Source of the DNA: Alphaproteobacteria bacterium
GTDB lineage: Bacteria; Pseudomonadota; Alphaproteobacteria; RF32; CAG-239
Direction of reading: 5' to 3'
DNA: 64,000 nt
NCBI GenBank assembly: GCA_015062235.1
Contig: SUUZ01000001.1
Location: 62,001 to 126,000 of the forward strand
The translations under genes were made by a program, and so were the position numbers. Every line of letters begins with the position of its first letter. The stretch's first letter is position 1. Under the pieces are notes generated by a model. It was given only the letters and a program-made list of their open reading frames with translations, was not told the origin of the DNA and did not search any database. Shown here one piece after another: positions 1-64,000 of the stretch.

Positions 1-1845
1 AAACAAATTTGTGAACAACATGGGATTGATGATAAAAAATATCCTCCTCAGTCAATAGTTGAAAAAATAAGTCTTTGGAAAGACAAAGGTATAACTGTTG
101 AAAAAATAGGAACAGATTTCAAAGAAAATATCACAACCAAATTATACAAACTATACCAAGCTCGTCTTAAAGAGCTAAACTGTGTTGATTTTGGCGATAT
201 TATTTTATATTCGATTCAAATTTTGATGAGTGAAAAAGATATTTTAGAAAAATATCAAAATCGTTTCAAATATATAATGGTTGATGAATATCAAGATACC
301 AATGTTAGTCAATATTTGCTTATACGCCTTCTTTGTCAAAAATATCGCAATATATGTTGCGTGGGAGATGATGACCAATCAATTTATTCTTGGCGCGGTG
401 CTGAAATTGAAAACATTCTTCGTTTTAACAAAGACTTCGACGATGCTGTTATAGTTAGGCTTGAACAAAACTATCGTTCTACTGGTCATATTTTGGCTGC
501 AGCCTCAAGTTTAATTACCAACAATTCTGGTCGTTTGGGCAAAACCCTAAAAGTAGCCCAAAATTCGCCAGCAAATAAGGTAGATAATTCTAAAATAAAA
601 GTTATTAGCACCTATTCTGGAGATGATGAGGCAGGTTTAATTGCTGAAGAAATTGAAAACAATCATCGTAATGGGTATGCATATTCTGACATTGCTATAC
701 TTGTACGTACAGCTGCTCAAACACGAATTTTAGAAGAAAAATTTATATCAGAAGCAATTCCTTATCAAGTTATTGGCGGATTAAAGTTTTACGAACGAGC
801 AGAAATCAGAGATGCTTTAGCATATTTTAGAGTCATATTACAACCACATGATGATCTTGCTTTTGAACGTATAATTAATAAACCAGCTCGTGGTATTGGT
901 GCCAAATCAATTGAAAAATTTCAAAACGAAGCTCGAACAAACCACATATCTCTTTATATGGCAGTTGAAAAGATGTTAAAAGAAGGTGCTATTACTGGAA
1001 AATCCAAAACATCTCTTCAGCAATTAATGGATAATTTTAAAGAGTGGCGTATTGCGGCAAATGTTGTATCAGCAGATGATATAGCAACATCTGTATTACA
1101 GGAAAGTGGCTATTATGAAATGCTAAAAAATGATACATCGGCTGATGCGCCTAGTCGTTTAGACAACTTAAAAGAATTATTAAACGTTATGAGCGATACC
1201 CAAAATTATCCTAATTTATCAGCATTTATGGAACATGTAAGCTTAGTTATGGATAATGATAACGATGCAAATGAAAACAAAGTTCGTATAATAACATTAC
1301 ATTCAGCTAAAGGATTAGAATTTGATGTTGTTTTCCTACCAGGATGGGAAGAAAATTTATTTCCACATCAACGTTCGTTAGATGAAGGCGAAGCATCACT
1401 CGAGGAGGAACGTCGTTTAGCTTATGTCGCAATAACCAGAGCTAAACATAAACTTTATATATCTATGGCTCACAATCGCCGTGTTTATGGTCAATGGCAA
1501 AACAACCTTCCCTCTCGTTTTATTAATGAACTTCCAAGAGCTAATATTGAGCTAATTAACAAATGTTCATATTTTAACTCGAATCAATCATCATATCACT
1601 CTAACTACAACCTAAACTTCAAAAAAGTTTATAACAACGACTCTTTTGAAGAAGTAATATTTGATGGTGATAGACGTTATAGTTACACACGAGAAAAACC
1701 AAATAATAATTTAGGTAAAAGAGTATATCATCAAACTTTTGGTTATGGTAAAATAGTGGCTCAAGATGGCAATACTGTTCAGGTTTGTTTTGATTCTGGT
1801 GGCATTAAAAAACTCATGAGTTCATATTTGAAAATTGTTGGATAA
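1..1845 (+). CDS. UvrD/PcrA/Rep-family DNA helicase (5' partial; ORF continues upstream of window)
   Basis: Frame open from base 1; motifs DEYQDTN, GDDDQSIYSWRGA, QNYRST, TLHSAKGLEFDVVFLPGWEE, EERRLAYVAITRAK typical of SF1A helicases. Confidence 0.95.
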   Translation, partial: KQICEQHGIDDKKYPPQSIVEKISLWKDKGITVEKIGTDFKENITTKLYKLYQARLKELNCVDFGDIILYSIQILMSEKDILEKYQNRFKYIMVDEYQDTNVSQYLLIRLLCQKYRNICCVGDDDQSIYSWRGAEIENILRFNKDFDDAVIVRLEQNYRSTGHILAAASSLITNNSGRLGKTLKVAQNSPANKVDNSKIKVISTYSGDDEAGLIAEEIENNHRNGYAYSDIAILVRTAAQTRILEEKFISEAIPYQVIGGLKFYERAEIRDALAYFRVILQPHDDLAFERIINKPARGIGAKSIEKFQNEARTNHISLYMAVEKMLKEGAITGKSKTSLQQLMDNFKEWRIAANVVSADDIATSVLQESGYYEMLKNDTSADAPSRLDNLKELLNVMSDTQNYPNLSAFMEHVSLVMDNDNDANENKVRIITLHSAKGLEFDVVFLPGWEENLFPHQRSLDEGEASLEEERRLAYVAITRAKHKLYISMAHNRRVYGQWQNNLPSRFINELPRANIELINKCSYFNSNQSSYHSNYNLNFKKVYNNDSFEEVIFDGDRRYSYTREKPNNNLGKRVYHQTFGYGKIVAQDGNTVQVCFDSGGIKKLMSSYLKIVG

Positions 1846-1923
1846 AATTATTTTTTTCAAACTCTTCAAAAATATTTATTGACAAAGGCAAATATAAATA
1901 TTATTAAAGATTTCGAATTTGTT

Positions 1924-1999
1924 GGCGGGTTAGCTCAGTCGGTAGAGCGGAGGAATCATAATCCTTGTGTCGTGGGTTCGAATCCCTCACCCGCTACCA
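1924..1999 (+). tRNA. tRNA-Met (CAT anticodon, elongator-like)
   Basis: Cloverleaf: GGCGGGT/ACCCGCT acceptor, anticodon loop TCATAAT, GGTTCGAATCC T-arm, encoded CCA. Confidence 0.93.
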
Positions 2000-2015
2000 T
2001 TTTTTTATCAAGCTT

Positions 2016-2092
2016 GGTCTCGTAGCTCAGCTGGATAGAGCAACAGCCTTCTAAGCTGTGGGTCAGAGGTTCGAATCCTCTCGAGATCGCCA
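2016..2092 (+). tRNA. tRNA-Arg (TCT)
   Basis: GGTCTCG/CGAGATC acceptor, anticodon loop CTTCTAA, T-arm AGAGGTTCGAATCCTCT, encoded CCA. Confidence 0.93.
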
Positions 2093-2099
2093 ATAAAAA

Positions 2100-2154
2100 A
2101 GAAGTCCTATGCCATATAGGGCTTCTTTTTTATTTTGTGATATCTGGATTAGAA
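2100..2154. repeat. 55 bp perfect direct repeat, copy 1 (includes tRNA-Arg terminator)
   Basis: AGAAGTCCTATGCCATATAGGGCTTCTTTTTTATTTTGTGATATCTGGATTAGAA is identical at 2290-2344. Confidence 0.95.
2101..2137 (+). terminator. Hairpin plus T-run downstream of tRNA-Arg (copy 1 of duplicated terminator)
   Basis: GAAGTCCTAT-GCCAT-ATAGGGCTTC followed by TTTTTTATTTT. Confidence 0.75.
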
Positions 2155-2289
2155 CCTCTGAGGCAGAGGTTCGACTACCAGCAATAGGCGAGACGCGGGT
2201 ATCGCCGATTTTGCGATTCATCGCAAAAATTGCGCCTGTGCAACTCAAGCCCTTAGGCTCAGAGTAATCCTCTCGCTTCTATTTCTTTG

Positions 2290-2344
2290 AGAAGTCCTAT
2301 GCCATATAGGGCTTCTTTTTTATTTTGTGATATCTGGATTAGAA
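2290..2344. repeat. 55 bp perfect direct repeat, copy 2
   Basis: Identical to 2100-2154, 190 bp downstream. Confidence 0.95.
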
Positions 2345-2413
2345 GTTTTAACCTAAAATTAAATTATAAAATTTATACTGTCATTAATATTGAAGTATTT
2401 TAAATTTTACAGG

Positions 2414-3196
2414 ATGAAAAAAATGGAAAAATCTACTGTTATTGGTATTGTTGGTGGTATTGCTGCTGTTGGTTTTGGTATGGCCTTAAAAGGTGCTGAC
2501 CCTCATGCTCTTATTAACCCTGCTGCATTTCTAATTATTTTTGCAGGAACTGCTGCCGCTATTTTTAACGCATTTCCTATGCGTGATTTAAAAAGAGTAC
2601 CCAAACTATTTAAATTGCTATTTTCAGGACAAAACTTACCTAAAAAACAAGAAATTCTTGAGCTTTTTGTTTCTGTTGCCAAGTCAGCAAAACAAGAAGG
2701 TGTTATGGCAATTGAAAAGCGAGCCAATGAAGTTGATGATCCATTTATCCGTTCAGCCATGACAATGGTTGCCGATGGCTTTAATGGAGAATTTATCTAT
2801 AATGTTATCGATTCTGAAATCAAACAAATGGAAGAACGCCATCGCTCAGGTGCTCAAGTTTTTGCTCAATGCGGAATGTATGCTCCAACTTTGGGTGTGC
2901 TCGGTGCGGTTATCGGTTTGATTGCAGCTTTAGGCAATTTAAGTGATATTGATCAATTAGGACATTCTATTGCCGCCGCCTTCGTTGCAACTCTTCTTGG
3001 TATTTTTACTGGTTATGTTTGTTGGCACCCATTTGCTAACAAGTTAAAGCAGATGAATGCCGAAGAAGTCGAAATCAAACGTATGGTACTTGAAGGAGCC
3101 TTAGCTCTTCAAGAAGGAGCATCTTCAATTGCCATTGAATCTCGCCTACAAGCATATATTCCTTTAGCTGAACGCAAATCATTGCGTGATGCTTAA
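2414..3196 (+). CDS. motA: Flagellar motor stator protein MotA (MotA/TolQ/ExbB family)
   Basis: Membrane protein with MotA signature (KQEGVMAIEKRANEVDDPFIRSAMTMVADGF; GMYAPTLGVLGAVIGLIAALGNL), immediately upstream of motB. Start at 2414 preferred over 2390. Confidence 0.9.
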   Translation: MKKMEKSTVIGIVGGIAAVGFGMALKGADPHALINPAAFLIIFAGTAAAIFNAFPMRDLKRVPKLFKLLFSGQNLPKKQEILELFVSVAKSAKQEGVMAIEKRANEVDDPFIRSAMTMVADGFNGEFIYNVIDSEIKQMEERHRSGAQVFAQCGMYAPTLGVLGAVIGLIAALGNLSDIDQLGHSIAAAFVATLLGIFTGYVCWHPFANKLKQMNAEEVEIKRMVLEGALALQEGASSIAIESRLQAYIPLAERKSLRDA

Positions 3197-3226
3197 AAGA
3201 GGCTAACACTAAAAAAGGATTTTGAC

Positions 3227-3889
3227 ATGGTAAAGAAAAAGCCTTCTCATCCCCCTCACGAAGAACACGCTGACGAAACTTGGCTTGTCCCCTATTCTGA
3301 CTTGCTAACCCTGCTTTTAGCTTTGTTTATTGTATTATTTGCATCATCAAGCTTAGACAAAGACAAAGCAGCGCAGATTCAATATGCTTTAGCAGCCGCA
3401 TTTGGTAGTGGTGTAACCGAAGATACTGAGGGTAATATCATCAACTTTATGAATGATGCTAGAGACTTAAACCTTGAAGATGAAGGAGTCATAATTTCGT
3501 CAGACGCTAATGGCGCCACCTTAGAAATGACATCTATTAACTTGTTTGATAAAGGTTCTGTTATTCTAAAAGCAGAAGCCATTCCAGTAATCAAAAAAAT
3601 ATCATACCTCCTAAATTCCAACAAATATAAAAAATATCGTATTGTTGTTGAAGGTCACACAGACGACACCAATGAATCTGAAACTTTACCATCTAACTGG
3701 GAACTTTCTGGTGCTCGAGCAGGTGCGGTTACCAGAGAAATGATATCAAATTCTATGGATGTCAATCGCTTCAAGGCTGTTGGTCTTGCTGAAATATCTC
3801 CAGCCTACCCCAATAAAAACCCCTATGGTGAACCGATTCCAGAAAATCGCTTAAAAAATCGCCGTGTTATGATTCGTATTGAATTTTAA
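3227..3889 (+). CDS. motB: Flagellar motor protein MotB (OmpA-like C-terminus)
   Basis: N-terminal WLVPYSDLLTLLLALFIVLFASS (MotB TM/plug) and OmpA-like VVEGHTDDT...NRRVMIRIEF. Confidence 0.93.
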   Translation: MVKKKPSHPPHEEHADETWLVPYSDLLTLLLALFIVLFASSSLDKDKAAQIQYALAAAFGSGVTEDTEGNIINFMNDARDLNLEDEGVIISSDANGATLEMTSINLFDKGSVILKAEAIPVIKKISYLLNSNKYKKYRIVVEGHTDDTNESETLPSNWELSGARAGAVTREMISNSMDVNRFKAVGLAEISPAYPNKNPYGEPIPENRLKNRRVMIRIEF

Positions 3890-3903
3890 TCAAGGAATAA
3901 AAT

Positions 3904-5061
3904 ATGAAAACAGGTATTTGTTTGCATAATGCAACTGTCCTAACAGGATATTCAATTATGCATAATTGTGCTGTATATATTAAAAACTCGCAAATTGCTG
4001 ATGTTTATAATGAACAACGTTTCAAACAAAAAGAATTTTCGCCCAAGGTAAAAATTATTGATGTAAATGGCAGTTATATAATGCCTGGATTTATCGATAC
4101 TCATATCCATGGCATTGGCGGAAAAGGTGCTGATGATGCTGATTACAAATCGATTCTCCATATGTCTGAAGTTCTTCCTCAATATGGTGTAACCTCGTTC
4201 ATTCCAACTTGCTGTACTGCAGCAGAAGAAGAACTAACAAAGAAAATCAAAGCAATTGTTAAAGCCTGTGGTAAAGAAAAAGGTGCTAATATTCTTGGTA
4301 TTCATCTAGAAGGACCTTTTTTATCACCAGAACGTATTGGTGCACAATCAGCTCAAGGAATAAGCCCTGTTGATATAGGACTTATGAAACGCTTATTTAA
4401 GGCTTGCAAAGAAAAGCTGATAAATATGACTGTAGCACCAGAATTAAAAGGCATGAGAGAACTGGCTCTTTATTGCAATGAAAAAGGCATCGTCTTGCAA
4501 GCAGGACACACCAACGCAACCTACGAACAAATGCTTGAAGGAATGCAAGCGAACATCATGCATGTAACGCATCTGTTTAACGCAATGCGCCCTATGCACC
4601 ATCGTGAACCAGGAGTTGTTGGTGCTGTACTTATTCATCCAGAAATATCTTGCGAAATTATTGGTGATGGCGTACACATCAATCCAAATTTGATAAATTT
4701 ACTCCTAAAGAGCAAACCATTAAGCCAAATTGTTTTGATAACAGATGCACTTTATCCAGCAAAAACAGACATATCTCAATCCAAAGAATTATATTTAGAC
4801 AAATGTTTTTACCGCAAAGAGGATAATGTTATTAATGGCTCGGCCATTTCAATGCTTGATGGTTTTCGTAATTTAGTAAGCTGGGGTGTTCCAATCGAAA
4901 AAGCTGTACGCATGGCATCAACCAATCCAGCTCAAATAATGAAACAAAAAAACAAAGGACTTTTGCTACCAGGATATGATGCTGATGTAATTGTTCTTGA
5001 TAAAGATCTAAATTTAACTCACACCATAATTAATGGACAATTTGTAAAAGGAAAAGAATAA
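3904..5061 (+). CDS. nagA: N-acetylglucosamine-6-phosphate deacetylase
   Basis: MPGFIDTHIHGIGGKGADD, LGIHLEGPFLSPERIGAQ, HVTHLFNAMRPMHHREPGVVGA, adjacent to nagB. Confidence 0.93.
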   Translation: MKTGICLHNATVLTGYSIMHNCAVYIKNSQIADVYNEQRFKQKEFSPKVKIIDVNGSYIMPGFIDTHIHGIGGKGADDADYKSILHMSEVLPQYGVTSFIPTCCTAAEEELTKKIKAIVKACGKEKGANILGIHLEGPFLSPERIGAQSAQGISPVDIGLMKRLFKACKEKLINMTVAPELKGMRELALYCNEKGIVLQAGHTNATYEQMLEGMQANIMHVTHLFNAMRPMHHREPGVVGAVLIHPEISCEIIGDGVHINPNLINLLLKSKPLSQIVLITDALYPAKTDISQSKELYLDKCFYRKEDNVINGSAISMLDGFRNLVSWGVPIEKAVRMASTNPAQIMKQKNKGLLLPGYDADVIVLDKDLNLTHTIINGQFVKGKE

Positions 5062-5852
5062 TGCGTGTAATTATAAAAGACAATGCTGTTGATATCTCTG
5101 CTTGGGTTGCTGGTTACATTGCCTACAGTATCAAACGAGCAAAACCAACAGCTAAAAAACCTTTTGTTTTAGGATTACCTACTGGTTCCACACCTCTAGG
5201 TGTTTATAAAGAACTAATAAAGTTGTATCAAAATAAAAAAGTATCATTTGAACACGTAGTAACATTTAATATGGACGAATATATTGGTCTAAGTCCAGAA
5301 GATAAAAACAGTTATCATTATTTTATGCATGAAAACTTTTTCAACTATATAAATATAAATCCCAAGAATATCCACATCTTAGACGGACAAACTAAAGACT
5401 ACGCTAAAGAATGTGAAGACTATGAAAATGCTATAAAAGCCTATGGTGGAATAGATTTAATGCTTGGAGGCATAGGAACAGATGGCCACATAGCCTTTAA
5501 TGAACCTTTTTCGTCCCTAACGTCCAGAACACGTATTAAAACCCTAGCACCATCAACAATCAAAGATAATTCTCGTTTCTTTGATAACGATATTAGCAAA
5601 GTACCAACTCAAGCCTTAACTATTGGTATTGGCACAATTATGGATGCTAAAGAGGTTATTATTATGGCTACAGGCGAAAACAAAGCCGAAGCTATACATC
5701 AAGCTATTGAAGGCAACATCAACCATTTGTGGCCTGTAACTGTTTTACAAATGCATCGTTATGGCATTATTGCTTGTGACAAAGCTGCAGCCAAAAAACT
5801 TGCTCCTCCAACAATTGATTATTTTCAAAATATCGAAAAGATGGGTGGTTAA
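5061..5852 (+). CDS. nagB: Glucosamine-6-phosphate deaminase
   Basis: LGLPTGSTPLGVYKEL, TFNMDEYIGL, DLMLGGIGTDGHIAFNEPFSSLTSRTR. Start overlaps nagA stop (TAATG). Confidence 0.95.
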   Translation: MRVIIKDNAVDISAWVAGYIAYSIKRAKPTAKKPFVLGLPTGSTPLGVYKELIKLYQNKKVSFEHVVTFNMDEYIGLSPEDKNSYHYFMHENFFNYININPKNIHILDGQTKDYAKECEDYENAIKAYGGIDLMLGGIGTDGHIAFNEPFSSLTSRTRIKTLAPSTIKDNSRFFDNDISKVPTQALTIGIGTIMDAKEVIIMATGENKAEAIHQAIEGNINHLWPVTVLQMHRYGIIACDKAAAKKLAPPTIDYFQNIEKMGG

Positions 5853-5879
5853 AAAAACGGGGATTATCCCCGTTTTTTT
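5852..5879 (+). terminator. Rho-independent terminator after nagB
   Basis: AAAAAACGGGGATTATCCCCGTTTTTTT. Confidence 0.9.
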
Positions 5880-6023
5880 ATAACATTGTTTTACTGAACA
5901 AAAAAACAGTGCCCAAAGGCGAAGAATATTTTAATAAGGACGCAAAAATTAAAATTCTTCTCTTTTGAGCACCGTTTACCAAACTGGAGCCTTTATAAAG
6001 TACCGTTGGATTTTGCAAATGTC

Positions 6024-7259
6024 TTAGAACTTATAGTTCATAGACAAGCCTAAGATATGAACTTGGTTTTTGTATTCAGCATGAACACCTTCTAAATCAA
6101 TCTCAGCTTCTTCTGCCTTAATAAAGGTATAAGCTGCGTTGAAAGTCAAGTTTTCGCTATATTTATAGCTTGCACCAGTTGAATACCAAACACGACGAGA
6201 ATCTGGAATACGTGGTGTACGATAATCTTTTCTAACAGCAGAATCATCATAAGCTAAACCAAAGCGCAACTTCCATTTGTCATCAAGATTGTAACTTGCA
6301 CCAACAGCATAAAAATCAGTATCTTCCCAATGTTCTAGAGTATGGCTAAACATACCACCTCTTTCTTGACCATAAATATCTATGCTATCGAAAGAATTCC
6401 AGAAAACTTTTTGATATTCAGCCATAACTTCCCATTTGTCATTAATCTTGTGAAAAGCACCAACCGACAACATTGCAGGAGTATCAATACGAGCCGAAAT
6501 ATCTTGGTTTAGCAAGGGGTTGCCTTGCACTCCAATTCCTTGCCCTTCAATCTCGCCTTTTAATTTGTGATTAATTTCGCTACGATAATTAATACCTACA
6601 CGAGTATTTTCGTTAAACTCGTACATTGCACCAAGTTGATAGCCGACATCAACTGTATCACCCTCAATCTTTGTATATGTAGCCTCACCCGTTGCTCCTG
6701 AGGTTTTAGGAACACCATTAGACAACTTAGCCTTGAAATATTGAATTGGCAAACCAGCACCAATAGATAGCTTGTCGTTCACTTTGTAAGCAACCATTGG
6801 GGTTGTTGTAACAACTGTAACTTTTGAAGTTAAACCATGACCAGAACCAGCCCAGTTGCGATCATCATATTTAGTAACCATTCCAAATGGAACATTAACA
6901 CCAAGAGCCAAAGTAGTTTTGTCATTTAATTGGTGTGAAAAAGCCATATTTGGCGCAACAGCAGCATGTACAATATTATCAACACCTGCTTCTTCACCTG
7001 TAGTACTACTCACAATATTACGAGCTCTAGCCTCTGGAGCAATATAAGTAGCACCCAAGTTCATTTGGGTTCCTTGGTGACGGGTTAAACCAGCAACGTT
7101 AAAATATGCATAAGAAATATCTTCAGCACCAGCGGTAGCTCCAGCAAAAGCATTACCCAAAGCAGCACCAGATTGTTCTCTTAAATGAAAGCCAGCAGCA
7201 TTAGCACTAGTAGAAGCCAAAATTAAGCCGAGGGCTGTCAAAGTAACTATTTTTTTCAT
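6024..7259 (-). CDS. fadL: OmpP1/FadL-family outer membrane transporter
   Basis: Signal peptide; N-terminal AGFHLREQSGAALGNAFAGATAGAEDISYAYFNVAGL and barrel-type repeats ending in aromatic NYKF. Confidence 0.88.
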   Translation of the reverse strand: MKKIVTLTALGLILASTSANAAGFHLREQSGAALGNAFAGATAGAEDISYAYFNVAGLTRHQGTQMNLGATYIAPEARARNIVSSTTGEEAGVDNIVHAAVAPNMAFSHQLNDKTTLALGVNVPFGMVTKYDDRNWAGSGHGLTSKVTVVTTTPMVAYKVNDKLSIGAGLPIQYFKAKLSNGVPKTSGATGEATYTKIEGDTVDVGYQLGAMYEFNENTRVGINYRSEINHKLKGEIEGQGIGVQGNPLLNQDISARIDTPAMLSVGAFHKINDKWEVMAEYQKVFWNSFDSIDIYGQERGGMFSHTLEHWEDTDFYAVGASYNLDDKWKLRFGLAYDDSAVRKDYRTPRIPDSRRVWYSTGASYKYSENLTFNAAYTFIKAEEAEIDLEGVHAEYKNQVHILGLSMNYKF

Positions 7260-7522
7260 AAAAAATGTCCTTACTTGTTAAACTCACGAGTATGCTTATA
7301 ACATATATTTTTAAAAAATCAATCGATTGATTGAAAAATGTGGATTTATTTTAAATAATAGTGTTTTTTCAACAAGTTAAAAGAAACATTTCATTAACAA
7401 AGTGTTTAAAAATGCCGACACAACCACAAACAAAGCCTTTATGTTATCCCAAGGCATTCAGCTGAATGATGTCATAAAATATTGGTGTGAATGTTTTGTA
7501 AATAAACCAATAATAATGTTAC

Positions 7523-7556
7523 AAAAAAAAGAGGTACAAAACTGTACCCCTTTTTT
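7523..7556 (-). terminator. Terminator downstream of rpsI
   Basis: GGTACA-AAAC-TGTACC stem flanked by A- and T-runs. Confidence 0.75.
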
Positions 7557-7579
7557 GATTTTTCGACAAAGCGTAAAAA

Positions 7580-8059
7580 CTAACGCTTTGAAAATTGATA
7601 AGAACGGCGAGCTTTTGCACGACCATATTTCTTACGTTCAACTGTTCTATCATCACGAGTCAAGAAACCAGCCTTTTTCAAACAAGTACGCAATTCTGGC
7701 TCATACAAATCCAAAGCCTTTGAAATACCGTGTTTGATAGCACCAGCTTGACCAGACAAACCACCACCTTTTACAGTACAAACAACGTCAAATTCATTAA
7801 CGCGGTTAGCAACTTCGAATGGTTGGTTAATAATCATCTTCAACACTGGACGAGCAAAGTATTGATCGATTGATTTGTCATTAATTGTGATTTCGCCCTT
7901 ACCTGCTTTAATCCACACGCGAGCAACAGCGTCTTTTCTTTTACCTGTAGCATAAGCACGACCAAATTTGTCCTTTTTTGCCTTGCGAACAGCTACTTCA
8001 GCAGCTTCACTATTGGCTGCTTTTTTAATATCTTGCAAAGATTCGATTTTTTCAGCCAT
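7580..8059 (-). CDS. rpsI: 30S ribosomal protein S9
   Basis: [14 protein letters not shown] ... [19 protein letters not shown] ... [27 protein letters not shown]. Confidence 0.98.
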
Positions 8060-8061
8060 AA

Positions 8062-8526
8062 TTAAGCGCTCCTTTTATTCTTTGGGTTTTTAGAAGCAAT
8101 ATCCAAAACAACAGGATTTTGTGCTGTATGAGGATGTTCGCTTCCAGCATATACCTTTAATTTTGTCATTTGTTGACGCCCCATTGGGTTGCGAGAAATC
8201 ATGCGTTCAACAGCTTTGATAACAACTCTCTCAGGGAAACGACCAGCTAATACCTTACCAGCAGTAGTTTCTTTGATTCCGCCAGCCCAACCAGTATGTC
8301 TGAAATATTTTTTGGCAGCTAATTTGTTGCCTGTTAATTTTACTTTGTCAGCATTGATAACAACCACATAGTCACCACAGTCAATGTTTGGAACGAAATT
8401 AGCTTTGTGCTTACCACGCAAAATTTTAGCGATTTCAGCAGCCATACGACCCAAAACAACGCCTTCAGCATCAACTACATACCATTTTCTTTCAATGTCT
8501 GATGGTTTTGTTGCATATGTATTCAT
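8062..8526 (-). CDS. rplM: 50S ribosomal protein L13
   Basis: [52 protein letters not shown]; operonic with rpsI. Confidence 0.98.
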
Positions 8527-8942
8527 AGGTTTTTCTCTCTTTTGATTGAAAATTTAACTTCGTTGGGCAATATAACAAAATAAAAATACTTGTCAACATT
8601 AAAATTTTGTTGTTTTTCAAGTGGTTACTTAGAGGTAATATTTTACCCTTTGCTATCACATTGATTTTACACAATTTTAGACATTTAGCAGCATAAAAAA
8701 TTTTAAAATTATTTTTTATATACACCCTTATCTCCCCTTATTATCACACCTCAAACGAATAAAATGAGTAAGTTAAGGTGTTTTCTATACTATATAAATA
8801 ATACATACATTTACTAAAAATACAAACACACCCAAACAATCCACTTATTTATTGAAATACAAATTAAAGGTTGCAAATTTAAACTAATTAAAATATAAGA
8901 GTCGCTATATAAAATAAACGTTCGTTTTTGTGTATACGCGTC

Positions 8943-10289
8943 ATGAAAAGACTTGAGTTTAAAGATAGATTTAAGCTGTGCAAAGGGATTAATGGTAAAT
9001 ATTCCCCCATGACGATGTATTATGCAATTCTTAAAAATCCTGTATTCATTTTGTTGTATCCATTTATGATATTTTTTTCTTTTGTGTTGGCAATACCACA
9101 CTATTTGATAGAGCTCTTTTATCTAGTGTGTAAATTTATTAAATATCATCTTTTAGTTGCAACAAAAGGGAAATATGAAGTAAACAATCTAATTAAACCG
9201 ATAGCTTTTTATTTGCCACAATTCCATGAGATTGAAGAAAACAATCGTTGGTGGGGACAAGGCTTTACTGAATGGACAAATGTAAAAAAAGCAGTTCCTC
9301 TTTTTGATGATCACTATCAGCCACATATTCCACACAAAGATATTGGATATTATGACCTTTCTGATGTCAATGTGATGAAAAAACAAGCTAAAATAGCTAA
9401 AGATTTTGGTCTTTATGGCTTTTGCTTTTATTATTACCACTTTGCTGATGGAAAGAGATTGTTAGAAAAGCCTATTAATAATTGGCTTAAGGCAAAAGAT
9501 ATTGATTTTCCATTTTGTTTTGCATGGGCTAATGAAAATTGGACTAGAACGTGGGATGGAGGCGATAAAGATGTTATAATGCCTCAAGATTATGACCAAG
9601 AAAATATGCTGTCTATGCTTATAGATATGATACAGGCATTCAAAGATGAGAGATACATAAAAATTGATAATAAACCTGTTTTGTTGATTTATCGAGCTGA
9701 AATTATTCCAAATATAAAAAATACCACTAAACTGTGGCGAAAAACAGCCAAAGAAAATGGCTTTGATGATTTATACCTTATTTCAGTTCAGAATTTTAGA
9801 CAAGAAAATCCTTTTAATATGGGGTTTGATGCCGCTGTTGAATTTGCACCACAAATCAGTGGAAAAACTTTTTGTTGGCCGATGATTAATATTGAAAAAT
9901 TTCAAAACATTCAAAAACCAACAATTGGACGATATGAGAATGTGATTGATACACATTTGAACTTTGGACGAGTTTCTTATCCAAGATACAAATGTGTTTG
10001 TCCTGCGTGGGATAACTCGCCAAGACGAGGAAACCGCTCACCAAGATTGTTGATTGGCAGCACACCGCAACTTTTTGGAAAATTTTATAAAAAGGCAGCA
10101 ATAGTAACCTTAGAAAATCCTAAAACTAAAGATAATGGATTGTTATTTATTAATGCATGGAATGAATGGGGTGAAGGTGCTCATCTGGAACCCGATGAAA
10201 AATATGGCTATGCATGGCTTGAAGAGATAAAAAAAGTTCAAAACATGAAAATTAAAGACTTGGGAAAGAGGAGCAAGGACAATGTATAA
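8943..10289 (+). CDS. WbsX-like glycosyltransferase / GH99-like domain protein
   Basis: PIAFYLPQFHEIEENNRWWGQGFTEWTNVKKAVPLFDDHYQPHIP ... FCFAWANENWTRTWDG ... NAWNEWGEGAHLEPD. ATG at 8943; TTG at 8928 also possible. Confidence 0.85.
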   Translation: MKRLEFKDRFKLCKGINGKYSPMTMYYAILKNPVFILLYPFMIFFSFVLAIPHYLIELFYLVCKFIKYHLLVATKGKYEVNNLIKPIAFYLPQFHEIEENNRWWGQGFTEWTNVKKAVPLFDDHYQPHIPHKDIGYYDLSDVNVMKKQAKIAKDFGLYGFCFYYYHFADGKRLLEKPINNWLKAKDIDFPFCFAWANENWTRTWDGGDKDVIMPQDYDQENMLSMLIDMIQAFKDERYIKIDNKPVLLIYRAEIIPNIKNTTKLWRKTAKENGFDDLYLISVQNFRQENPFNMGFDAAVEFAPQISGKTFCWPMINIEKFQNIQKPTIGRYENVIDTHLNFGRVSYPRYKCVCPAWDNSPRRGNRSPRLLIGSTPQLFGKFYKKAAIVTLENPKTKDNGLLFINAWNEWGEGAHLEPDEKYGYAWLEEIKKVQNMKIKDLGKRSKDNV

Positions 10290-10674
10290 ATTGCTCAATT
10301 TTTCAGTTCATGGAAATCATCAAGGTAACTTAGTAGCACTAGAAAAAGGAGCTGATTTTCCTTTTGATATCAAGCGTGTTTATTACATTTGGGGAACCGA
10401 TAAAAATGCAATACGCGGCAAACACGCACATCGTAAATTAGAACAAGTAATTATCTGCACATCAGGAAGTTGTGATTTTATCTTGGACAATGGCAAAAAC
10501 AAAGTAACAGTTCATTTAGATAATCCAGCACAAGGACTTTATATAAAACACAATATTTGGCGAGAATTCACAAACTTTTCTGATGATTGTGTCGTCATGG
10601 TCTTGGCCAGCGAGCATTATGACGAAACAGACTATATTAGAGATTATGAAAAATTTCTAGGAGAAGTTGAATGA
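10282..10674 (+). CDS. Sugar 3,4-ketoisomerase (FdtA/QdtA, WxcM-like family)
   Basis: [40 protein letters not shown] ... [38 protein letters not shown]. Confidence 0.87.
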
Positions 10675-11132
10675 TACATCCACTATCAGATGTTCAAAGC
10701 AATAATATTGGCGAAGGTACAAATATTTGGCAATTCTGTGTGGTTTTGCCTGATGCTAAAATTGGCAACAACTGTAATATCTGCTCACATTGTTTTATCG
10801 AAAATGATGTTGTTATTGGAAATAATGTAACAATTAAATGCGGTGTACAAATTTGGGATGGGATGCGTGTTGAAGATAATGTTTTTATCGGACCAAATGT
10901 TACATTTTGTAATGATAGATATCCTAAATCACGTAACAAAGACTGGAAGCTTGAACCTGTAATTATAAAAAAAGGAGCATCTATAGGCGCAAATGCAACA
11001 ATACTTCCAGGAGTAACTATAGGTGAAAATGCAATTGTCGGTGCCGGTAGTGTTGTAACAAAAGATGTAGAAGCAAACTCTATCATCGTTGGAAATCCAG
11101 CTAAATTATTAAAAAAAGGGGATAAATTTTGA
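10671..11132 (+). CDS. Left-handed beta-helix (hexapeptide) N-acetyltransferase, FdtC/QdtC-like
   Basis: Hexapeptide repeats, [49 protein letters not shown]; between ketoisomerase and aminotransferase. Confidence 0.87.
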
Positions 11133-12217
11133 AAATAAAATTTCTTGATTTAGAAAAAATAAACAATCGTTTCAGAAGCGAAATTGACCAACGTATCAAA
11201 AACATACTTGATTGTGGTTGGTATCTGCAAGGTAAAGAAAACGAAGTTTTTGCTAAAAATTTTGCTTCTTATTGCGGAACAAAATATGCTGTTGGTGTTG
11301 CCAATGGACTAGATGCTCTTCGCTTAATTATCAATGCTTACGGCTTTGGTGCGGGAGATGAAATAATTGTTCCCGCAAACACGTTTATCGCGACTATTTT
11401 AGCGATTTCAGATAATGGCTGTACTCCTGTTTTGATTGAACCTGATATTAATACATACAATATAAATCCCAATTTAATTGAAGAAAAAATCACTTCTAAA
11501 ACAAAAGCTATTATGGTTGTTCATTTGTATGGTCAAGCAGTTCAAATGGATAAAATACGGGAAATTGCAAAAAAATACAACTTAAAAGTTATTGAAGATG
11601 CTGCTCAAGCACATGGTGCTTATTATGAAAATAAACGAGTTGGTAATTTAGGAGACGCTGCCGCATTTAGCTTTTATCCTGGAAAAAATCTTGGTTGTAT
11701 GGGTGATGGTGGAGCTGTTGTTACTAATGATGAAACTCTTTATAACAAAGTAAAAGCTTTGGCTAACTATGGCTCTGATTATAAATATCATCATATTTAC
11801 AAAGGACTTAATTCTCGACTTGATGAAATGCAAGCCGCTATTTTAGATATCAAATTAAAACATCTTGATGATGATAATACAAGAAGACGTCAAATTGCTA
11901 AATATTATCGTGAAAACATCAAAAACCCAAAGATTATACTTCCGCAAACTTATAATGAAGAATCTCATGTTTGGCATGTTTTTGTGGTTAGATGTGAAGA
12001 TAGAGAAAGCTTACAAAAATATCTTGAAGCAAACGGTATTCAAACAAATATTCATTACCCTACCCCACCACACAAACAAGATGCTTATAAAGAGCTGGAA
12101 AATTTAAAGCTACCAATTACAGAACAAATACACCAACAAGTTGTGTCTTTACCTATTAGTCCTGTATTAACAGACGAAGAAGTTAAAAAAATCGTGGAGA
12201 TTATGAATGAATGGTAA
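11129..12217 (+). CDS. DegT/DnrJ/EryC1/StrS sugar aminotransferase (FdtB/QdtB-like)
   Basis: [39 protein letters not shown] ... [47 protein letters not shown]. Confidence 0.92.
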
Positions 12218-12857
12218 ATTAAAATATGATTTAGTATTTTCTTTAGGTGAGGCCTGTTCATGTACACAAGCTTTAAGAAGTTCAAATCTACAATATGCCT
12301 CTTATCCTTTAGACTGGTTATTTGGAAGTGATTTTAATGGAAGAATGGATATTTTAGTTTCTGATTTTAATAAATTTATTGAACAATCAGACTTGCAGTA
12401 TTCGTATTCTGAGAGAAGTATTTCATGTGATGCGTATTTAAACAATAAAAATCAAATAACATTTAATCATGATTTTCCAGCAGGAATTTCTCTAGAAGAA
12501 TCATATCCAATGGTTGCTGAAAAATATCAACGTCGTATCAATCGATTGTTAGACAATATAAAAAATGCTGATTCAGTACTTATCGTTTATATAGAAATAC
12601 CAAATAACGAAAATCATACTTCTGATAAAGACATTATTTGTGGTTGGGAAAAGATTAAAGAAAAATATTTTAATAAAAAAATTGATCTTCTTTATTTCAT
12701 GAATGACACGACTTTACCACCTAAAAGTGTAAAAAAAGAAAATATTACCTCGAATATTACAAAGGTTACAGCTAACTATAAAAATCAAGCACCTAATGTT
12801 GTACCATACGCTGTAGATAATGATGTATTAAAAAGAGTGTTAAAACAATGCAAATAG
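12207..12857 (+). CDS. DUF1796-like putative papain-like cysteine peptidase, glycan-cluster associated
   Basis: [33 protein letters not shown] is characteristic of this family; overlaps upstream aminotransferase. Confidence 0.65.
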
Positions 12858-13485
12858 AGATATTATTTTATTATGTGAGAATGATTTATGCAAATATGTA
12901 GAAATACCCGATTTCATAATGGAAAAAAGAAACAAAGGTCTTATTGGAGATGCTCATTTTTCTGATTATATTCGTCTTTGTTTATTATATAAATATGGAG
13001 GAACTTGGATTGATGCAACCATCCTTATGACAGATAAAATGCCTAATTATGTTTATGATTCTGATTTTTTCTGTTTTCACACAAATCTAAATATATTAGG
13101 AGGTGCTGAGATTGTTGTGGCTTGCAATTCATTCTTTAGCTGTAAAAAACCTGGCAATCCAATAGTTTGGTATATGTTACAATTTCTTAATGAATATTGG
13201 AAAAATGAAGATATAGCTATTCATTATAGTTTCTTTCATGTGATAATGCAATTAGTTGTTTCTAAAAATGAATTATGTAAGCAAGAGTGGAAGAAATCCC
13301 CCTACTATAGTGAGACACCATTTCATGTATTACAATCTGAATTATTTGAACCTTATTCACAAAAACGTTGGAAACAAATTGTTGATATGTCACCTTTACA
13401 TAAATTATCACGAGTATTTCTTTATGATAAAGATAAACACAAAGGTTCATACTTAGAATATATCATAAAAAAATTAAATAGGTAA
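12844..13485 (+). pseudogene. 5'-truncated capsular polysaccharide synthesis-type glycosyltransferase (Caps_synth-like)
   Basis: [58 protein letters not shown]. Recognisable sequence continues upstream of the first ATG (12919) to a stop at 12841-12843 with no start codon, and the N-terminal region is absent. Confidence 0.6.
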
Positions 13486-13492
13486 CATTAAG

Positions 13493-14461
13493 ATGTCTAA
13501 TCCTTTAGTTTCAGTTATCATCCCAGCATACAATCACGAAAACTATGCTCAAGATACTATAAAATCAATAATAGCTCAAACTTATCAAAATATTGAGCTT
13601 ATTATTATTGATGATGGTTCAAAAGATTCTACTTGGACAAAGATTAATGAACTCAAAACCGAATGTGAGAAACGTTTTAGTAGAATATGTTTCAAAACCA
13701 AAGCTAATGGTGGAACTTGCGAAACCTTAAATATGTTGCTAGATTTAGCTAAAGGCAAATTTATCTATTTAATAGCTTCTGATGACTTGGCTAAACCACA
13801 GGCTATTGAAAAAGAAATTGCCTTTTTAGAAAACAATCCTCAATACGTCCTAGCCGTTGGAGACAACGAACTTATAAATGCGCAATCAAACCCAATCGGT
13901 TGGAATGAAAAACAAACCTCTTGTTCTTTAGCTTCTGCAAAATATAAAACTTTTGGCGAGTTTTTAAAAGAAAACAACCAAGACGTTAACTTTTATTCAG
14001 ACGAATTTGGTCAATATAAAACTTTTGTAACCAAAAATTATGTTCCCAATGGGTATTTAGTAAAAACTAACGCCATAAAATCTATTGGTGGTTTTACAAA
14101 GGAAGCCCCTCTAGAAGATTGGTATCTTATGTTACAATTATCAAAAATAGGTAAGTTCAAATATCTTGATGAAGTACTATTTTCTTATCGTTGGCACGAC
14201 ACAAACACCGTAAAAAATAAAAAACGTATGAACGAAATTTCTTTCAAAACAATGATGTATGAACAAAAATTAGTTAGTCGCCAAGGAAATGAACATTGGC
14301 AAGATATCTATTTGCGCCAAATTTCACAAATTAAAACAAAATTCAAAATTGGTAATATTATTGAATATTATACTCAGCGCAATTTACAATGGAAAAAATA
14401 TATTTTATCAATTTTTGGAAGAAAGTTTGTTGTTAGAAAAAAGAAAATAAAACAACCATAG
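13493..14461 (+). CDS. Glycosyltransferase family 2
   Basis: PLVSVIIPAYNHENYAQDTIKSIIAQTYQNIELIIIDDGSKDST ... YLIASDDLAKPQAIEKEIAFL. Confidence 0.92.
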   Translation: MSNPLVSVIIPAYNHENYAQDTIKSIIAQTYQNIELIIIDDGSKDSTWTKINELKTECEKRFSRICFKTKANGGTCETLNMLLDLAKGKFIYLIASDDLAKPQAIEKEIAFLENNPQYVLAVGDNELINAQSNPIGWNEKQTSCSLASAKYKTFGEFLKENNQDVNFYSDEFGQYKTFVTKNYVPNGYLVKTNAIKSIGGFTKEAPLEDWYLMLQLSKIGKFKYLDEVLFSYRWHDTNTVKNKKRMNEISFKTMMYEQKLVSRQGNEHWQDIYLRQISQIKTKFKIGNIIEYYTQRNLQWKKYILSIFGRKFVVRKKKIKQP

Positions 14462-14607
14462 CGTGCAAAAGATAAATAAACCGCCCCTATTTGCAAAATT
14501 TTCAAAAATAACAATAGCTTGTATAACTACCAAATTTCCCCTTGAAAATAAATATAAATTAAATATTATATAGCTGACTAATTTTTTAACAACTATAGGA
14601 GGCTACA

Positions 14608-15150
14608 ATAGCACGAGAGTATAATAATGCGCCAGTACGCGAAGAAGACGGACCACGCATAAATGAAGAAATCAGAGTAAGAGAAGTACGATTAATTGAT
14701 GAAACTGGCGAAAACAGAGGTGTTGTCTCTATTCAAGAGGCCCTACAAATAGCTGATGATGCTGGCTTGGATTTGATTGAAATATCCCCCCAAGCGACCC
14801 CTCCTGTATGTAAGGTTCTCGACTACGGCAAATATAAATACGAAATGCAAAAACGTAAGGCCGAAGCCAAAAAGAATCAAAAAGTTGTTGAAATCAAAGA
14901 ACTTAAACTTCGCCCAATGATTGAAACTCATGATTATGAAGTAAAAATTAAACAAGCTAAAAAGTTTTTATCCGAAGGTAACAAAGTAAAGTTTACTATG
15001 CGTTATAAAGGACGCGAGATGAGCGCTAACAATCTAGGTAAAGAAATTTTAGACCGTATTGTTGAAGATTTGGAAGGATTAATCAAAGTTGATCAAGCCC
15101 CAAAACTAGAGGGCAAACAAATGATGATGATTGTAAGTCCAGAAAAATAA
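14608..15150 (+). CDS. infC: Translation initiation factor IF-3, start codon ATA
   Basis: Open frame from ATA at 14608 (AGGAGG at 14597-14602, 5 nt spacing) gives (M)AREYNNAPVREEDGPRINEEIRVREVRLIDETGENRGVVSIQEALQIADDAGLDLIEISPQA. The track ORF (TTG 14767) lacks the first 53 residues. Confidence 0.92.
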   Translation: MAREYNNAPVREEDGPRINEEIRVREVRLIDETGENRGVVSIQEALQIADDAGLDLIEISPQATPPVCKVLDYGKYKYEMQKRKAEAKKNQKVVEIKELKLRPMIETHDYEVKIKQAKKFLSEGNKVKFTMRYKGREMSANNLGKEILDRIVEDLEGLIKVDQAPKLEGKQMMMIVSPEK

Positions 15151-15164
15151 ACTATTCAAAAAAT

Positions 15165-15193
15165 AAAAACTCAGGTTACACACCTGAGTTTTT
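15165..15193 (+). terminator. Terminator after infC
   Basis: AAAAACTCAGGTTACACACCTGAGTTTTT. Confidence 0.88.
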
Positions 15194-15250
15194 ATTTATA
15201 CCTCTTCTTATTCAATTAATAATATTCTTAAAACCTATAATTTTTTGTAG

Positions 15251-17371
<2,121 letters not shown>

Positions 17372-17454
17372 TTTTTGCTAACAAAAACAACAAATAAATA
17401 TTGACTTTTGCCATTTTAATAAATAGATTATCCCCACATTAAAATTTTAAATAT

Positions 17455-18006
17455 ATGGATATGTCTAATATTTTGCACTTACCCAGCGAGGCTGAGAAGT
17501 GCGCCTTCTTTGAAAAGGTTTTCAAAGAGCACAAGGTTGCTATGGTTAGCGCTGATTGCGTTGTTAAGGTTTCATCAAAATATCCTTTTTGGTTTCGCCA
17601 AACCATCGATAAGGTATTCTTAACAGACGAATGTTGCGGTTACCAGATTGGCAATTTTGCTATTGTTTGGAAAGGACGGAGCAACATTCCGCTTTTTATT
17701 GCTGAATGTTCGCAGCCTTTTGAGCTGTTCTCTTGCGGAAAATACAACTTTTTGTTGCGCAAGAAGTGTGCTGATGATACCCATTGTTTTGAGCGCTACA
17801 TTTGGTTGCCCTCAGAAGAATGTTATCAGGTCGAGAAATACGAACCAGACCTTGTGCCTGAAGAGTTTGCTACAGCTAAGCGCTTTAACAAACATCATGG
17901 TCAAGAACACGAACTGCGCCGTATGTATCCACTTGATGATCCCGAAACCAAATCAGATGATAATCGCATATTTCACGATTTCATCGCAAAGTATTGGCAA
18001 GAGTAA
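17455..18006 (+). CDS. Hypothetical protein (orphan)
   Basis: 183 aa ORF, own promoter-like TTGACT-N17-TAGATT and downstream terminator; no recognised domain. Confidence 0.7.
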   Translation: MDMSNILHLPSEAEKCAFFEKVFKEHKVAMVSADCVVKVSSKYPFWFRQTIDKVFLTDECCGYQIGNFAIVWKGRSNIPLFIAECSQPFELFSCGKYNFLLRKKCADDTHCFERYIWLPSEECYQVEKYEPDLVPEEFATAKRFNKHHGQEHELRRMYPLDDPETKSDDNRIFHDFIAKYWQE

Positions 18007-18011
18007 TTCTG

Positions 18012-18057
18012 ACGCAGGCTTCATCTATCTCAACAGATAGATTGCCTGCGTTTTTTA
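18012..18057 (+). terminator. Terminator after orphan gene 17455-18006
   Basis: ACGCAGGC ... GCCTGCGTTTTTTATT hairpin. Confidence 0.8.
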
Positions 18058-18777
18058 TTCTACATCAAGAAAAAAGAACTCATAAGCCTTAGCTGATAAC
18101 ACATTGAAATAAACCATAACTGGAGCCAAAACAACAAGTGTAATATAATCATTTGCTCCAAATTTTAGAATGAGCCATCTTAAAATAGCAACACTAAAAT
18201 TAGTTATAACTGCAATCAATAAAAATTCCTTATAATTTCCTCTTGTTTTATTCCACGCTAACCTTAGCGAGCCTGAACGTCCTGCTAAAGCAGATATCCA
18301 AGCCAAAAATGGACGATATACAATCAACGGTGATAATAAAATAAATACCAAATCAGCCAATAAAATAAGCATCCCTTCCTGCTCAAAATCACCTTGCAGA
18401 AAACGGGCATACCCCTCATTAAACTCTGGCGACAAATTAAAAAACAAAGGGACAATAGGCAAAACAATCAAAACAGATGCTATTGCAACTGATAAAACAA
18501 CAATCTTAGTAGATGGAACTAACGAATAAAAAAAGGCTTTAAAGTCAAAATACGGCTTACGCTTTAGGTAATAGCGGAAAAACATTCCCCATAAAATATA
18601 CATTAAAAATAAAATAGGCCAAAAGAAAAAACTCTTCCAACTAAACAGAGCCATAGCCGAAACAAAATAAGCTACAGCAACAAAGAAAGATGTACGTTGC
18701 CAACTATCTAAACAATATTGCCATGAAGCAACTAAAATATCTTTAAGAGGAAGCTTTCTTATATTACTTTCAATCAT
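18055..18777 (-). CDS. Hypothetical multi-pass membrane protein
   Basis: 240 aa with several hydrophobic segments; no recognised family. Confidence 0.7.
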   Translation of the reverse strand: MIESNIRKLPLKDILVASWQYCLDSWQRTSFFVAVAYFVSAMALFSWKSFFFWPILFLMYILWGMFFRYYLKRKPYFDFKAFFYSLVPSTKIVVLSVAIASVLIVLPIVPLFFNLSPEFNEGYARFLQGDFEQEGMLILLADLVFILLSPLIVYRPFLAWISALAGRSGSLRLAWNKTRGNYKEFLLIAVITNFSVAILRWLILKFGANDYITLVVLAPVMVYFNVLSAKAYEFFFLDVE

Positions 18778-18841
18778 TTATAATTCTCTTAATAAACCAT
18801 AACATAAATCATAATATAAGAAAACACACGAAATTAACAAT

Positions 18842-18882
18842 AAAAAAAGGATTCTATTCCACATGGGAAAGAATCCTTTTTT
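18842..18882 (-). terminator. Terminator downstream of the CoaD-like/HD gene
   Basis: AAAAAAAGGATTCTATTCC...GGGAAAGAATCCTTTTTT inverted repeat. Confidence 0.75.
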
Positions 18883-18894
18883 AAGCATTGCTCT

Positions 18895-20088
18895 TTACAG
18901 TTTTTTTGATAACCAAAAATCCCGCTCTTTACGCATATTTTCTCGTGCTATAACTTCAAACCTTTCATAGAAATAGTTTGTAAGATAAATACGATTTTTT
19001 TCCAAAAAGCTGCTAAGCAACGTTATACGTCCCTTTACATACTCTTCGTAGCAAACAAGGTTTTCTTCATATTCTAACCTAACTTGCCATGCATAAGTAC
19101 CATAATTTTTGACATCACCCAAGATCAACAAATCAAGATCATGAATTAGCTCCAGATAAAAAGAATTATCTTTGTCATCTTTGATTTGTTCTTTATGATT
19201 GGTCGCTAAAATAAGCTTTTTAACCAAATCATAATTACCAAAGTTAAGCTTTAAGGCTACATCTTTTGCCATCTCTGCAGAAACATCTTCGTGACAACCT
19301 ACATCATGCCAAAAGATTGCCATTTGCATTTCTTTTTTGGGAAACCACTTATGAGGATTCATAACCTTAAATATCTTCAAAAAATTCAACATATATGCAA
19401 TATGTGAAAAATTATGATATTTTTGTTTACGATAAGTCTTAACTAAATCCGCACAATGTGTACGTTTTCCTGAGGTTATACTGCTATATTCCCCTTGTTT
19501 CAGCATCAACTCACATAAAAAGTTATGAACACTAGGCGATACATATCTCTTTGCTGCAATATACTCGCCCTGCTTCAGTAAATTTTTAACTGCTGTTGAC
19601 GAAACATAGGTCAAATCAGCCTTTGAAACTGGAAAGGTTACTGTCTGCAACTCATAACCACGAATTTCACATAACTCACGATTTATATGAGCTAACTGCA
19701 TTTCCGCATCATGATCACCAACTAAACGCTCTCCCCTTACTAAAACGCTAGCCTCATTAGCTATCGCCGCATCAATGGTCAAACCACTGTAAGTAATAAT
19801 GTCAATACATTCAGGACAATATATCAGCCTTTCAGCAGCTATCTGTTCTGTAATAGAAAAATCTTTTCCTATCAACTCCCGATGTTTAAACATACTCACA
19901 AAGTCAGCTAAAGACGCTTTAATCAATCTAACACACTGCTCTGCGGTCAAAAAAGCCTCTTTATCAGGATTTACCCCTACTCCAACAATAACTTTGTCAT
20001 ACATAGCTATTGCGTGGCATAAACATACTCTATGCCCCTCAGTAAACGGATTAAAACTTCCGCCATAAAAAGCTACTCTTAAATTCAT
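18895..20088 (-). CDS. Fusion: CoaD-like nucleotidyltransferase plus C-terminal HD-superfamily phosphohydrolase-like domain
   Basis: N-term YGGSFNPFTEGH ... VLVRGERLVGDHDAEMQLAHINREL ... YVSSTAVKNLL (CoaD-like). C-term KYHNFSHIAYML ... AIFWHDVGCHEDVSAEMAKDVAL ... ELIHDLDLLILG. Confidence 0.8.
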   Translation of the reverse strand: MNLRVAFYGGSFNPFTEGHRVCLCHAIAMYDKVIVGVGVNPDKEAFLTAEQCVRLIKASLADFVSMFKHRELIGKDFSITEQIAAERLIYCPECIDIITYSGLTIDAAIANEASVLVRGERLVGDHDAEMQLAHINRELCEIRGYELQTVTFPVSKADLTYVSSTAVKNLLKQGEYIAAKRYVSPSVHNFLCELMLKQGEYSSITSGKRTHCADLVKTYRKQKYHNFSHIAYMLNFLKIFKVMNPHKWFPKKEMQMAIFWHDVGCHEDVSAEMAKDVALKLNFGNYDLVKKLILATNHKEQIKDDKDNSFYLELIHDLDLLILGDVKNYGTYAWQVRLEYEENLVCYEEYVKGRITLLSSFLEKNRIYLTNYFYERFEVIARENMRKERDFWLSKKL

Positions 20089-20167
20089 ACTAATAAATAT
20101 TAATGATTAAACATACTTCTTAAATAAATATGCTATCACTCTATCAAATTACGACATTTTGTCAAAC

Positions 20168-20204
20168 AAAAATCCTGCCTCAAAAATTTTAAGGCAGGAC
20201 TTTA
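20168..20204 (-). terminator. Terminator downstream of rplL
   Basis: TCCTGCCT-N11-AGGCAGGA stem. Confidence 0.75.
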
Positions 20205-20229
20205 ATTGTGCGAAGATACTAAATTGAAA

Positions 20230-20604
20230 TTACTTCAATTCAACTTTAGCGCCAGCTTCTTCTAATTTCTTCTTCATTTCTTCAGCTTCAGCCTTAGCTA
20301 CGCCTTCTTTAATTGTCTTAGGAGCACCGTCTACCAAGTCTTTAGCTTCTTTCAAGCCCAAACCTGTGATAGCACGAACTTCTTTAATAACATTAATTTT
20401 ATTTGCACCAGCTTCAGCTAATACAACATCAAATTCATCTTTTTCTTCAGCGGCAGCAGCACCTGCAGCAGCACCACCTGCAGCAACAGCAACAGCAGCG
20501 GCAGCAGAAACACCCCATTTTTCTTCTAACATTTTTGACAAGTCAGCAGCTTCCATAACAGTCAAAGCTGACAATTCATCTACTAATTTGGCTAAATCGG
20601 CCAT
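20230..20604 (-). CDS. rplL: 50S ribosomal protein L7/L12
   Basis: Ala-rich hinge and [49 protein letters not shown]. Confidence 0.98.
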
Positions 20605-20676
20605 TTTTTTTCTCCAATATATTAAATTAACAAATTAAACTAAAATCAAGTTTTACTCATTATAAATACAAAACAA

Positions 20677-21153
20677 CTATTCTTTTTCGCTGTAAGCTTT
20701 TGTAACTCTTGCAAGTTGAGCACCAGGAGCTTGTAACAAACCAATAATTTTAGCTCTGAGTTCGTCCATAGAAGGAATGGAAGCCAAACGTTTGATTTCG
20801 TCAACAGACAAAACACCTGTACCCATACCACCACCGATAACCAACAATTTTTCGTTAGTTTTGGCAAATTCAACGCAAGCCTTACAAGCTGAGATAGGAT
20901 CATTTGCAAAAGCAATTGCAGTAGGACCTACAAACAAGTCAGCTAAAGCTTCAAATTTTGTACCTTTAAGAGCAAGACGTGTAATGCGATTTTTAGTAAC
21001 TCTAAAACCAGCACCAACTTTTCTGATATTGTCTCTGAGTTCAGAAACTTCTTCAACTGTCAAACCTTTGTAGTGAGATACTACAATAGTTTCAGCAGTA
21101 TTGAACAATTCATTAAGTTCAGCCAGCAATTGTGTTTTTTCTTCGCGGTTCAC
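20677..21153 (-). CDS. rplJ: 50S ribosomal protein L10
   Basis: MNREEKTQLLAELNELFNTAETIVVSHYKGLTVEEVSELRDNIRKVGAGFRVTKNRITRLAL. Confidence 0.97.
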   Translation of the reverse strand: MNREEKTQLLAELNELFNTAETIVVSHYKGLTVEEVSELRDNIRKVGAGFRVTKNRITRLALKGTKFEALADLFVGPTAIAFANDPISACKACVEFAKTNEKLLVIGGGMGTGVLSVDEIKRLASIPSMDELRAKIIGLLQAPGAQLARVTKAYSEKE

Positions 21154-21510
21154 TTATTGTCTCCAATTATCACATACGCAAAAACCGCATATGCTACTTT
21201 TCTAACATATCCGCCAAGACTTAAGATATAGAAGGAAGTATTTATTTCCTCCCAAACTACCCTCGACGGGACCCATTCTGCCCAGGAGAAAAAAATCGAT
21301 TTATAAAAAATCTCTCACTTACTCCGTCTATGCAAGATATTTAAGAACTTAAGATATTATCAAAACCTTTGATGGTTTCTCATTTTCTCCACTCGTCCAC
21401 TTGCAGTCTTGGACAGGTCGAACGACTCAAAACACCGTTCATTGAGACCTTTAATAATATTAAATCCCCACAATGTCAAGTGTTTATTTCAACGTTTTCA
21501 ATATTTAAAC
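21154..21510 (-). promoter_or_regulatory. Putative rplJL leader (L10-type structured 5' UTR)
   Basis: ~350 nt non-coding structured-looking leader directly upstream of rplJ, after the rplA terminator; contains CCTGGGCAGAATGGGTCCCGTCGAGGG on the minus strand. Confidence 0.55.
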
Positions 21511-21512
21511 TT

Positions 21513-21545
21513 AAAGATGCTCTCGGATTACCGAGAGCATCTTTT
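21513..21545 (-). terminator. Terminator between rplKA and rplJL
   Basis: AAAGATGCTCTCGG-ATTA-CCGAGAGCATCTTTT. Confidence 0.85.
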
Positions 21546-21559
21546 CCTTACATCCTCTA

Positions 21560-22240
21560 TTAAAGAGCGGTTGTATCAACCTTAACACCAACCCCCATAG
21601 TCGAGCTCAACGATACTTTCTTCATATAAGTACCTTTAGCTCCTGCAGGTTTAGCCTTGATGATAGCATCAATGAAAGCTTTTCCATTTTCATAGATTTG
21701 CTCTTCAGAGAAACTTGCCTTACCAATACCAGCATGAACGATACCGTTCTTTTCAACACGGTATTGAACTTCGCCAGCTTTGGCTTTTTTAACAGCAGCT
21801 TCAACATCAGCAGTAACAGTACCAAGTTTTGGGTTTGGCATCAAACCTTTTGGTCCTAATACACGAGCAACTTTACCAGCCATACCCATCATATCAGGTG
21901 TAGCAATCATACGATCAAAGTCTATTTTTCCTGCCAAGATTGAATCAATCAAGTTTTCAGCGCCAACAACATCTGCACCAGCAGCTTTAGCTTGATCAGC
22001 CTTTTCACCTTGAGCCAAAACAGCAACTCTAACTGTTTTACCTGTACCATGTGGCAAAGCACAAACACCGCGAACCATCTGGTCAGCATATTTCGGATCA
22101 ACACCAAGGTTAATAGCTATATCAATAGTTTCGTCAAATTTTGCTTTAGCATTTTCTTTAACGATTTTAACAGCATCCTTCAAAGAATAAACTTGATCCT
22201 TATCAAGATTTTTATAAGCATTTACAATTCTTTTACCCAT
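21560..22240 (-). CDS. rplA: 50S ribosomal protein L1
   Basis: [58 protein letters not shown]. Confidence 0.97.
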
Positions 22241-22244
22241 CTGC

Positions 22245-22682
22245 TTACTCCACAACTTTAATACCCATAGAAACAGCCTGACCTTTAACCATATTCATTG
22301 CAGATTCAACTGTGGAACAGTTCAAATCTGGCAATTTAGCTTCAGCTATTTCTTTAACTTGAGCCATTGTAATTTGACCAGCAACAACTTTACCTGGTTC
22401 TTTAGAAGCAGAACTAATCCCTGCAGCCTTTTTTAAATAATAAGCAACTGGAGGAAGCTTTGTTACAAATGTAAAAGACTTATCTTCAAAAGCTGTAATA
22501 ACAACAGGAACAGGAATACCTGGTTCCAATTTTTGAGTAGCAGCATTGAAAGCTTTACAAAATTCCATAATATTCAAGCCTTTTTGACCCAAAGCAGGAC
22601 CAACTGGAGGAGATGGATTAGCCTTACCTGCAGGAATCTGAAGCTTGATTAAACCTAAAATTTTTTTCTTAGACTTAGCCAT
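22245..22682 (-). CDS. rplK: 50S ribosomal protein L11
   Basis: [49 protein letters not shown]. Confidence 0.97.
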
Positions 22683-22703
22683 TTTCATTACCTTTTTGTT
22701 AGG

Positions 22704-22740
22704 TTTCGTGGTACGAACCAATGGCTGGCCTCCCACGAAA
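22704..22740 (-). promoter_or_regulatory. Hairpin in rplK leader, candidate L1-binding autoregulatory site
   Basis: TTTCGTGG ... CCACGAAA 8 bp perfect stem with purine-rich internal region, just upstream of rplK. Confidence 0.45.
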
Positions 22741-23337
22741 AATTGTTAAAAATAAACGACGACCTCAACTAAAAGCAAATAATCCTTTAATTGAGTCGTT
22801 TCTGTATAACACAATATTTGCATATTGCAAGCATTTTTTACAACAAAATATCTTACTTCAAAGATAAAAAATCTTTCCACGATTGCGAAATAATATGTTT
22901 TATAGATATCCCCAAGTATATCATATAAAGTGTTCAGTGATTACGAGAAGAGCTTTGGAGGGCATCAATAATCGTAAACCCCAATAGATAGCTTAATAAA
23001 AGATCTATTGGGGTTTAGTCTAGGCTAATGTAACAATAACAAAAAAACCATAAACCACTCGTGGGGATTACAAAACACAAAATAGCATACAACCAATATC
23101 GTAACCACGATAGTCTCTGTTGTAAAAAAACATCTAAGGTCTTAAGATTAACTCGTGGACGAAAGCATCCAGACACTCCAACGCATAAAACCGCAAAATG
23201 AGCTAAAGACATAATAATTAATAACGTCTTTACAATAACATTAAATTCTATAACAATAAATTTAAAAATTAATAACTAAGATAAACAGTAATACATATCT
23301 ATATGTTTGTCATGTTTGTCCAGTAAAATATTATTAA

Positions 23338-23421
23338 TTTTTTTGATGTATAATTAAATAAATATAGCATTTAAACGGTGGTTTAAATGCTATATTTTTG
23401 TTTTGTAATACATTGATTTTA
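23338..23421. repeat. Dispersed palindromic repeat, copy A
   Basis: ~84 bp nearly identical to 31948-32032; core AATATAGCATTTAAAC-GGTG-GTTTAAATGCTATATT (16 bp perfect stem). Confidence 0.92.
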
Positions 23422-23641
23422 CTTGAATATATTTTCAAATAAGGAAGATCGCTAATCCTCATCCTCCCTCCTCGGAGCGATGACATTATTGGGGTATTCG
23501 CTTCACTCGTTCGTGGTGTGACCATCCAGAAAATGTCATGGCTTGAATAAGCGTTAGCAAATGAAATTAGCCATCTTCAATGCTTCTAAAAATATTGAAA
23601 ATAATAGATTAATTAAGTTTTTTTATTAAACAAATCACAAA

Positions 23642-23667
23642 AAAAAGCGGGGATAATCCCCGCTTTT
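23642..23667 (-). terminator. Terminator downstream of pheT
   Basis: AAAAAGCGGGGATAATCCCCGCTTTTT. Confidence 0.88.
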
Positions 23668-23670
23668 TAT

Positions 23671-26064
23671 CTAAGCATCTCTAAGTTGTGCTGAAGCTAT
23701 TTTCTTTTTAACTTCCACCTCAACCTTATTCATTAGTGTTTCAATATCTTGATCACTAAATGTTGTTTCTATTGGCTGAAAAGTTAAAGCCAAAGCTATT
23801 GATTTTTTACCCGAAGGAAGATTTTCCCCTTCATAGACATCAAATATTCTAACATCAGTAATATAACGTCTATCAGCATTTTTTGCCGCAGCAATAAGAT
23901 CATCAGCTTTAACACTTGAATCAACAATAAAAGCCATATCTTTATCTACTGGTTGAAACTGTGAAAGCTCTAACTTTTTCTTAGCTTTGCCTTGAGCAAC
24001 TCTAGGAAGAGGTATATTATCTAACAACACCTCAAATGCAACCACCCTCTGTTTAATAGCAAATTTTTTCAATATCAACGGATGTATTTCGCCAAAATAT
24101 GCTATAATATTTGCCCCCAAACGCAATGCTCCACTGCGTCCTGGATGGTAATATGTTGGTGCATCAGTTGAAATTCTAGCACTATCAAAAGGACCATTAG
24201 CTGCAGCAATCGCAGCCAAAACATCAGCTTTAACATCAAACACATCAAAAGCTCGCTCATTACCAGACCAATGTTTTTTACCCGTCATTCCACAACGAAC
24301 GCCACCAGCAACCAAACGTTGTTCTCCAGGTTTGCGACCATAAAATTCAGGTCCAACCTCAAACAAACTAACATTGCTATATCCTCGTGCAATATTATTC
24401 TTCACTCCAAGCAACAGATTAATAACTACCGATGGACGCATTTCATCAAGTTCAGCAGTTATTGGATTGCAAAGTAAAACAGCCTCATTTCCTTTACGGA
24501 AGTCTTTTGCCATTTTTGAATCTGTAAAGCTCCAAGTAACTGTTTCTAAAAGCCCTCTAGAAGCTAATTCATGCTTAACAGTAACATTACGACGTTGAAC
24601 AGGGGATAATGTTTGAGCTGGAAAATATGATCTAGGCATCGATTCTGCTGGAATATTATCCAAACCAATCATTCGTACAACTTCTTCTATTAAGTCATGT
24701 TCACCTTCAATATCTCCACGCCAAGTTGGCGAAGTAGCCCAAATTTTATCGCCATCTTCTTTAGTTTCAAAACCAAGACCTTGCAATATTTCTACAACCT
24801 TCGCAGTGCCAACCTCAATACCAATAAAGTCTTTAAGACGAGAAGGACGAATAAACGTAGTTACTGGTTGATAATTTTCTTCTCCTACGATTTCAAGTTC
24901 CGAAGCTTCTCCGCCACATATATCTAAAATAAGCTTTGTAGCATATTCTGAACCCAATACATTAGATTTTGGATCAACCCAACGTTCATAACGATAACGT
25001 GAATCCGAATCAATCTGAAATTTGCGTCCAGTTCTAGCAATACAAATTGGATTAAATAATGCACTTTCTAAAAACACATTAACGGTATCTTCTGAACATC
25101 CTTTAGAATTTCCTCCCATTATACCGCCAAGACATTGGATACCTTCGTCATCGCAAATTCCTAAAGATTTATCATCTAAATTATATACTTTCTCATCTAA
25201 CGCTATAAAACCTTCGTTTTCTTTAGCCATACGCACACAAATATTACCTTTTAGTTTGTCAGCATCAAATACGTGCAATGGACGGGCTAAATCATAATTA
25301 ATATAATTAGTAATATCTACCAAAGGCGAAATAGAACGAAGCCCAATAGCTGTTAATCTGTCTTTCATCCATTTAGGAGTTTCAGCCTTATTATTAACCC
25401 CCTTGATATAACGCCCAACATACACAGGACAAGCATCAAAATCTTCAATGTTTACTTTAATTGGTGATTTGAAGTTGCTGTTTTTGCTTGTTATGTTTAA
25501 AGGTTTTAATTTGCCAAGACCTGCTGCAGCCAAATCTCTAGCAACTCCTCTAACACCTAAACATTCAGCCCTATTTGGTGTAATAGCAATATCAAAAACA
25601 GGATCTGCTTTATAAACCTCTGCCAAAGTCAAACCTATTGGAGCAGTTTCAGGCAATTCAATAATTCCATTATGATCTGAGCCGACACCAATTTCATCTT
25701 CAGCACACATCATACCAAAACTTTCAACACCTCTAACTTTACCAACTTTAATTTTTTCATTAAACAATGGAATATACGCACCAACATGGGCTAATACTCC
25801 CATCATACCTTTTTTAACATTAGGAGCACCGCAAACAATTTGCAAAATTTCATTACCATCATTAACCTTCAAAACGTGTAAATGATCAGAATCTGGATGT
25901 TCTTCAACTTCCTCTATTCTGGCTGTTACAAACCCTTCCATATTATCAAAAGGATTAACAACTTCTTCAACTTCAAGACCAATTTTGGTTAATGTTTCAG
26001 CTATTTCATCAACAGTTGCTTGAGTATCCAAATGTTCTTTTAACCAAGACAATGTAAATTTCAT
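23671..26064 (-). CDS. pheT: Phenylalanyl-tRNA synthetase beta subunit
   Basis: MKFTLSWLKEHLDTQATVDEIAETLTKIGLEVEEV plus tRNA-binding, B5 and FDX-ACB-like regions. Confidence 0.97.
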   Translation of the reverse strand: MKFTLSWLKEHLDTQATVDEIAETLTKIGLEVEEVVNPFDNMEGFVTARIEEVEEHPDSDHLHVLKVNDGNEILQIVCGAPNVKKGMMGVLAHVGAYIPLFNEKIKVGKVRGVESFGMMCAEDEIGVGSDHNGIIELPETAPIGLTLAEVYKADPVFDIAITPNRAECLGVRGVARDLAAAGLGKLKPLNITSKNSNFKSPIKVNIEDFDACPVYVGRYIKGVNNKAETPKWMKDRLTAIGLRSISPLVDITNYINYDLARPLHVFDADKLKGNICVRMAKENEGFIALDEKVYNLDDKSLGICDDEGIQCLGGIMGGNSKGCSEDTVNVFLESALFNPICIARTGRKFQIDSDSRYRYERWVDPKSNVLGSEYATKLILDICGGEASELEIVGEENYQPVTTFIRPSRLKDFIGIEVGTAKVVEILQGLGFETKEDGDKIWATSPTWRGDIEGEHDLIEEVVRMIGLDNIPAESMPRSYFPAQTLSPVQRRNVTVKHELASRGLLETVTWSFTDSKMAKDFRKGNEAVLLCNPITAELDEMRPSVVINLLLGVKNNIARGYSNVSLFEVGPEFYGRKPGEQRLVAGGVRCGMTGKKHWSGNERAFDVFDVKADVLAAIAAANGPFDSARISTDAPTYYHPGRSGALRLGANIIAYFGEIHPLILKKFAIKQRVVAFEVLLDNIPLPRVAQGKAKKKLELSQFQPVDKDMAFIVDSSVKADDLIAAAKNADRRYITDVRIFDVYEGENLPSGKKSIALALTFQPIETTFSDQDIETLMNKVEVEVKKKIASAQLRDA

Positions 26065-26076
26065 ATTTTTCTCTCC

Positions 26077-27180
26077 CTATCTTGCCGAACCACCATTATT
26101 ACTTAAACCACCTGTCATAGATGCTTCATCTAATGGCATAAAGCCGTAATGTTTCAACCATCTAACATCAGATTCAAAGAAGGTGCGCAAATCAGGAATA
26201 CCATATTTTAGCATAGCTAATCTGTCTAATCCCAAACCAAAGGCAAAACCTTGATATTCTTCAGGATTAATTCCGCAAGCTTTCAAAACATTTGGATGCA
26301 CCATACCACAACCCAAAATTTCAAGCCAATCATCTCCAGCACCAATTTTAAGTTCTGTTTTGCTTTTTTTACAGCCAATATCCATTTCTGCAGAAGGTTC
26401 CGTAAATGGAAAATACGAAGGACGATATCTAACAGGAATATCATCAAGTTCAAAAAATGCTTTTACAAAATCGTACAAACATCCTTTCAAATTAGCAAAA
26501 GAAGTTTTTTTATCAATGACTAGCCCTTCTACTTGGTGGAACATAGGTGTATGGGTTGCATCATAATCTGAACGATAAGTTCTTCCTGGAGCAATTATTC
26601 TTATTGGAGGCTGTTTTTTCTCCATTGTTCTAATCTGAACAGCCGATGTTTGTGTACGTACGACATAACTATCATCAAAATTTTCACTATCTGGATTAGA
26701 GATATAAAAAGTATCTTGCATTTGTCGAGCAGGGTGATTAGCTGGGGTATTCAAAGCATTAAAGTTATGAAATTGATCTTCAATATCAGGACCATCAGCA
26801 ACTTCAAAACCCATTTCTCCAAAAATAGCAACAACTTCTTCATAAATTTTTGATACAGGATGAATTCTACCGATATTTTCATCTCTAATAGGTAGTGTAA
26901 CGTCTATAGTTTCACGCAAAAGTTTATCATTCAACTCTTTAACACTTAACTCTTCACGTCTTGCTTCCATAGCCTGCTCAATTTCAGTTTTTACCAAATT
27001 AAGCTTTTGTCCAATCTGCTTTTTTTCTTCAATCGAAAGCTGCCCTAAACATTTCATATGTTCAGTTAAACTACCTTTTTTACCTAATACGGACACTCTA
27101 ACTTCGTCCAAAGCCTTTACATCTACTGCTTCAGCAATTTGTTTTAAGGCATTTAATTTCAAATTTTCAATATCTTCCAT
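26077..27180 (-). CDS. pheS: Phenylalanyl-tRNA synthetase alpha subunit
   Basis: HPARQMQDTFYI, VRTQTSAVQIRTM, FHQVEGLVIDK, GFAFGLGLDRLAMLKYGIPDLR. Confidence 0.97.
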   Translation of the reverse strand: MEDIENLKLNALKQIAEAVDVKALDEVRVSVLGKKGSLTEHMKCLGQLSIEEKKQIGQKLNLVKTEIEQAMEARREELSVKELNDKLLRETIDVTLPIRDENIGRIHPVSKIYEEVVAIFGEMGFEVADGPDIEDQFHNFNALNTPANHPARQMQDTFYISNPDSENFDDSYVVRTQTSAVQIRTMEKKQPPIRIIAPGRTYRSDYDATHTPMFHQVEGLVIDKKTSFANLKGCLYDFVKAFFELDDIPVRYRPSYFPFTEPSAEMDIGCKKSKTELKIGAGDDWLEILGCGMVHPNVLKACGINPEEYQGFAFGLGLDRLAMLKYGIPDLRTFFESDVRWLKHYGFMPLDEASMTGGLSNNGGSAR

Positions 27181-27211
27181 TGTTCCACCATTTAATATTT
27201 AAAAAACTAAA

Positions 27212-27245
27212 AAGAGCCTTACTTGTTTTCACAAGTAGGACTCTT
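27212..27245 (-). terminator. Terminator/attenuator between rplT and pheS
   Basis: Inverted repeat AAGAGCCTTACTTG...CAAGTAGGACTCTT with T-rich 3' side on minus strand. Confidence 0.75.
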
Positions 27246-27269
27246 CTTAACATTTTTACAATCTAAAAA

Positions 27270-27629
27270 TTATTTGCTCAAAGAAGCCTTAACTTGATCA
27301 ACAAGTTTTGCAAAAGTTTCGGGCTCCTTAACAGCGATATCAGCCAATACTTTACGATCAAGCTCAATACCAGCCTTGGTGAGCCCGTTCATAAATCGAG
27401 AATAGGTCATATCGTGCAAACGAGTAGCTGCGTTAATACGTTGAATCCACAAGCTACGGAAATTTCTTTTCTTTGTACGTCTATCACGATAAGCATATTG
27501 TAAAGCCTTTTCAACTTTTTCAACTGCTACACGGAAAACGTTCTTATTACGGCCGCGATAACCTTTAGCCATCGACAACACTTTTTTGTGACGAGCATGA
27601 GCTGTCATACCTCTTTTAACACGAGACAT
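27270..27629 (-). CDS. rplT: 50S ribosomal protein L20
   Basis: [51 protein letters not shown]. Confidence 0.98.
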
Positions 27630-27641
27630 CTTTCTTCACTC

Positions 27642-27839
27642 CTACAAATAAGGTAAAAATTGTTTAACAATCTTAACATCAACATCAGAAACCAATGTTG
27701 TGCCACGAGCTTGTCTTTTCATTTTCTGAGTTTTGCAGAAGAGGCAGTGTCTCTTATAAGCAAAATTTCTTTTCAATTTGCCAGTGCCAGTAACGCTGAA
27801 GCGTTTTTTTACTGCACTTTTAGTTTTCATTTTTGGCAT
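27642..27839 (-). CDS. rpmI: 50S ribosomal protein L35
   Basis: [24 protein letters not shown]. Confidence 0.97.
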
Positions 27840-27945
27840 TTTAAATCCCTTTCAATTACTTGGATTATATTTAAGAGCCAACAGGCATACCAAACAGCCC
27901 GCCCACTCGGTTCAACAAGCCTTATACAGCCCTTTACTTTAAAAA

Positions 27946-28647
27946 TCAAGCACTTTTTATAGACTTTTTACTCTTTACAGTCTTTTTAGTAGTCTTTTCT
28001 TTTTTTACAGGAGCTTTCTCTTCTGTTTTTTCTGCTTTAACCACAGTTTTTTTAGCTGTTGTCTTTTTAGCAATCTTTTTCTTCTCAGTTTTTCTTACTG
28101 TAGCTTCTTTTTTACAAGCATACATCTTTTTAGCTTGTTCTGCAACAGCTGGCTCAACAACCTTCATCTCACAAGAATTTACACCAATCAAGTTAAATCT
28201 TTTATCCAAGCAACCAGCAATTGATTTTTTGTAAAGCAACACAAAAAATACTGCAATAATAAATGCTAAGACCGTCATCATAACACGAACAACAGCAATA
28301 ATTGAAAGTGGTTCTATCAAATTTATGATTATTTCCTCAGCAGTCATAAAACCTCCAACCAATGCGGTTACTGCAAATACTGCTGAAACAACAAAAACCA
28401 ATACAACAAAATATGGAACCCAACCAACTGACACTAAAAATGTTGCAGTTACGGGCAATTTGATAATAGCCCGTTCAATCCATTTAACAGGCACCAAAAA
28501 ATTCATTGGTATTAAAAATAGTGTTAATAACAACGAACAAATAAAATCTACAAAATACGATGCTGGAGTATTAATCCATGACAAAACTAACGAAACTATC
28601 CAATAAACTCCACCCAACCACAAACATTGTTTCCAATATATACTCAT
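27946..28647 (-). CDS. Hypothetical membrane protein with Lys/Thr-rich basic tail
   Basis: N-terminal hydrophobic segments and C-terminal KKKIAKKTTAKKTVVKAEKTEEKAPVKKEKTTKKTVKSKKSIKSA. Confidence 0.75.
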   Translation of the reverse strand: MSIYWKQCLWLGGVYWIVSLVLSWINTPASYFVDFICSLLLTLFLIPMNFLVPVKWIERAIIKLPVTATFLVSVGWVPYFVVLVFVVSAVFAVTALVGGFMTAEEIIINLIEPLSIIAVVRVMMTVLAFIIAVFFVLLYKKSIAGCLDKRFNLIGVNSCEMKVVEPAVAEQAKKMYACKKEATVRKTEKKKIAKKTTAKKTVVKAEKTEEKAPVKKEKTTKKTVKSKKSIKSA

Positions 28648-28665
28648 TTTCTACTCCTTTAATCT

Positions 28666-29391
28666 TTAATAAAAATTTTTTCCACTAACAAAAGTTTGGG
28701 CGCGCAAATCAACAAGTTTTCCAGCTTCTAACTTAACTTTGCGATCCATTCTTTCTGCTAAATCTAGATTATGAGTGGCTATTAACGCACTCAAACCAGT
28801 TTCTTTTACTATTCCTAATAATTCTTTAAACACAATCTCTGATGTCTTAGGATCTAAATTACCAGTTGGTTCATCAGCCAACAATAGTTTAGGTGTATTA
28901 GCTAAAGCCCTTGCTATTGCAACCCTTTGTTGCTCTCCACCAGACATCTCTGCAGGACGATGTTCAAATCTTTTTTCTAAACCCAGTCTCTTTAATAACC
29001 ATTTAGCTTTTTCCTTGGCATTCTTAATATCAACTCCAGCAATAAGCTGTGGCAACATAACGTTTTCTACGGCATTAAAATCAGCCAACAAATTATGGTA
29101 CTGATAAACAAAACCCAAATAATCCCGCCTTAGAGATGTTCGCATAGCATCGCCAAGTGTTGAACATTTTTGCCCTTCTAGATATATATCTCCTTTGGTA
29201 GGTTTTTCCAATAATCCTGCCAATTGTAATAAGGTTGACTTTCCCGAACCAGACGGACCTATCAGCGCTACAACCTCGCCTTGATTTATATCTAAATCCA
29301 CTCCACGCAAAACTTGCAGAGTTTGTCCTCCTTGCTTAAATGAACGATAAACATTTTTCAATTCTAAGACAGGTGCTCTTCCATTATTCAT
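28666..29391 (-). CDS. lolD: Lipoprotein-releasing ABC transporter ATP-binding protein
   Basis: Walker A GPSGSGKSTLLQLAGLLEKPTKG, signature MSGGEQQRVAIARALANTP, LLLADEPTGNLD; overlaps lolC/E. Confidence 0.93.
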   Translation of the reverse strand: MNNGRAPVLELKNVYRSFKQGGQTLQVLRGVDLDINQGEVVALIGPSGSGKSTLLQLAGLLEKPTKGDIYLEGQKCSTLGDAMRTSLRRDYLGFVYQYHNLLADFNAVENVMLPQLIAGVDIKNAKEKAKWLLKRLGLEKRFEHRPAEMSGGEQQRVAIARALANTPKLLLADEPTGNLDPKTSEIVFKELLGIVKETGLSALIATHNLDLAERMDRKVKLEAGKLVDLRAQTFVSGKNFY

Positions 29392-30631
29392 AACGCAAAG
29401 CCTCCACAGGATCCATTTTAGCAGCTCGCCATGCAGGATACAATGTTGCTGCAAATGATAACAATAATGATATTGACACTACGCTCAAAACTTCCCACAT
29501 ATCAACTTTAGCAGGAAGCTTGGACAAGAAATAAATTTCTGCAGAAAACAAATCTCGTCCCAAAATTGTTTGTAAACCTTGACGAATTGCCTCAATATTT
29601 TCACAAAATAACATTCCTAAAACAAAACCAATCAATGTTCCAACAACACCAATAAAAGCACCATCCATAAAGAATATACGCATAACCATGCCTTTGGTAG
29701 CTCCCATTGTACGTAATACTGCGATATCGCGCCCTTTGTCTTTAACCAACATAATCAAACCGCTAATAATATTAAATGCAGCAACAACGATGATTAAAGT
29801 TAAAATAATAAACATTACATTACGTTCAACCTCAATAGCATTAAAAAATGCCGCATTGCTTTGTTTCCAATCATATATATATGCACCACCACCTAAACTG
29901 CGTTCTAGAGCATCTCTCACAGGTTGCAAATATTTGTCATCGTCTAGTGTAACATCAATATTTGTAACAGCTCCTTTTAATCCAAAGTAAAGTTGAGCCG
30001 AATCAAGAGGCATAAATATAAAATTAGCATCATACTCATACATTCCAGAGTCAAACAATCCAATAACTTGATATGATTTCATTCTAGGTACTGTTCCAAA
30101 AGCTGTAACCTTGCCATTTGGTGATAACAAGGTTATTTTATCCCCCTCAACTATCCCCATTTTACGAGCAAGTCTGATACCAATAATCACATTATCATCA
30201 GCAAAATAATTCATGTCAACCTTTTCAACAGCTTTAGCCATTGCAGGCTTCTTTAACAGATCATCTTTAGCAATTCCTCTGACCATAGCACCTTCAGCTG
30301 ATTTGCCAGCAGTAATAAGAAGCTGATTTTCAATCATTGGCATAGCAAGTTTAATATGTTCAATTTCCATAATATCTTTAACTGCATTAAGATAATTATT
30401 GAATGGATAACCATTAGGAGCCATCAGACCGATATGACCATTAATACCAAGAATTCGCCCTAATAATTCTGCCCTAAAACCATTCATTACACTCATAACA
30501 ATAATAAGAGTCGCAACACCAAGTGCAATTCCTGTAAAAGCAAACCCAGTTATAACAGAAATAAAACCTTCTTTTCTTTTAGCTCTAAGATATCTTCCTG
30601 CAGTTAACCGTTCAAACTTACTAAAAATCAT
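29384..30631 (-). CDS. lolC: Lipoprotein-releasing system permease LolC/LolE
   Basis: RYLRAKRKEGFISVITGFAFTGIALGVATLIIVMSVMNGFRAEL, C-terminal FtsX-like region ending YPAWRAAKMDPVEALRYE. Confidence 0.93.
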   Translation of the reverse strand: MIFSKFERLTAGRYLRAKRKEGFISVITGFAFTGIALGVATLIIVMSVMNGFRAELLGRILGINGHIGLMAPNGYPFNNYLNAVKDIMEIEHIKLAMPMIENQLLITAGKSAEGAMVRGIAKDDLLKKPAMAKAVEKVDMNYFADDNVIIGIRLARKMGIVEGDKITLLSPNGKVTAFGTVPRMKSYQVIGLFDSGMYEYDANFIFMPLDSAQLYFGLKGAVTNIDVTLDDDKYLQPVRDALERSLGGGAYIYDWKQSNAAFFNAIEVERNVMFIILTLIIVVAAFNIISGLIMLVKDKGRDIAVLRTMGATKGMVMRIFFMDGAFIGVVGTLIGFVLGMLFCENIEAIRQGLQTILGRDLFSAEIYFLSKLPAKVDMWEVLSVVSISLLLSFAATLYPAWRAAKMDPVEALRYE

Positions 30632-30825
30632 TATTAGTCATCTTTCAAAAAATATATTTTTTCATACAATTGAGTTAAGAAAACATAAATGTAATAAAAA
30701 TAAGGAAAATGTCTTATTTTTACATTCATATACTAACAACACAATTATAAAACAAGAATACCATATTATTATTTTATAATTTCTAATTACACAAGTTACA
30801 ATATCCATCAAGTACTTATACAAAG

Positions 30826-30856
30826 AAAAACCCCAATATCAGCAGATATTGGGGAT
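30826..30856 (-). terminator. Terminator downstream of 30874-31779
   Basis: CCCCAATATC-AGCA-GATATTGGGG, T-run on minus strand. Confidence 0.85.
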
Positions 30857-30873
30857 TAGAAAGTGCATATTTA

Positions 30874-31779
30874 TTAATATACCGCAAACACAAGAGATTC
30901 TTCACAAATTGCTCTATATTGTTTGCTACTGCTCGCAGTTGTTATAGTACAAGAAGAGCTACCATCACCGCTACAAGACATAATACGATAATAACTAGAA
31001 TCAGTACTACCATCACTACAATTACCAGTATTACGATAAGAATAATTATAACTGCTATTTGCAGATTCATAATCTCCTATAGTGTATTTAGATGAGCTAT
31101 TATGAATGTTACTAAAAGACAAATCTACATTTCTTAACCCCCAGTCCTCACATTGACATGCTGCCCAAGCAGTGCTTTGCTTTCCTGATGTTATAGCTCT
31201 AACTATTCCTCTATAATCAGCGCCAGTCATTACTGAAACTAGTCTACCTAAATTTTGCCCTGTAGCTGCTGAATGATATACACATTTGTATATCCCATCA
31301 ACCAGTATCAACGCGAATGGAGCGCTTACATTACCGTGCGCACAACCAGACATATGTGTTGCTTTTGCATCCTCGTTTATCGTTCCTGCATAAACATATG
31401 CCGTATTATTTTCATCTGCTGATGTAACTTTTGGAATTATAAACCACTGAGATTTTTCACCTTTAGATGTCAAACCATAAAGAGTGTAGAGATCTGGATA
31501 AACAGCTGGCGAATGAATATAACCATCTGCCTTTACAAATCCTTGGGGAATATCATCATCTGCTGAAAAATGTTTTATTTGTCCGACTTCATATTTTTCC
31601 CCACCACAAAATAACTTAGTATTATCAAAAGGACATTTAAGCATAAATTGTCCTGCACAGTCATCTGAGCTCATAGTATAACCTAATTCATCACAAGTTG
31701 GTGGTGTTGCACAATCCAAAGCTGCATAAGCTGATGATGATATTGTTAAAGCTGTACATAAAAGCAAATATTTTTTCAT
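30874..31779 (-). CDS. Secreted Cys-rich protein, unknown function
   Basis: Signal peptide MKKYLLLCTALTISSSAYA; motif CDELGYTMSSDDCAGQFMLKCPFDNTKLFC; tail-collar-like KADGYIHSPAVYPDLYTLYG. Confidence 0.75.
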   Translation of the reverse strand: MKKYLLLCTALTISSSAYAALDCATPPTCDELGYTMSSDDCAGQFMLKCPFDNTKLFCGGEKYEVGQIKHFSADDDIPQGFVKADGYIHSPAVYPDLYTLYGLTSKGEKSQWFIIPKVTSADENNTAYVYAGTINEDAKATHMSGCAHGNVSAPFALILVDGIYKCVYHSAATGQNLGRLVSVMTGADYRGIVRAITSGKQSTAWAACQCEDWGLRNVDLSFSNIHNSSSKYTIGDYESANSSYNYSYRNTGNCSDGSTDSSYYRIMSCSGDGSSSCTITTASSSKQYRAICEESLVFAVY

Positions 31780-31824
31780 AATCGTTCTCCTTTTTTCAAG
31801 TTGCCCCCAAATTATCCGAATCGT

Positions 31825-31848
31825 GCATTTAAACCACCGTTTAAATGC
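31825..31848. repeat. Dispersed palindromic repeat, partial copy C (inverted loop)
   Basis: GCATTTAAAC-CACC-GTTTAAATGC; loop is reverse complement of the GGTG loop in copies A and B. Confidence 0.8.
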
Positions 31849-31947
31849 TATATTTGTGAAACGATTTTTAAGGTGAAAAAGAAAAGGAACAAAAGGTCGC
31901 TAACATATTGAAAATATGCTATAAAATATAATTAATTGCTTTTTTAC

Positions 31948-32032
31948 TTTTTTTGATATATAATTAAAATAAATATAGCATTTAAACGGTGGTTTAAATG
32001 CTATATTTTTGTTTTGTAATACATTGATTTTA
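31948..32032. repeat. Dispersed palindromic repeat, copy B
   Basis: Nearly identical to 23338-23421. Confidence 0.92.
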
Positions 32033-32094
32033 TGAATTTATTTCTCTAAATACTATAAATAATACACTATATCATAGAATAGAGAATATAAAAA

Positions 32095-32934
32095 TCAGGA
32101 ACATCCATAATAAAACCATTCACTATTAACCACCGCTCCATGATTAGGCATTATAATATATCCATCTATAGGCGATATTTCTTTTTCCCCATTATCATAA
32201 ACAGCTATAATATCTCCTTTCCTAATTGGTGTTAAATGACTATAATTAAAAGACATTTTTCCCTCATACTTTTTTAATATAACTGAATGCAATTTAACAA
32301 CATTAGGACTAAATTGTTGCCATTTTTCTTCAATAACCTCAAAAAAACTAAGAACATTAATTATTGATCTAACAGCTATATCAGCAGCATCTTCCGATTT
32401 ATGATAGCCACATTCCACCGTAATCCCTGTTTTACCTTGCCAATTTGCATATCTTTCCGTACAAAAATCACTAATAGGCTGATTTTCATATATTTCAGGC
32501 CAACCAGCCAATGCGTCATTCACAGGAATTAAAGAAAGCAATTCCAGATTTTTTTTATTAGGATAATCAATAAATGCAAAAGGTCTATCATTTTTACAAT
32601 GCGTCGAATGCAAGTCTAACATAATATCGCAATCATCTATTTCTTTAATTAGCTGATTAGCTATTCTTTCTTCATTATTACTAGGATTTGAATGATGACA
32701 AACAACCCTATTAAGATTAACATCAACAAACCTTGCATCTATCTTCTGTGCTTCAACATTAACTGTTGGAATAAATGTTATTTTACCAGACTTCAATTTA
32801 ATCTTATCACTTTCCAATAACTCAATTAATTTATGTTGAGCTATCGTTCCCGCAACCTCATTACCATGAACAGCTCCCAAAATAAGAATATGTTTTCCTA
32901 TCTTTGTTGCTTCAAAAGAATATTTCTTAAACAC
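32095..32934 (-). CDS. Aspartoacylase / succinylglutamate desuccinylase (AstE/AspA) family protein
   Basis: ILGAVHGNEVAGTIA, FIPTVNVEAQKIDARFVDVNLNRV, DLHSTHCKNDRPFAFI, GITVECGYH. Confidence 0.85.
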   Translation of the reverse strand: MFKKYSFEATKIGKHILILGAVHGNEVAGTIAQHKLIELLESDKIKLKSGKITFIPTVNVEAQKIDARFVDVNLNRVVCHHSNPSNNEERIANQLIKEIDDCDIMLDLHSTHCKNDRPFAFIDYPNKKNLELLSLIPVNDALAGWPEIYENQPISDFCTERYANWQGKTGITVECGYHKSEDAADIAVRSIINVLSFFEVIEEKWQQFSPNVVKLHSVILKKYEGKMSFNYSHLTPIRKGDIIAVYDNGEKEISPIDGYIIMPNHGAVVNSEWFYYGCS

Positions 32935-33760
32935 ATCTAGCTCCCTTATTTACAAATATTACCGCTGTTTGATTATTTACTATTTCATTTACACTACGTT
33001 TAGTTGGAACAAATTTAATAAAACCCGTATCCTTATCAAAACGTTGACCAATATATCCTTTATCAAGCAATTTATCTATCAATTCAAATCTATTAAATGG
33101 TATCTCAATACCACCTGATATTTCTTTTTTATTCTTTTTCATATTATGATGCATCAATGCTATTTTTCCACCATCTGATGGGTCAATCGCTGTTGCAAAC
33201 ATATGAAAATCATTATTAAAATAAGGAGGCATATTCCAACGATTACTCCTATCAATAATTGAAAAAGCTCCCGAGCATCCTAGTTCTTTTGCATATTCTA
33301 GTCTACAAGCAATCATTATTTGGTTAAGATGATTACCTCTATAATCAGGATGCACACTGTCAGCCCCTAACGCTGCCGCCAACACAAAATTTTTATCATC
33401 AAAAAAATTTGCAGGACTATTAGGAAGTTCTTCAGCTAACGTTTCTTTACTATTACAAAGACGAATATAAGACATTCCTATTAATTTAGAACTTAAAAAA
33501 ACACCAATATAATGAATAGCATCGTTTTCAAAAACATTATTATAATATTCTTGATTATGTTTGTGAATAAAACATTCTTCACCTGTAGCTAAATGATTAT
33601 AAATAGTTTCGGACAATTTCCCCATATCTTCTGCATCATTTTTATTCAATGGCCTTATAACAAAACGAGGTTTTTCTTTTTGTATTACACCCCCAACTTT
33701 ATCTAACCGACCACGCCAAACTACTTGACCATTAACATAAAACTTTTCCAAATTATCCAT
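32927..33760 (-). CDS. GNAT-like acyltransferase
   Basis: HYIGVFLSSKLIGMSYIRLC, LGADSVHPDYRGNHLNQIMIACRLEYAKELG (GNAT acetyl-CoA loop pattern). Start at 33760 preferred (GGTGAAAAG upstream). Confidence 0.7.
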   Translation of the reverse strand: MDNLEKFYVNGQVVWRGRLDKVGGVIQKEKPRFVIRPLNKNDAEDMGKLSETIYNHLATGEECFIHKHNQEYYNNVFENDAIHYIGVFLSSKLIGMSYIRLCNSKETLAEELPNSPANFFDDKNFVLAAALGADSVHPDYRGNHLNQIMIACRLEYAKELGCSGAFSIIDRSNRWNMPPYFNNDFHMFATAIDPSDGGKIALMHHNMKKNKKEISGGIEIPFNRFELIDKLLDKGYIGQRFDKDTGFIKFVPTKRSVNEIVNNQTAVIFVNKGARCV

Positions 33761-33784
33761 CTTTTCACCTTTATTACCAAACAC

Positions 33785-33810
33785 AAAAAAGCGGAAGAAA
33801 CTCTCCCGCT
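33785..33810 (-). terminator. Hairpin plus T-run upstream of the GNAT gene (attenuator candidate)
   Basis: GCGGGAGAGTTTCTTCCGC followed by TTTTTT on minus strand. Confidence 0.6.
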
Positions 33811-33844
33811 CCAGCATAATGTTTATATCTTAAACATAACAAAA

Positions 33845-33910
33845 CTACGACGGGATATTATCCTCCTGACGTTTCTTAGATTTAAGTTGTTTTGCTACAG
33901 TTAAAAACAT
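33845..33910 (-). CDS. Small ORF / possible leader peptide MFLTVAKQLKSKKRQEDNIPS
   Basis: 21 codons with AAGGA 8 nt upstream of ATG, followed by hairpin terminator 33785-33810; not in supplied track. Confidence 0.45.
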   Translation of the reverse strand: MFLTVAKQLKSKKRQEDNIPS

Positions 33911-33970
33911 TTACATTCCTTCTTTCATTTGCGGTTATACTAACTTACAGCAATATAACAGTCAAGTAAA

Positions 33971-35152
33971 TTATTTAGTCAAAGAAATTGTATCTTGCGC
34001 TATCATCAATTCTTCATCTGTCGGAATAACAAAAGCCTTAACCTTAGAGTCAGAAGTTGAAATTTCTTCAATATTTCCTCTACGGTTGTTAGCTTCTTCA
34101 TTAACCGAAATACCGAGATAGCTCAACCTATCCAATACTAGCTTACGAATAATTGGCGAATTTTCACCAATACCAGCCGTAAATACTATAGCATCAACAC
34201 CACCCAAAGCAGCAATATAACTACCGATGAACTTAACAATAGTATAAACATAAGTTTGCAAACCTGTAACAGCTCTTTCATCACCCTTCAAATATGCTGC
34301 TTCAACATCACGCATATCCGAAAAACCTGTCAAACCAAGCATACCGCTTTGTTTATTCAAAAGGTTATTAGCTTCATCAATACTTAAACCTTGTTCTTTC
34401 ATAATATGAAGCGGAATATACGGATCAATATCACCAGAACGAGTACCCATAATGATACCTGCCAAAGGAGTAAATCCCATAGATGTATCTATACATTTTC
34501 CATCTTTAATAGCCGATAATGAAGCACCATTACCCAAGTGACAAACAATAATTTTTTTACCATTCCCCAAAATTTTTGTAACTTCTTGCGCAATAAATCT
34601 GTGAGAAGTTCCATGCATACCATAACGTCTAATCTGATGTCTTGTATACTGTTCTAAAGGCAATCCATAAAGAAAAGCCTCTTTAGGCATAGTTTGATGA
34701 AAAGCAGTATCAAACACTGCAACTTGAGGTACATTTGGCAATGCCTTTTGAACAGCCCTAATACCTAAAACACCAGCAGGATTATGAAGCGGTGCCAAAG
34801 AAGATAAATCAACTAATGTCTGAATAACTTTTTCATCAATTACAACTGAATTAGCATAAATTTCCCCACCATGAACTACTCGATGACCAACAGCACTTAT
34901 TTCATTCAAACTTGTAATAGCGCCAGAAAGCAACAAATTAAAAACTTCCTGCAAAGCTTCATTATGTGTTGGTAAAGGCGAAACGACCTCTTTTTTATTG
35001 CCATCAGCATATTTTATACTAACTTTAGATCCATCAATACCAATACGCTCTGCCAAACCTTTAGCTACAACATCATATCTTTCTCCATCAACATTAAACA
35101 ACTGATATTTCAGAGACGATGAGCCCGAATTCAAAACCAAAACTTTTTGCAT
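33971..35152 (-). CDS. ackA: Acetate kinase
   Basis: VLVLNSGSSSLKYQLFN, GHRVVHGG, VFDTAFHQTMP, YGMHGTSHRFI, HLGNGASLSAIKDGKCIDTSMGFTPLAGIIMGTRSGDIDP. Confidence 0.98.
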   Translation of the reverse strand: MQKVLVLNSGSSSLKYQLFNVDGERYDVVAKGLAERIGIDGSKVSIKYADGNKKEVVSPLPTHNEALQEVFNLLLSGAITSLNEISAVGHRVVHGGEIYANSVVIDEKVIQTLVDLSSLAPLHNPAGVLGIRAVQKALPNVPQVAVFDTAFHQTMPKEAFLYGLPLEQYTRHQIRRYGMHGTSHRFIAQEVTKILGNGKKIIVCHLGNGASLSAIKDGKCIDTSMGFTPLAGIIMGTRSGDIDPYIPLHIMKEQGLSIDEANNLLNKQSGMLGLTGFSDMRDVEAAYLKGDERAVTGLQTYVYTIVKFIGSYIAALGGVDAIVFTAGIGENSPIIRKLVLDRLSYLGISVNEEANNRRGNIEEISTSDSKVKAFVIPTDEELMIAQDTISLTK

Positions 35153-35179
35153 ATTTATATCCTTTTCTAAAAAAATGAA

Positions 35180-36175
35180 CTACATAGCTTGAACAGCTGT
35201 TAAAGCAACTGTAAAAACAATATCTTTTGCAGAACAACCACGTGAAAGATCATTAATTGGAGCCTTTAAGCCTTGCAAAACAGGACCAAAAGCTTCATAT
35301 CCACCCAATCTTTGAACCAACTTATAAGCGATATTACCAGCATTAAGATCTGGAAATATCAAAACCTTTGCATGACCAGCAACCGTGCTCCCTGGTGCTT
35401 TTAATACCGCAACATTATCAACCAAAGCCGCATCACCTTGCAATTCTCCATCCAAATCAATGCCTAAATCCTTAAATTCATCTGACAAAGCCATTTCTTT
35501 CGCAATTTTAGTAGCTTTTTGAACTTTTTCAACCATATCACCTTTACCTGAACCATAAGTAGAATATGATAACATTGCAATATCAGGCTTAATACCAAAC
35601 TGAACTGCTGTCTGAGCTGCCTGCATCGCAATATTTGCTAACTCTTGTTCATTTGGATTAACAGCAATTGCACAATCAGCAAAAATCATTGTGTTGTCAT
35701 CTTTATTCATAAAGAAAAACGATGAAACTCCCATATCCTTACGAGCAGATTTGATAATCTGCAATGCAGGACGCACTGTATCAGCTGTTGAGTGAGCTGC
35801 CCCAGAAACCATACCATCTGCATGACCTGCTTTCATCATCAATGTACCAAAATAATTAACATCTTGAGCCATTTTCAAAGCATCTTCTTTAGAAACACCT
35901 TTTTCTTTACGCAACTCATAAAAAATTTCTGCATACTCATTTAACCTATCAGATGTCTCTGGATTTATAATATCAATCCCTTCCACTGACCATCCTTTTA
36001 TATCAAACTTAGATTTTATAACTTTTTCATCCCCAAGCAAAATTACTTTTGCTATTTTTTCTTCAGTAATTTCTTTAGCCGCTTCAACAACCCTATCATC
36101 TTCACCTTCTGGTAAAACTATTGTCTTATATCCTTGTTTAGCCTTACTAACAATTTCATCAATAAACTTCGTCAT
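35180..36175 (-). CDS. pta: Phosphate acetyltransferase
   Basis: KTIVLPEGEDDRVVEAA, DGMVSGAAHSTADTVRPALQIIK, MLSYSTYGSGKG, VLIFPDLNAGNIAYKLVQRLGG. Confidence 0.96.
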   Translation of the reverse strand: MTKFIDEIVSKAKQGYKTIVLPEGEDDRVVEAAKEITEEKIAKVILLGDEKVIKSKFDIKGWSVEGIDIINPETSDRLNEYAEIFYELRKEKGVSKEDALKMAQDVNYFGTLMMKAGHADGMVSGAAHSTADTVRPALQIIKSARKDMGVSSFFFMNKDDNTMIFADCAIAVNPNEQELANIAMQAAQTAVQFGIKPDIAMLSYSTYGSGKGDMVEKVQKATKIAKEMALSDEFKDLGIDLDGELQGDAALVDNVAVLKAPGSTVAGHAKVLIFPDLNAGNIAYKLVQRLGGYEAFGPVLQGLKAPINDLSRGCSAKDIVFTVALTAVQAM

Positions 36176-36316
36176 TACTTTTAATTCCTCATCTAAAAAA
36201 TTATTCTTGATATAATAAACAACTTTATTATTCAAAAGTCAAAATATCTTTTGCTAATTTGGATAAAGTATTATATCTTACATCTAGTTTTGTTTTTTAT
36301 AATAATGGAGCCTCCC

Positions 36317-36730
36317 ATGGAAAGAACCTTATCAATCATCAAACCCGATGCTACATCTCGCAATATTACTGGCCAAATCAACACAATGATTGAAAATGCT
36401 GGACTAAAAATAGTAGCTCAAAAAATGATTAAACTATCATCAAAACAAGCTGAAGAATTTTATAACGAACACCAAGGAAAACCCTTTTTTACAAACCTAG
36501 TCAATTTTATGACTTCAGCACCTGTTGTTGTTCAGGTTCTAGAGGCTGATAATGCCATTAGCTTATATCGTAAAATAATGGGAACAACCAACCCCGCCAC
36601 TGCTGAAGAAGGAACTATACGCAAAACTTTTGCCCTATCTATAGATAAAAATTCGGTGCACGGTTCTGATTCTCCAGCTAGCGCAGCTAGAGAGATTAAT
36701 TTCTTTTTCAGCAACATTGAGATATATTAA
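36317..36730 (+). CDS. ndk: Nucleoside diphosphate kinase
   Basis: [41 protein letters not shown] ... [21 protein letters not shown]. Confidence 0.97.
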
Positions 36731-36745
36731 TTAGGAGAAAATACT

Positions 36746-37801
36746 TTGCGTAAATTATCTCTCTACACAATTTTTCTATATTCTTTGCTAATTTTTCAAG
36801 TTTTAGCATCTGATGAACGCTTCACTGTAGAAATAAAAGTAGATGTTTCAGATGCTAGTGCATCAATAGCTCGAGATAAAGCAATGAATAGTGCTACAAG
36901 AGCTGCTGTAACTGCCGTAGCTAAACGCATTTCAACCTCTGATGGGGCTAAGAGGATTTCTGAAATGACCGATGCTCAATTAATAAACTTTGTCAAAGAA
37001 ACATCTGTTCTAAACGAAAAAAATTCTGATGTACGTTATATGGCAGATCTCAAAATTATAATAAATGAAGAACTCCTAAAACAATATATGCAAGAGCGAG
37101 AAATTCCTCTCCTTGCTAAAAATAATACCTCCATTTTAATTATACCAATTTTCCGTGAATTTGCTGATGATACCCCTATGCTTTGGGAAGCAGATAATCC
37201 ATGGAAAAACGCTTGGGATAATTCAACATTGTCTTCTGCTATAAAATTCATTCCTATATCAAATTCGGCAAATAATATGTCAATAATTAACGCAGAAAAA
37301 GCGGCTATAGTTGATATAAATAGTCTTGAAAATATAGCTAATGCAAACCAAACAACAGATGTTTATGTTTTAGATGCTGCATATAATGGTATCGAAGGAT
37401 TAACCATTATTGCAACTTCTCTTTCTGGTGAAAAATTTGAAATAAATGTTAATGGCACCAAATCATCAGGAGCTGAATTATTTAATCAAGCTGTTATAGA
37501 AGCTAGAAATCATGTTGAACAACGTGTTTTAACCTCAAAAGCAAATGAAGAAACTCAAGAAAACGAACTAATTATACTTTATCCCTTTTCTTCTTTAGGA
37601 CAATGGATAAAAGCCGAACAAAAAATAAAAAGTATACCCGAAATAACTAGTATGGAAGTTCAAGCTATGGCTCCTGGTAAATCTCAATTCAAACTATCAC
37701 ATACCAATAGCTTTGAAAACATTCAACGCTCTCTTCGTGCCCAAGGATATATTTTAGAAAATGGCGGTAACTATATGATTTTAAAAAATATTGGAGAGTA
37801 A
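36746..37801 (+). CDS. DUF2066-like protein (TTG start)
   Basis: AGGAGA 8-9 nt before TTG; signal peptide; FTVEIKVDVSDASASIARDKAMNSATRAAVTAVAKRI. Confidence 0.7.
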   Translation: MRKLSLYTIFLYSLLIFQVLASDERFTVEIKVDVSDASASIARDKAMNSATRAAVTAVAKRISTSDGAKRISEMTDAQLINFVKETSVLNEKNSDVRYMADLKIIINEELLKQYMQEREIPLLAKNNTSILIIPIFREFADDTPMLWEADNPWKNAWDNSTLSSAIKFIPISNSANNMSIINAEKAAIVDINSLENIANANQTTDVYVLDAAYNGIEGLTIIATSLSGEKFEINVNGTKSSGAELFNQAVIEARNHVEQRVLTSKANEETQENELIILYPFSSLGQWIKAEQKIKSIPEITSMEVQAMAPGKSQFKLSHTNSFENIQRSLRAQGYILENGGNYMILKNIGE

Positions 37802-37804
37802 ACC

Positions 37805-38863
37805 ATGACTAAACCAGAAAACAAAAATTGGATATTTTGGCTCACATTACTAGGTATATTCTGCTTACTTACATATGTACTTCGTTCGGTTTTACTTCCA
37901 TTTGTTGTTGGGATAATTATTGGTTACTTATTAGATCCATTAGCTACACGATTTGAAAAACTAAGAATCAGCAGAACAACAGCTACTTGTCTAGTTTTAT
38001 TTCTAGTTGCAATCATATTAATACCTGCTCTTATTGCCCTTGCAGGAATGATCGATGAACAACTAGCCCTATTTATTAATGCTGTACCTAAATATATGAG
38101 TTCATTAAGCCAAAAGATTGAACCTTTAATTGCTAACTTACAAGATAGTTTTCCAGCACTAAGCCGTGAAAAAATTCGCGAATATCTTCAAGGTAACATA
38201 TCCAATGGGCTCAAACTTCTCGGTAGTGTCCTACGCAAACTTATAACCAGTGGTTATGCTTTATTTAATATTGTATCTTTACTTTTAATTACTCCTGTAG
38301 TGGCATTTTATATGCTTCGTGATTGGAACGATTTTATAAAAAAAGTTGATAGTCTCTTACCTAAAAGCTACAAAAAAGAAATTCGCAATCAGGCTAAAGC
38401 CATTGATAAAATTATATCATCATTCATCCGAGGACAACTTTCTGTTTGTGTTTTGCTAGGTTCTTTTTATGCAATTGGTTTAACATTTGTCGGTCTTGAT
38501 TTAGGTATGCTAGTTGGTTTTATAGCTGGTATAATATCTTTTATACCTTATGTTGGATCAATTGTTGGTTTTATTACCGCAATGGCTATAGCATTTGCCC
38601 AATTTGATTATTGGGTTCCAATTACTCAAGTAATAGGTGTTTTTGCTGTTGGTCAATTTTTAGAAGGAAATTTCTTAACTCCCAAACTTGTTGGTGATTC
38701 AATAGGACTTCATCCAGTATGGGTTATGTTTGCTTTACTTGCAGGTGGTGTTCTACTCGGATTTTTGGGTTTAATGATTGCTGTACCTTTAGCTGCGGTA
38801 ATAGGTGTTCTAGTTCGTTTTGCTATTTCCAAGTACAAACAAAGCTCGTTATACAAAGAATAA
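37805..38863 (+). CDS. AI-2E/PerM family transporter
   Basis: PFVVGIIIGYLLDPLATRFEKLRISRTTATCLVL ... GQFLEGNFLTPKLVGDSIGLHPVWVMFALLAGGVLLGFLGLMIAVPLAAVIGVL. Confidence 0.92.
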   Translation: MTKPENKNWIFWLTLLGIFCLLTYVLRSVLLPFVVGIIIGYLLDPLATRFEKLRISRTTATCLVLFLVAIILIPALIALAGMIDEQLALFINAVPKYMSSLSQKIEPLIANLQDSFPALSREKIREYLQGNISNGLKLLGSVLRKLITSGYALFNIVSLLLITPVVAFYMLRDWNDFIKKVDSLLPKSYKKEIRNQAKAIDKIISSFIRGQLSVCVLLGSFYAIGLTFVGLDLGMLVGFIAGIISFIPYVGSIVGFITAMAIAFAQFDYWVPITQVIGVFAVGQFLEGNFLTPKLVGDSIGLHPVWVMFALLAGGVLLGFLGLMIAVPLAAVIGVLVRFAISKYKQSSLYKE

Positions 38864-38957
38864 CCATTCCTAATTATTACTTGCAATTTTACATAAAGCA
38901 TTATATATTGCCAATCAAAATCAAATTAGTAATTCTCTAACTTTAATTTTAAGCTTT

Positions 38958-39830
38958 ATGAAAAAAATTGTATTCAATTCTGAAAACGGTTACGCTTACG
39001 ATTTCGTAAACGGAGAGATGCTTGAGCTCGGAAAGTTTTGTGGTATCAAACAAATTCATAATACTGGTATTTACTATATCGGAAATGATATATACCAGTT
39101 AGTAAACGGCAAATATCACCTACTTGCTGAAAATGTAGAATTTCATCCTATCAGCAACCTTCCAACTCCTAATACCAAACAATTCACAACAATTAAGGGA
39201 ATACTTCTATTCTCAAATGCTACAACACCAGATATCATTGAGATAAACAATGTTGATGCATACAAACAAATTTTCTTCCAACAGAAAACAGAACAACCTG
39301 TTTTTGCTGTAAGATCTCGTCAAAATGGTAGCTACACTGTTTTTGTGAGAGATACATCGGACAAAATTGTTAAATCTTGTGAAAATGCTATCGGACATGG
39401 TAGTACATTTTTTTGGAGCGGGGCTGTTTGGAAATTTGGACATACAGGCATCATGAAAACTCCCATAGATATGCCAATCGCCAATAGCAATTATATAATT
39501 GCTCGCAGTTACGAAAAAGTAAAAGATGTATTCCTAATTACATCTGAGGGAAATGTTTCCTACCTAGGCAATTTCAAATCTATCTTTCGGTCTCCTTCAT
39601 CAACAATACTTATTGTTCATGAGGATAACGGTTTAAGATTATGGAATCTAACAGATAGGTTCATTGAATCGATTGTTTTTGTTAACAGTGATGAAAATTT
39701 TGATATCAGCGACAGTGATGGAGTCATAACACTTCATCAAAAAGTTGATGTCGGTAGCGACAATGGTGGTATCATTGATGAGACTGTACTTTATAAACTT
39801 GACAATAAACAACACTACCACAGGATGTAA
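38958..39830 (+). CDS. Hypothetical protein (orphan)
   Basis: 290 aa, own promoter-like TTGCAA-N17-TATATT and downstream terminator; beta-rich repeated blocks, no family recognised. Confidence 0.75.
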   Translation: MKKIVFNSENGYAYDFVNGEMLELGKFCGIKQIHNTGIYYIGNDIYQLVNGKYHLLAENVEFHPISNLPTPNTKQFTTIKGILLFSNATTPDIIEINNVDAYKQIFFQQKTEQPVFAVRSRQNGSYTVFVRDTSDKIVKSCENAIGHGSTFFWSGAVWKFGHTGIMKTPIDMPIANSNYIIARSYEKVKDVFLITSEGNVSYLGNFKSIFRSPSSTILIVHEDNGLRLWNLTDRFIESIVFVNSDENFDISDSDGVITLHQKVDVGSDNGGIIDETVLYKLDNKQHYHRM

Positions 39831-39840
39831 CTCTATCCTA

Positions 39841-39878
39841 AAAATAAACCCCAAAGAGTTTTCTTTGGGGTTTATTTT
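39841..39878 (+). terminator. Bidirectional terminator between orphan gene and rplI
   Basis: AAAATAAACCCCAAAGAGTTTTCTTTGGGGTTTATTTT. Confidence 0.9.
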
Positions 39879-39891
39879 CGCTATTTGCTAA

Positions 39892-40377
39892 TTACTCACT
39901 AACATAAGCCTTAGCCTGTTTTTTAGCATCATCTTCGGTTCTAGCAACGTTAACCAAAATTGTTTGGCTAACTTCAGGGTGCAAGTTTAATTTAACTTGA
40001 TATATACCCAAATCTTTAATTGCCTTATCCAAGAAAACTTGACGACGTTCTACAGCATATCCTGCTTCTTTGATAGCAGCAGCAATGTCACGAATAGTAA
40101 CAGAACCATATAATTGTCCTGTTTCAGCAGCTTGACGAATCAAAACTGTAGAATATCCTTTCAATGTTTCAGCCAATTTAGAAGCTTCATCAAATGATTG
40201 TTTGTTACGAGCTTCTAATTCTGCCTTTTGTTTTTCATAAACAGCCAAATTAGCTTCAGTAGCACGTAAAGCCTTGCCTTGAGGCAATAAATAGTTACGA
40301 GCATAACCATTCTTAACGCTTACTTTTTCGCCCATTTTGCCAAGTTTTTCAACGTGTTCAAGTAAGATAACTTCCAT
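39892..40377 (-). CDS. rplI: 50S ribosomal protein L9
   Basis: MEVILLEHVEKLGKMGEKVSVKNGYARNYLLPQGKALRAT. Confidence 0.98.
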   Translation of the reverse strand: MEVILLEHVEKLGKMGEKVSVKNGYARNYLLPQGKALRATEANLAVYEKQKAELEARNKQSFDEASKLAETLKGYSTVLIRQAAETGQLYGSVTIRDIAAAIKEAGYAVERRQVFLDKAIKDLGIYQVKLNLHPEVSQTILVNVARTEDDAKKQAKAYVSE

Positions 40378-40394
40378 ATTCTTTCTCCCTTAAA

Positions 40395-40622
40395 CTACAT
40401 TGCAACATATGGCAACAAACCAAGATAGCGAGCTCTTTTAATAGCACGAGCCAACTCTCTTTGCTTTTTAGCCGAAACTGAAGTAATACGACTTGGAATA
40501 ATTTTACCTTTCTCTGAAATATAACGAGAAAGCAATTTTACATCCTTATAGTCGATCTTAAGACCGTCTTCACCAGAAAACGGACAGCTCTTTTTTCTTC
40601 TAAAGAATACCTGTTTAGCCAT
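40395..40622 (-). CDS. rpsR: 30S ribosomal protein S18
   Basis: [72 protein letters not shown]; internal ATG chosen over track start. Confidence 0.97.
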
Positions 40623-40632
40623 TTCCATTCTC

Positions 40633-40971
40633 CTATTCTTCAACAGCCGAATCAACACCATCAGAACTTGCAGAAACATCTGAAAATTCTTCAACTTTAA
40701 TAGTCATATAACGAATGATGTCTTCATTAACACGCATTACACGCTCATATTCTGCAACAGCTTGAGCTGGGGCAGAAATATTCAAAAGAACGTAATGACC
40801 TTTACGGTTTTTCTTAATACGATAAGCAAGGTTTTTCAAACCCCAATTATCTACACGAACAACTTCACCACCTTGTTCTGCAACAACTTGCTTTAAGCTG
40901 TCAACCAAAGATGAAACCTGTGAAGCTCCCAAATCTTGACGTGCAATCAACACGCTTTCATATTTATTCAT
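40633..40971 (-). CDS. rpsF: 30S ribosomal protein S6
   Basis: [65 protein letters not shown]. Confidence 0.97.
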
Positions 40972-41208
40972 TTTTATTTTAACTCCTTATGGATTCTCAA
41001 CAATTGACTTAAACCAAATACAAAACTTGTGTTATATATCAGCTTAAGCCGTCACTTGTATAGCTACAAAAATAAATTTGCAGCAAGGACGATGTGTCTT
41101 ATAGCATAAAATCTTTAATTTGCAAGCATTTTATGCATACATTTTAATGAAGATTTAATCTTTTTTTGCTAATTGCATAAAATATATCATTCTTTGGAGT
41201 ATAACCTT

Positions 41209-41511
41209 ATGTTCTTCAATCGTATTTTTAGTTACTTCAGCATTTTTTTGTTTTTCTGTTTAATATTTGCAGCTATAGCAAATGCAGCTAGTGAAGATCG
41301 TATTGGCTTACAGAACCTTCACACTAGGGCTATCGTGTATTGCTACAACAACCCTAAACACTCTGCCGAAGAATGTGCCTCATACTACGAAAATCAGGGA
41401 TACACCAGATTGCGAGATATTCCTTATAAAACAGCACGCTTTGATAATCTCACCGTCGATACTTATCCGACTAGACGTTGGCGTGATGGCGAACTAACTC
41501 CACGTTGGTAA
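41209..41511 (+). CDS. Small secreted hypothetical protein
   Basis: Signal-like FNRIFSYFSIFLFFCLIFAAIANAA then ~75 aa mature region. Confidence 0.6.
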   Translation: MFFNRIFSYFSIFLFFCLIFAAIANAASEDRIGLQNLHTRAIVYCYNNPKHSAEECASYYENQGYTRLRDIPYKTARFDNLTVDTYPTRRWRDGELTPRW

Positions 41512-41524
41512 GGAATTTCTAACA

Positions 41525-43039
41525 ATGACTACCCACATAAACACCCTAACTTTTAATGGGCTTGAAGTTCAAAAAGTTGATCTTCAAGCTCAAGTTTCTT
41601 CTGGCCTACCAAATTTTATAATTGTTGGATTACCAGACAAATCTATTGCTGAAAGTAAAGAACGTATCCGCTCAGCTATCCAATCAATAGGTTTGCAACT
41701 TCCAGCTAAACGAATTGTAATAAATCTAGCTCCTGCCGATTTATTAAAGGAAGGATCTCATTTTGACCTCCCTATTGTTTTAGGTATCTTAGCTGTTATG
41801 GGAGTAATTTCCAATAATAAATTAAAATCATATATGGTAATGGGTGAACTAGGTTTAGATGGTGCTATTTTACCTGTAAACGGTGTATTACCTGTTGCTC
41901 TTTATGCTAATAAAAATAATTTAGGTTTAATTTGCCCAGAAGCTTGTGGTAATGAAGCCGCTTGGGCTCAAACTCAAGATATTATCGCAGCTCCAAATTT
42001 GGTTAGCTTAATAAATCACTTTAACGGGAGTGAAATTCTAGAAACTCCATCGCCAAAACAAATACCTTTATCATCAAGTTCTGTTGATATGTCAGATGTT
42101 AAAGGACAAGAAACAGCTAAACGAGCTCTAGAAGTAGCTGCGGCAGGAGGTCACAATTTATTAATGATAGGTCCTCCAGGTTCTGGTAAGTCTATGCTAG
42201 CATCTCGCCTTCCATCTATTTTACCCCCTATGACTATTAATGAAGCTCTTGAAACTTCAATGATAAATTCTATTGCTGGCAAATTTGATGCATCTGGACT
42301 AAGTTTGTCACGTCCTTTTTGTGCTCCACATCACAGCGCATCTACACCTGCTTTAGTCGGAGGTGGACGTAAAGGTACCCCAGGAGAAATATCTCTAGCT
42401 CACAATGGTGTTCTATTTCTAGATGAGTTACCTGAATTTAACCGTTCAACTCTAGAAGCTCTACGTCAGCCTCTTGAAAATGGAAATATTCAAATATCTC
42501 GCGTTAATGCTCATACTACATTTCCTGCTAATTTCCAATTAATTGCTGCAATGAATCCTTGTCGCTGCGGTAATTTGGGACAAAAAGAAAAAGAATGTAG
42601 CAGAGCTCCTATATGTGCTCAAGAATATATGACAAAAATATCTGGACCTCTTTTAGATCGTATTGATATCAAAATTGAAGTACCTGCAGTTAGCCCTTGG
42701 GAACTTGCTGATGTAAAAAAAGGTGAAACATCAAAAGTTATCCAAAGCCGCGTTATTAACGCTCGAGAAATTCAAAAATCTAGATTAACCAATTTAGGCA
42801 TAAATAGTTTTTGTACTAATGCCTGCCTCAAAGGTAAGCTTTTAGAGGATATTTGCACAATAGACAAAGACGCAGAAAAACTATTAATAGCTTTTGCAGA
42901 CAAAAATTCTTTATCCGCAAGAGCTTATCATCGCACTTTACGGTTAGCAAGAACAATTGCGGACTTGCAAAATGAATCAAAAATACTTAAACTGCACATA
43001 GCTGAAGCTTTGTCTTATCGTCAAAGTCGCTATTTTTGA
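41525..43039 (+). CDS. comM: YifB/ComM-family Mg-chelatase-like AAA ATPase
   Basis: VQKVDLQAQVSSGLPNFIIVGLPDKSIAESKERIRSAI, Walker A GPPGSGKSMLASRLPSILPP, MNPCRCG. Confidence 0.97.
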   Translation: MTTHINTLTFNGLEVQKVDLQAQVSSGLPNFIIVGLPDKSIAESKERIRSAIQSIGLQLPAKRIVINLAPADLLKEGSHFDLPIVLGILAVMGVISNNKLKSYMVMGELGLDGAILPVNGVLPVALYANKNNLGLICPEACGNEAAWAQTQDIIAAPNLVSLINHFNGSEILETPSPKQIPLSSSSVDMSDVKGQETAKRALEVAAAGGHNLLMIGPPGSGKSMLASRLPSILPPMTINEALETSMINSIAGKFDASGLSLSRPFCAPHHSASTPALVGGGRKGTPGEISLAHNGVLFLDELPEFNRSTLEALRQPLENGNIQISRVNAHTTFPANFQLIAAMNPCRCGNLGQKEKECSRAPICAQEYMTKISGPLLDRIDIKIEVPAVSPWELADVKKGETSKVIQSRVINAREIQKSRLTNLGINSFCTNACLKGKLLEDICTIDKDAEKLLIAFADKNSLSARAYHRTLRLARTIADLQNESKILKLHIAEALSYRQSRYF

Positions 43040-43062
43040 TAGTCTAATTGGAGTTTATAAAA

Positions 43063-45126
43063 ATGCGTAAAAACGTTGGTATTGCTTTGTTGTCATCTTT
43101 GTTTATACTTTCTGCCTGCAGCAAAGAAAGCCCCGAACTTATACCTTGCATGTGTGATACAAATACCGATTCGACACTTGGTATTTTTGATTGTATGTGT
43201 GAACCTGCAAAGAAAAAACCTGTACGCCGCATATCGTATCTCCAAGACAAACAAAAAATACGTTATCAAAGTTTGATTATTACTGATGAGCAGGTCGACG
43301 CCTATACTCTCTTGCACCAAAGCCGTGACACTTATGCTCCTGTAAAACTTGAGAATGTTGATTTTCGTATTAAGAAAAACCGCAAATATGACGAATTTAA
43401 TACCAAATTAGGTGATTATCATTTCCGTATTTTTGGATGTCGTCGCGAAACAAAAAATGCATTCCTTAATCAAGGCCGTTCAATGCAAAAAGATATGCAC
43501 TTTTTTGATGTATTTTACGAAACAATGAATGACTATTATCCCGTTGTTGTAGAACCAACTAATGTATATTATCCCGATTCGGACAAAATAGCAAATCCAG
43601 AATACGTAATCACCGCCGAAATTACTGACTATTTTATGAACATCTGTGATGAATTTGATTGGAATGAAAGCAAAAATAAAAAGCTTCGTAATGGCTCATC
43701 AGAAATGACTGTCGTTTGGCGTATTATGAATCTAGCTAAAGATCAAGTTTATTGCCGTGGAACAACCACTGGTTATGGTCAAATAATTGAGGGAGAACCT
43801 AATGGTGAAACTCTCTTAGTTGAACGAGCTTTTGAAGATGCTCTAACCAAACTTCCAGAAATTAGTTGTGTAAATTCAACTTTATCACAGCGAGTTTGTC
43901 AGGCAGATATTGAAGAACAACTGGCTCGCCTCAACAATTATGAAAATTGTGAAACTTGTTTTGCATCTCAATATGCAGAAGAACTAAAAAGTGTTGAACT
44001 ACTTCAAGAATGTGAACACTCCGTTAATCAAAATCAAACACCTTTAGTGATTGAAACAACACCGATGACTTGTGAAGGAAGCGCATGTCAATCACTTGTT
44101 GAGGTTGTCGAGACATCTGGCGGTGTTCGTGATTCTAATATATCTATCATAGATGAATGTAAAACTGCTGAAGTCGTAGCTCCTTGTGACGAATTTTCTG
44201 AAGATGGAGGTGTTGAAGAATGCCATACTTTGGTAAAACCTGAAGAAGTAATTACTGTAGCTGATGACTATTTTGTAGATATTCCTCTTGAAATTGATAC
44301 AACACCAGAAATCAATATAGTTGAAGATGGAGGGGCTTCAGGTAGTGGCGAAAGTATTGAAATAAATGAGGTAAACGAAAACGCTTTTGCTTCAATAAAT
44401 TCGCAATTCTGTATTGTAAACAATCCTCCTTTTGAAGATTTAAAACCATACAACTTGTATAAATTAAGAGCTTCTATTGTATCTGTTGAAAATGAAAACG
44501 GTAAAAAAGGTGCTGGTTTAATAATCGCAGATAACATGGTGTTAACCTCAGCTGATTTAATTCAAAAGGATAACAATCGTTATAGCTTAACGACTGTTAA
44601 TGGAAAAGAGATGAAAGCATCTGCTTTTCGTGTCAATCCAACCAAAAATGTTGCCGTCTTACTACTTGATACACCAACAACATACCAGCCATTACCAATG
44701 TCTTTGAGCTTACCAGAAGTTGAAAAAGATATCCTCCTAACTCTAGGTCTCTTAAACTTTGAAGACGAAGGCGAAAACTACATTGACAATGAAGGAAGAG
44801 TTGTTGGATACCGTTGGTCAGAAGAGCGTGGTGCCGAAATTATTGTTGACACATTCGTTCAAACAGTAACACTTGGTGGAGCTTTAATAGATCAAAAAGG
44901 AAATATAATTGGTATTGCTCATGAAACCAAAAAATCCGAAAACTCTCCTGATTTGTTTATCCCTATAGAAACAGCTTTAAATAGTCTTGGGCTTGAAATT
45001 TGTGGACAAAAACCAACTACATCAAAGCCTAAGTCTGTTAAAATATTCACTCCTATTGCTGATGCTATCGACAATTCTCCTGTAGATAAATCACCAAAAC
45101 CAATAAGTAGTGAAAAACGCAAATAA
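43063..45126 (+). CDS. Lipoprotein with C-terminal trypsin-like fold lacking apparent catalytic triad
   Basis: Lipobox LLSSLFILSAC; C-terminal GAGLIIADNMVLTSADLI ... NPTKNVAVLLLD ... QTVTLGGALIDQKGNIIGIAHE. ATG 43063 with GGAG upstream. Confidence 0.75.
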   Translation: MRKNVGIALLSSLFILSACSKESPELIPCMCDTNTDSTLGIFDCMCEPAKKKPVRRISYLQDKQKIRYQSLIITDEQVDAYTLLHQSRDTYAPVKLENVDFRIKKNRKYDEFNTKLGDYHFRIFGCRRETKNAFLNQGRSMQKDMHFFDVFYETMNDYYPVVVEPTNVYYPDSDKIANPEYVITAEITDYFMNICDEFDWNESKNKKLRNGSSEMTVVWRIMNLAKDQVYCRGTTTGYGQIIEGEPNGETLLVERAFEDALTKLPEISCVNSTLSQRVCQADIEEQLARLNNYENCETCFASQYAEELKSVELLQECEHSVNQNQTPLVIETTPMTCEGSACQSLVEVVETSGGVRDSNISIIDECKTAEVVAPCDEFSEDGGVEECHTLVKPEEVITVADDYFVDIPLEIDTTPEINIVEDGGASGSGESIEINEVNENAFASINSQFCIVNNPPFEDLKPYNLYKLRASIVSVENENGKKGAGLIIADNMVLTSADLIQKDNNRYSLTTVNGKEMKASAFRVNPTKNVAVLLLDTPTTYQPLPMSLSLPEVEKDILLTLGLLNFEDEGENYIDNEGRVVGYRWSEERGAEIIVDTFVQTVTLGGALIDQKGNIIGIAHETKKSENSPDLFIPIETALNSLGLEICGQKPTTSKPKSVKIFTPIADAIDNSPVDKSPKPISSEKRK

Positions 45127-45130
45127 ATTA

Positions 45131-45163
45131 AAATCCCTCCTCAAAATAAGGAGGGATTTTTTT
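45131..45163 (+). terminator. Terminator after lipoprotein gene
   Basis: AAATCCCTCCTCAAAATAAGGAGGGATTTTTTT. Confidence 0.88.
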
Positions 45164-45238
45164 ATTGCATAAAAACAAATAATACTATATACATACCGCA
45201 AACTAAAAATTATTTATAAATTTTAAATCCTATAATTT

Positions 45239-45622
45239 ATGAAAAAAAATCAAATAGTTCAATTCACACAGGCTTGGAATACTTACATCGAAAGCTGTGG
45301 CTGTAGTCCAGAAGAACATGGTTACAAACACATAACCAACTATAAAGGTAATTTTTTGTACGCCACCAACCAGAGTACTGGTGACGCGTTTATTAAGCAT
45401 CAAAAATTTATACACACCAGTTTACGTGTATTTAGTATATTTATGTTGTTGCTTTGCTTACTTACATTGCCAATGTTACGTTTGGGCTACTTTCCGATAT
45501 TTGCAATAGCTGTAGCCATAATATCATTAGTTTTAGCAATATTTTGTCTTTTTGCAAAACGATATTGCCAAAGATTAGAAATGAAATTCATGGGCAAAAT
45601 ATGCATAATCTACCACAAATAA
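45239..45622 (+). CDS. Hypothetical protein with two predicted TM segments (orphan)
   Basis: 127 aa; TTGCAT-N17-TATACA upstream; terminator downstream; no SD. Confidence 0.65.
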   Translation: MKKNQIVQFTQAWNTYIESCGCSPEEHGYKHITNYKGNFLYATNQSTGDAFIKHQKFIHTSLRVFSIFMLLLCLLTLPMLRLGYFPIFAIAVAIISLVLAIFCLFAKRYCQRLEMKFMGKICIIYHK

Positions 45623-45636
45623 AAGACAATCTCTTA

Positions 45637-45669
45637 CAAAAAAACTCTGATAAAAAACCAGAGTTTTTT
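45637..45669 (+). terminator. Terminator after 45239-45622
   Basis: AAAAAACTCTG...CAGAGTTTTTT. Confidence 0.85.
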
Positions 45670-45747
45670 CTTTTAATTTACTATTGCATCTAGAGATATT
45701 TTTACCTACATATATATCAACTACAACAATTAAGGATTTTTATAGCA

Positions 45748-46278
45748 ATGACTACAATCTTATGTATCCGCAAAAATAACAAAGTTGTAATGGCTGGAGA
45801 CGGTCAAGCAACTCTTGGCGAAGCTGTTGTTTTTAAATCTCACTCAATTAAAGTTCGCCGCATAGGTAATGGCAAAATAATTGCAGGCTTTGCTGGAGCC
45901 GCTGCGGATGGGATAACCCTAATCGAAAGATTGGAAGCTAAACTAGAAAAACATGCTAATCAATTAAAACGTGCCGCTGTCGAACTAGCCAAAGACTGGC
46001 GCATGGATAAATACCTTCGTCAACTACAAGCATTTATGATCGTTGCAGATAAAGATACATCTTTAGTAATTTCTGGTACTGGCGAAGTTATGGAACCTGA
46101 TGATGGCATTATTGGCATAGGATCTGGTGGAAACTATGCTATGGCTGCAGCCAAAGCTCTTTATGATATACAAGAGCTATCCTTAGAAAATATCGCTCAA
46201 AAAGCCATGAAAATCGCTGGCGATATTGATATCTACACTAATCACAATGTTATTATGGAAAGTATTGAAAATGACTAA
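45748..46278 (+). CDS. hslV: HslV ATP-dependent protease peptidase subunit
   Basis: [53 protein letters not shown]; upstream of hslU. Confidence 0.96.
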
Positions 46279-47578
46279 TTTTAGCCCTCGTGAAATTGTA
46301 TCAGAACTCGACAAATTTATTATTGGTCAAGAAGATGCTAAAAAAGCTGTCGCTGTAGCTTTACGCAATCGTTGGCGCCGTATGCAACTTCCAGACAAAC
46401 TAAAAGAAGAAATTGTACCTAAAAACATTCTAATGATTGGTCCAACTGGTGTTGGTAAAACAGAAATATCTCGTCGTCTTGCCAAACTAGCTAAAGCACC
46501 TTTTATCAAAGTTGAAGCTACAAAATTTACCGAAATAGGCTATGTTGGACGAGATGTTGAAAGTATTATTCGTGACCTGCTTGAAATATCAATTGTACAA
46601 ACACGCAAAAATTTGCGTAAAAGTGTTAGTGCTAAGGCTGAATCCGCTGCCGAAAAACGTCTGATTGATGCTCTTGTTGGGACTTCAGCTAGTGAAGAAA
46701 CTAAAAACAAATTTTTAAATATGTTACGCGAACACCAAATTGATGATCGTGAAGTAGAAATATCTTTACTTGATAATTCTAATTCATCTATGCCAACTTT
46801 TGATATACCTGGAATGCCAGGAGCTTCCATGGGAATGATAAGTTTAGGCGACCTACTTGGTGGATCACCTCAAAAATTTAAAACCCGCAAGCTCAAAGTA
46901 TCAGAAGCTTTCAAAGCATTAATTGATGAAGAATGTGACAAACTTCTAGATAATGATGCTATTACCGAAACAGCAATAAAATCTGTTGAAAACGATGGTA
47001 TTGTATTCATTGATGAAATTGATAAAATTACTGGTAAATCTGAGGGAACTAGAGGTGATGTATCTCGTGAAGGAGTTCAAAGAGACTTATTACCACTAAT
47101 TGAAGGAACAACTGTCACAACTAAATATGGTATGGTAAAAACAGACCACATCTTATTTATTTGTTCTGGTGCATTTCATCTAGCCAAACCATCTGATATG
47201 TTGCCAGAACTTCAAGGACGCCTCCCCATAAGAGTAGAGTTAAAAGCATTAACCCATAATGACTTTGTTCGTATTCTAACTGAACCAGAAGCAAACTTAA
47301 TAGAACAATATATAGCTCTTCTTGGTACTGAAAACTTTAAATTAGATTTTGAAACCGAAGCAATTGAAAAAATTGCAGATATTGCTGTGGCAATTAATGA
47401 AAATGTAGAAAATATCGGAGCAAGACGTCTACATACAGTTTTAGAAATTTTGCTTGAAGATATCAGCTTTTATGCTTCAGATAAAGGAGGACAAAGTCTA
47501 ACAATAACTGCGTCTATGGTTGAAGAAAAGTTAAGTCAATATACTGTTCAATCAGACCTATCAAAATTTATTCTATAA
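46271..47578 (+). CDS. hslU: HslU ATPase subunit
   Basis: [87 protein letters not shown]. Start overlaps hslV. Confidence 0.98.
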
Positions 47579-48669
47579 TGAATAATAATGAATTAAGCAT
47601 ATATATCCATTGGCCTTTTTGCAAAAGTAAATGCCCTTATTGTGATTTTTTTTCGCGTGTTAAGAAAAATATTGACCAAGATGAAATCATTAAGGGCTAT
47701 TTACAACAACTAGAGATATATGCCGATAAACTAAAAAACCGCAATATCATATCTGTATTCTTTGGAGGAGGAACCCCTTCATTAATAAGTCCAAAGAATA
47801 TAGAATTAATTTTGCAAAAAATAGATAAATTATGGTCTTTGACACCTTCGTGCGAAATATCTCTTGAAGCAAACCCTAATACCCAAACCCCTACTCTTTT
47901 TGCTGACTTATCTTTAGCTGGAATCAATCGTTTATCTTTAGGAGTTCAATCTCTTGATGATAAACAACTAAAATTCTTAGGTCGTACTCATAATAGCAAA
48001 CAGGCTTTATCTGCTATAGATGATGTATTAAAAAACTTCAAAAATCATTCCATTGATTTAATATATGCACTACCAGAGCAAGAACTAGAAAATTGGCTTT
48101 CGCAATTATCAAAAATATCTTCTTTAGGAATGAAACATATTTCCTTATACCAACTAACTATTGAAGAAAATACTTTATTTTATCAAAAAGGCATTAAAGC
48201 TCTTGATGAAGAAAAAGCGGCTCAGCTATATCTTATAACCGAAGACTTTTTAAATAGTCAAAAATATCATAAATATGAAGTATCTAACTATGCCAAAACA
48301 AATTTTGAATCTATTCATAACCAAACCTACTGGAAGGGACTTGACTATATAGGTATTGGTGAAACAGCTCATGGAAGGTTAAAGTTAGATAACAAATTTT
48401 ATGCAATAACTAATCCTTTACAATTTGAAGAAATATCAGCTTCTGAAAAAGCCGAAGAACTTATAATCATGGGACTTCGTCTAAAAGAAGGAATTAACAA
48501 AAGTATCTTTAAGCAAATCTGCGGATTAAACTTTGATAATAGTATCAATCAATCATTTAAAAATGATATGATAGAACAAAAGCTTTTAGTTGAAACTTCA
48601 ACTAACCTTAAAGCAACCAAACAAGGATTTTTATTATTAAATTACCTTATTGAAGGATTATGTAATTAA
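47578..48669 (+). CDS. hemW: Radical SAM protein HemW (coproporphyrinogen III oxidase-like)
   Basis: YIHWPFCKSKCPYCDF, FFGGGTPSLI, SLGVQSLDDKQLKFLGRTH; TAATG overlap with hslU. Confidence 0.93.
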   Translation: MNNNELSIYIHWPFCKSKCPYCDFFSRVKKNIDQDEIIKGYLQQLEIYADKLKNRNIISVFFGGGTPSLISPKNIELILQKIDKLWSLTPSCEISLEANPNTQTPTLFADLSLAGINRLSLGVQSLDDKQLKFLGRTHNSKQALSAIDDVLKNFKNHSIDLIYALPEQELENWLSQLSKISSLGMKHISLYQLTIEENTLFYQKGIKALDEEKAAQLYLITEDFLNSQKYHKYEVSNYAKTNFESIHNQTYWKGLDYIGIGETAHGRLKLDNKFYAITNPLQFEEISASEKAEELIIMGLRLKEGINKSIFKQICGLNFDNSINQSFKNDMIEQKLLVETSTNLKATKQGFLLLNYLIEGLCN

Positions 48670-49568
48670 TCTACAATATTAAAATTTCCATTAACTAATA
48701 ACATTATTAATATTAGAAAAAATAACATTGCAAAACCCGCTTTTTCAGTAAAACCTCCGCTTGCTTTACTGTTACGTGTAAGTAAATATACAAATATCGG
48801 AGCAGTTAAAAGCAATGCAACTACGTAGCCAGGATTTGGCGACAATCTCATAGCCATTGTCTTAGCAGCAATCAATGCCGCAGAAAAACCAACAATAAAA
48901 ATTCCTGTTGCCACAACCTCTTTTGCAAAAATCATTCTCATAGCTAAAGCAACATTAAATTGCTTTTGTTTCAAGAGTAAAAAACAGTTATAAATTCCAG
49001 ATATAAACGTAGATACTACCAAATAATATAAAATATTATCCCAAACATCTTGCCCCATCATTGCAATTTCTTTAGTTGCAACACTCATACCTGCTAGTGC
49101 TAAAATAGCTGGTATCATATAAAAAAATGCATCTCTCGTTATTTTACTTTTCATTACATACCAATAACAAACACAAAAACCAAATAAAGCAAGAAGTAAT
49201 GTTATAAAAACACTTTCATTATATAGCAATTTAACAAAAAGCTGAGGTGTTAATCCCCACCATATAGCTGTTGTAATCAAAACACTCAACACTAATAATC
49301 GAGATGTAACCCCAGCTCCATAACGAGCAGAAGCAAAAAATATATGCGAATCATAAACACCTATAAGTATTCCTTGAACAATTAACAAACTCCAATTACG
49401 CCAATCAGTTTGTAAAGGAACAATTAACAAAAACGGAACAAATATAAGAGCTATACCAAAACCTCGCCAAACCCCAAGCACATAACCATTAAATTTATGC
49501 CTTTGATTCACAAGCGTATAAAGTGCCATAAAAAAACCATATATCAATCCATTAATAACCCAAAGCAT
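48666..49568 (-). CDS. EamA/DMT-like multi-pass transporter
   Basis: ~10 hydrophobic segments, DMT-like arrangement; family assignment weak. Confidence 0.6.
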   Translation of the reverse strand: MLWVINGLIYGFFMALYTLVNQRHKFNGYVLGVWRGFGIALIFVPFLLIVPLQTDWRNWSLLIVQGILIGVYDSHIFFASARYGAGVTSRLLVLSVLITTAIWWGLTPQLFVKLLYNESVFITLLLALFGFCVCYWYVMKSKITRDAFFYMIPAILALAGMSVATKEIAMMGQDVWDNILYYLVVSTFISGIYNCFLLLKQKQFNVALAMRMIFAKEVVATGIFIVGFSAALIAAKTMAMRLSPNPGYVVALLLTAPIFVYLLTRNSKASGGFTEKAGFAMLFFLILIMLLVNGNFNIVD

Positions 49569-49648
49569 AGAAAAATCTCCTTTAGTAAAAACAAATATAT
49601 GCTTTGCGATAAAATTTTAAAGGTACAACTGTGTTTTATAAAAAATCA

Positions 49649-50347
49649 TTACATATTCTTTTTATAAAGAGCTTTTCTATCTTTACGAGATTTTGACCAC
49701 AAATTACCCCACCCATTAATTGGTTGAACTTTATACAAAGATTCAAAATTAAAATTACGATTAAAAAATATTGATGTTGTCTTAGTATAGCTATTCATCG
49801 GACAAAAACCATAAAAATCAACTTGCAATAAATTTGCTTTTTTCAAAAAATCAACCGCTTTTACATATTCTTCTGATGTATTAATTCTATCGCTATCATC
49901 AAGAATTATCATTCCACCATCAGCCAATGATTTCACAGCTACTTCCGCACATTGCCACCTTCTTTTACCATCTACCACAATCACATCATATTCATTTTTA
50001 TCTTCAAAAATAGCATTTTCATATATTTCACCTTCATCTCGCCATCTTATATCCAAATTAAGCTCTTTAAATTCACTTTTCCACTTATCAAACCATTTAA
50101 GATTATCTTCAATAGATATAACTTTTTTTGCTCTTCTAGCCCAAAACAAAGATGAATAGCCACAACCAAATTCAAAAATTTCTTTATCGCTATAATCAAA
50201 CTGACTTAAATATTCAATTGCTGGATATGTATACCATGGAATTGGATTGTTATCTTTATCTAAACATACTTTTTCATCAATCGAACGCTCTATACCAAAT
50301 TCTTCACGCCACATATCAATAAAAATCTTAAACTTTTCGCTATACAT
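49649..50347 (-). CDS. Class I SAM-dependent methyltransferase-like protein
   Basis: EIFEFGCGYSSLFWARRAKKVISIEDN ... YDVIVVDGKRRWQCAEVAVKSLADGGMIILDDSDR. Confidence 0.75.
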   Translation of the reverse strand: MYSEKFKIFIDMWREEFGIERSIDEKVCLDKDNNPIPWYTYPAIEYLSQFDYSDKEIFEFGCGYSSLFWARRAKKVISIEDNLKWFDKWKSEFKELNLDIRWRDEGEIYENAIFEDKNEYDVIVVDGKRRWQCAEVAVKSLADGGMIILDDSDRINTSEEYVKAVDFLKKANLLQVDFYGFCPMNSYTKTTSIFFNRNFNFESLYKVQPINGWGNLWSKSRKDRKALYKKNM

Positions 50348-50429
50348 TTCTGCTCCCAAACTAATATTGAAATATCAATTAATAGCCATATATCATAAAA
50401 GTATTCAAAAATAAACAGGAGATTTAATC

Positions 50430-50651
50430 ATGAATAGTTGGATTCGTACAACAGCACTTGTACTAACAATCATCGGCGGCATTAACTGGGGGTTGGTTGG
50501 CTTCTTTGGTTTTGACCTTGTTGCCTATATTTTCGGCCCAATGAGTATCCTAAGCCGTTTAGTCTATGCATTAGTGGGGTTATCTGCCATCACAATGGCA
50601 TTTGCTCCAGCTTGTTCTTTACGCGAAACAGTAAAACATCGTATGAACTAA
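50430..50651 (+). CDS. DUF378-family small membrane protein
   Basis: ALVLTIIGGINWGLVGFFGFDLVAYIFGPMSILSRLVYALVGLSAI. Confidence 0.85.
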   Translation: MNSWIRTTALVLTIIGGINWGLVGFFGFDLVAYIFGPMSILSRLVYALVGLSAITMAFAPACSLRETVKHRMN

Positions 50652-50659
50652 TTATAACT

Positions 50660-50688
50660 AAAGGCTCCGAAACAACGGAGCCTTTTCT
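50660..50688 (+). terminator. Terminator after DUF378 gene
   Basis: AAAGGCTCCGAAACAACGGAGCCTTTTCT. Confidence 0.88.
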
Positions 50689-50690
50689 CT

Positions 50691-51149
50691 TTAATCACCA
50701 ACAATTTCTTCTGCTTTTCTTTTTACTTCCCACGGTTTATCAACATTTTCAAAAACCAACCTTCCTACACCAACACCACCAAAACAGACATTACCATAAC
50801 CTAAAATTCGTCCCAATACGGTTTGTTCTACTTCAATACCTTCAATCTTCAAATTTTTTATTTCATCACTATCAATACTTATAATGCCTTTTCTTACAAC
50901 AACACGTTTATTGGTTACAGCCATTTCTCTGGTCCACAATTTTAAAAATTCATAAATTCCCCAACCTGCAGAAAAAACAACCAACCAAAAAAAGTCACTC
51001 TTATTATAACTTCCTGGAGTAATATAGTAAATCCACAACAATAACGACACAAATAGGATCCCAAATGCATATAAATAATTAATCCAATGAAGTCTCACCC
51101 ATAGCTCTATTTTTTCATCACTCTGTAATGTTCCCTTAACATATGACAT
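50691..51149 (-). CDS. Bacterial PH domain membrane protein
   Basis: Two TM segments then VTNKRVVVRKGIISIDSDEIKNLKIEGIEVEQTVLGRILGYGNVCFGGVG. Confidence 0.8.
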   Translation of the reverse strand: MSYVKGTLQSDEKIELWVRLHWINYLYAFGILFVSLLLWIYYITPGSYNKSDFFWLVVFSAGWGIYEFLKLWTREMAVTNKRVVVRKGIISIDSDEIKNLKIEGIEVEQTVLGRILGYGNVCFGGVGVGRLVFENVDKPWEVKRKAEEIVGD

Positions 51150-51695
51150 TTATTCTTCCTCCATATCTAAAACTTTTATTGCTATATCATAATCAAATCC
51201 AGCTCTTACCAATATCGCCAAATCTTTACTTCTACGTTCTTTACGAATATCAATACTCTGACAATAGGGTCCAATTTTTTTCTTACGAGCCAACTTTAAT
51301 GCAGATTCTAATGGATCAAATTCTTGCTCACTCAATAAATTATCTACCAAATGTTCATCTATTCCTTTTTCTTTTAATTTTCCTGAGATATAACGAGGTG
51401 ACTTTCCTGCCGCCAAATAAGCTCTAATTTTCATTTCGGCAAATCGTTCATCATCAACATATTTTAATTCAACAAAGTTTGCTAACAAATTATCTAACCA
51501 AATATACGCTTCATGCCTATCAAAATTTTTATCATAATAAGCATAAGCATCGATTCGTTTTTTTAATACATTACGCAAATTTGCTTCAGATGTCTCAAAT
51601 CGCTTTAAATAATACAAAGCAATATTCTTAAGCCGTTGCTGTGTCATCTTTCTTGGAATTTTTTTAACGCATTCTTTTTTATTTTCTGACAACAC
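51150..51695 (-). CDS. recX: Regulatory protein RecX (start uncertain)
   Basis: ALYYLKRFETSEANLRNVLKKRIDAYAYYDKNF ... YVDDERFAEMKIRAYLAAGKSPRYISGKLKEKGID. Track start 51824 overlaps divergent hslO and is probably too long. Confidence 0.8.
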   Translation of the reverse strand: MLSENKKECVKKIPRKMTQQRLKNIALYYLKRFETSEANLRNVLKKRIDAYAYYDKNFDRHEAYIWLDNLLANFVELKYVDDERFAEMKIRAYLAAGKSPRYISGKLKEKGIDEHLVDNLLSEQEFDPLESALKLARKKKIGPYCQSIDIRKERRSKDLAILVRAGFDYDIAIKVLDMEEE

Positions 51696-51764
51696 TTGAA
51701 AAATCTCTCTTTTTAGATTATAGGATAAATAAAGTTTAGAATAGTATACTAAGGAATTTATATA

Positions 51765-52682
51765 ATGCCCAACAAAAATTTTGATAACTGTGTATCTTTT
51801 TTTATTGATAATGGTGCTTTTCAAGGACGTTTAATAAGATTAAATGAGGTTCTTAACACTATAATCAATAAACATTCTTATCCTCTTCCTGTATCTGGAG
51901 TTGTTGCAGAATGTACTGTTCTTGCAGCAATGCTAGCTAGCACCTTAAAATATGACGGTCTTTTCACACTCCAAACTCAAAGTAATGGTCCTGTTCCCAT
52001 GATTGTGGTAGATGTTACTTCCGAAGGAAAAATTAGAGCATGCTCACGCTTTGATGAAGAACGCCTCAATGCAGGACAAAAACTACGTAAAACACTAGGT
52101 GAAATAGAACCTTCCCCCCACCTAATGGGAGGTGGTCATCTAGCTTTTACTGTAGATCAAGGTAAAAACACTGATTTATATCAAGGTATTGTTGATCTTC
52201 AAGGCAAAACGTTAGCAGAATGTGCTTTACGTTATTTCAAGCAATCCGAACAAATTGAAACAGGATTAAAACTTTTCTTAAAAGCTCCTCATGGTGAAAG
52301 CCAATCTTGGCTTGCTGCTGGAATAATGCTTCAAAAAATGCCAACAAAAGGTGGAATAGAAATCGATGAAGAAGCAGCAAAAGAAGCTTGGAATGAGGCC
52401 AACATATTTATGGAAAGTTTATCAGAAGATGAGGTATTTAATTCTGAACTGTCATCCGAGGAAATATTGCACCGCCTATTTCACAACAACAATCTCAATG
52501 TTTCTCAAACCAAAGAATATTCTTTTGGTTGCCGTTGCAGCAAAGACAAACTCTTTGATACTCTAAGCACATTTTCTCAAGATGATATAAAATCTATGGT
52601 AGAAAATGGCAAAATTACAGCCACCTGCCATTTTTGTTCAGAATGCTATAATTTTGATGCTAGTGAATTGATAAAGCAATAG
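51765..52682 (+). CDS. hslO: Hsp33 redox-regulated chaperone
   Basis: FDNCVSFFIDNGAFQGRLIRL; C-terminal zinc motif FGCRCSKDKL ... ATCHFCSECYNF. Confidence 0.95.
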   Translation: MPNKNFDNCVSFFIDNGAFQGRLIRLNEVLNTIINKHSYPLPVSGVVAECTVLAAMLASTLKYDGLFTLQTQSNGPVPMIVVDVTSEGKIRACSRFDEERLNAGQKLRKTLGEIEPSPHLMGGGHLAFTVDQGKNTDLYQGIVDLQGKTLAECALRYFKQSEQIETGLKLFLKAPHGESQSWLAAGIMLQKMPTKGGIEIDEEAAKEAWNEANIFMESLSEDEVFNSELSSEEILHRLFHNNNLNVSQTKEYSFGCRCSKDKLFDTLSTFSQDDIKSMVENGKITATCHFCSECYNFDASELIKQ

Positions 52683-52718
52683 ATTAACTAGTTTTTAATC
52701 TATTATGTTTTACACTGC

Positions 52719-52750
52719 AAACAGCTATGGCAAACATGGCTGTTTGTTTT
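52719..52750 (+). terminator. Terminator after hslO
   Basis: AAACAGC ... GCTGTTTGTTTT. Confidence 0.75.
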
Positions 52751-52771
52751 ATTTAATATAGGCATAAAACG

Positions 52772-53389
52772 ATGACATCAACAACAAAAATTTTATCAAT
52801 TATAGGTTTAAGCTTTGCCCTTAGTGCGTGTGGTACGTTATTTGGTCATAATGAAGATATTCCACGTTATAGCGAGCCTCGTTTTCAAACAGAAAAACCT
52901 ATTGAACTAAAAGTTAACAAAGTGGAAATTGTTTCTGAATTTACTCCAAGTTTTACCCGTCCAAATGTTGAACATTTATTCCCTATATCTATAGAAAAAA
53001 CTGCTAAGTTATGGGCACAAGACCGCTTAAAAGCTAGCGATTTTTCTTCTTCTAAAATTGCCGAGGTAACAATAAAAGATGCATCAGTTACCGAAGAATT
53101 AGAAGAAGCAAGCCAGATATTCGAACGCGACAAAGTTAAATATTCAGCACGTTTAGTTGTTAATGTAAAGGTTTCTGATCCTAATAGTCTTGCTCAAGCA
53201 TCAACAGAAGTAGAAGCTTGGCGTAGCCTAACAATACCTGCAGATACAGATATTGCTTCCAAAGAAGTTTACTGGAATGGCATGGTAAAAAAACTATTTG
53301 ATGACTTTAACGACAGAATGACATCAAACATATATCAATACTTAAATGCCTTCATCGTAAATCAAGAAATAGTTCCGACATATTACTAA
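52772..53389 (+). CDS. Hypothetical lipoprotein
   Basis: Lipobox ILSIIGLSFALSACG; 205 aa. Confidence 0.75.
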   Translation: MTSTTKILSIIGLSFALSACGTLFGHNEDIPRYSEPRFQTEKPIELKVNKVEIVSEFTPSFTRPNVEHLFPISIEKTAKLWAQDRLKASDFSSSKIAEVTIKDASVTEELEEASQIFERDKVKYSARLVVNVKVSDPNSLAQASTEVEAWRSLTIPADTDIASKEVYWNGMVKKLFDDFNDRMTSNIYQYLNAFIVNQEIVPTYY

Positions 53390-53790
53390 TTTAAAATCTT
53401 AGATGCAGCTATGTTCCGTGCCGACAAACTAAAAGTCGGCACTTTTATATTACGACTTTTTCCATCAGACTGGACCTTACAAGAGCCATAAAATACTGCA
53501 TTTTTTGCCTGTAATGGAGCATAGGAAGTATATTCAAAATACTCTCCAGGATCTAATTCTGGCAATTCACCTTTAAATCCCGTTGAACAATCATTAAATC
53601 GATTCCCTTTATCGTCAGTAATATTCCAATCTTTACCAACTAAACGAATTCTTTTTGCTGTATTATTCTCAATGCATAGGTAATATCCCCACATATACCT
53701 ATTTTCAGCCTCTTCATCAACTAAAACTGGACCAGCCGAAACTACGATTCCATCTGTTTGAAGTGTTACCAAATCGTCAGTTGCACTCAC
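53386..53790 (-). CDS. apaG: ApaG-domain protein (GTG start proposed)
   Basis: YMWGYYLCIENNTAKRIRLVGKDWNITDDKGNR ... GELPELDPGEYFEYTSYAPL ... VPTFSL. Confidence 0.85.
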   Translation of the reverse strand: MSATDDLVTLQTDGIVVSAGPVLVDEEAENRYMWGYYLCIENNTAKRIRLVGKDWNITDDKGNRFNDCSTGFKGELPELDPGEYFEYTSYAPLQAKNAVFYGSCKVQSDGKSRNIKVPTFSLSARNIAASKILN

Positions 53791-53893
53791 TTTTACATCA
53801 CCTTCAACAAAAATTAACTTTATGTTAAGGATTATCATCACTATACGATATCAAAGCAAGCGACAATAAACTTATCCCCAAAGTTATACGCAA

Positions 53894-53930
53894 TAAAAAA
53901 AACGACCTTCAATAAGCAAGATCGTTTTTT
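53894..53930 (-). terminator. Terminator downstream of carD-like gene
   Basis: AAAACGAC ... GATCGTTTTTT imperfect stem. Confidence 0.7.
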
Positions 53931-53949
53931 CCATTCCGTTAAATCGATT

Positions 53950-54456
53950 CTATTTTGCTAAGACATCAAGAATTTTTTTAGTAGCATCTGCTGTCGATAT
54001 ATTTTCAAAAACAGCATATTCATTAGATAATCGGTCTAATGCTTGTTCATAGATTTGTCTTTCGCTATAGGATTGCTCAGCCAAATTTTCATTACGATGC
54101 AAATCACGAATAACTTCTGCAATAGCAACAGGATCTCCAGAATTTATCTTGTTCTCATATTCCTGAGCCCTTCTAGACCACATAACTTTCTTAACTTTAG
54201 CTTTGCCTTTCAAAGTAGTTAATGCATCACCAATAGTAGCCGCATTAGAAATTTTGCGCAAACCAGTAGTTTCAGCCTTAGCCATAGGAATACGAAGCGT
54301 CATTTTGTCTTTATCAAAATTAACAACAATCAACTCCAACTCTGTTCCAGCAATAGTCTGCTTAGTTACATCTGAAACCTTACCCACTCCATGAGCAGGA
54401 TACACAACGTATTCTCCAGTAACATACGGATTATGTACAGCTATTTTTTTATTCAT
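53950..54456 (-). CDS. carD: CarD-family transcriptional regulator
   Basis: VTGEYVVYPAHGVGKVSDVTKQTIAGTELELIVVNFDKDKMTLRIPMAKAETTGLRKI. Confidence 0.92.
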   Translation of the reverse strand: MNKKIAVHNPYVTGEYVVYPAHGVGKVSDVTKQTIAGTELELIVVNFDKDKMTLRIPMAKAETTGLRKISNAATIGDALTTLKGKAKVKKVMWSRRAQEYENKINSGDPVAIAEVIRDLHRNENLAEQSYSERQIYEQALDRLSNEYAVFENISTADATKKILDVLAK

Positions 54457-54658
54457 ATTAACCTGCCTATTATTAAATTATTTAGGTTGTATTTTCCCAT
54501 TGGGAATGTTAACATACCACAAAATTGAGTTTAAATCTAGTCAAAAAAACACATTTTGTCAAAAAAACATATTTTAACTCAATATTAAAAAAACAAACAA
54601 TATAATTATATTGCAATATTAGGGTATTGACACCATAATAACATTAAAGAGAAACATA

Positions 54659-56386
54659 ATGGCTTACAAAATAAGATTAGTTCTAGCAGCAATGCTTTTC
54701 TTAAATAGTCTAGCTTTTGCGTCTGTAACCCCAGAATACGCAACCAATACTTATACAGAACACAATCTTAGTCGTTCTGAAAAAAAATGTATTGAAGAAG
54801 GATATAAAATCACATACGCTAACTGCTCTAATCAAACAGCTCCAGCCGATCGTTGTCCATACCACGATGCCTATTATCGCAGTTGTTCTCAAGAACAATG
54901 GTGCCGTAACAACAATTTTACCAATCTGGCACAAGACTGCAAACTGCCAACATACCCCATAAAAATATGTGATAACAAATATCCAATGTATCGTGCTTGC
55001 CAAAGTAACATTGAAAAAGCTTGTGTTGAATCAGGTTTTACACACCAAAGCAAATGTCAACTCACAGATGTGCGTTGCCCATACGATACAGACTATGGCA
55101 AATGTTGTGATAATTGCCCTTCTTTTTCCAATACAATTGACAATATACCTGAAGGATATATTGCAGATGGTCCAACATGCACTACATGTGAAGGTCTTGT
55201 AAAAACCAATATCATTGAAGCTAAATGTGATGGTTTTATCGAATGTAAATTTGGTCCTTTATCAGAACAAACACCGTCATGTCTCAAAGGAACTAAAACA
55301 CTGTATAGCGCTTGCAAAACGGTTGAAATGACATGTAAAGAAAAAGGTTATTTATATAACTCTTGCTCACCAACAGAAGATCCTGAACAATGTCCAGAAT
55401 TTAACAAATTAAACAAGTGCCACACCAACTGCCTTAAAGTTGCTCAAGAATTATTTCCTAATTCGGAGATTATTAATCAAGATGCCACTGATCCTAAAAT
55501 AGATATATACAAAAATGACCTACGTTCTCTTTATGGTAGGCTTTCTAGTGCATGCATATCTAACGAGCGTCCTGAAATAACTCTAAATATTAACAACGAA
55601 AATCTTGCATTATATTCTAACTTATTTGAAAAGAATATTAGTAATATAAACTTTATTCTAAATTTCGAAACAAACGCTGTATTACCAGCTAATGGAACAT
55701 TTGAAAACGTTCGTATAAAAATTACAGGCAACGCCCCTGATTGTCCACTTAAAGGTGGTGAAATAAACGTAAAAGGAACATTCAGTTTAATTGGTGCTTC
55801 AAATATTTGTAGCAACATAAACATTGCTGATTCTTCTAAATTTATCACTACTGGTAATGTCACTGGCAATGTTGATGTTGGTAAAGATTCATCTCTTGGT
55901 ATTAAGGGTAATCTTATAGGTTCGCTAAAAAGCAAATCTTACGCAGAAATAATAATAAAGGGCATTCTTAAATTTAAAGACAATGCCAACAATTCTGCAG
56001 ATCATGAAAGTATTGTTTTTGGTTGCAATAGCCGTTCTAAAATATTAGGAGGCATCATTGCTGAAACAGCAAACGTTGTTGTGAAACAAAGAGCTCTTAT
56101 TGATTTACCATATATAAAAATGATATCAACAAGCAATAATCCCGATTTACCTAATACTTTAAGTAGTATTCACCTTCAAAAATATTCTAAATTGTTAACA
56201 GTATATGATAATGCCGAATATCCTCTAATTGATAACAACGATATTAGCTGTGATGATAAATATCTCGTACATTTAGGTTCTGCTGTAGAAGCTCAAAATC
56301 AAGAGCTTTCTTTTGAACCTTCTCAACTATTAGAAGACAAATGGCAATGTCGTACTTTAACTCGTCAACAAACAGAATGTAACTAG
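54659..56386 (+). CDS. Large secreted Cys-rich protein with C-terminal repetitive beta-helix-like region
   Basis: Signal peptide ending AFA; repeated CxEGYk...C...CPY...Y..C units; C-terminal VKGTFSLIGAS..NIADSSKFITTGNVTGNVDVGKDSSLGIKGNLIGSLKSKS. Confidence 0.8.
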   Translation: MAYKIRLVLAAMLFLNSLAFASVTPEYATNTYTEHNLSRSEKKCIEEGYKITYANCSNQTAPADRCPYHDAYYRSCSQEQWCRNNNFTNLAQDCKLPTYPIKICDNKYPMYRACQSNIEKACVESGFTHQSKCQLTDVRCPYDTDYGKCCDNCPSFSNTIDNIPEGYIADGPTCTTCEGLVKTNIIEAKCDGFIECKFGPLSEQTPSCLKGTKTLYSACKTVEMTCKEKGYLYNSCSPTEDPEQCPEFNKLNKCHTNCLKVAQELFPNSEIINQDATDPKIDIYKNDLRSLYGRLSSACISNERPEITLNINNENLALYSNLFEKNISNINFILNFETNAVLPANGTFENVRIKITGNAPDCPLKGGEINVKGTFSLIGASNICSNINIADSSKFITTGNVTGNVDVGKDSSLGIKGNLIGSLKSKSYAEIIIKGILKFKDNANNSADHESIVFGCNSRSKILGGIIAETANVVVKQRALIDLPYIKMISTSNNPDLPNTLSSIHLQKYSKLLTVYDNAEYPLIDNNDISCDDKYLVHLGSAVEAQNQELSFEPSQLLEDKWQCRTLTRQQTECN

Positions 56387-56847
56387 TTATTTACATTTGG
56401 TGAATAAATAGTTTGTGGTTCTGCGGAATTATTCATAAGCATAAAATCCTGCTCAGGATATGACTGTATATCGTACACACGTCCATTTGCCTCTAATAAG
56501 GTATTTCTAAATTGTTTGCCTAATTCAGCATCTTCCTGTGGTAAATTAGCTGTTTGCCCAGAAGACACATTTATATTGTTGGATGATATATGTTCTTTGT
56601 CATTAACTACATCTTCTTTTTGAGTATCATTTTGTCCTGACAATTGTTTGGCATTATCACTAACATTAGGCAATGGATTACCTAAAGGATTTTCTTCATT
56701 ATTAGGCTGTTCTATCACAAATACATCTTTTCCACCATCAGGAGTATTAGCTGCTCCATATACCTCTGTAGGTCCTACATCCTGAGCCAATACATAATTA
56801 AATCCTGTTATCATCAAACCAATTAAAAGAAATAGCAATTTTCTCAT
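56383..56847 (-). CDS. Secreted hypothetical protein
   Basis: Signal peptide MRKLLFLLIGLMITGFNYVLAQ; polar mature region; overlaps stop of upstream convergent gene. Confidence 0.65.
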   Translation of the reverse strand: MRKLLFLLIGLMITGFNYVLAQDVGPTEVYGAANTPDGGKDVFVIEQPNNEENPLGNPLPNVSDNAKQLSGQNDTQKEDVVNDKEHISSNNINVSSGQTANLPQEDAELGKQFRNTLLEANGRVYDIQSYPEQDFMLMNNSAEPQTIYSPNVNN

Positions 56848-56980
56848 AAGACCTCCTATCACACCTAAGTTAATATTGATATAAGCCTTTGGATAGCATT
56901 AACAACCAAAATCTCAAAAAAATTTAATATTTATTAAGTAAAATTATGCTATAATGAATTCGTATAGGAGGAGATATATT

Positions 56981-57154
56981 ATGAATGAGATAGGTGCAAT
57001 TAGTTCTTATGCTCTAGCAATACAACAACTACAACTTAGCATAATAAAACAAAATGCTGAAACACAACAGCAAATTGTTGAACTCTTGTTAGATCCTAAC
57101 AGAACAGCTCCTGTTTCTCCTGACAAAGGAACACAGATAGATTTAAATATCTAG
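56981..57154 (+). CDS. Small protein resembling YjfB-type putative motility proteins
   Basis: AGGAGG SD; MNEIGAISSYALAIQQLQLSIIKQNAETQQQIVELLLDPN...GTQIDLNI. Internal ATG with SD preferred over track start 56954. Confidence 0.55.
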   Translation: MNEIGAISSYALAIQQLQLSIIKQNAETQQQIVELLLDPNRTAPVSPDKGTQIDLNI

Positions 57155-57471
57155 AATATACTAATCATTGTAACAAATGACATTGATAAAACAAAAGCTA
57201 TAAAATATTTAATGAAATTCCAAAACATCTTAGCTGTAGTGGCTCCCCAATCAACCGAAGCGCCACCTGATTTGTATACCTTTGCAAATATAACAGTAAA
57301 TAACACAGCCAGTATAGCAACTATAACATAGAATCTAAAATCAAAGAACAAATTTCTTATATCATCTGGCGACAAATTAACTATAGCCCAAGCCCCACTT
57401 ATCACACCCAACAAAACCATTGGACTAAATATCAGCCCTGATGTAAATAAAGTTAATAAACCTTTTATCAT
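57151..57471 (-). CDS. Hypothetical small membrane protein
   Basis: 106 aa with three hydrophobic segments; coupled to upstream ORF by 4 nt overlap. Confidence 0.6.
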   Translation of the reverse strand: MIKGLLTLFTSGLIFSPMVLLGVISGAWAIVNLSPDDIRNLFFDFRFYVIVAILAVLFTVIFAKVYKSGGASVDWGATTAKMFWNFIKYFIAFVLSMSFVTMISIF

Positions 57472-57683
57472 AAATTATTCCAAACTTTTCGTGTCAAATA
57501 ACGTGTAGAACTTCTCATTGGAAGCTCATTCCAAACACATCTTGTTGACCCCTCAGATTTTATATTTCCCAAAACATCAATCCTATGACTAAACATAGAC
57601 ACCGCAGCCACACCTCTTGCTTGAACACGAGGAGACCTATTACGGCTCCAATCAAAAATAACCTTCTCTATATTCTGACGCAT
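57468..57683 (-). CDS. Hypothetical basic 71 aa protein
   Basis: AAGGAA upstream of ATG; stop overlaps start of 57151-57471. Confidence 0.55.
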   Translation of the reverse strand: MRQNIEKVIFDWSRNRSPRVQARGVAAVSMFSHRIDVLGNIKSEGSTRCVWNELPMRSSTRYLTRKVWNNL

Positions 57684-57754
57684 CGCCCTTGTTCCTTTCT
57701 ATTAGGAAATTAAGATACTACTGATAAGGGTATGGCAAAAAAGTAAACAAAATG

Positions 57755-59113
57755 TTAACACTCTTTACTCATCAACTCAATTTTATTCCACAGCATCTGA
57801 CCATATTCTTTAACTAAATCTTCATCATCACCACAAACCCAAACTCTAATTTTAGGTTCTGTTCCAGACGGATGAATTACCACTCTTCCGTGTCCGCTAA
57901 TTTTTGAGCTTAAGTCCTCAATCAATTCATGTAACTCTGCTTTAGATGCAATTTCTTTAACCTTAGCATTAGTTTGCACTTTAAAATTTTCAAAATATAA
58001 AAAATCATCATCAAACAACGGAAAAATTTCTGACGCCTTTTTCCCTATTTGTGCTAAACCTTGCAGCACTTTTAAAAATGTCATCATTGCATCACCAGAT
58101 TTTGAATAATCTAAAAGAACAATATGTCCTGATTCCTCCCCCCCAATAACACCACCTTTTTCTTTCAAAGCCTTGATTACTGGACGCTCTCCTACTCCTG
58201 TTGAAATATATTCTAATCCCAAAACCTGCGTAATATAACGTTCCAAGGCTGTATTGGAAAGTTTGGTCGAAGCAAAAGCACGATTCTTATTTTCACCACT
58301 TTCTTCCATAAACTTTGCTAAAAACGCCATTAACTGTTCACTTTTTATGAGCTGCCCTTTATCATCGCCAACCTTAATTCTATCACCATCACCATCAACA
58401 GCTATTCCCAAATCAGCCTGATTGGCTTTTATTGCTTCTAACATTGCTTGCGGATGTTGCGAACCACAATCTCTATTGATATTATAACCATCAGGCTTGT
58501 TACCAAGAACAAAAACATCTGCTCCTAGTCTCAGCAAGACATTTGGCAATATTTCACTAAATACTCCATTAGCACAATCAACAACAATCCTTATCCCTTG
58601 TAACTTTGTTTTATTATCAAACATACCCAAGGCTATTTGCTCATATTTCTCTTTAATAGAGTAATTTTCTTCAACTTTACCTATTTTATTTTTATCAAAG
58701 ATAAAATTATTTTGTTCAATCAACGATTCTAGTTTTTCTGTGACTTCATCAGCAAATTTGTCCCCATTATTTGCAATAAGCTTTATTCCATTATCATAAT
58801 ATGGATTATGAGATGCTGTAATCATAACGGCCATATCAACATCAAGCTCCGAGACAAAAGTCGTAACTGCAGGTGTTGGAATAATACCCAATCTAACCAC
58901 ATCAACTCCCATAGCTGTAAAGCCTGCTATTAAAGCGGCTTCTAACATATCACCAGAAACTCTTGTATCTTTTGCAATAGCAACTTTTCTTTTACTATTA
59001 CAAACCACTTCCGCTGCAGCCATAGCAAGTTTTAATGCAAAATCTACGGTCATAGGAAATTCATTAGCAATTCCTCTAACTCCATCAGTTCCAAACCATT
59101 TATTCTTAGCCAT
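57755..59113 (-). CDS. glmM: Phosphoglucosamine mutase
   Basis: MAKNKWFGTDGVRGIANEFPMTVDFALKLAMAAA, MITASHNPYYDNGIKLI, DGDGDRIKVGD, HPSGTEPKIRVW. Confidence 0.97.
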   Translation of the reverse strand: MAKNKWFGTDGVRGIANEFPMTVDFALKLAMAAAEVVCNSKRKVAIAKDTRVSGDMLEAALIAGFTAMGVDVVRLGIIPTPAVTTFVSELDVDMAVMITASHNPYYDNGIKLIANNGDKFADEVTEKLESLIEQNNFIFDKNKIGKVEENYSIKEKYEQIALGMFDNKTKLQGIRIVVDCANGVFSEILPNVLLRLGADVFVLGNKPDGYNINRDCGSQHPQAMLEAIKANQADLGIAVDGDGDRIKVGDDKGQLIKSEQLMAFLAKFMEESGENKNRAFASTKLSNTALERYITQVLGLEYISTGVGERPVIKALKEKGGVIGGEESGHIVLLDYSKSGDAMMTFLKVLQGLAQIGKKASEIFPLFDDDFLYFENFKVQTNAKVKEIASKAELHELIEDLSSKISGHGRVVIHPSGTEPKIRVWVCGDDEDLVKEYGQMLWNKIELMSKEC

Positions 59114-59278
59114 AAAACACCTCATAAATCATAATAAATATGCTCAATTCTAGTCATGAATACCTCAAAATCCAAACAAAAATAGCTATTTTCCCACAAA
59201 GATAAAATAAATATTGTACAATTATAAAATTTTTATATTGACAAGCTAGTTTGTTGACTATATAAACAACCCTGTTAT

Positions 59279-59354
59279 GCCGACATAGCTCAGTTGGTAG
59301 AGCTACTGATTTGTAATCAGTGGGTCGGGAGTTCGAGTCTCTCTGTCGGCACCA
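59279..59354 (+). tRNA. tRNA-Thr (TGT)
   Basis: GCCGACA/TGTCGGC acceptor, anticodon loop TTTGTAA, T-arm, encoded CCA. Confidence 0.93.
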
Positions 59355-59356
59355 TT

Positions 59357-59386
59357 AAAAAATCCCCCTTTCACGGGGGATTTTTT
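59357..59386 (+). terminator. Terminator after tRNA-Thr (copy 1)
   Basis: AAAATCCCCCTTTCACGGGGGATTTTTT. Confidence 0.88.
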
Positions 59387-59560
59387 AATGGTTATCGCCA
59401 GAGGCCTCGAACTCACGAAAGAAGGAAGTTTGACAAGGAGGAGCAGGCGAGACGAAAGTATCGCCACACTTGCGATGACGAAGCGGCCGAGCATTTTATA
59501 TGCGAGGTCTGTCTCTCTGACAGCCCTCATGGGCTGTTCTTTATACAAATTTCATTCCCT

Positions 59561-59584
59561 TCCCCCTTTCATGGGGGATTTTTT
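59561..59584 (+). terminator. Second, partly degenerate copy of tRNA-Thr terminator
   Basis: TCCCCCTTTCATGGGGGATTTTTT resembles 59357-59386. Confidence 0.75.
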
Positions 59585-59634
59585 GTTTTGGCTCTATTAA
59601 ACAATTTTGTTGAAATATATTCTAAATAAAATCC

Positions 59635-59664
59635 TTGCTAAATTATTTTACAAGAATCTATAAT
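59635..59664 (+). promoter_or_regulatory. Predicted sigma70-like promoter for passenger ORF A
   Basis: TTGCTA-N18-TATAAT. Confidence 0.65.
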
Positions 59665-59704
59665 GTGATTCTGTTTAATAATTTATGAAAGGATTTATAA
59701 AAAT

Positions 59705-59917
59705 ATGACTGATAAAAAATCAATAAATATGAAATTACCAAGTCCTAAAAAATCTATGCAATATATTGAAGAAAATGGTTCTTCATTTGTGAGAATTATT
59801 TGTGAAGATGATACAGTAATTGTAATTAAAATTGGAAATAATATGAATAATACACTACAAAGACAAATTTTTGAATTAGAGGATGATGAAAATATAATTA
59901 CTGTTCTGAAATCTTAA
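59705..59917 (+). CDS. Passenger ORF A, hypothetical 70 aa protein
   Basis: GAAAGGAT SD upstream, promoter at 59635-59664; inside transposon. Confidence 0.75.
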   Translation: MTDKKSINMKLPSPKKSMQYIEENGSSFVRIICEDDTVIVIKIGNNMNNTLQRQIFELEDDENIITVLKS

Positions 59918-60035
59918 TGTTTTTATTGTTAGATAATATGGTAATGGGCACATCATTTTCCCTAGTTATTACTACATTGTTATCTGTAATTTCTATTTTT
60001 GTTGAATCATTTAAAAGTATAACTTTCTCTTTCAT
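59898..60035 (-). CDS. Passenger ORF B, hypothetical 45 aa protein (not in ORF track)
   Basis: AAGGAGGT SD 7 nt upstream of ATG; MKEKVILLNDSTKIEITDNNVVITRENDVPITILSNNKNIKISEQ. Confidence 0.7.
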   Translation of the reverse strand: MKEKVILLNDSTKIEITDNNVVITRENDVPITILSNNKNIKISEQ

Positions 60036-60111
60036 CTCTTAAACCTCCTTATAAATTTATACAAATATTTATAATAAGATTTTTGTTATTTTTAGTTTCA
60101 TAAAAATTTAT

Positions 60112-60140
60112 TTGACTCACATCAGTAAAAATAATAGTAT
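60112..60140 (+). promoter_or_regulatory. Predicted sigma70-like promoter for passenger ORF C
   Basis: TTGACT-N17-TAGTAT. Confidence 0.6.
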
Positions 60141-60177
60141 CCATATCATATTAATTTTGCATTAGGGATAGAACAAA

Positions 60178-60459
60178 ATGATGAAAATTTACGATAAAAT
60201 AGATATGCAAGTAACTGATAATGATAATTGGAGATATGAAAGATTACATATTGTTATTGGGTATTTGTATGCAAAAAACGAAGAAACTATTGATATGATT
60301 AATAAAATAGAGGACCATGAAGGTTTTCTATTAATAACTTGGAAGAAACAACCAGATGCTTCACAAATTAAAGACTGTCAAAATATATGGGAATCATCGT
60401 TATGCAATGAATGTTGTGAAAATATAGAACATTATTTTAACGGTGTTGTTATTCCTTAA
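60178..60459 (+). CDS. Passenger ORF C, hypothetical 93 aa protein
   Basis: Promoter at 60112-60140; no recognised family. Confidence 0.7.
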   Translation: MMKIYDKIDMQVTDNDNWRYERLHIVIGYLYAKNEETIDMINKIEDHEGFLLITWKKQPDASQIKDCQNIWESSLCNECCENIEHYFNGVVIP

Positions 60460-60800
60460 TAATTGCGTTTCCTTGCTTCAAATTCTCTACTACATCTTTC
60501 TTGACAGGCAACATTTTCGTGCATGTTATATGCTCCTATTCTACTTCCATAACCACAATTATTTACACATGTTTTATATTGATTATCCTTTTTAGGTTGG
60601 CATGCAATACCTATTATAAAAAACATTATAACAAACAATATAAAATATAAACATCCTTTACGATATTTTTCATCATTTTTATATTTCTTATCTTGTTCTA
60701 ATTGTTCTTTGTACTTTTTTAAACTAAATCCACAATGAGGACACATATCTGCACTTTCAGATATTTCTTTTCCACATTCATTACACTTAATCAATGCCAT
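60456..60800 (-). CDS. Passenger ORF D, zinc-ribbon plus single-TM protein with Cys-rich tail
   Basis: IKCNECGKEISESADMCPHCGF zinc ribbon, TM GCLYFILFVIMFFIIGIACQ, C-terminal CVNNCGYGSRIGAYNMHENVACQERC. Confidence 0.8.
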   Translation of the reverse strand: MALIKCNECGKEISESADMCPHCGFSLKKYKEQLEQDKKYKNDEKYRKGCLYFILFVIMFFIIGIACQPKKDNQYKTCVNNCGYGSRIGAYNMHENVACQERCSREFEARKRNY

Positions 60801-60854
60801 TATAAAATTCTCTTATTCATACACAATATAATTGTAGAATAATAACAAAAGATA

Positions 60855-61766
60855 TTAAAATCCAAATAAACAATCTTTTATTAACAAGTTATTATCAGCA
60901 CCAGATTTTATCCAACTAAACCAATTCAAATAATTTGTTAAATATCTTGTGCTAATTCCATTAAAAGGTCTTATAAAATCTTTCAAACCTTTATGATAGT
61001 TATTTACATTGTTAATATGGTAAATACCATTTTTATACTTACCTCTTGCTATTCTTTTGTGTTGTAAATTATGATTTTTAGCAAATCCAATATATGATTT
61101 ATGAGAATCTGTTACTAAAATTGAATCTTTCTCAATCTTATTACCTAAAACATTTTCAATTTGATTTGTTTTTAATCTACCTTTACCATAAATATCAGCA
61201 ATAATATTTTTATTACCATCAATAGCAACCATTATACCAACTTGTTGGTGGGATATTCCTCTTAATTTTGCTTTACCACCTCTTTTTCTGCTTTCAATTC
61301 CTTCTATTTTCTTTCCTTTATGGGATTCCAATAAAAATGTTTCATCTGCTTCAACAACTCCTGAAATAGTTATGTTTTCAAATTGTTTTCTAATAGCATT
61401 TAATACTTTATGCCTCCAATGAAAAGCTGTTAAAACTGACATATTCAATTTATTTGCAATTTTGGCAAGAGATAAACCTTTCATCATCAAATCAATGTAT
61501 TTAAACCAAGTATCATAATCTTTTTTAGTGCTGAAAAATACAGTTTTTGTGTATTCTGTAAATGTTTTACCACAATCTTTACATCTATATCTTTGAATGC
61601 CACTACTGTTTCCAAATTTTTGAATGTGTTTTTTACCACAAATAGGGCAAACAATACCATTTTCAAATCTTTTTACAGAAGTTTTTGTTTGTTGAACTTC
61701 ATTTAAAAGATTTTTTAATTCTTCTACTGATAACTTTTTTAATTGCTCTATTAAATCTTGTTTCAT
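60855..61766 (-). CDS. IS1595/ISXO2-like transposase
   Basis: N-terminal zinc ribbon CPICGKKHIQKFGNSSGIQRYRCKDCGKTFTEYTKT; catalytic region VVEADETFLLESHKG ... ILVTDSHKSY ... YHINNVNNYHKGLKDFIRPFNGISTRYLTNYLNWFSWI. Confidence 0.95.
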   Translation of the reverse strand: MKQDLIEQLKKLSVEELKNLLNEVQQTKTSVKRFENGIVCPICGKKHIQKFGNSSGIQRYRCKDCGKTFTEYTKTVFFSTKKDYDTWFKYIDLMMKGLSLAKIANKLNMSVLTAFHWRHKVLNAIRKQFENITISGVVEADETFLLESHKGKKIEGIESRKRGGKAKLRGISHQQVGIMVAIDGNKNIIADIYGKGRLKTNQIENVLGNKIEKDSILVTDSHKSYIGFAKNHNLQHKRIARGKYKNGIYHINNVNNYHKGLKDFIRPFNGISTRYLTNYLNWFSWIKSGADNNLLIKDCLFGF

Positions 61767-61949
61767 TTTGTTTATCCCTTTGTTTTTTACATGACAATCA
61801 TATCATTTTTAAGAATAAAGTCAAGTCATTTTTCAACAAAATTATTTAATAGAGCCTTTGTTTTAAACATACTTGCATTTTTCAAATAATTAAATTATCA
61901 TCTGCCCACTATTTGAAATTATGATGTCTAACTATTAAATTTATGTATT

Positions 61950-62252
61950 ATGAAAAAAGAAATTTTATGCGGAAAAATTGCTTCTCAACCATCTGCTGTA
62001 ACACTGAATGGAGAGCATAACGGTATTGTCGTATTTTTTTTAATAGAAATTGATGGAAAGTATTACAAACTTTGTTACAGAGATGCTGTTCCAGCTAATA
62101 CGTTCTCTAACATCCTTGTTTCATCTGTTGGAGACGATATACGAGTTGAGGTGTCATCAGTTTTTTATTCTGATGCAAGGGTGATAAGTGAGTTTTTCAA
62201 TTGTACCCGTGGTTTAGGAAAACATTGCGATAAACATACCTTTAGTAAATAA
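61950..62252 (+). CDS. Hypothetical protein (orphan)
   Basis: 100 aa, TTGCAT-N17-TATCAT upstream, no SD. Confidence 0.6.
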   Translation: MKKEILCGKIASQPSAVTLNGEHNGIVVFFLIEIDGKYYKLCYRDAVPANTFSNILVSSVGDDIRVEVSSVFYSDARVISEFFNCTRGLGKHCDKHTFSK

Positions 62253-62271
62253 CCGTTAAAACTTGTATTGT

Positions 62272-62787
62272 ATGGAAAATTTATTTCATCAAATTGTAAA
62301 TAGTATTAATATTAATTCACTATTTATAATTGCTCTTTGCTCATTAGCTTACTTTGTGATTACTTATCACATATGGAAATTGTTAGCAAACAGAAGGAAT
62401 TTACAGGAGCAAACATCAAAAGCCGTGGATCTTTTTAAAGAGAGATATGACAAAACTCCAAGTGAGGCAGGTTTTCCTATAATTGGCATTTATGAGAGAC
62501 AAAGTGCATACCTTTATGCTACATCAAGAAAAGTGATTAAGAGTTATAGGATGCAGCAGAATATAATTCGTTGGTTGATGTTGTGGTATCTTTGGCCATT
62601 TCCTATCATTTTCATCGGAACAACAATGACAATGATGAAATACACAAGTTTAACCCATCCATCATTTGTTGCTTGGTGTTCCTTTGCGGCTATATGGAGC
62701 ATATTAGGCTTTGTGTTATGTGCAAAAGCACTAATAGCATCACGTATTGTAAAATTTAATGAAAATGTTACCTATTTAAATTATTAA
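62272..62787 (+). CDS. Hypothetical membrane protein
   Basis: Three hydrophobic segments; follows 61950-62252; terminator downstream. Confidence 0.65.
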   Translation: MENLFHQIVNSININSLFIIALCSLAYFVITYHIWKLLANRRNLQEQTSKAVDLFKERYDKTPSEAGFPIIGIYERQSAYLYATSRKVIKSYRMQQNIIRWLMLWYLWPFPIIFIGTTMTMMKYTSLTHPSFVAWCSFAAIWSILGFVLCAKALIASRIVKFNENVTYLNY

Positions 62788-62808
62788 GTTTAACAGTTTA
62801 ATTTAATT

Positions 62809-62847
62809 AAAACCCCTCACAATTTTTAATAATGTGAGGGGTTTTTA
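62809..62847. terminator. Terminator between convergent 62272-62787 and antiporter
   Basis: AAAACCCCTCAC...GTGAGGGGTTTTT. Confidence 0.88.
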
Positions 62848-63804
62848 CTAAAAACTCCAAACTCCATTTGCAATCAAGATCTGTGACAATAAATATGCCA
62901 TATAAATCAGTAAAAATACTCCCCCTTCTATTCTGCTAATCTTATTCTGACTAAGCATTATCGGGAATAACAACATTGTTGCCAAAACCATAACCCAAAT
63001 ATCATATAATAAAAATTGTCTAGGAACTTCAACATCTATAATTGTAGATGTAAGTCCCATAATAAATACAATATTCCAAATATTTGAACCAACAATATTG
63101 CCCAACGCAACCCCATTTTGTTTACGTAAAGCAGCTACTACTGTTGTAGCCAATTCTGGCAAAGATGTACCCACCGCAACAATTGTCAAACCGATTATTG
63201 CTTCCGAAACTCCCAAAATCCTAGCAATATCTACAGCTCCTTTTACTAACAAATCTGCCCCATACATAATTGCAATCAATCCCGCTATTGTAATCAACAC
63301 AACAACCCACCAACTTTTACTAGCCAAAACACTAACTGCATCTTCAGAGGCATCACTATCTTTAGAATTTCGATAATTAAAATATATAAAAGCAAATAAC
63401 AAAGCCAACAAAATTAATCCATGCCAACAAACAAACTTTCCTGTAAGAGCAAAACATGCAAACAAAACATTAACCAATAACAAAAACTTATAATCACGTA
63501 AAAATTCTTTTCTGTTACAAACAACAGGATAAATCACTGATGTAACTCCTAAAATAAACAAAATATTAGCAATATTCGAACCAACAATATTACCGATTGA
63601 AATTCCACCAGCCCCATTAAAAGCAGCTTTAATACTGACCACAAATTCAGGAGTAGATGTACCAAAAGCAACAATTGTTAGTCCTACAATAATCGCTGGT
63701 ATTTTTAACTTATTAGCTATCGCAACAGCTCCCTTAACTAAATATTCAGCTCCACCAATAAGCAAAACAAAACCTACTAAAATAAAACATAATGCTGAAA
63801 TCAT
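62848..63804 (-). CDS. CaCA-family calcium/sodium antiporter (YrbG-like)
   Basis: Internal duplication: IVGLTIVAFGTSTPEFVVSIKAA...GNIVGSNIANILFILG and IIGLTIVAVGTSLPELATTVVAA...GNIVGSNIWNIVFIMG. Confidence 0.95.
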   Translation of the reverse strand: MISALCFILVGFVLLIGGAEYLVKGAVAIANKLKIPAIIVGLTIVAFGTSTPEFVVSIKAAFNGAGGISIGNIVGSNIANILFILGVTSVIYPVVCNRKEFLRDYKFLLLVNVLFACFALTGKFVCWHGLILLALLFAFIYFNYRNSKDSDASEDAVSVLASKSWWVVVLITIAGLIAIMYGADLLVKGAVDIARILGVSEAIIGLTIVAVGTSLPELATTVVAALRKQNGVALGNIVGSNIWNIVFIMGLTSTIIDVEVPRQFLLYDIWVMVLATMLLFPIMLSQNKISRIEGGVFLLIYMAYLLSQILIANGVWSF

Positions 63805-63824
63805 CTTTTTATCCTTATCAAATT

Positions 63825-63852
63825 AAGGGGCTCTTTATTATAAAGCCCCTTT
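63825..63852 (-). terminator. Terminator downstream of aspS
   Basis: AAGGGGCT ... AGCCCCTTT. Confidence 0.8.
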
Positions 63853-63856
63853 ACTA

Positions 63857-64000
63857 TTACTCAGCCAAATCTAACTTAATATGCAATTCTTTTAATTGTT
63901 TTTCCGTTGGACTATTTGGTGCCTGCATCATCAAATCCTGAGCCTTTCCATTAAGCGGAAACAAAATTACATCTCGAATAATCGGTTCATCTAACAAAAG
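63857..64000 (-). CDS. aspS: Aspartyl-tRNA synthetase, C-terminal part (gene continues beyond window)
   Basis: [47 protein letters not shown] matches AspRS C-terminus. Confidence 0.88.

Follow-up and report, generated by a model that had tools for sequence, protein, structure and literature searches.

Passenger-bearing members of the IS1595 family are already known as transporter ISs (tISs), a concept credited to Siguier et al. 2009 in PMC3129680. MTnSag1 (also tISSag10) and tISCpe8 are such elements; their ends measure 25 bp, their repeats 8 bp, and their targets are A/T-rich (PMC5704250). So far, passenger-carrying IS1595 elements have mainly been known as resistance-gene carriers in Firmicutes and Campylobacter. 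Here, we describe a member that extends this range to a gut/rumen family of Alphaproteobacteria, with orphan small genes as cargo. As elements of this kind are on record (PMC5704250, PMC3129680), the novelty is confined to the content of the cargo.

The element lies in a window of 64,000 nucleotides, which is the whole stretch of alphaproteobacterial DNA that was analysed. It shares with MTnSag1 of Streptococcus agalactiae (ISSag10 in plasmids) an IS1595-type transposase (36% identity), ends of about 25 nt starting with GGCT, an 8-bp duplication and A/T-rich targets (PMC5704250), and a passenger located between the transposase and the right end. MTnSag1, on the other hand, has one known passenger, lnu(C), in 1725 bp, whereas the window element holds three or four orphan ORFs. 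Moreover, excision and mobilisation by Tn916 are reported for MTnSag1 (PMC5704250), while the window element is known from sequence alone. tISCpe8 of Clostridium perfringens, compared here by description, is likewise an IS1595-family transporter IS (PMC5704250) but carries lnu(P). The closest named plasmid relative is ISCaje6 from a Campylobacter jejuni plasmid (1744 bp; 41.5% identity to the window transposase). Its left end, GGCTCTGTTAGACAATAATGTTGATA, is five mismatches away from the window end, and it has a single passenger, a DUF4829 protein; in the copy examined the duplication is not intact, unlike that in the window.

We read the window element, with high confidence, as an autonomous IS1595-family transporter IS with an exchangeable cargo region. 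It spans positions 59590-61856 (2267 bp), and its main features are given below, where G numbers denote genomes of a related-genome set with one genome per species.

59560-59578, plus strand: host intrinsic terminator, directly upstream of the insertion, with the duplicated target in its T-tract
59582-59589, no strand: left target-site duplication TTTGTTTT (from the sequence; present once in the uninterrupted sites of sister genomes)
59590-59618, plus strand: left terminal inverted repeat GGCTCTATTAAACAATTTTGTTGAAATAT (repeat search)
59590-59699, plus strand: conserved left end, 92% identical to the G054 element and 87% to that of G064
59988-60091, no strand: conserved, partly palindromic segment, 74-80% to the G054 and G064 elements
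60855-61766, minus strand: IS1595-family transposase, 303 aa (NCBIfam NF033547, Pfam DDE_Tnp_IS1595, alignment)
61797-61824, minus strand: promoter-like site TTGACT-16-TATGAT of the transposase (promoter scan)
61828-61856, minus strand: right terminal inverted repeat (repeat search)
61857-61864, no strand: right target-site duplication TTTGTTTT (from the sequence)

The terminal inverted repeats are 29 nt long and 93% complementary, and an exact 8-bp TTTGTTTT sits directly outside both of them. Within the window, the 26-nt end repeat occurs at just the two element ends (0 expected from shuffles), and with up to three mismatches no further site was found in the 1.43-Mb assembly (reversed-pattern control, 0); the host genome has a single copy of the element. 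The transposase ORF runs for 303 codons with no internal stop and scores 190.8 bits against NF033547 (cut-off 75) and 46.6 bits against DDE_Tnp_IS1595 (PF12762; cut-off 27), with an N-terminal zinc-binding domain at 49.7 bits (NF050000; cut-off 28). In an alignment of nine transposases D141 and D220 are invariant, and N255 and K262 are conserved, one relative being without N255. The DD(E/N) catalytic residues thus appear to be in place, and catalysis is predicted. Family model, zinc-binding domain and DD(E/N) residues, inverted repeats, and 8-bp duplication all place the element in the IS1595 family. The transposase takes up 40% of it, and the other 60% is non-transposase DNA in which the passenger genes lie between the ends; in relatives, this cargo is replaced wholesale. 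The first-pass annotation had already recognised a complete IS1595-like transposon with passenger genes, with inverted repeats at both ends, an exact 8-bp duplication, and an intact ISXO2/IS1595-type transposase on about 40% of 2267 bp, and on all of these points it stands. Its span of 59582-61864 includes the target duplications and has been narrowed to the element proper.

Insertion took place downstream of a tRNA-Thr gene, in a terminator's T-tract. Empty sites, which had been suggested as a check, were sought by joining both flanks with one TTTGTTTT and searching sister genomes, and they were indeed found. G034 has an uninterrupted site with one TTTGTTTT, where tRNA-Thr and the junction share a strand and are separated by a few hundred bases, just as in the window; this is therefore very probably the same locus lacking the element. 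Similar sequences run through in G033, G037, and G039, with one TTTGTTTT each; these need not all be the same locus because the flanks are dispersed repeats. The 8-bp duplication just outside the outer ends, together with the uninterrupted sites in sister genomes, demonstrates an insertion, apparently of the unit as a whole and apparently a recent one. An intrinsic terminator adjoins 5 of the 15 insertions with this type of end, as opposed to 6.3% of A/T-rich intergenic positions chosen to match (P about 0.002, in an exploratory comparison conceived after two cases had been seen).

Where does the element fit in its family? In a plasmid search, the nearest transposases (36-42% identity) belong to ISCaje6, ISSag10, and unnamed Bacilli elements. 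Most of their ends begin with GGCTnTnT and most have 8-bp duplications. All of them have cargo between transposase and right end, and it differs from one element to the next: lnu(C), a DUF4829 protein, a polysaccharide deacetylase, a DinB protein, a 74-aa protein together with a DUF6176 protein, and, as assigned by reading of the sequence, a lipoprotein-like protein and a HAD-like hydrolase. The more distant IS1595 relatives, from Pseudomonadota, measure 1032-1059 bp and are plain ISs with no passenger. In a tree of 17 sequences, one branch with support 100/100 parts the passenger-bearing elements from the minimal ones, in what is a small, hand-gathered set. Judged from these sequences, passenger carriage seems to be the rule in the element's branch of IS1595. 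At E<=1e-30, the transposase was found in none of 386 class-wide Alphaproteobacteria besides the window's own genome, an absence that would fit acquisition from outside the class.

Nearer to the host, the end sequence itself occurs with up to two mismatches in 13 of 158 host-order genomes (reversed control pattern, 0). Two genomes of the host family besides the window's own combine these ends with the transposase. The G054 element (2078 bp, duplication AATAATTA) has a transposase that is 86% identical as a protein and the same ends. In the G115 element (2161 bp), the transposase is 76% identical and the ends are again the same; its duplication ATAATTAT is read across contigs C2 and C15, and at least two copies are present, a further one lying on C23 with an identical end. 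Both genomes are Alphaproteobacteria MAGs (named records), one of them from water deer rumen. The window and G054 elements are homologous over element positions 1-110 (92%), 399-502 (74%), and 1271-2267 (85%), and unrelated elsewhere. Hence, ends and transposase are 85-92% identical to the closest relative while the cargo is unrelated, as it is in G115. G054 carries a 74-aa ORF and a bacterial PH-domain protein (Pfam bPH_2), and G115 carries ORFs of 170, 87, and 84 aa on both sides of the transposase. The conservation of segment 399-502 within the cargo region means that not every part of it is freely exchanged; its palindrome could equally be a terminator or an operator.

The same ends also enclose elements of the mobile insertion cassette/MITE type, which share window-type ends and duplications but have no transposase gene, whereas the window element keeps an intact one. 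A 607-bp derivative in G064 (duplication TTTGTAAA) retains the 74-aa cargo ORF of G054 at 97% identity plus a remnant of the transposase gene, about 33 nt from its very end, and empty elements of 135-403 bp with related ends and 8-bp duplications occur in G011, G012, and G130. With near-identical ends, unrelated cargo, and transposase-less derivatives side by side, cargo exchange by a minimal transposon becomes directly testable. Neither an exact match to the end sequence GCTCTATTAAACAATTTTGTTGAAA nor a transposase relative turned up in viral contigs. As a separate observation, MITE-like elements of 135-403 bp with IS1595-type ends are numerous in G130, G012, and G011 (L045-L049, L114-L138); G130 has 17 end matches, mostly of the variant GCTCTATTAAACGAATTTGTTGAAA, and no close transposase was found in these three genomes.

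The cargo region of the window element holds the following ORFs.

59705-59917, plus strand: passenger p70 (70 aa), orphan, coding z 4.1
59898-60035, minus strand: ORF p45 (45 aa), doubtful as a gene, coding z 2.0, Shine-Dalgarno site GGAGG
60178-60459, plus strand: passenger p93 (93 aa), orphan, coding z 3.9, preceded by TTGACT-17-TAGTAT
60456-60800, minus strand: passenger p114 (114 aa), coding z 3.1, Pfam Zn_ribbon_3

The coding score compares codon usage with that of the host ORFs of the window, on which it was trained; 70-codon pieces of host genes score 2.2-6.1 (10th-90th percentiles) and antisense pieces -3.8 to -1.2. On this scale, p70, p93, and p114 are likely genes. p70, p45, and p93 lack relatives, so codon usage and start signals are the basis for calling them coding, and p45 is doubtful because its codon score is weak and its aligned counterpart in G054 reaches only z 0.5, despite a good Shine-Dalgarno site. 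The conserved segment 399-502 had been considered as support for the 45-aa gene and was dropped, since the G054 counterpart ORF does not score as coding. Well-placed promoter-like sites precede the transposase, p70, and p93, and the conserved left end includes the site TTGCTA-18-TATAAT (59635-59664); in number, the sites of the region (26) do not exceed those of shuffled sequences (22.9 +/- 4.5).

In its predicted layout, p114 combines an N-terminal zinc ribbon (27.5 bits against Zn_ribbon_3, barely over the cut-off of 27), a hydrophobic segment at about residues 50-66, and a Cys-containing C-terminal part, and relatives were found for the N-terminal part only. From these features, it is classed as a zinc-ribbon plus membrane-helix protein. 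The other three ORFs have no relatives in Pfam, NCBIfam, or PADLOC, only weak matches in PHROGs (E 0.046 or worse), and none among 156 other host-family genomes; p70 and p93 are also absent from phages, plasmids, and viral contigs. A single-sequence structure model of p70 is all-beta (pLDDT 66) with no structural match at E<=0.001, and a model of p93 (pLDDT 49) is unusable. The first-pass annotation had listed four ORFs (70, 45, 93, and 114 aa) as a four-gene cassette with at least two promoters. All four ORFs exist, but a count of four genes is overstated as three look coding, and the promoter-like sites before p70 and p93 are well placed, though the regional count of such sites is not in excess of chance. 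Its zinc-ribbon/TM reading of the 114-aa protein and its remark that the passenger set is unrecognised agree with our searches. It had further staked its proposal on the same inverted repeats accompanying other transposase copies, as they do in G054 and G115, and on the passenger genes not occurring at this locus without them; p70, p45, and p93 are missing from every other host-family genome.

Taken as a transporter IS, the element would work as follows. The terminal repeats would be recognised by the transposase, which would place the entire unit in an A/T-rich target of 8 bp and thereby duplicate that target, as in the terminator T-tract used here. What lies between the ends and the transposase would be a cargo region, its content being exchanged between elements. 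p70, p93, and p114 (perhaps also p45) would be passengers without a role in transposition because they are fully replaced in elements with 76-86% identical transposases. Derivatives that have the same ends but lack the transposase, with or without cargo, would presumably be moved in trans. Our best guess for the cargo is accessory small-protein genes that may be kept for helping the host or the persistence of the element, by analogy with lnu(C) or toxin-antitoxin pairs on relatives.

An alternative that we consider unlikely, yet worth keeping in mind, is that the cargo is an integral persistence module (toxin-antitoxin-like or anti-host) instead of neutral or host-beneficial baggage. In G111, the same ends surround ParE-type toxin-antitoxin genes without a transposase, although no 8-bp duplication was found there and we do not claim an intact element. 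The first-slot ORFs of three elements (p70, G054_74, and G064_74) have long inverted repeats over their ribosome-binding sites, that of p70 lying in the conserved left end, and these score 8, 9, and 17, respectively, against a host 95th percentile of 7.3 and a maximum of 9. In other transposons, ribosome-site hairpins stop translation of read-through transcripts, and we conjecture by analogy that those seen here may limit expression in the same way. Nevertheless, toxin, antitoxin, and defence models match none of p70, p45, p93, and p114, and p70, p93, and p114 form no tight two-gene operon, p45 being doubtful. A candidate link, namely that the G111 toxin-antitoxin genes share the 399-502 palindrome upstream, was dropped as side-by-side starts show their own promoter.

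An improbable extension of the same observations would make the cargo slot an exchange site, where small, fast-evolving accessory genes are swapped between IS1595-type ends, some in toxin-antitoxin form and others like p70 and p93, with hairpins at the ribosome site shielding translation from transcription that starts outside and insertion favoured beside terminators, amounting to a small cassette-exchange system of gut alphaproteobacteria. Slightly less probable still is a composite of at least two mobile elements or an MTnSag1-type integrative mobilizable element using a foreign conjugation system. The IS1595-type elements MTnSag1 and tISCpe8 are mobilised by Tn916 via an oriT in the cargo gene (PMC5704250), but the window element contains no relaxase gene, and there is a single pair of ends in the window and in the whole genome. 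Finally, the least probable reading takes the non-transposase part as regulatory or decayed non-coding DNA with chance ORFs, as the A/T-rich DNA, the poor scores of p45 and its G054 counterpart, and the lack of homologues for three of the four ORFs might suggest, but the scores of p70, p93, and p114 (z 3.1-4.1) are like those of equally long host genes, p114 has a recognised zinc ribbon, and relatives carry recognisable genes at the same place.

Several observations concern neighbouring or related sequences. In G111, locus L043 (G111:C2:681-4254) has, between IS1595-type ends, three copies of one toxin/antitoxin-like gene pair that share a near-identical promoter region, and two of the toxins match Pfam ParE_toxin. 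Strong hairpins (z -6.9 and -4.3) were seen at L041:3103-3175 and L040:4490-4572, where an arm of 14-20 nt ends at an ATG and covers its Shine-Dalgarno site; the ORF behind them does not score as coding. The left flank of the element (59286-59589) consists of tRNA-Thr and near-duplicate CCCCCTTTCA(C/T)GGGGG terminators, with about 200 bp of sequence lying between these, a unit that is tandemly repeated in G035 (G035:C9:62180-62786). The right flank (61865-61960; L181, L182, L183, L184) is formed by a leader of about 95 bp, dispersed in the genome and with CATCTGCCCACTATTTGAAATTATGATGTCTAACTATTAAATTTATGTATTATG in its downstream half. This leader is present at about seven places in the host genome, three of them about 850 bp apart on C6, and also in many sister genomes before unrelated small or orphan ORFs, and it resembles a shared promoter/leader module or a cassette border.
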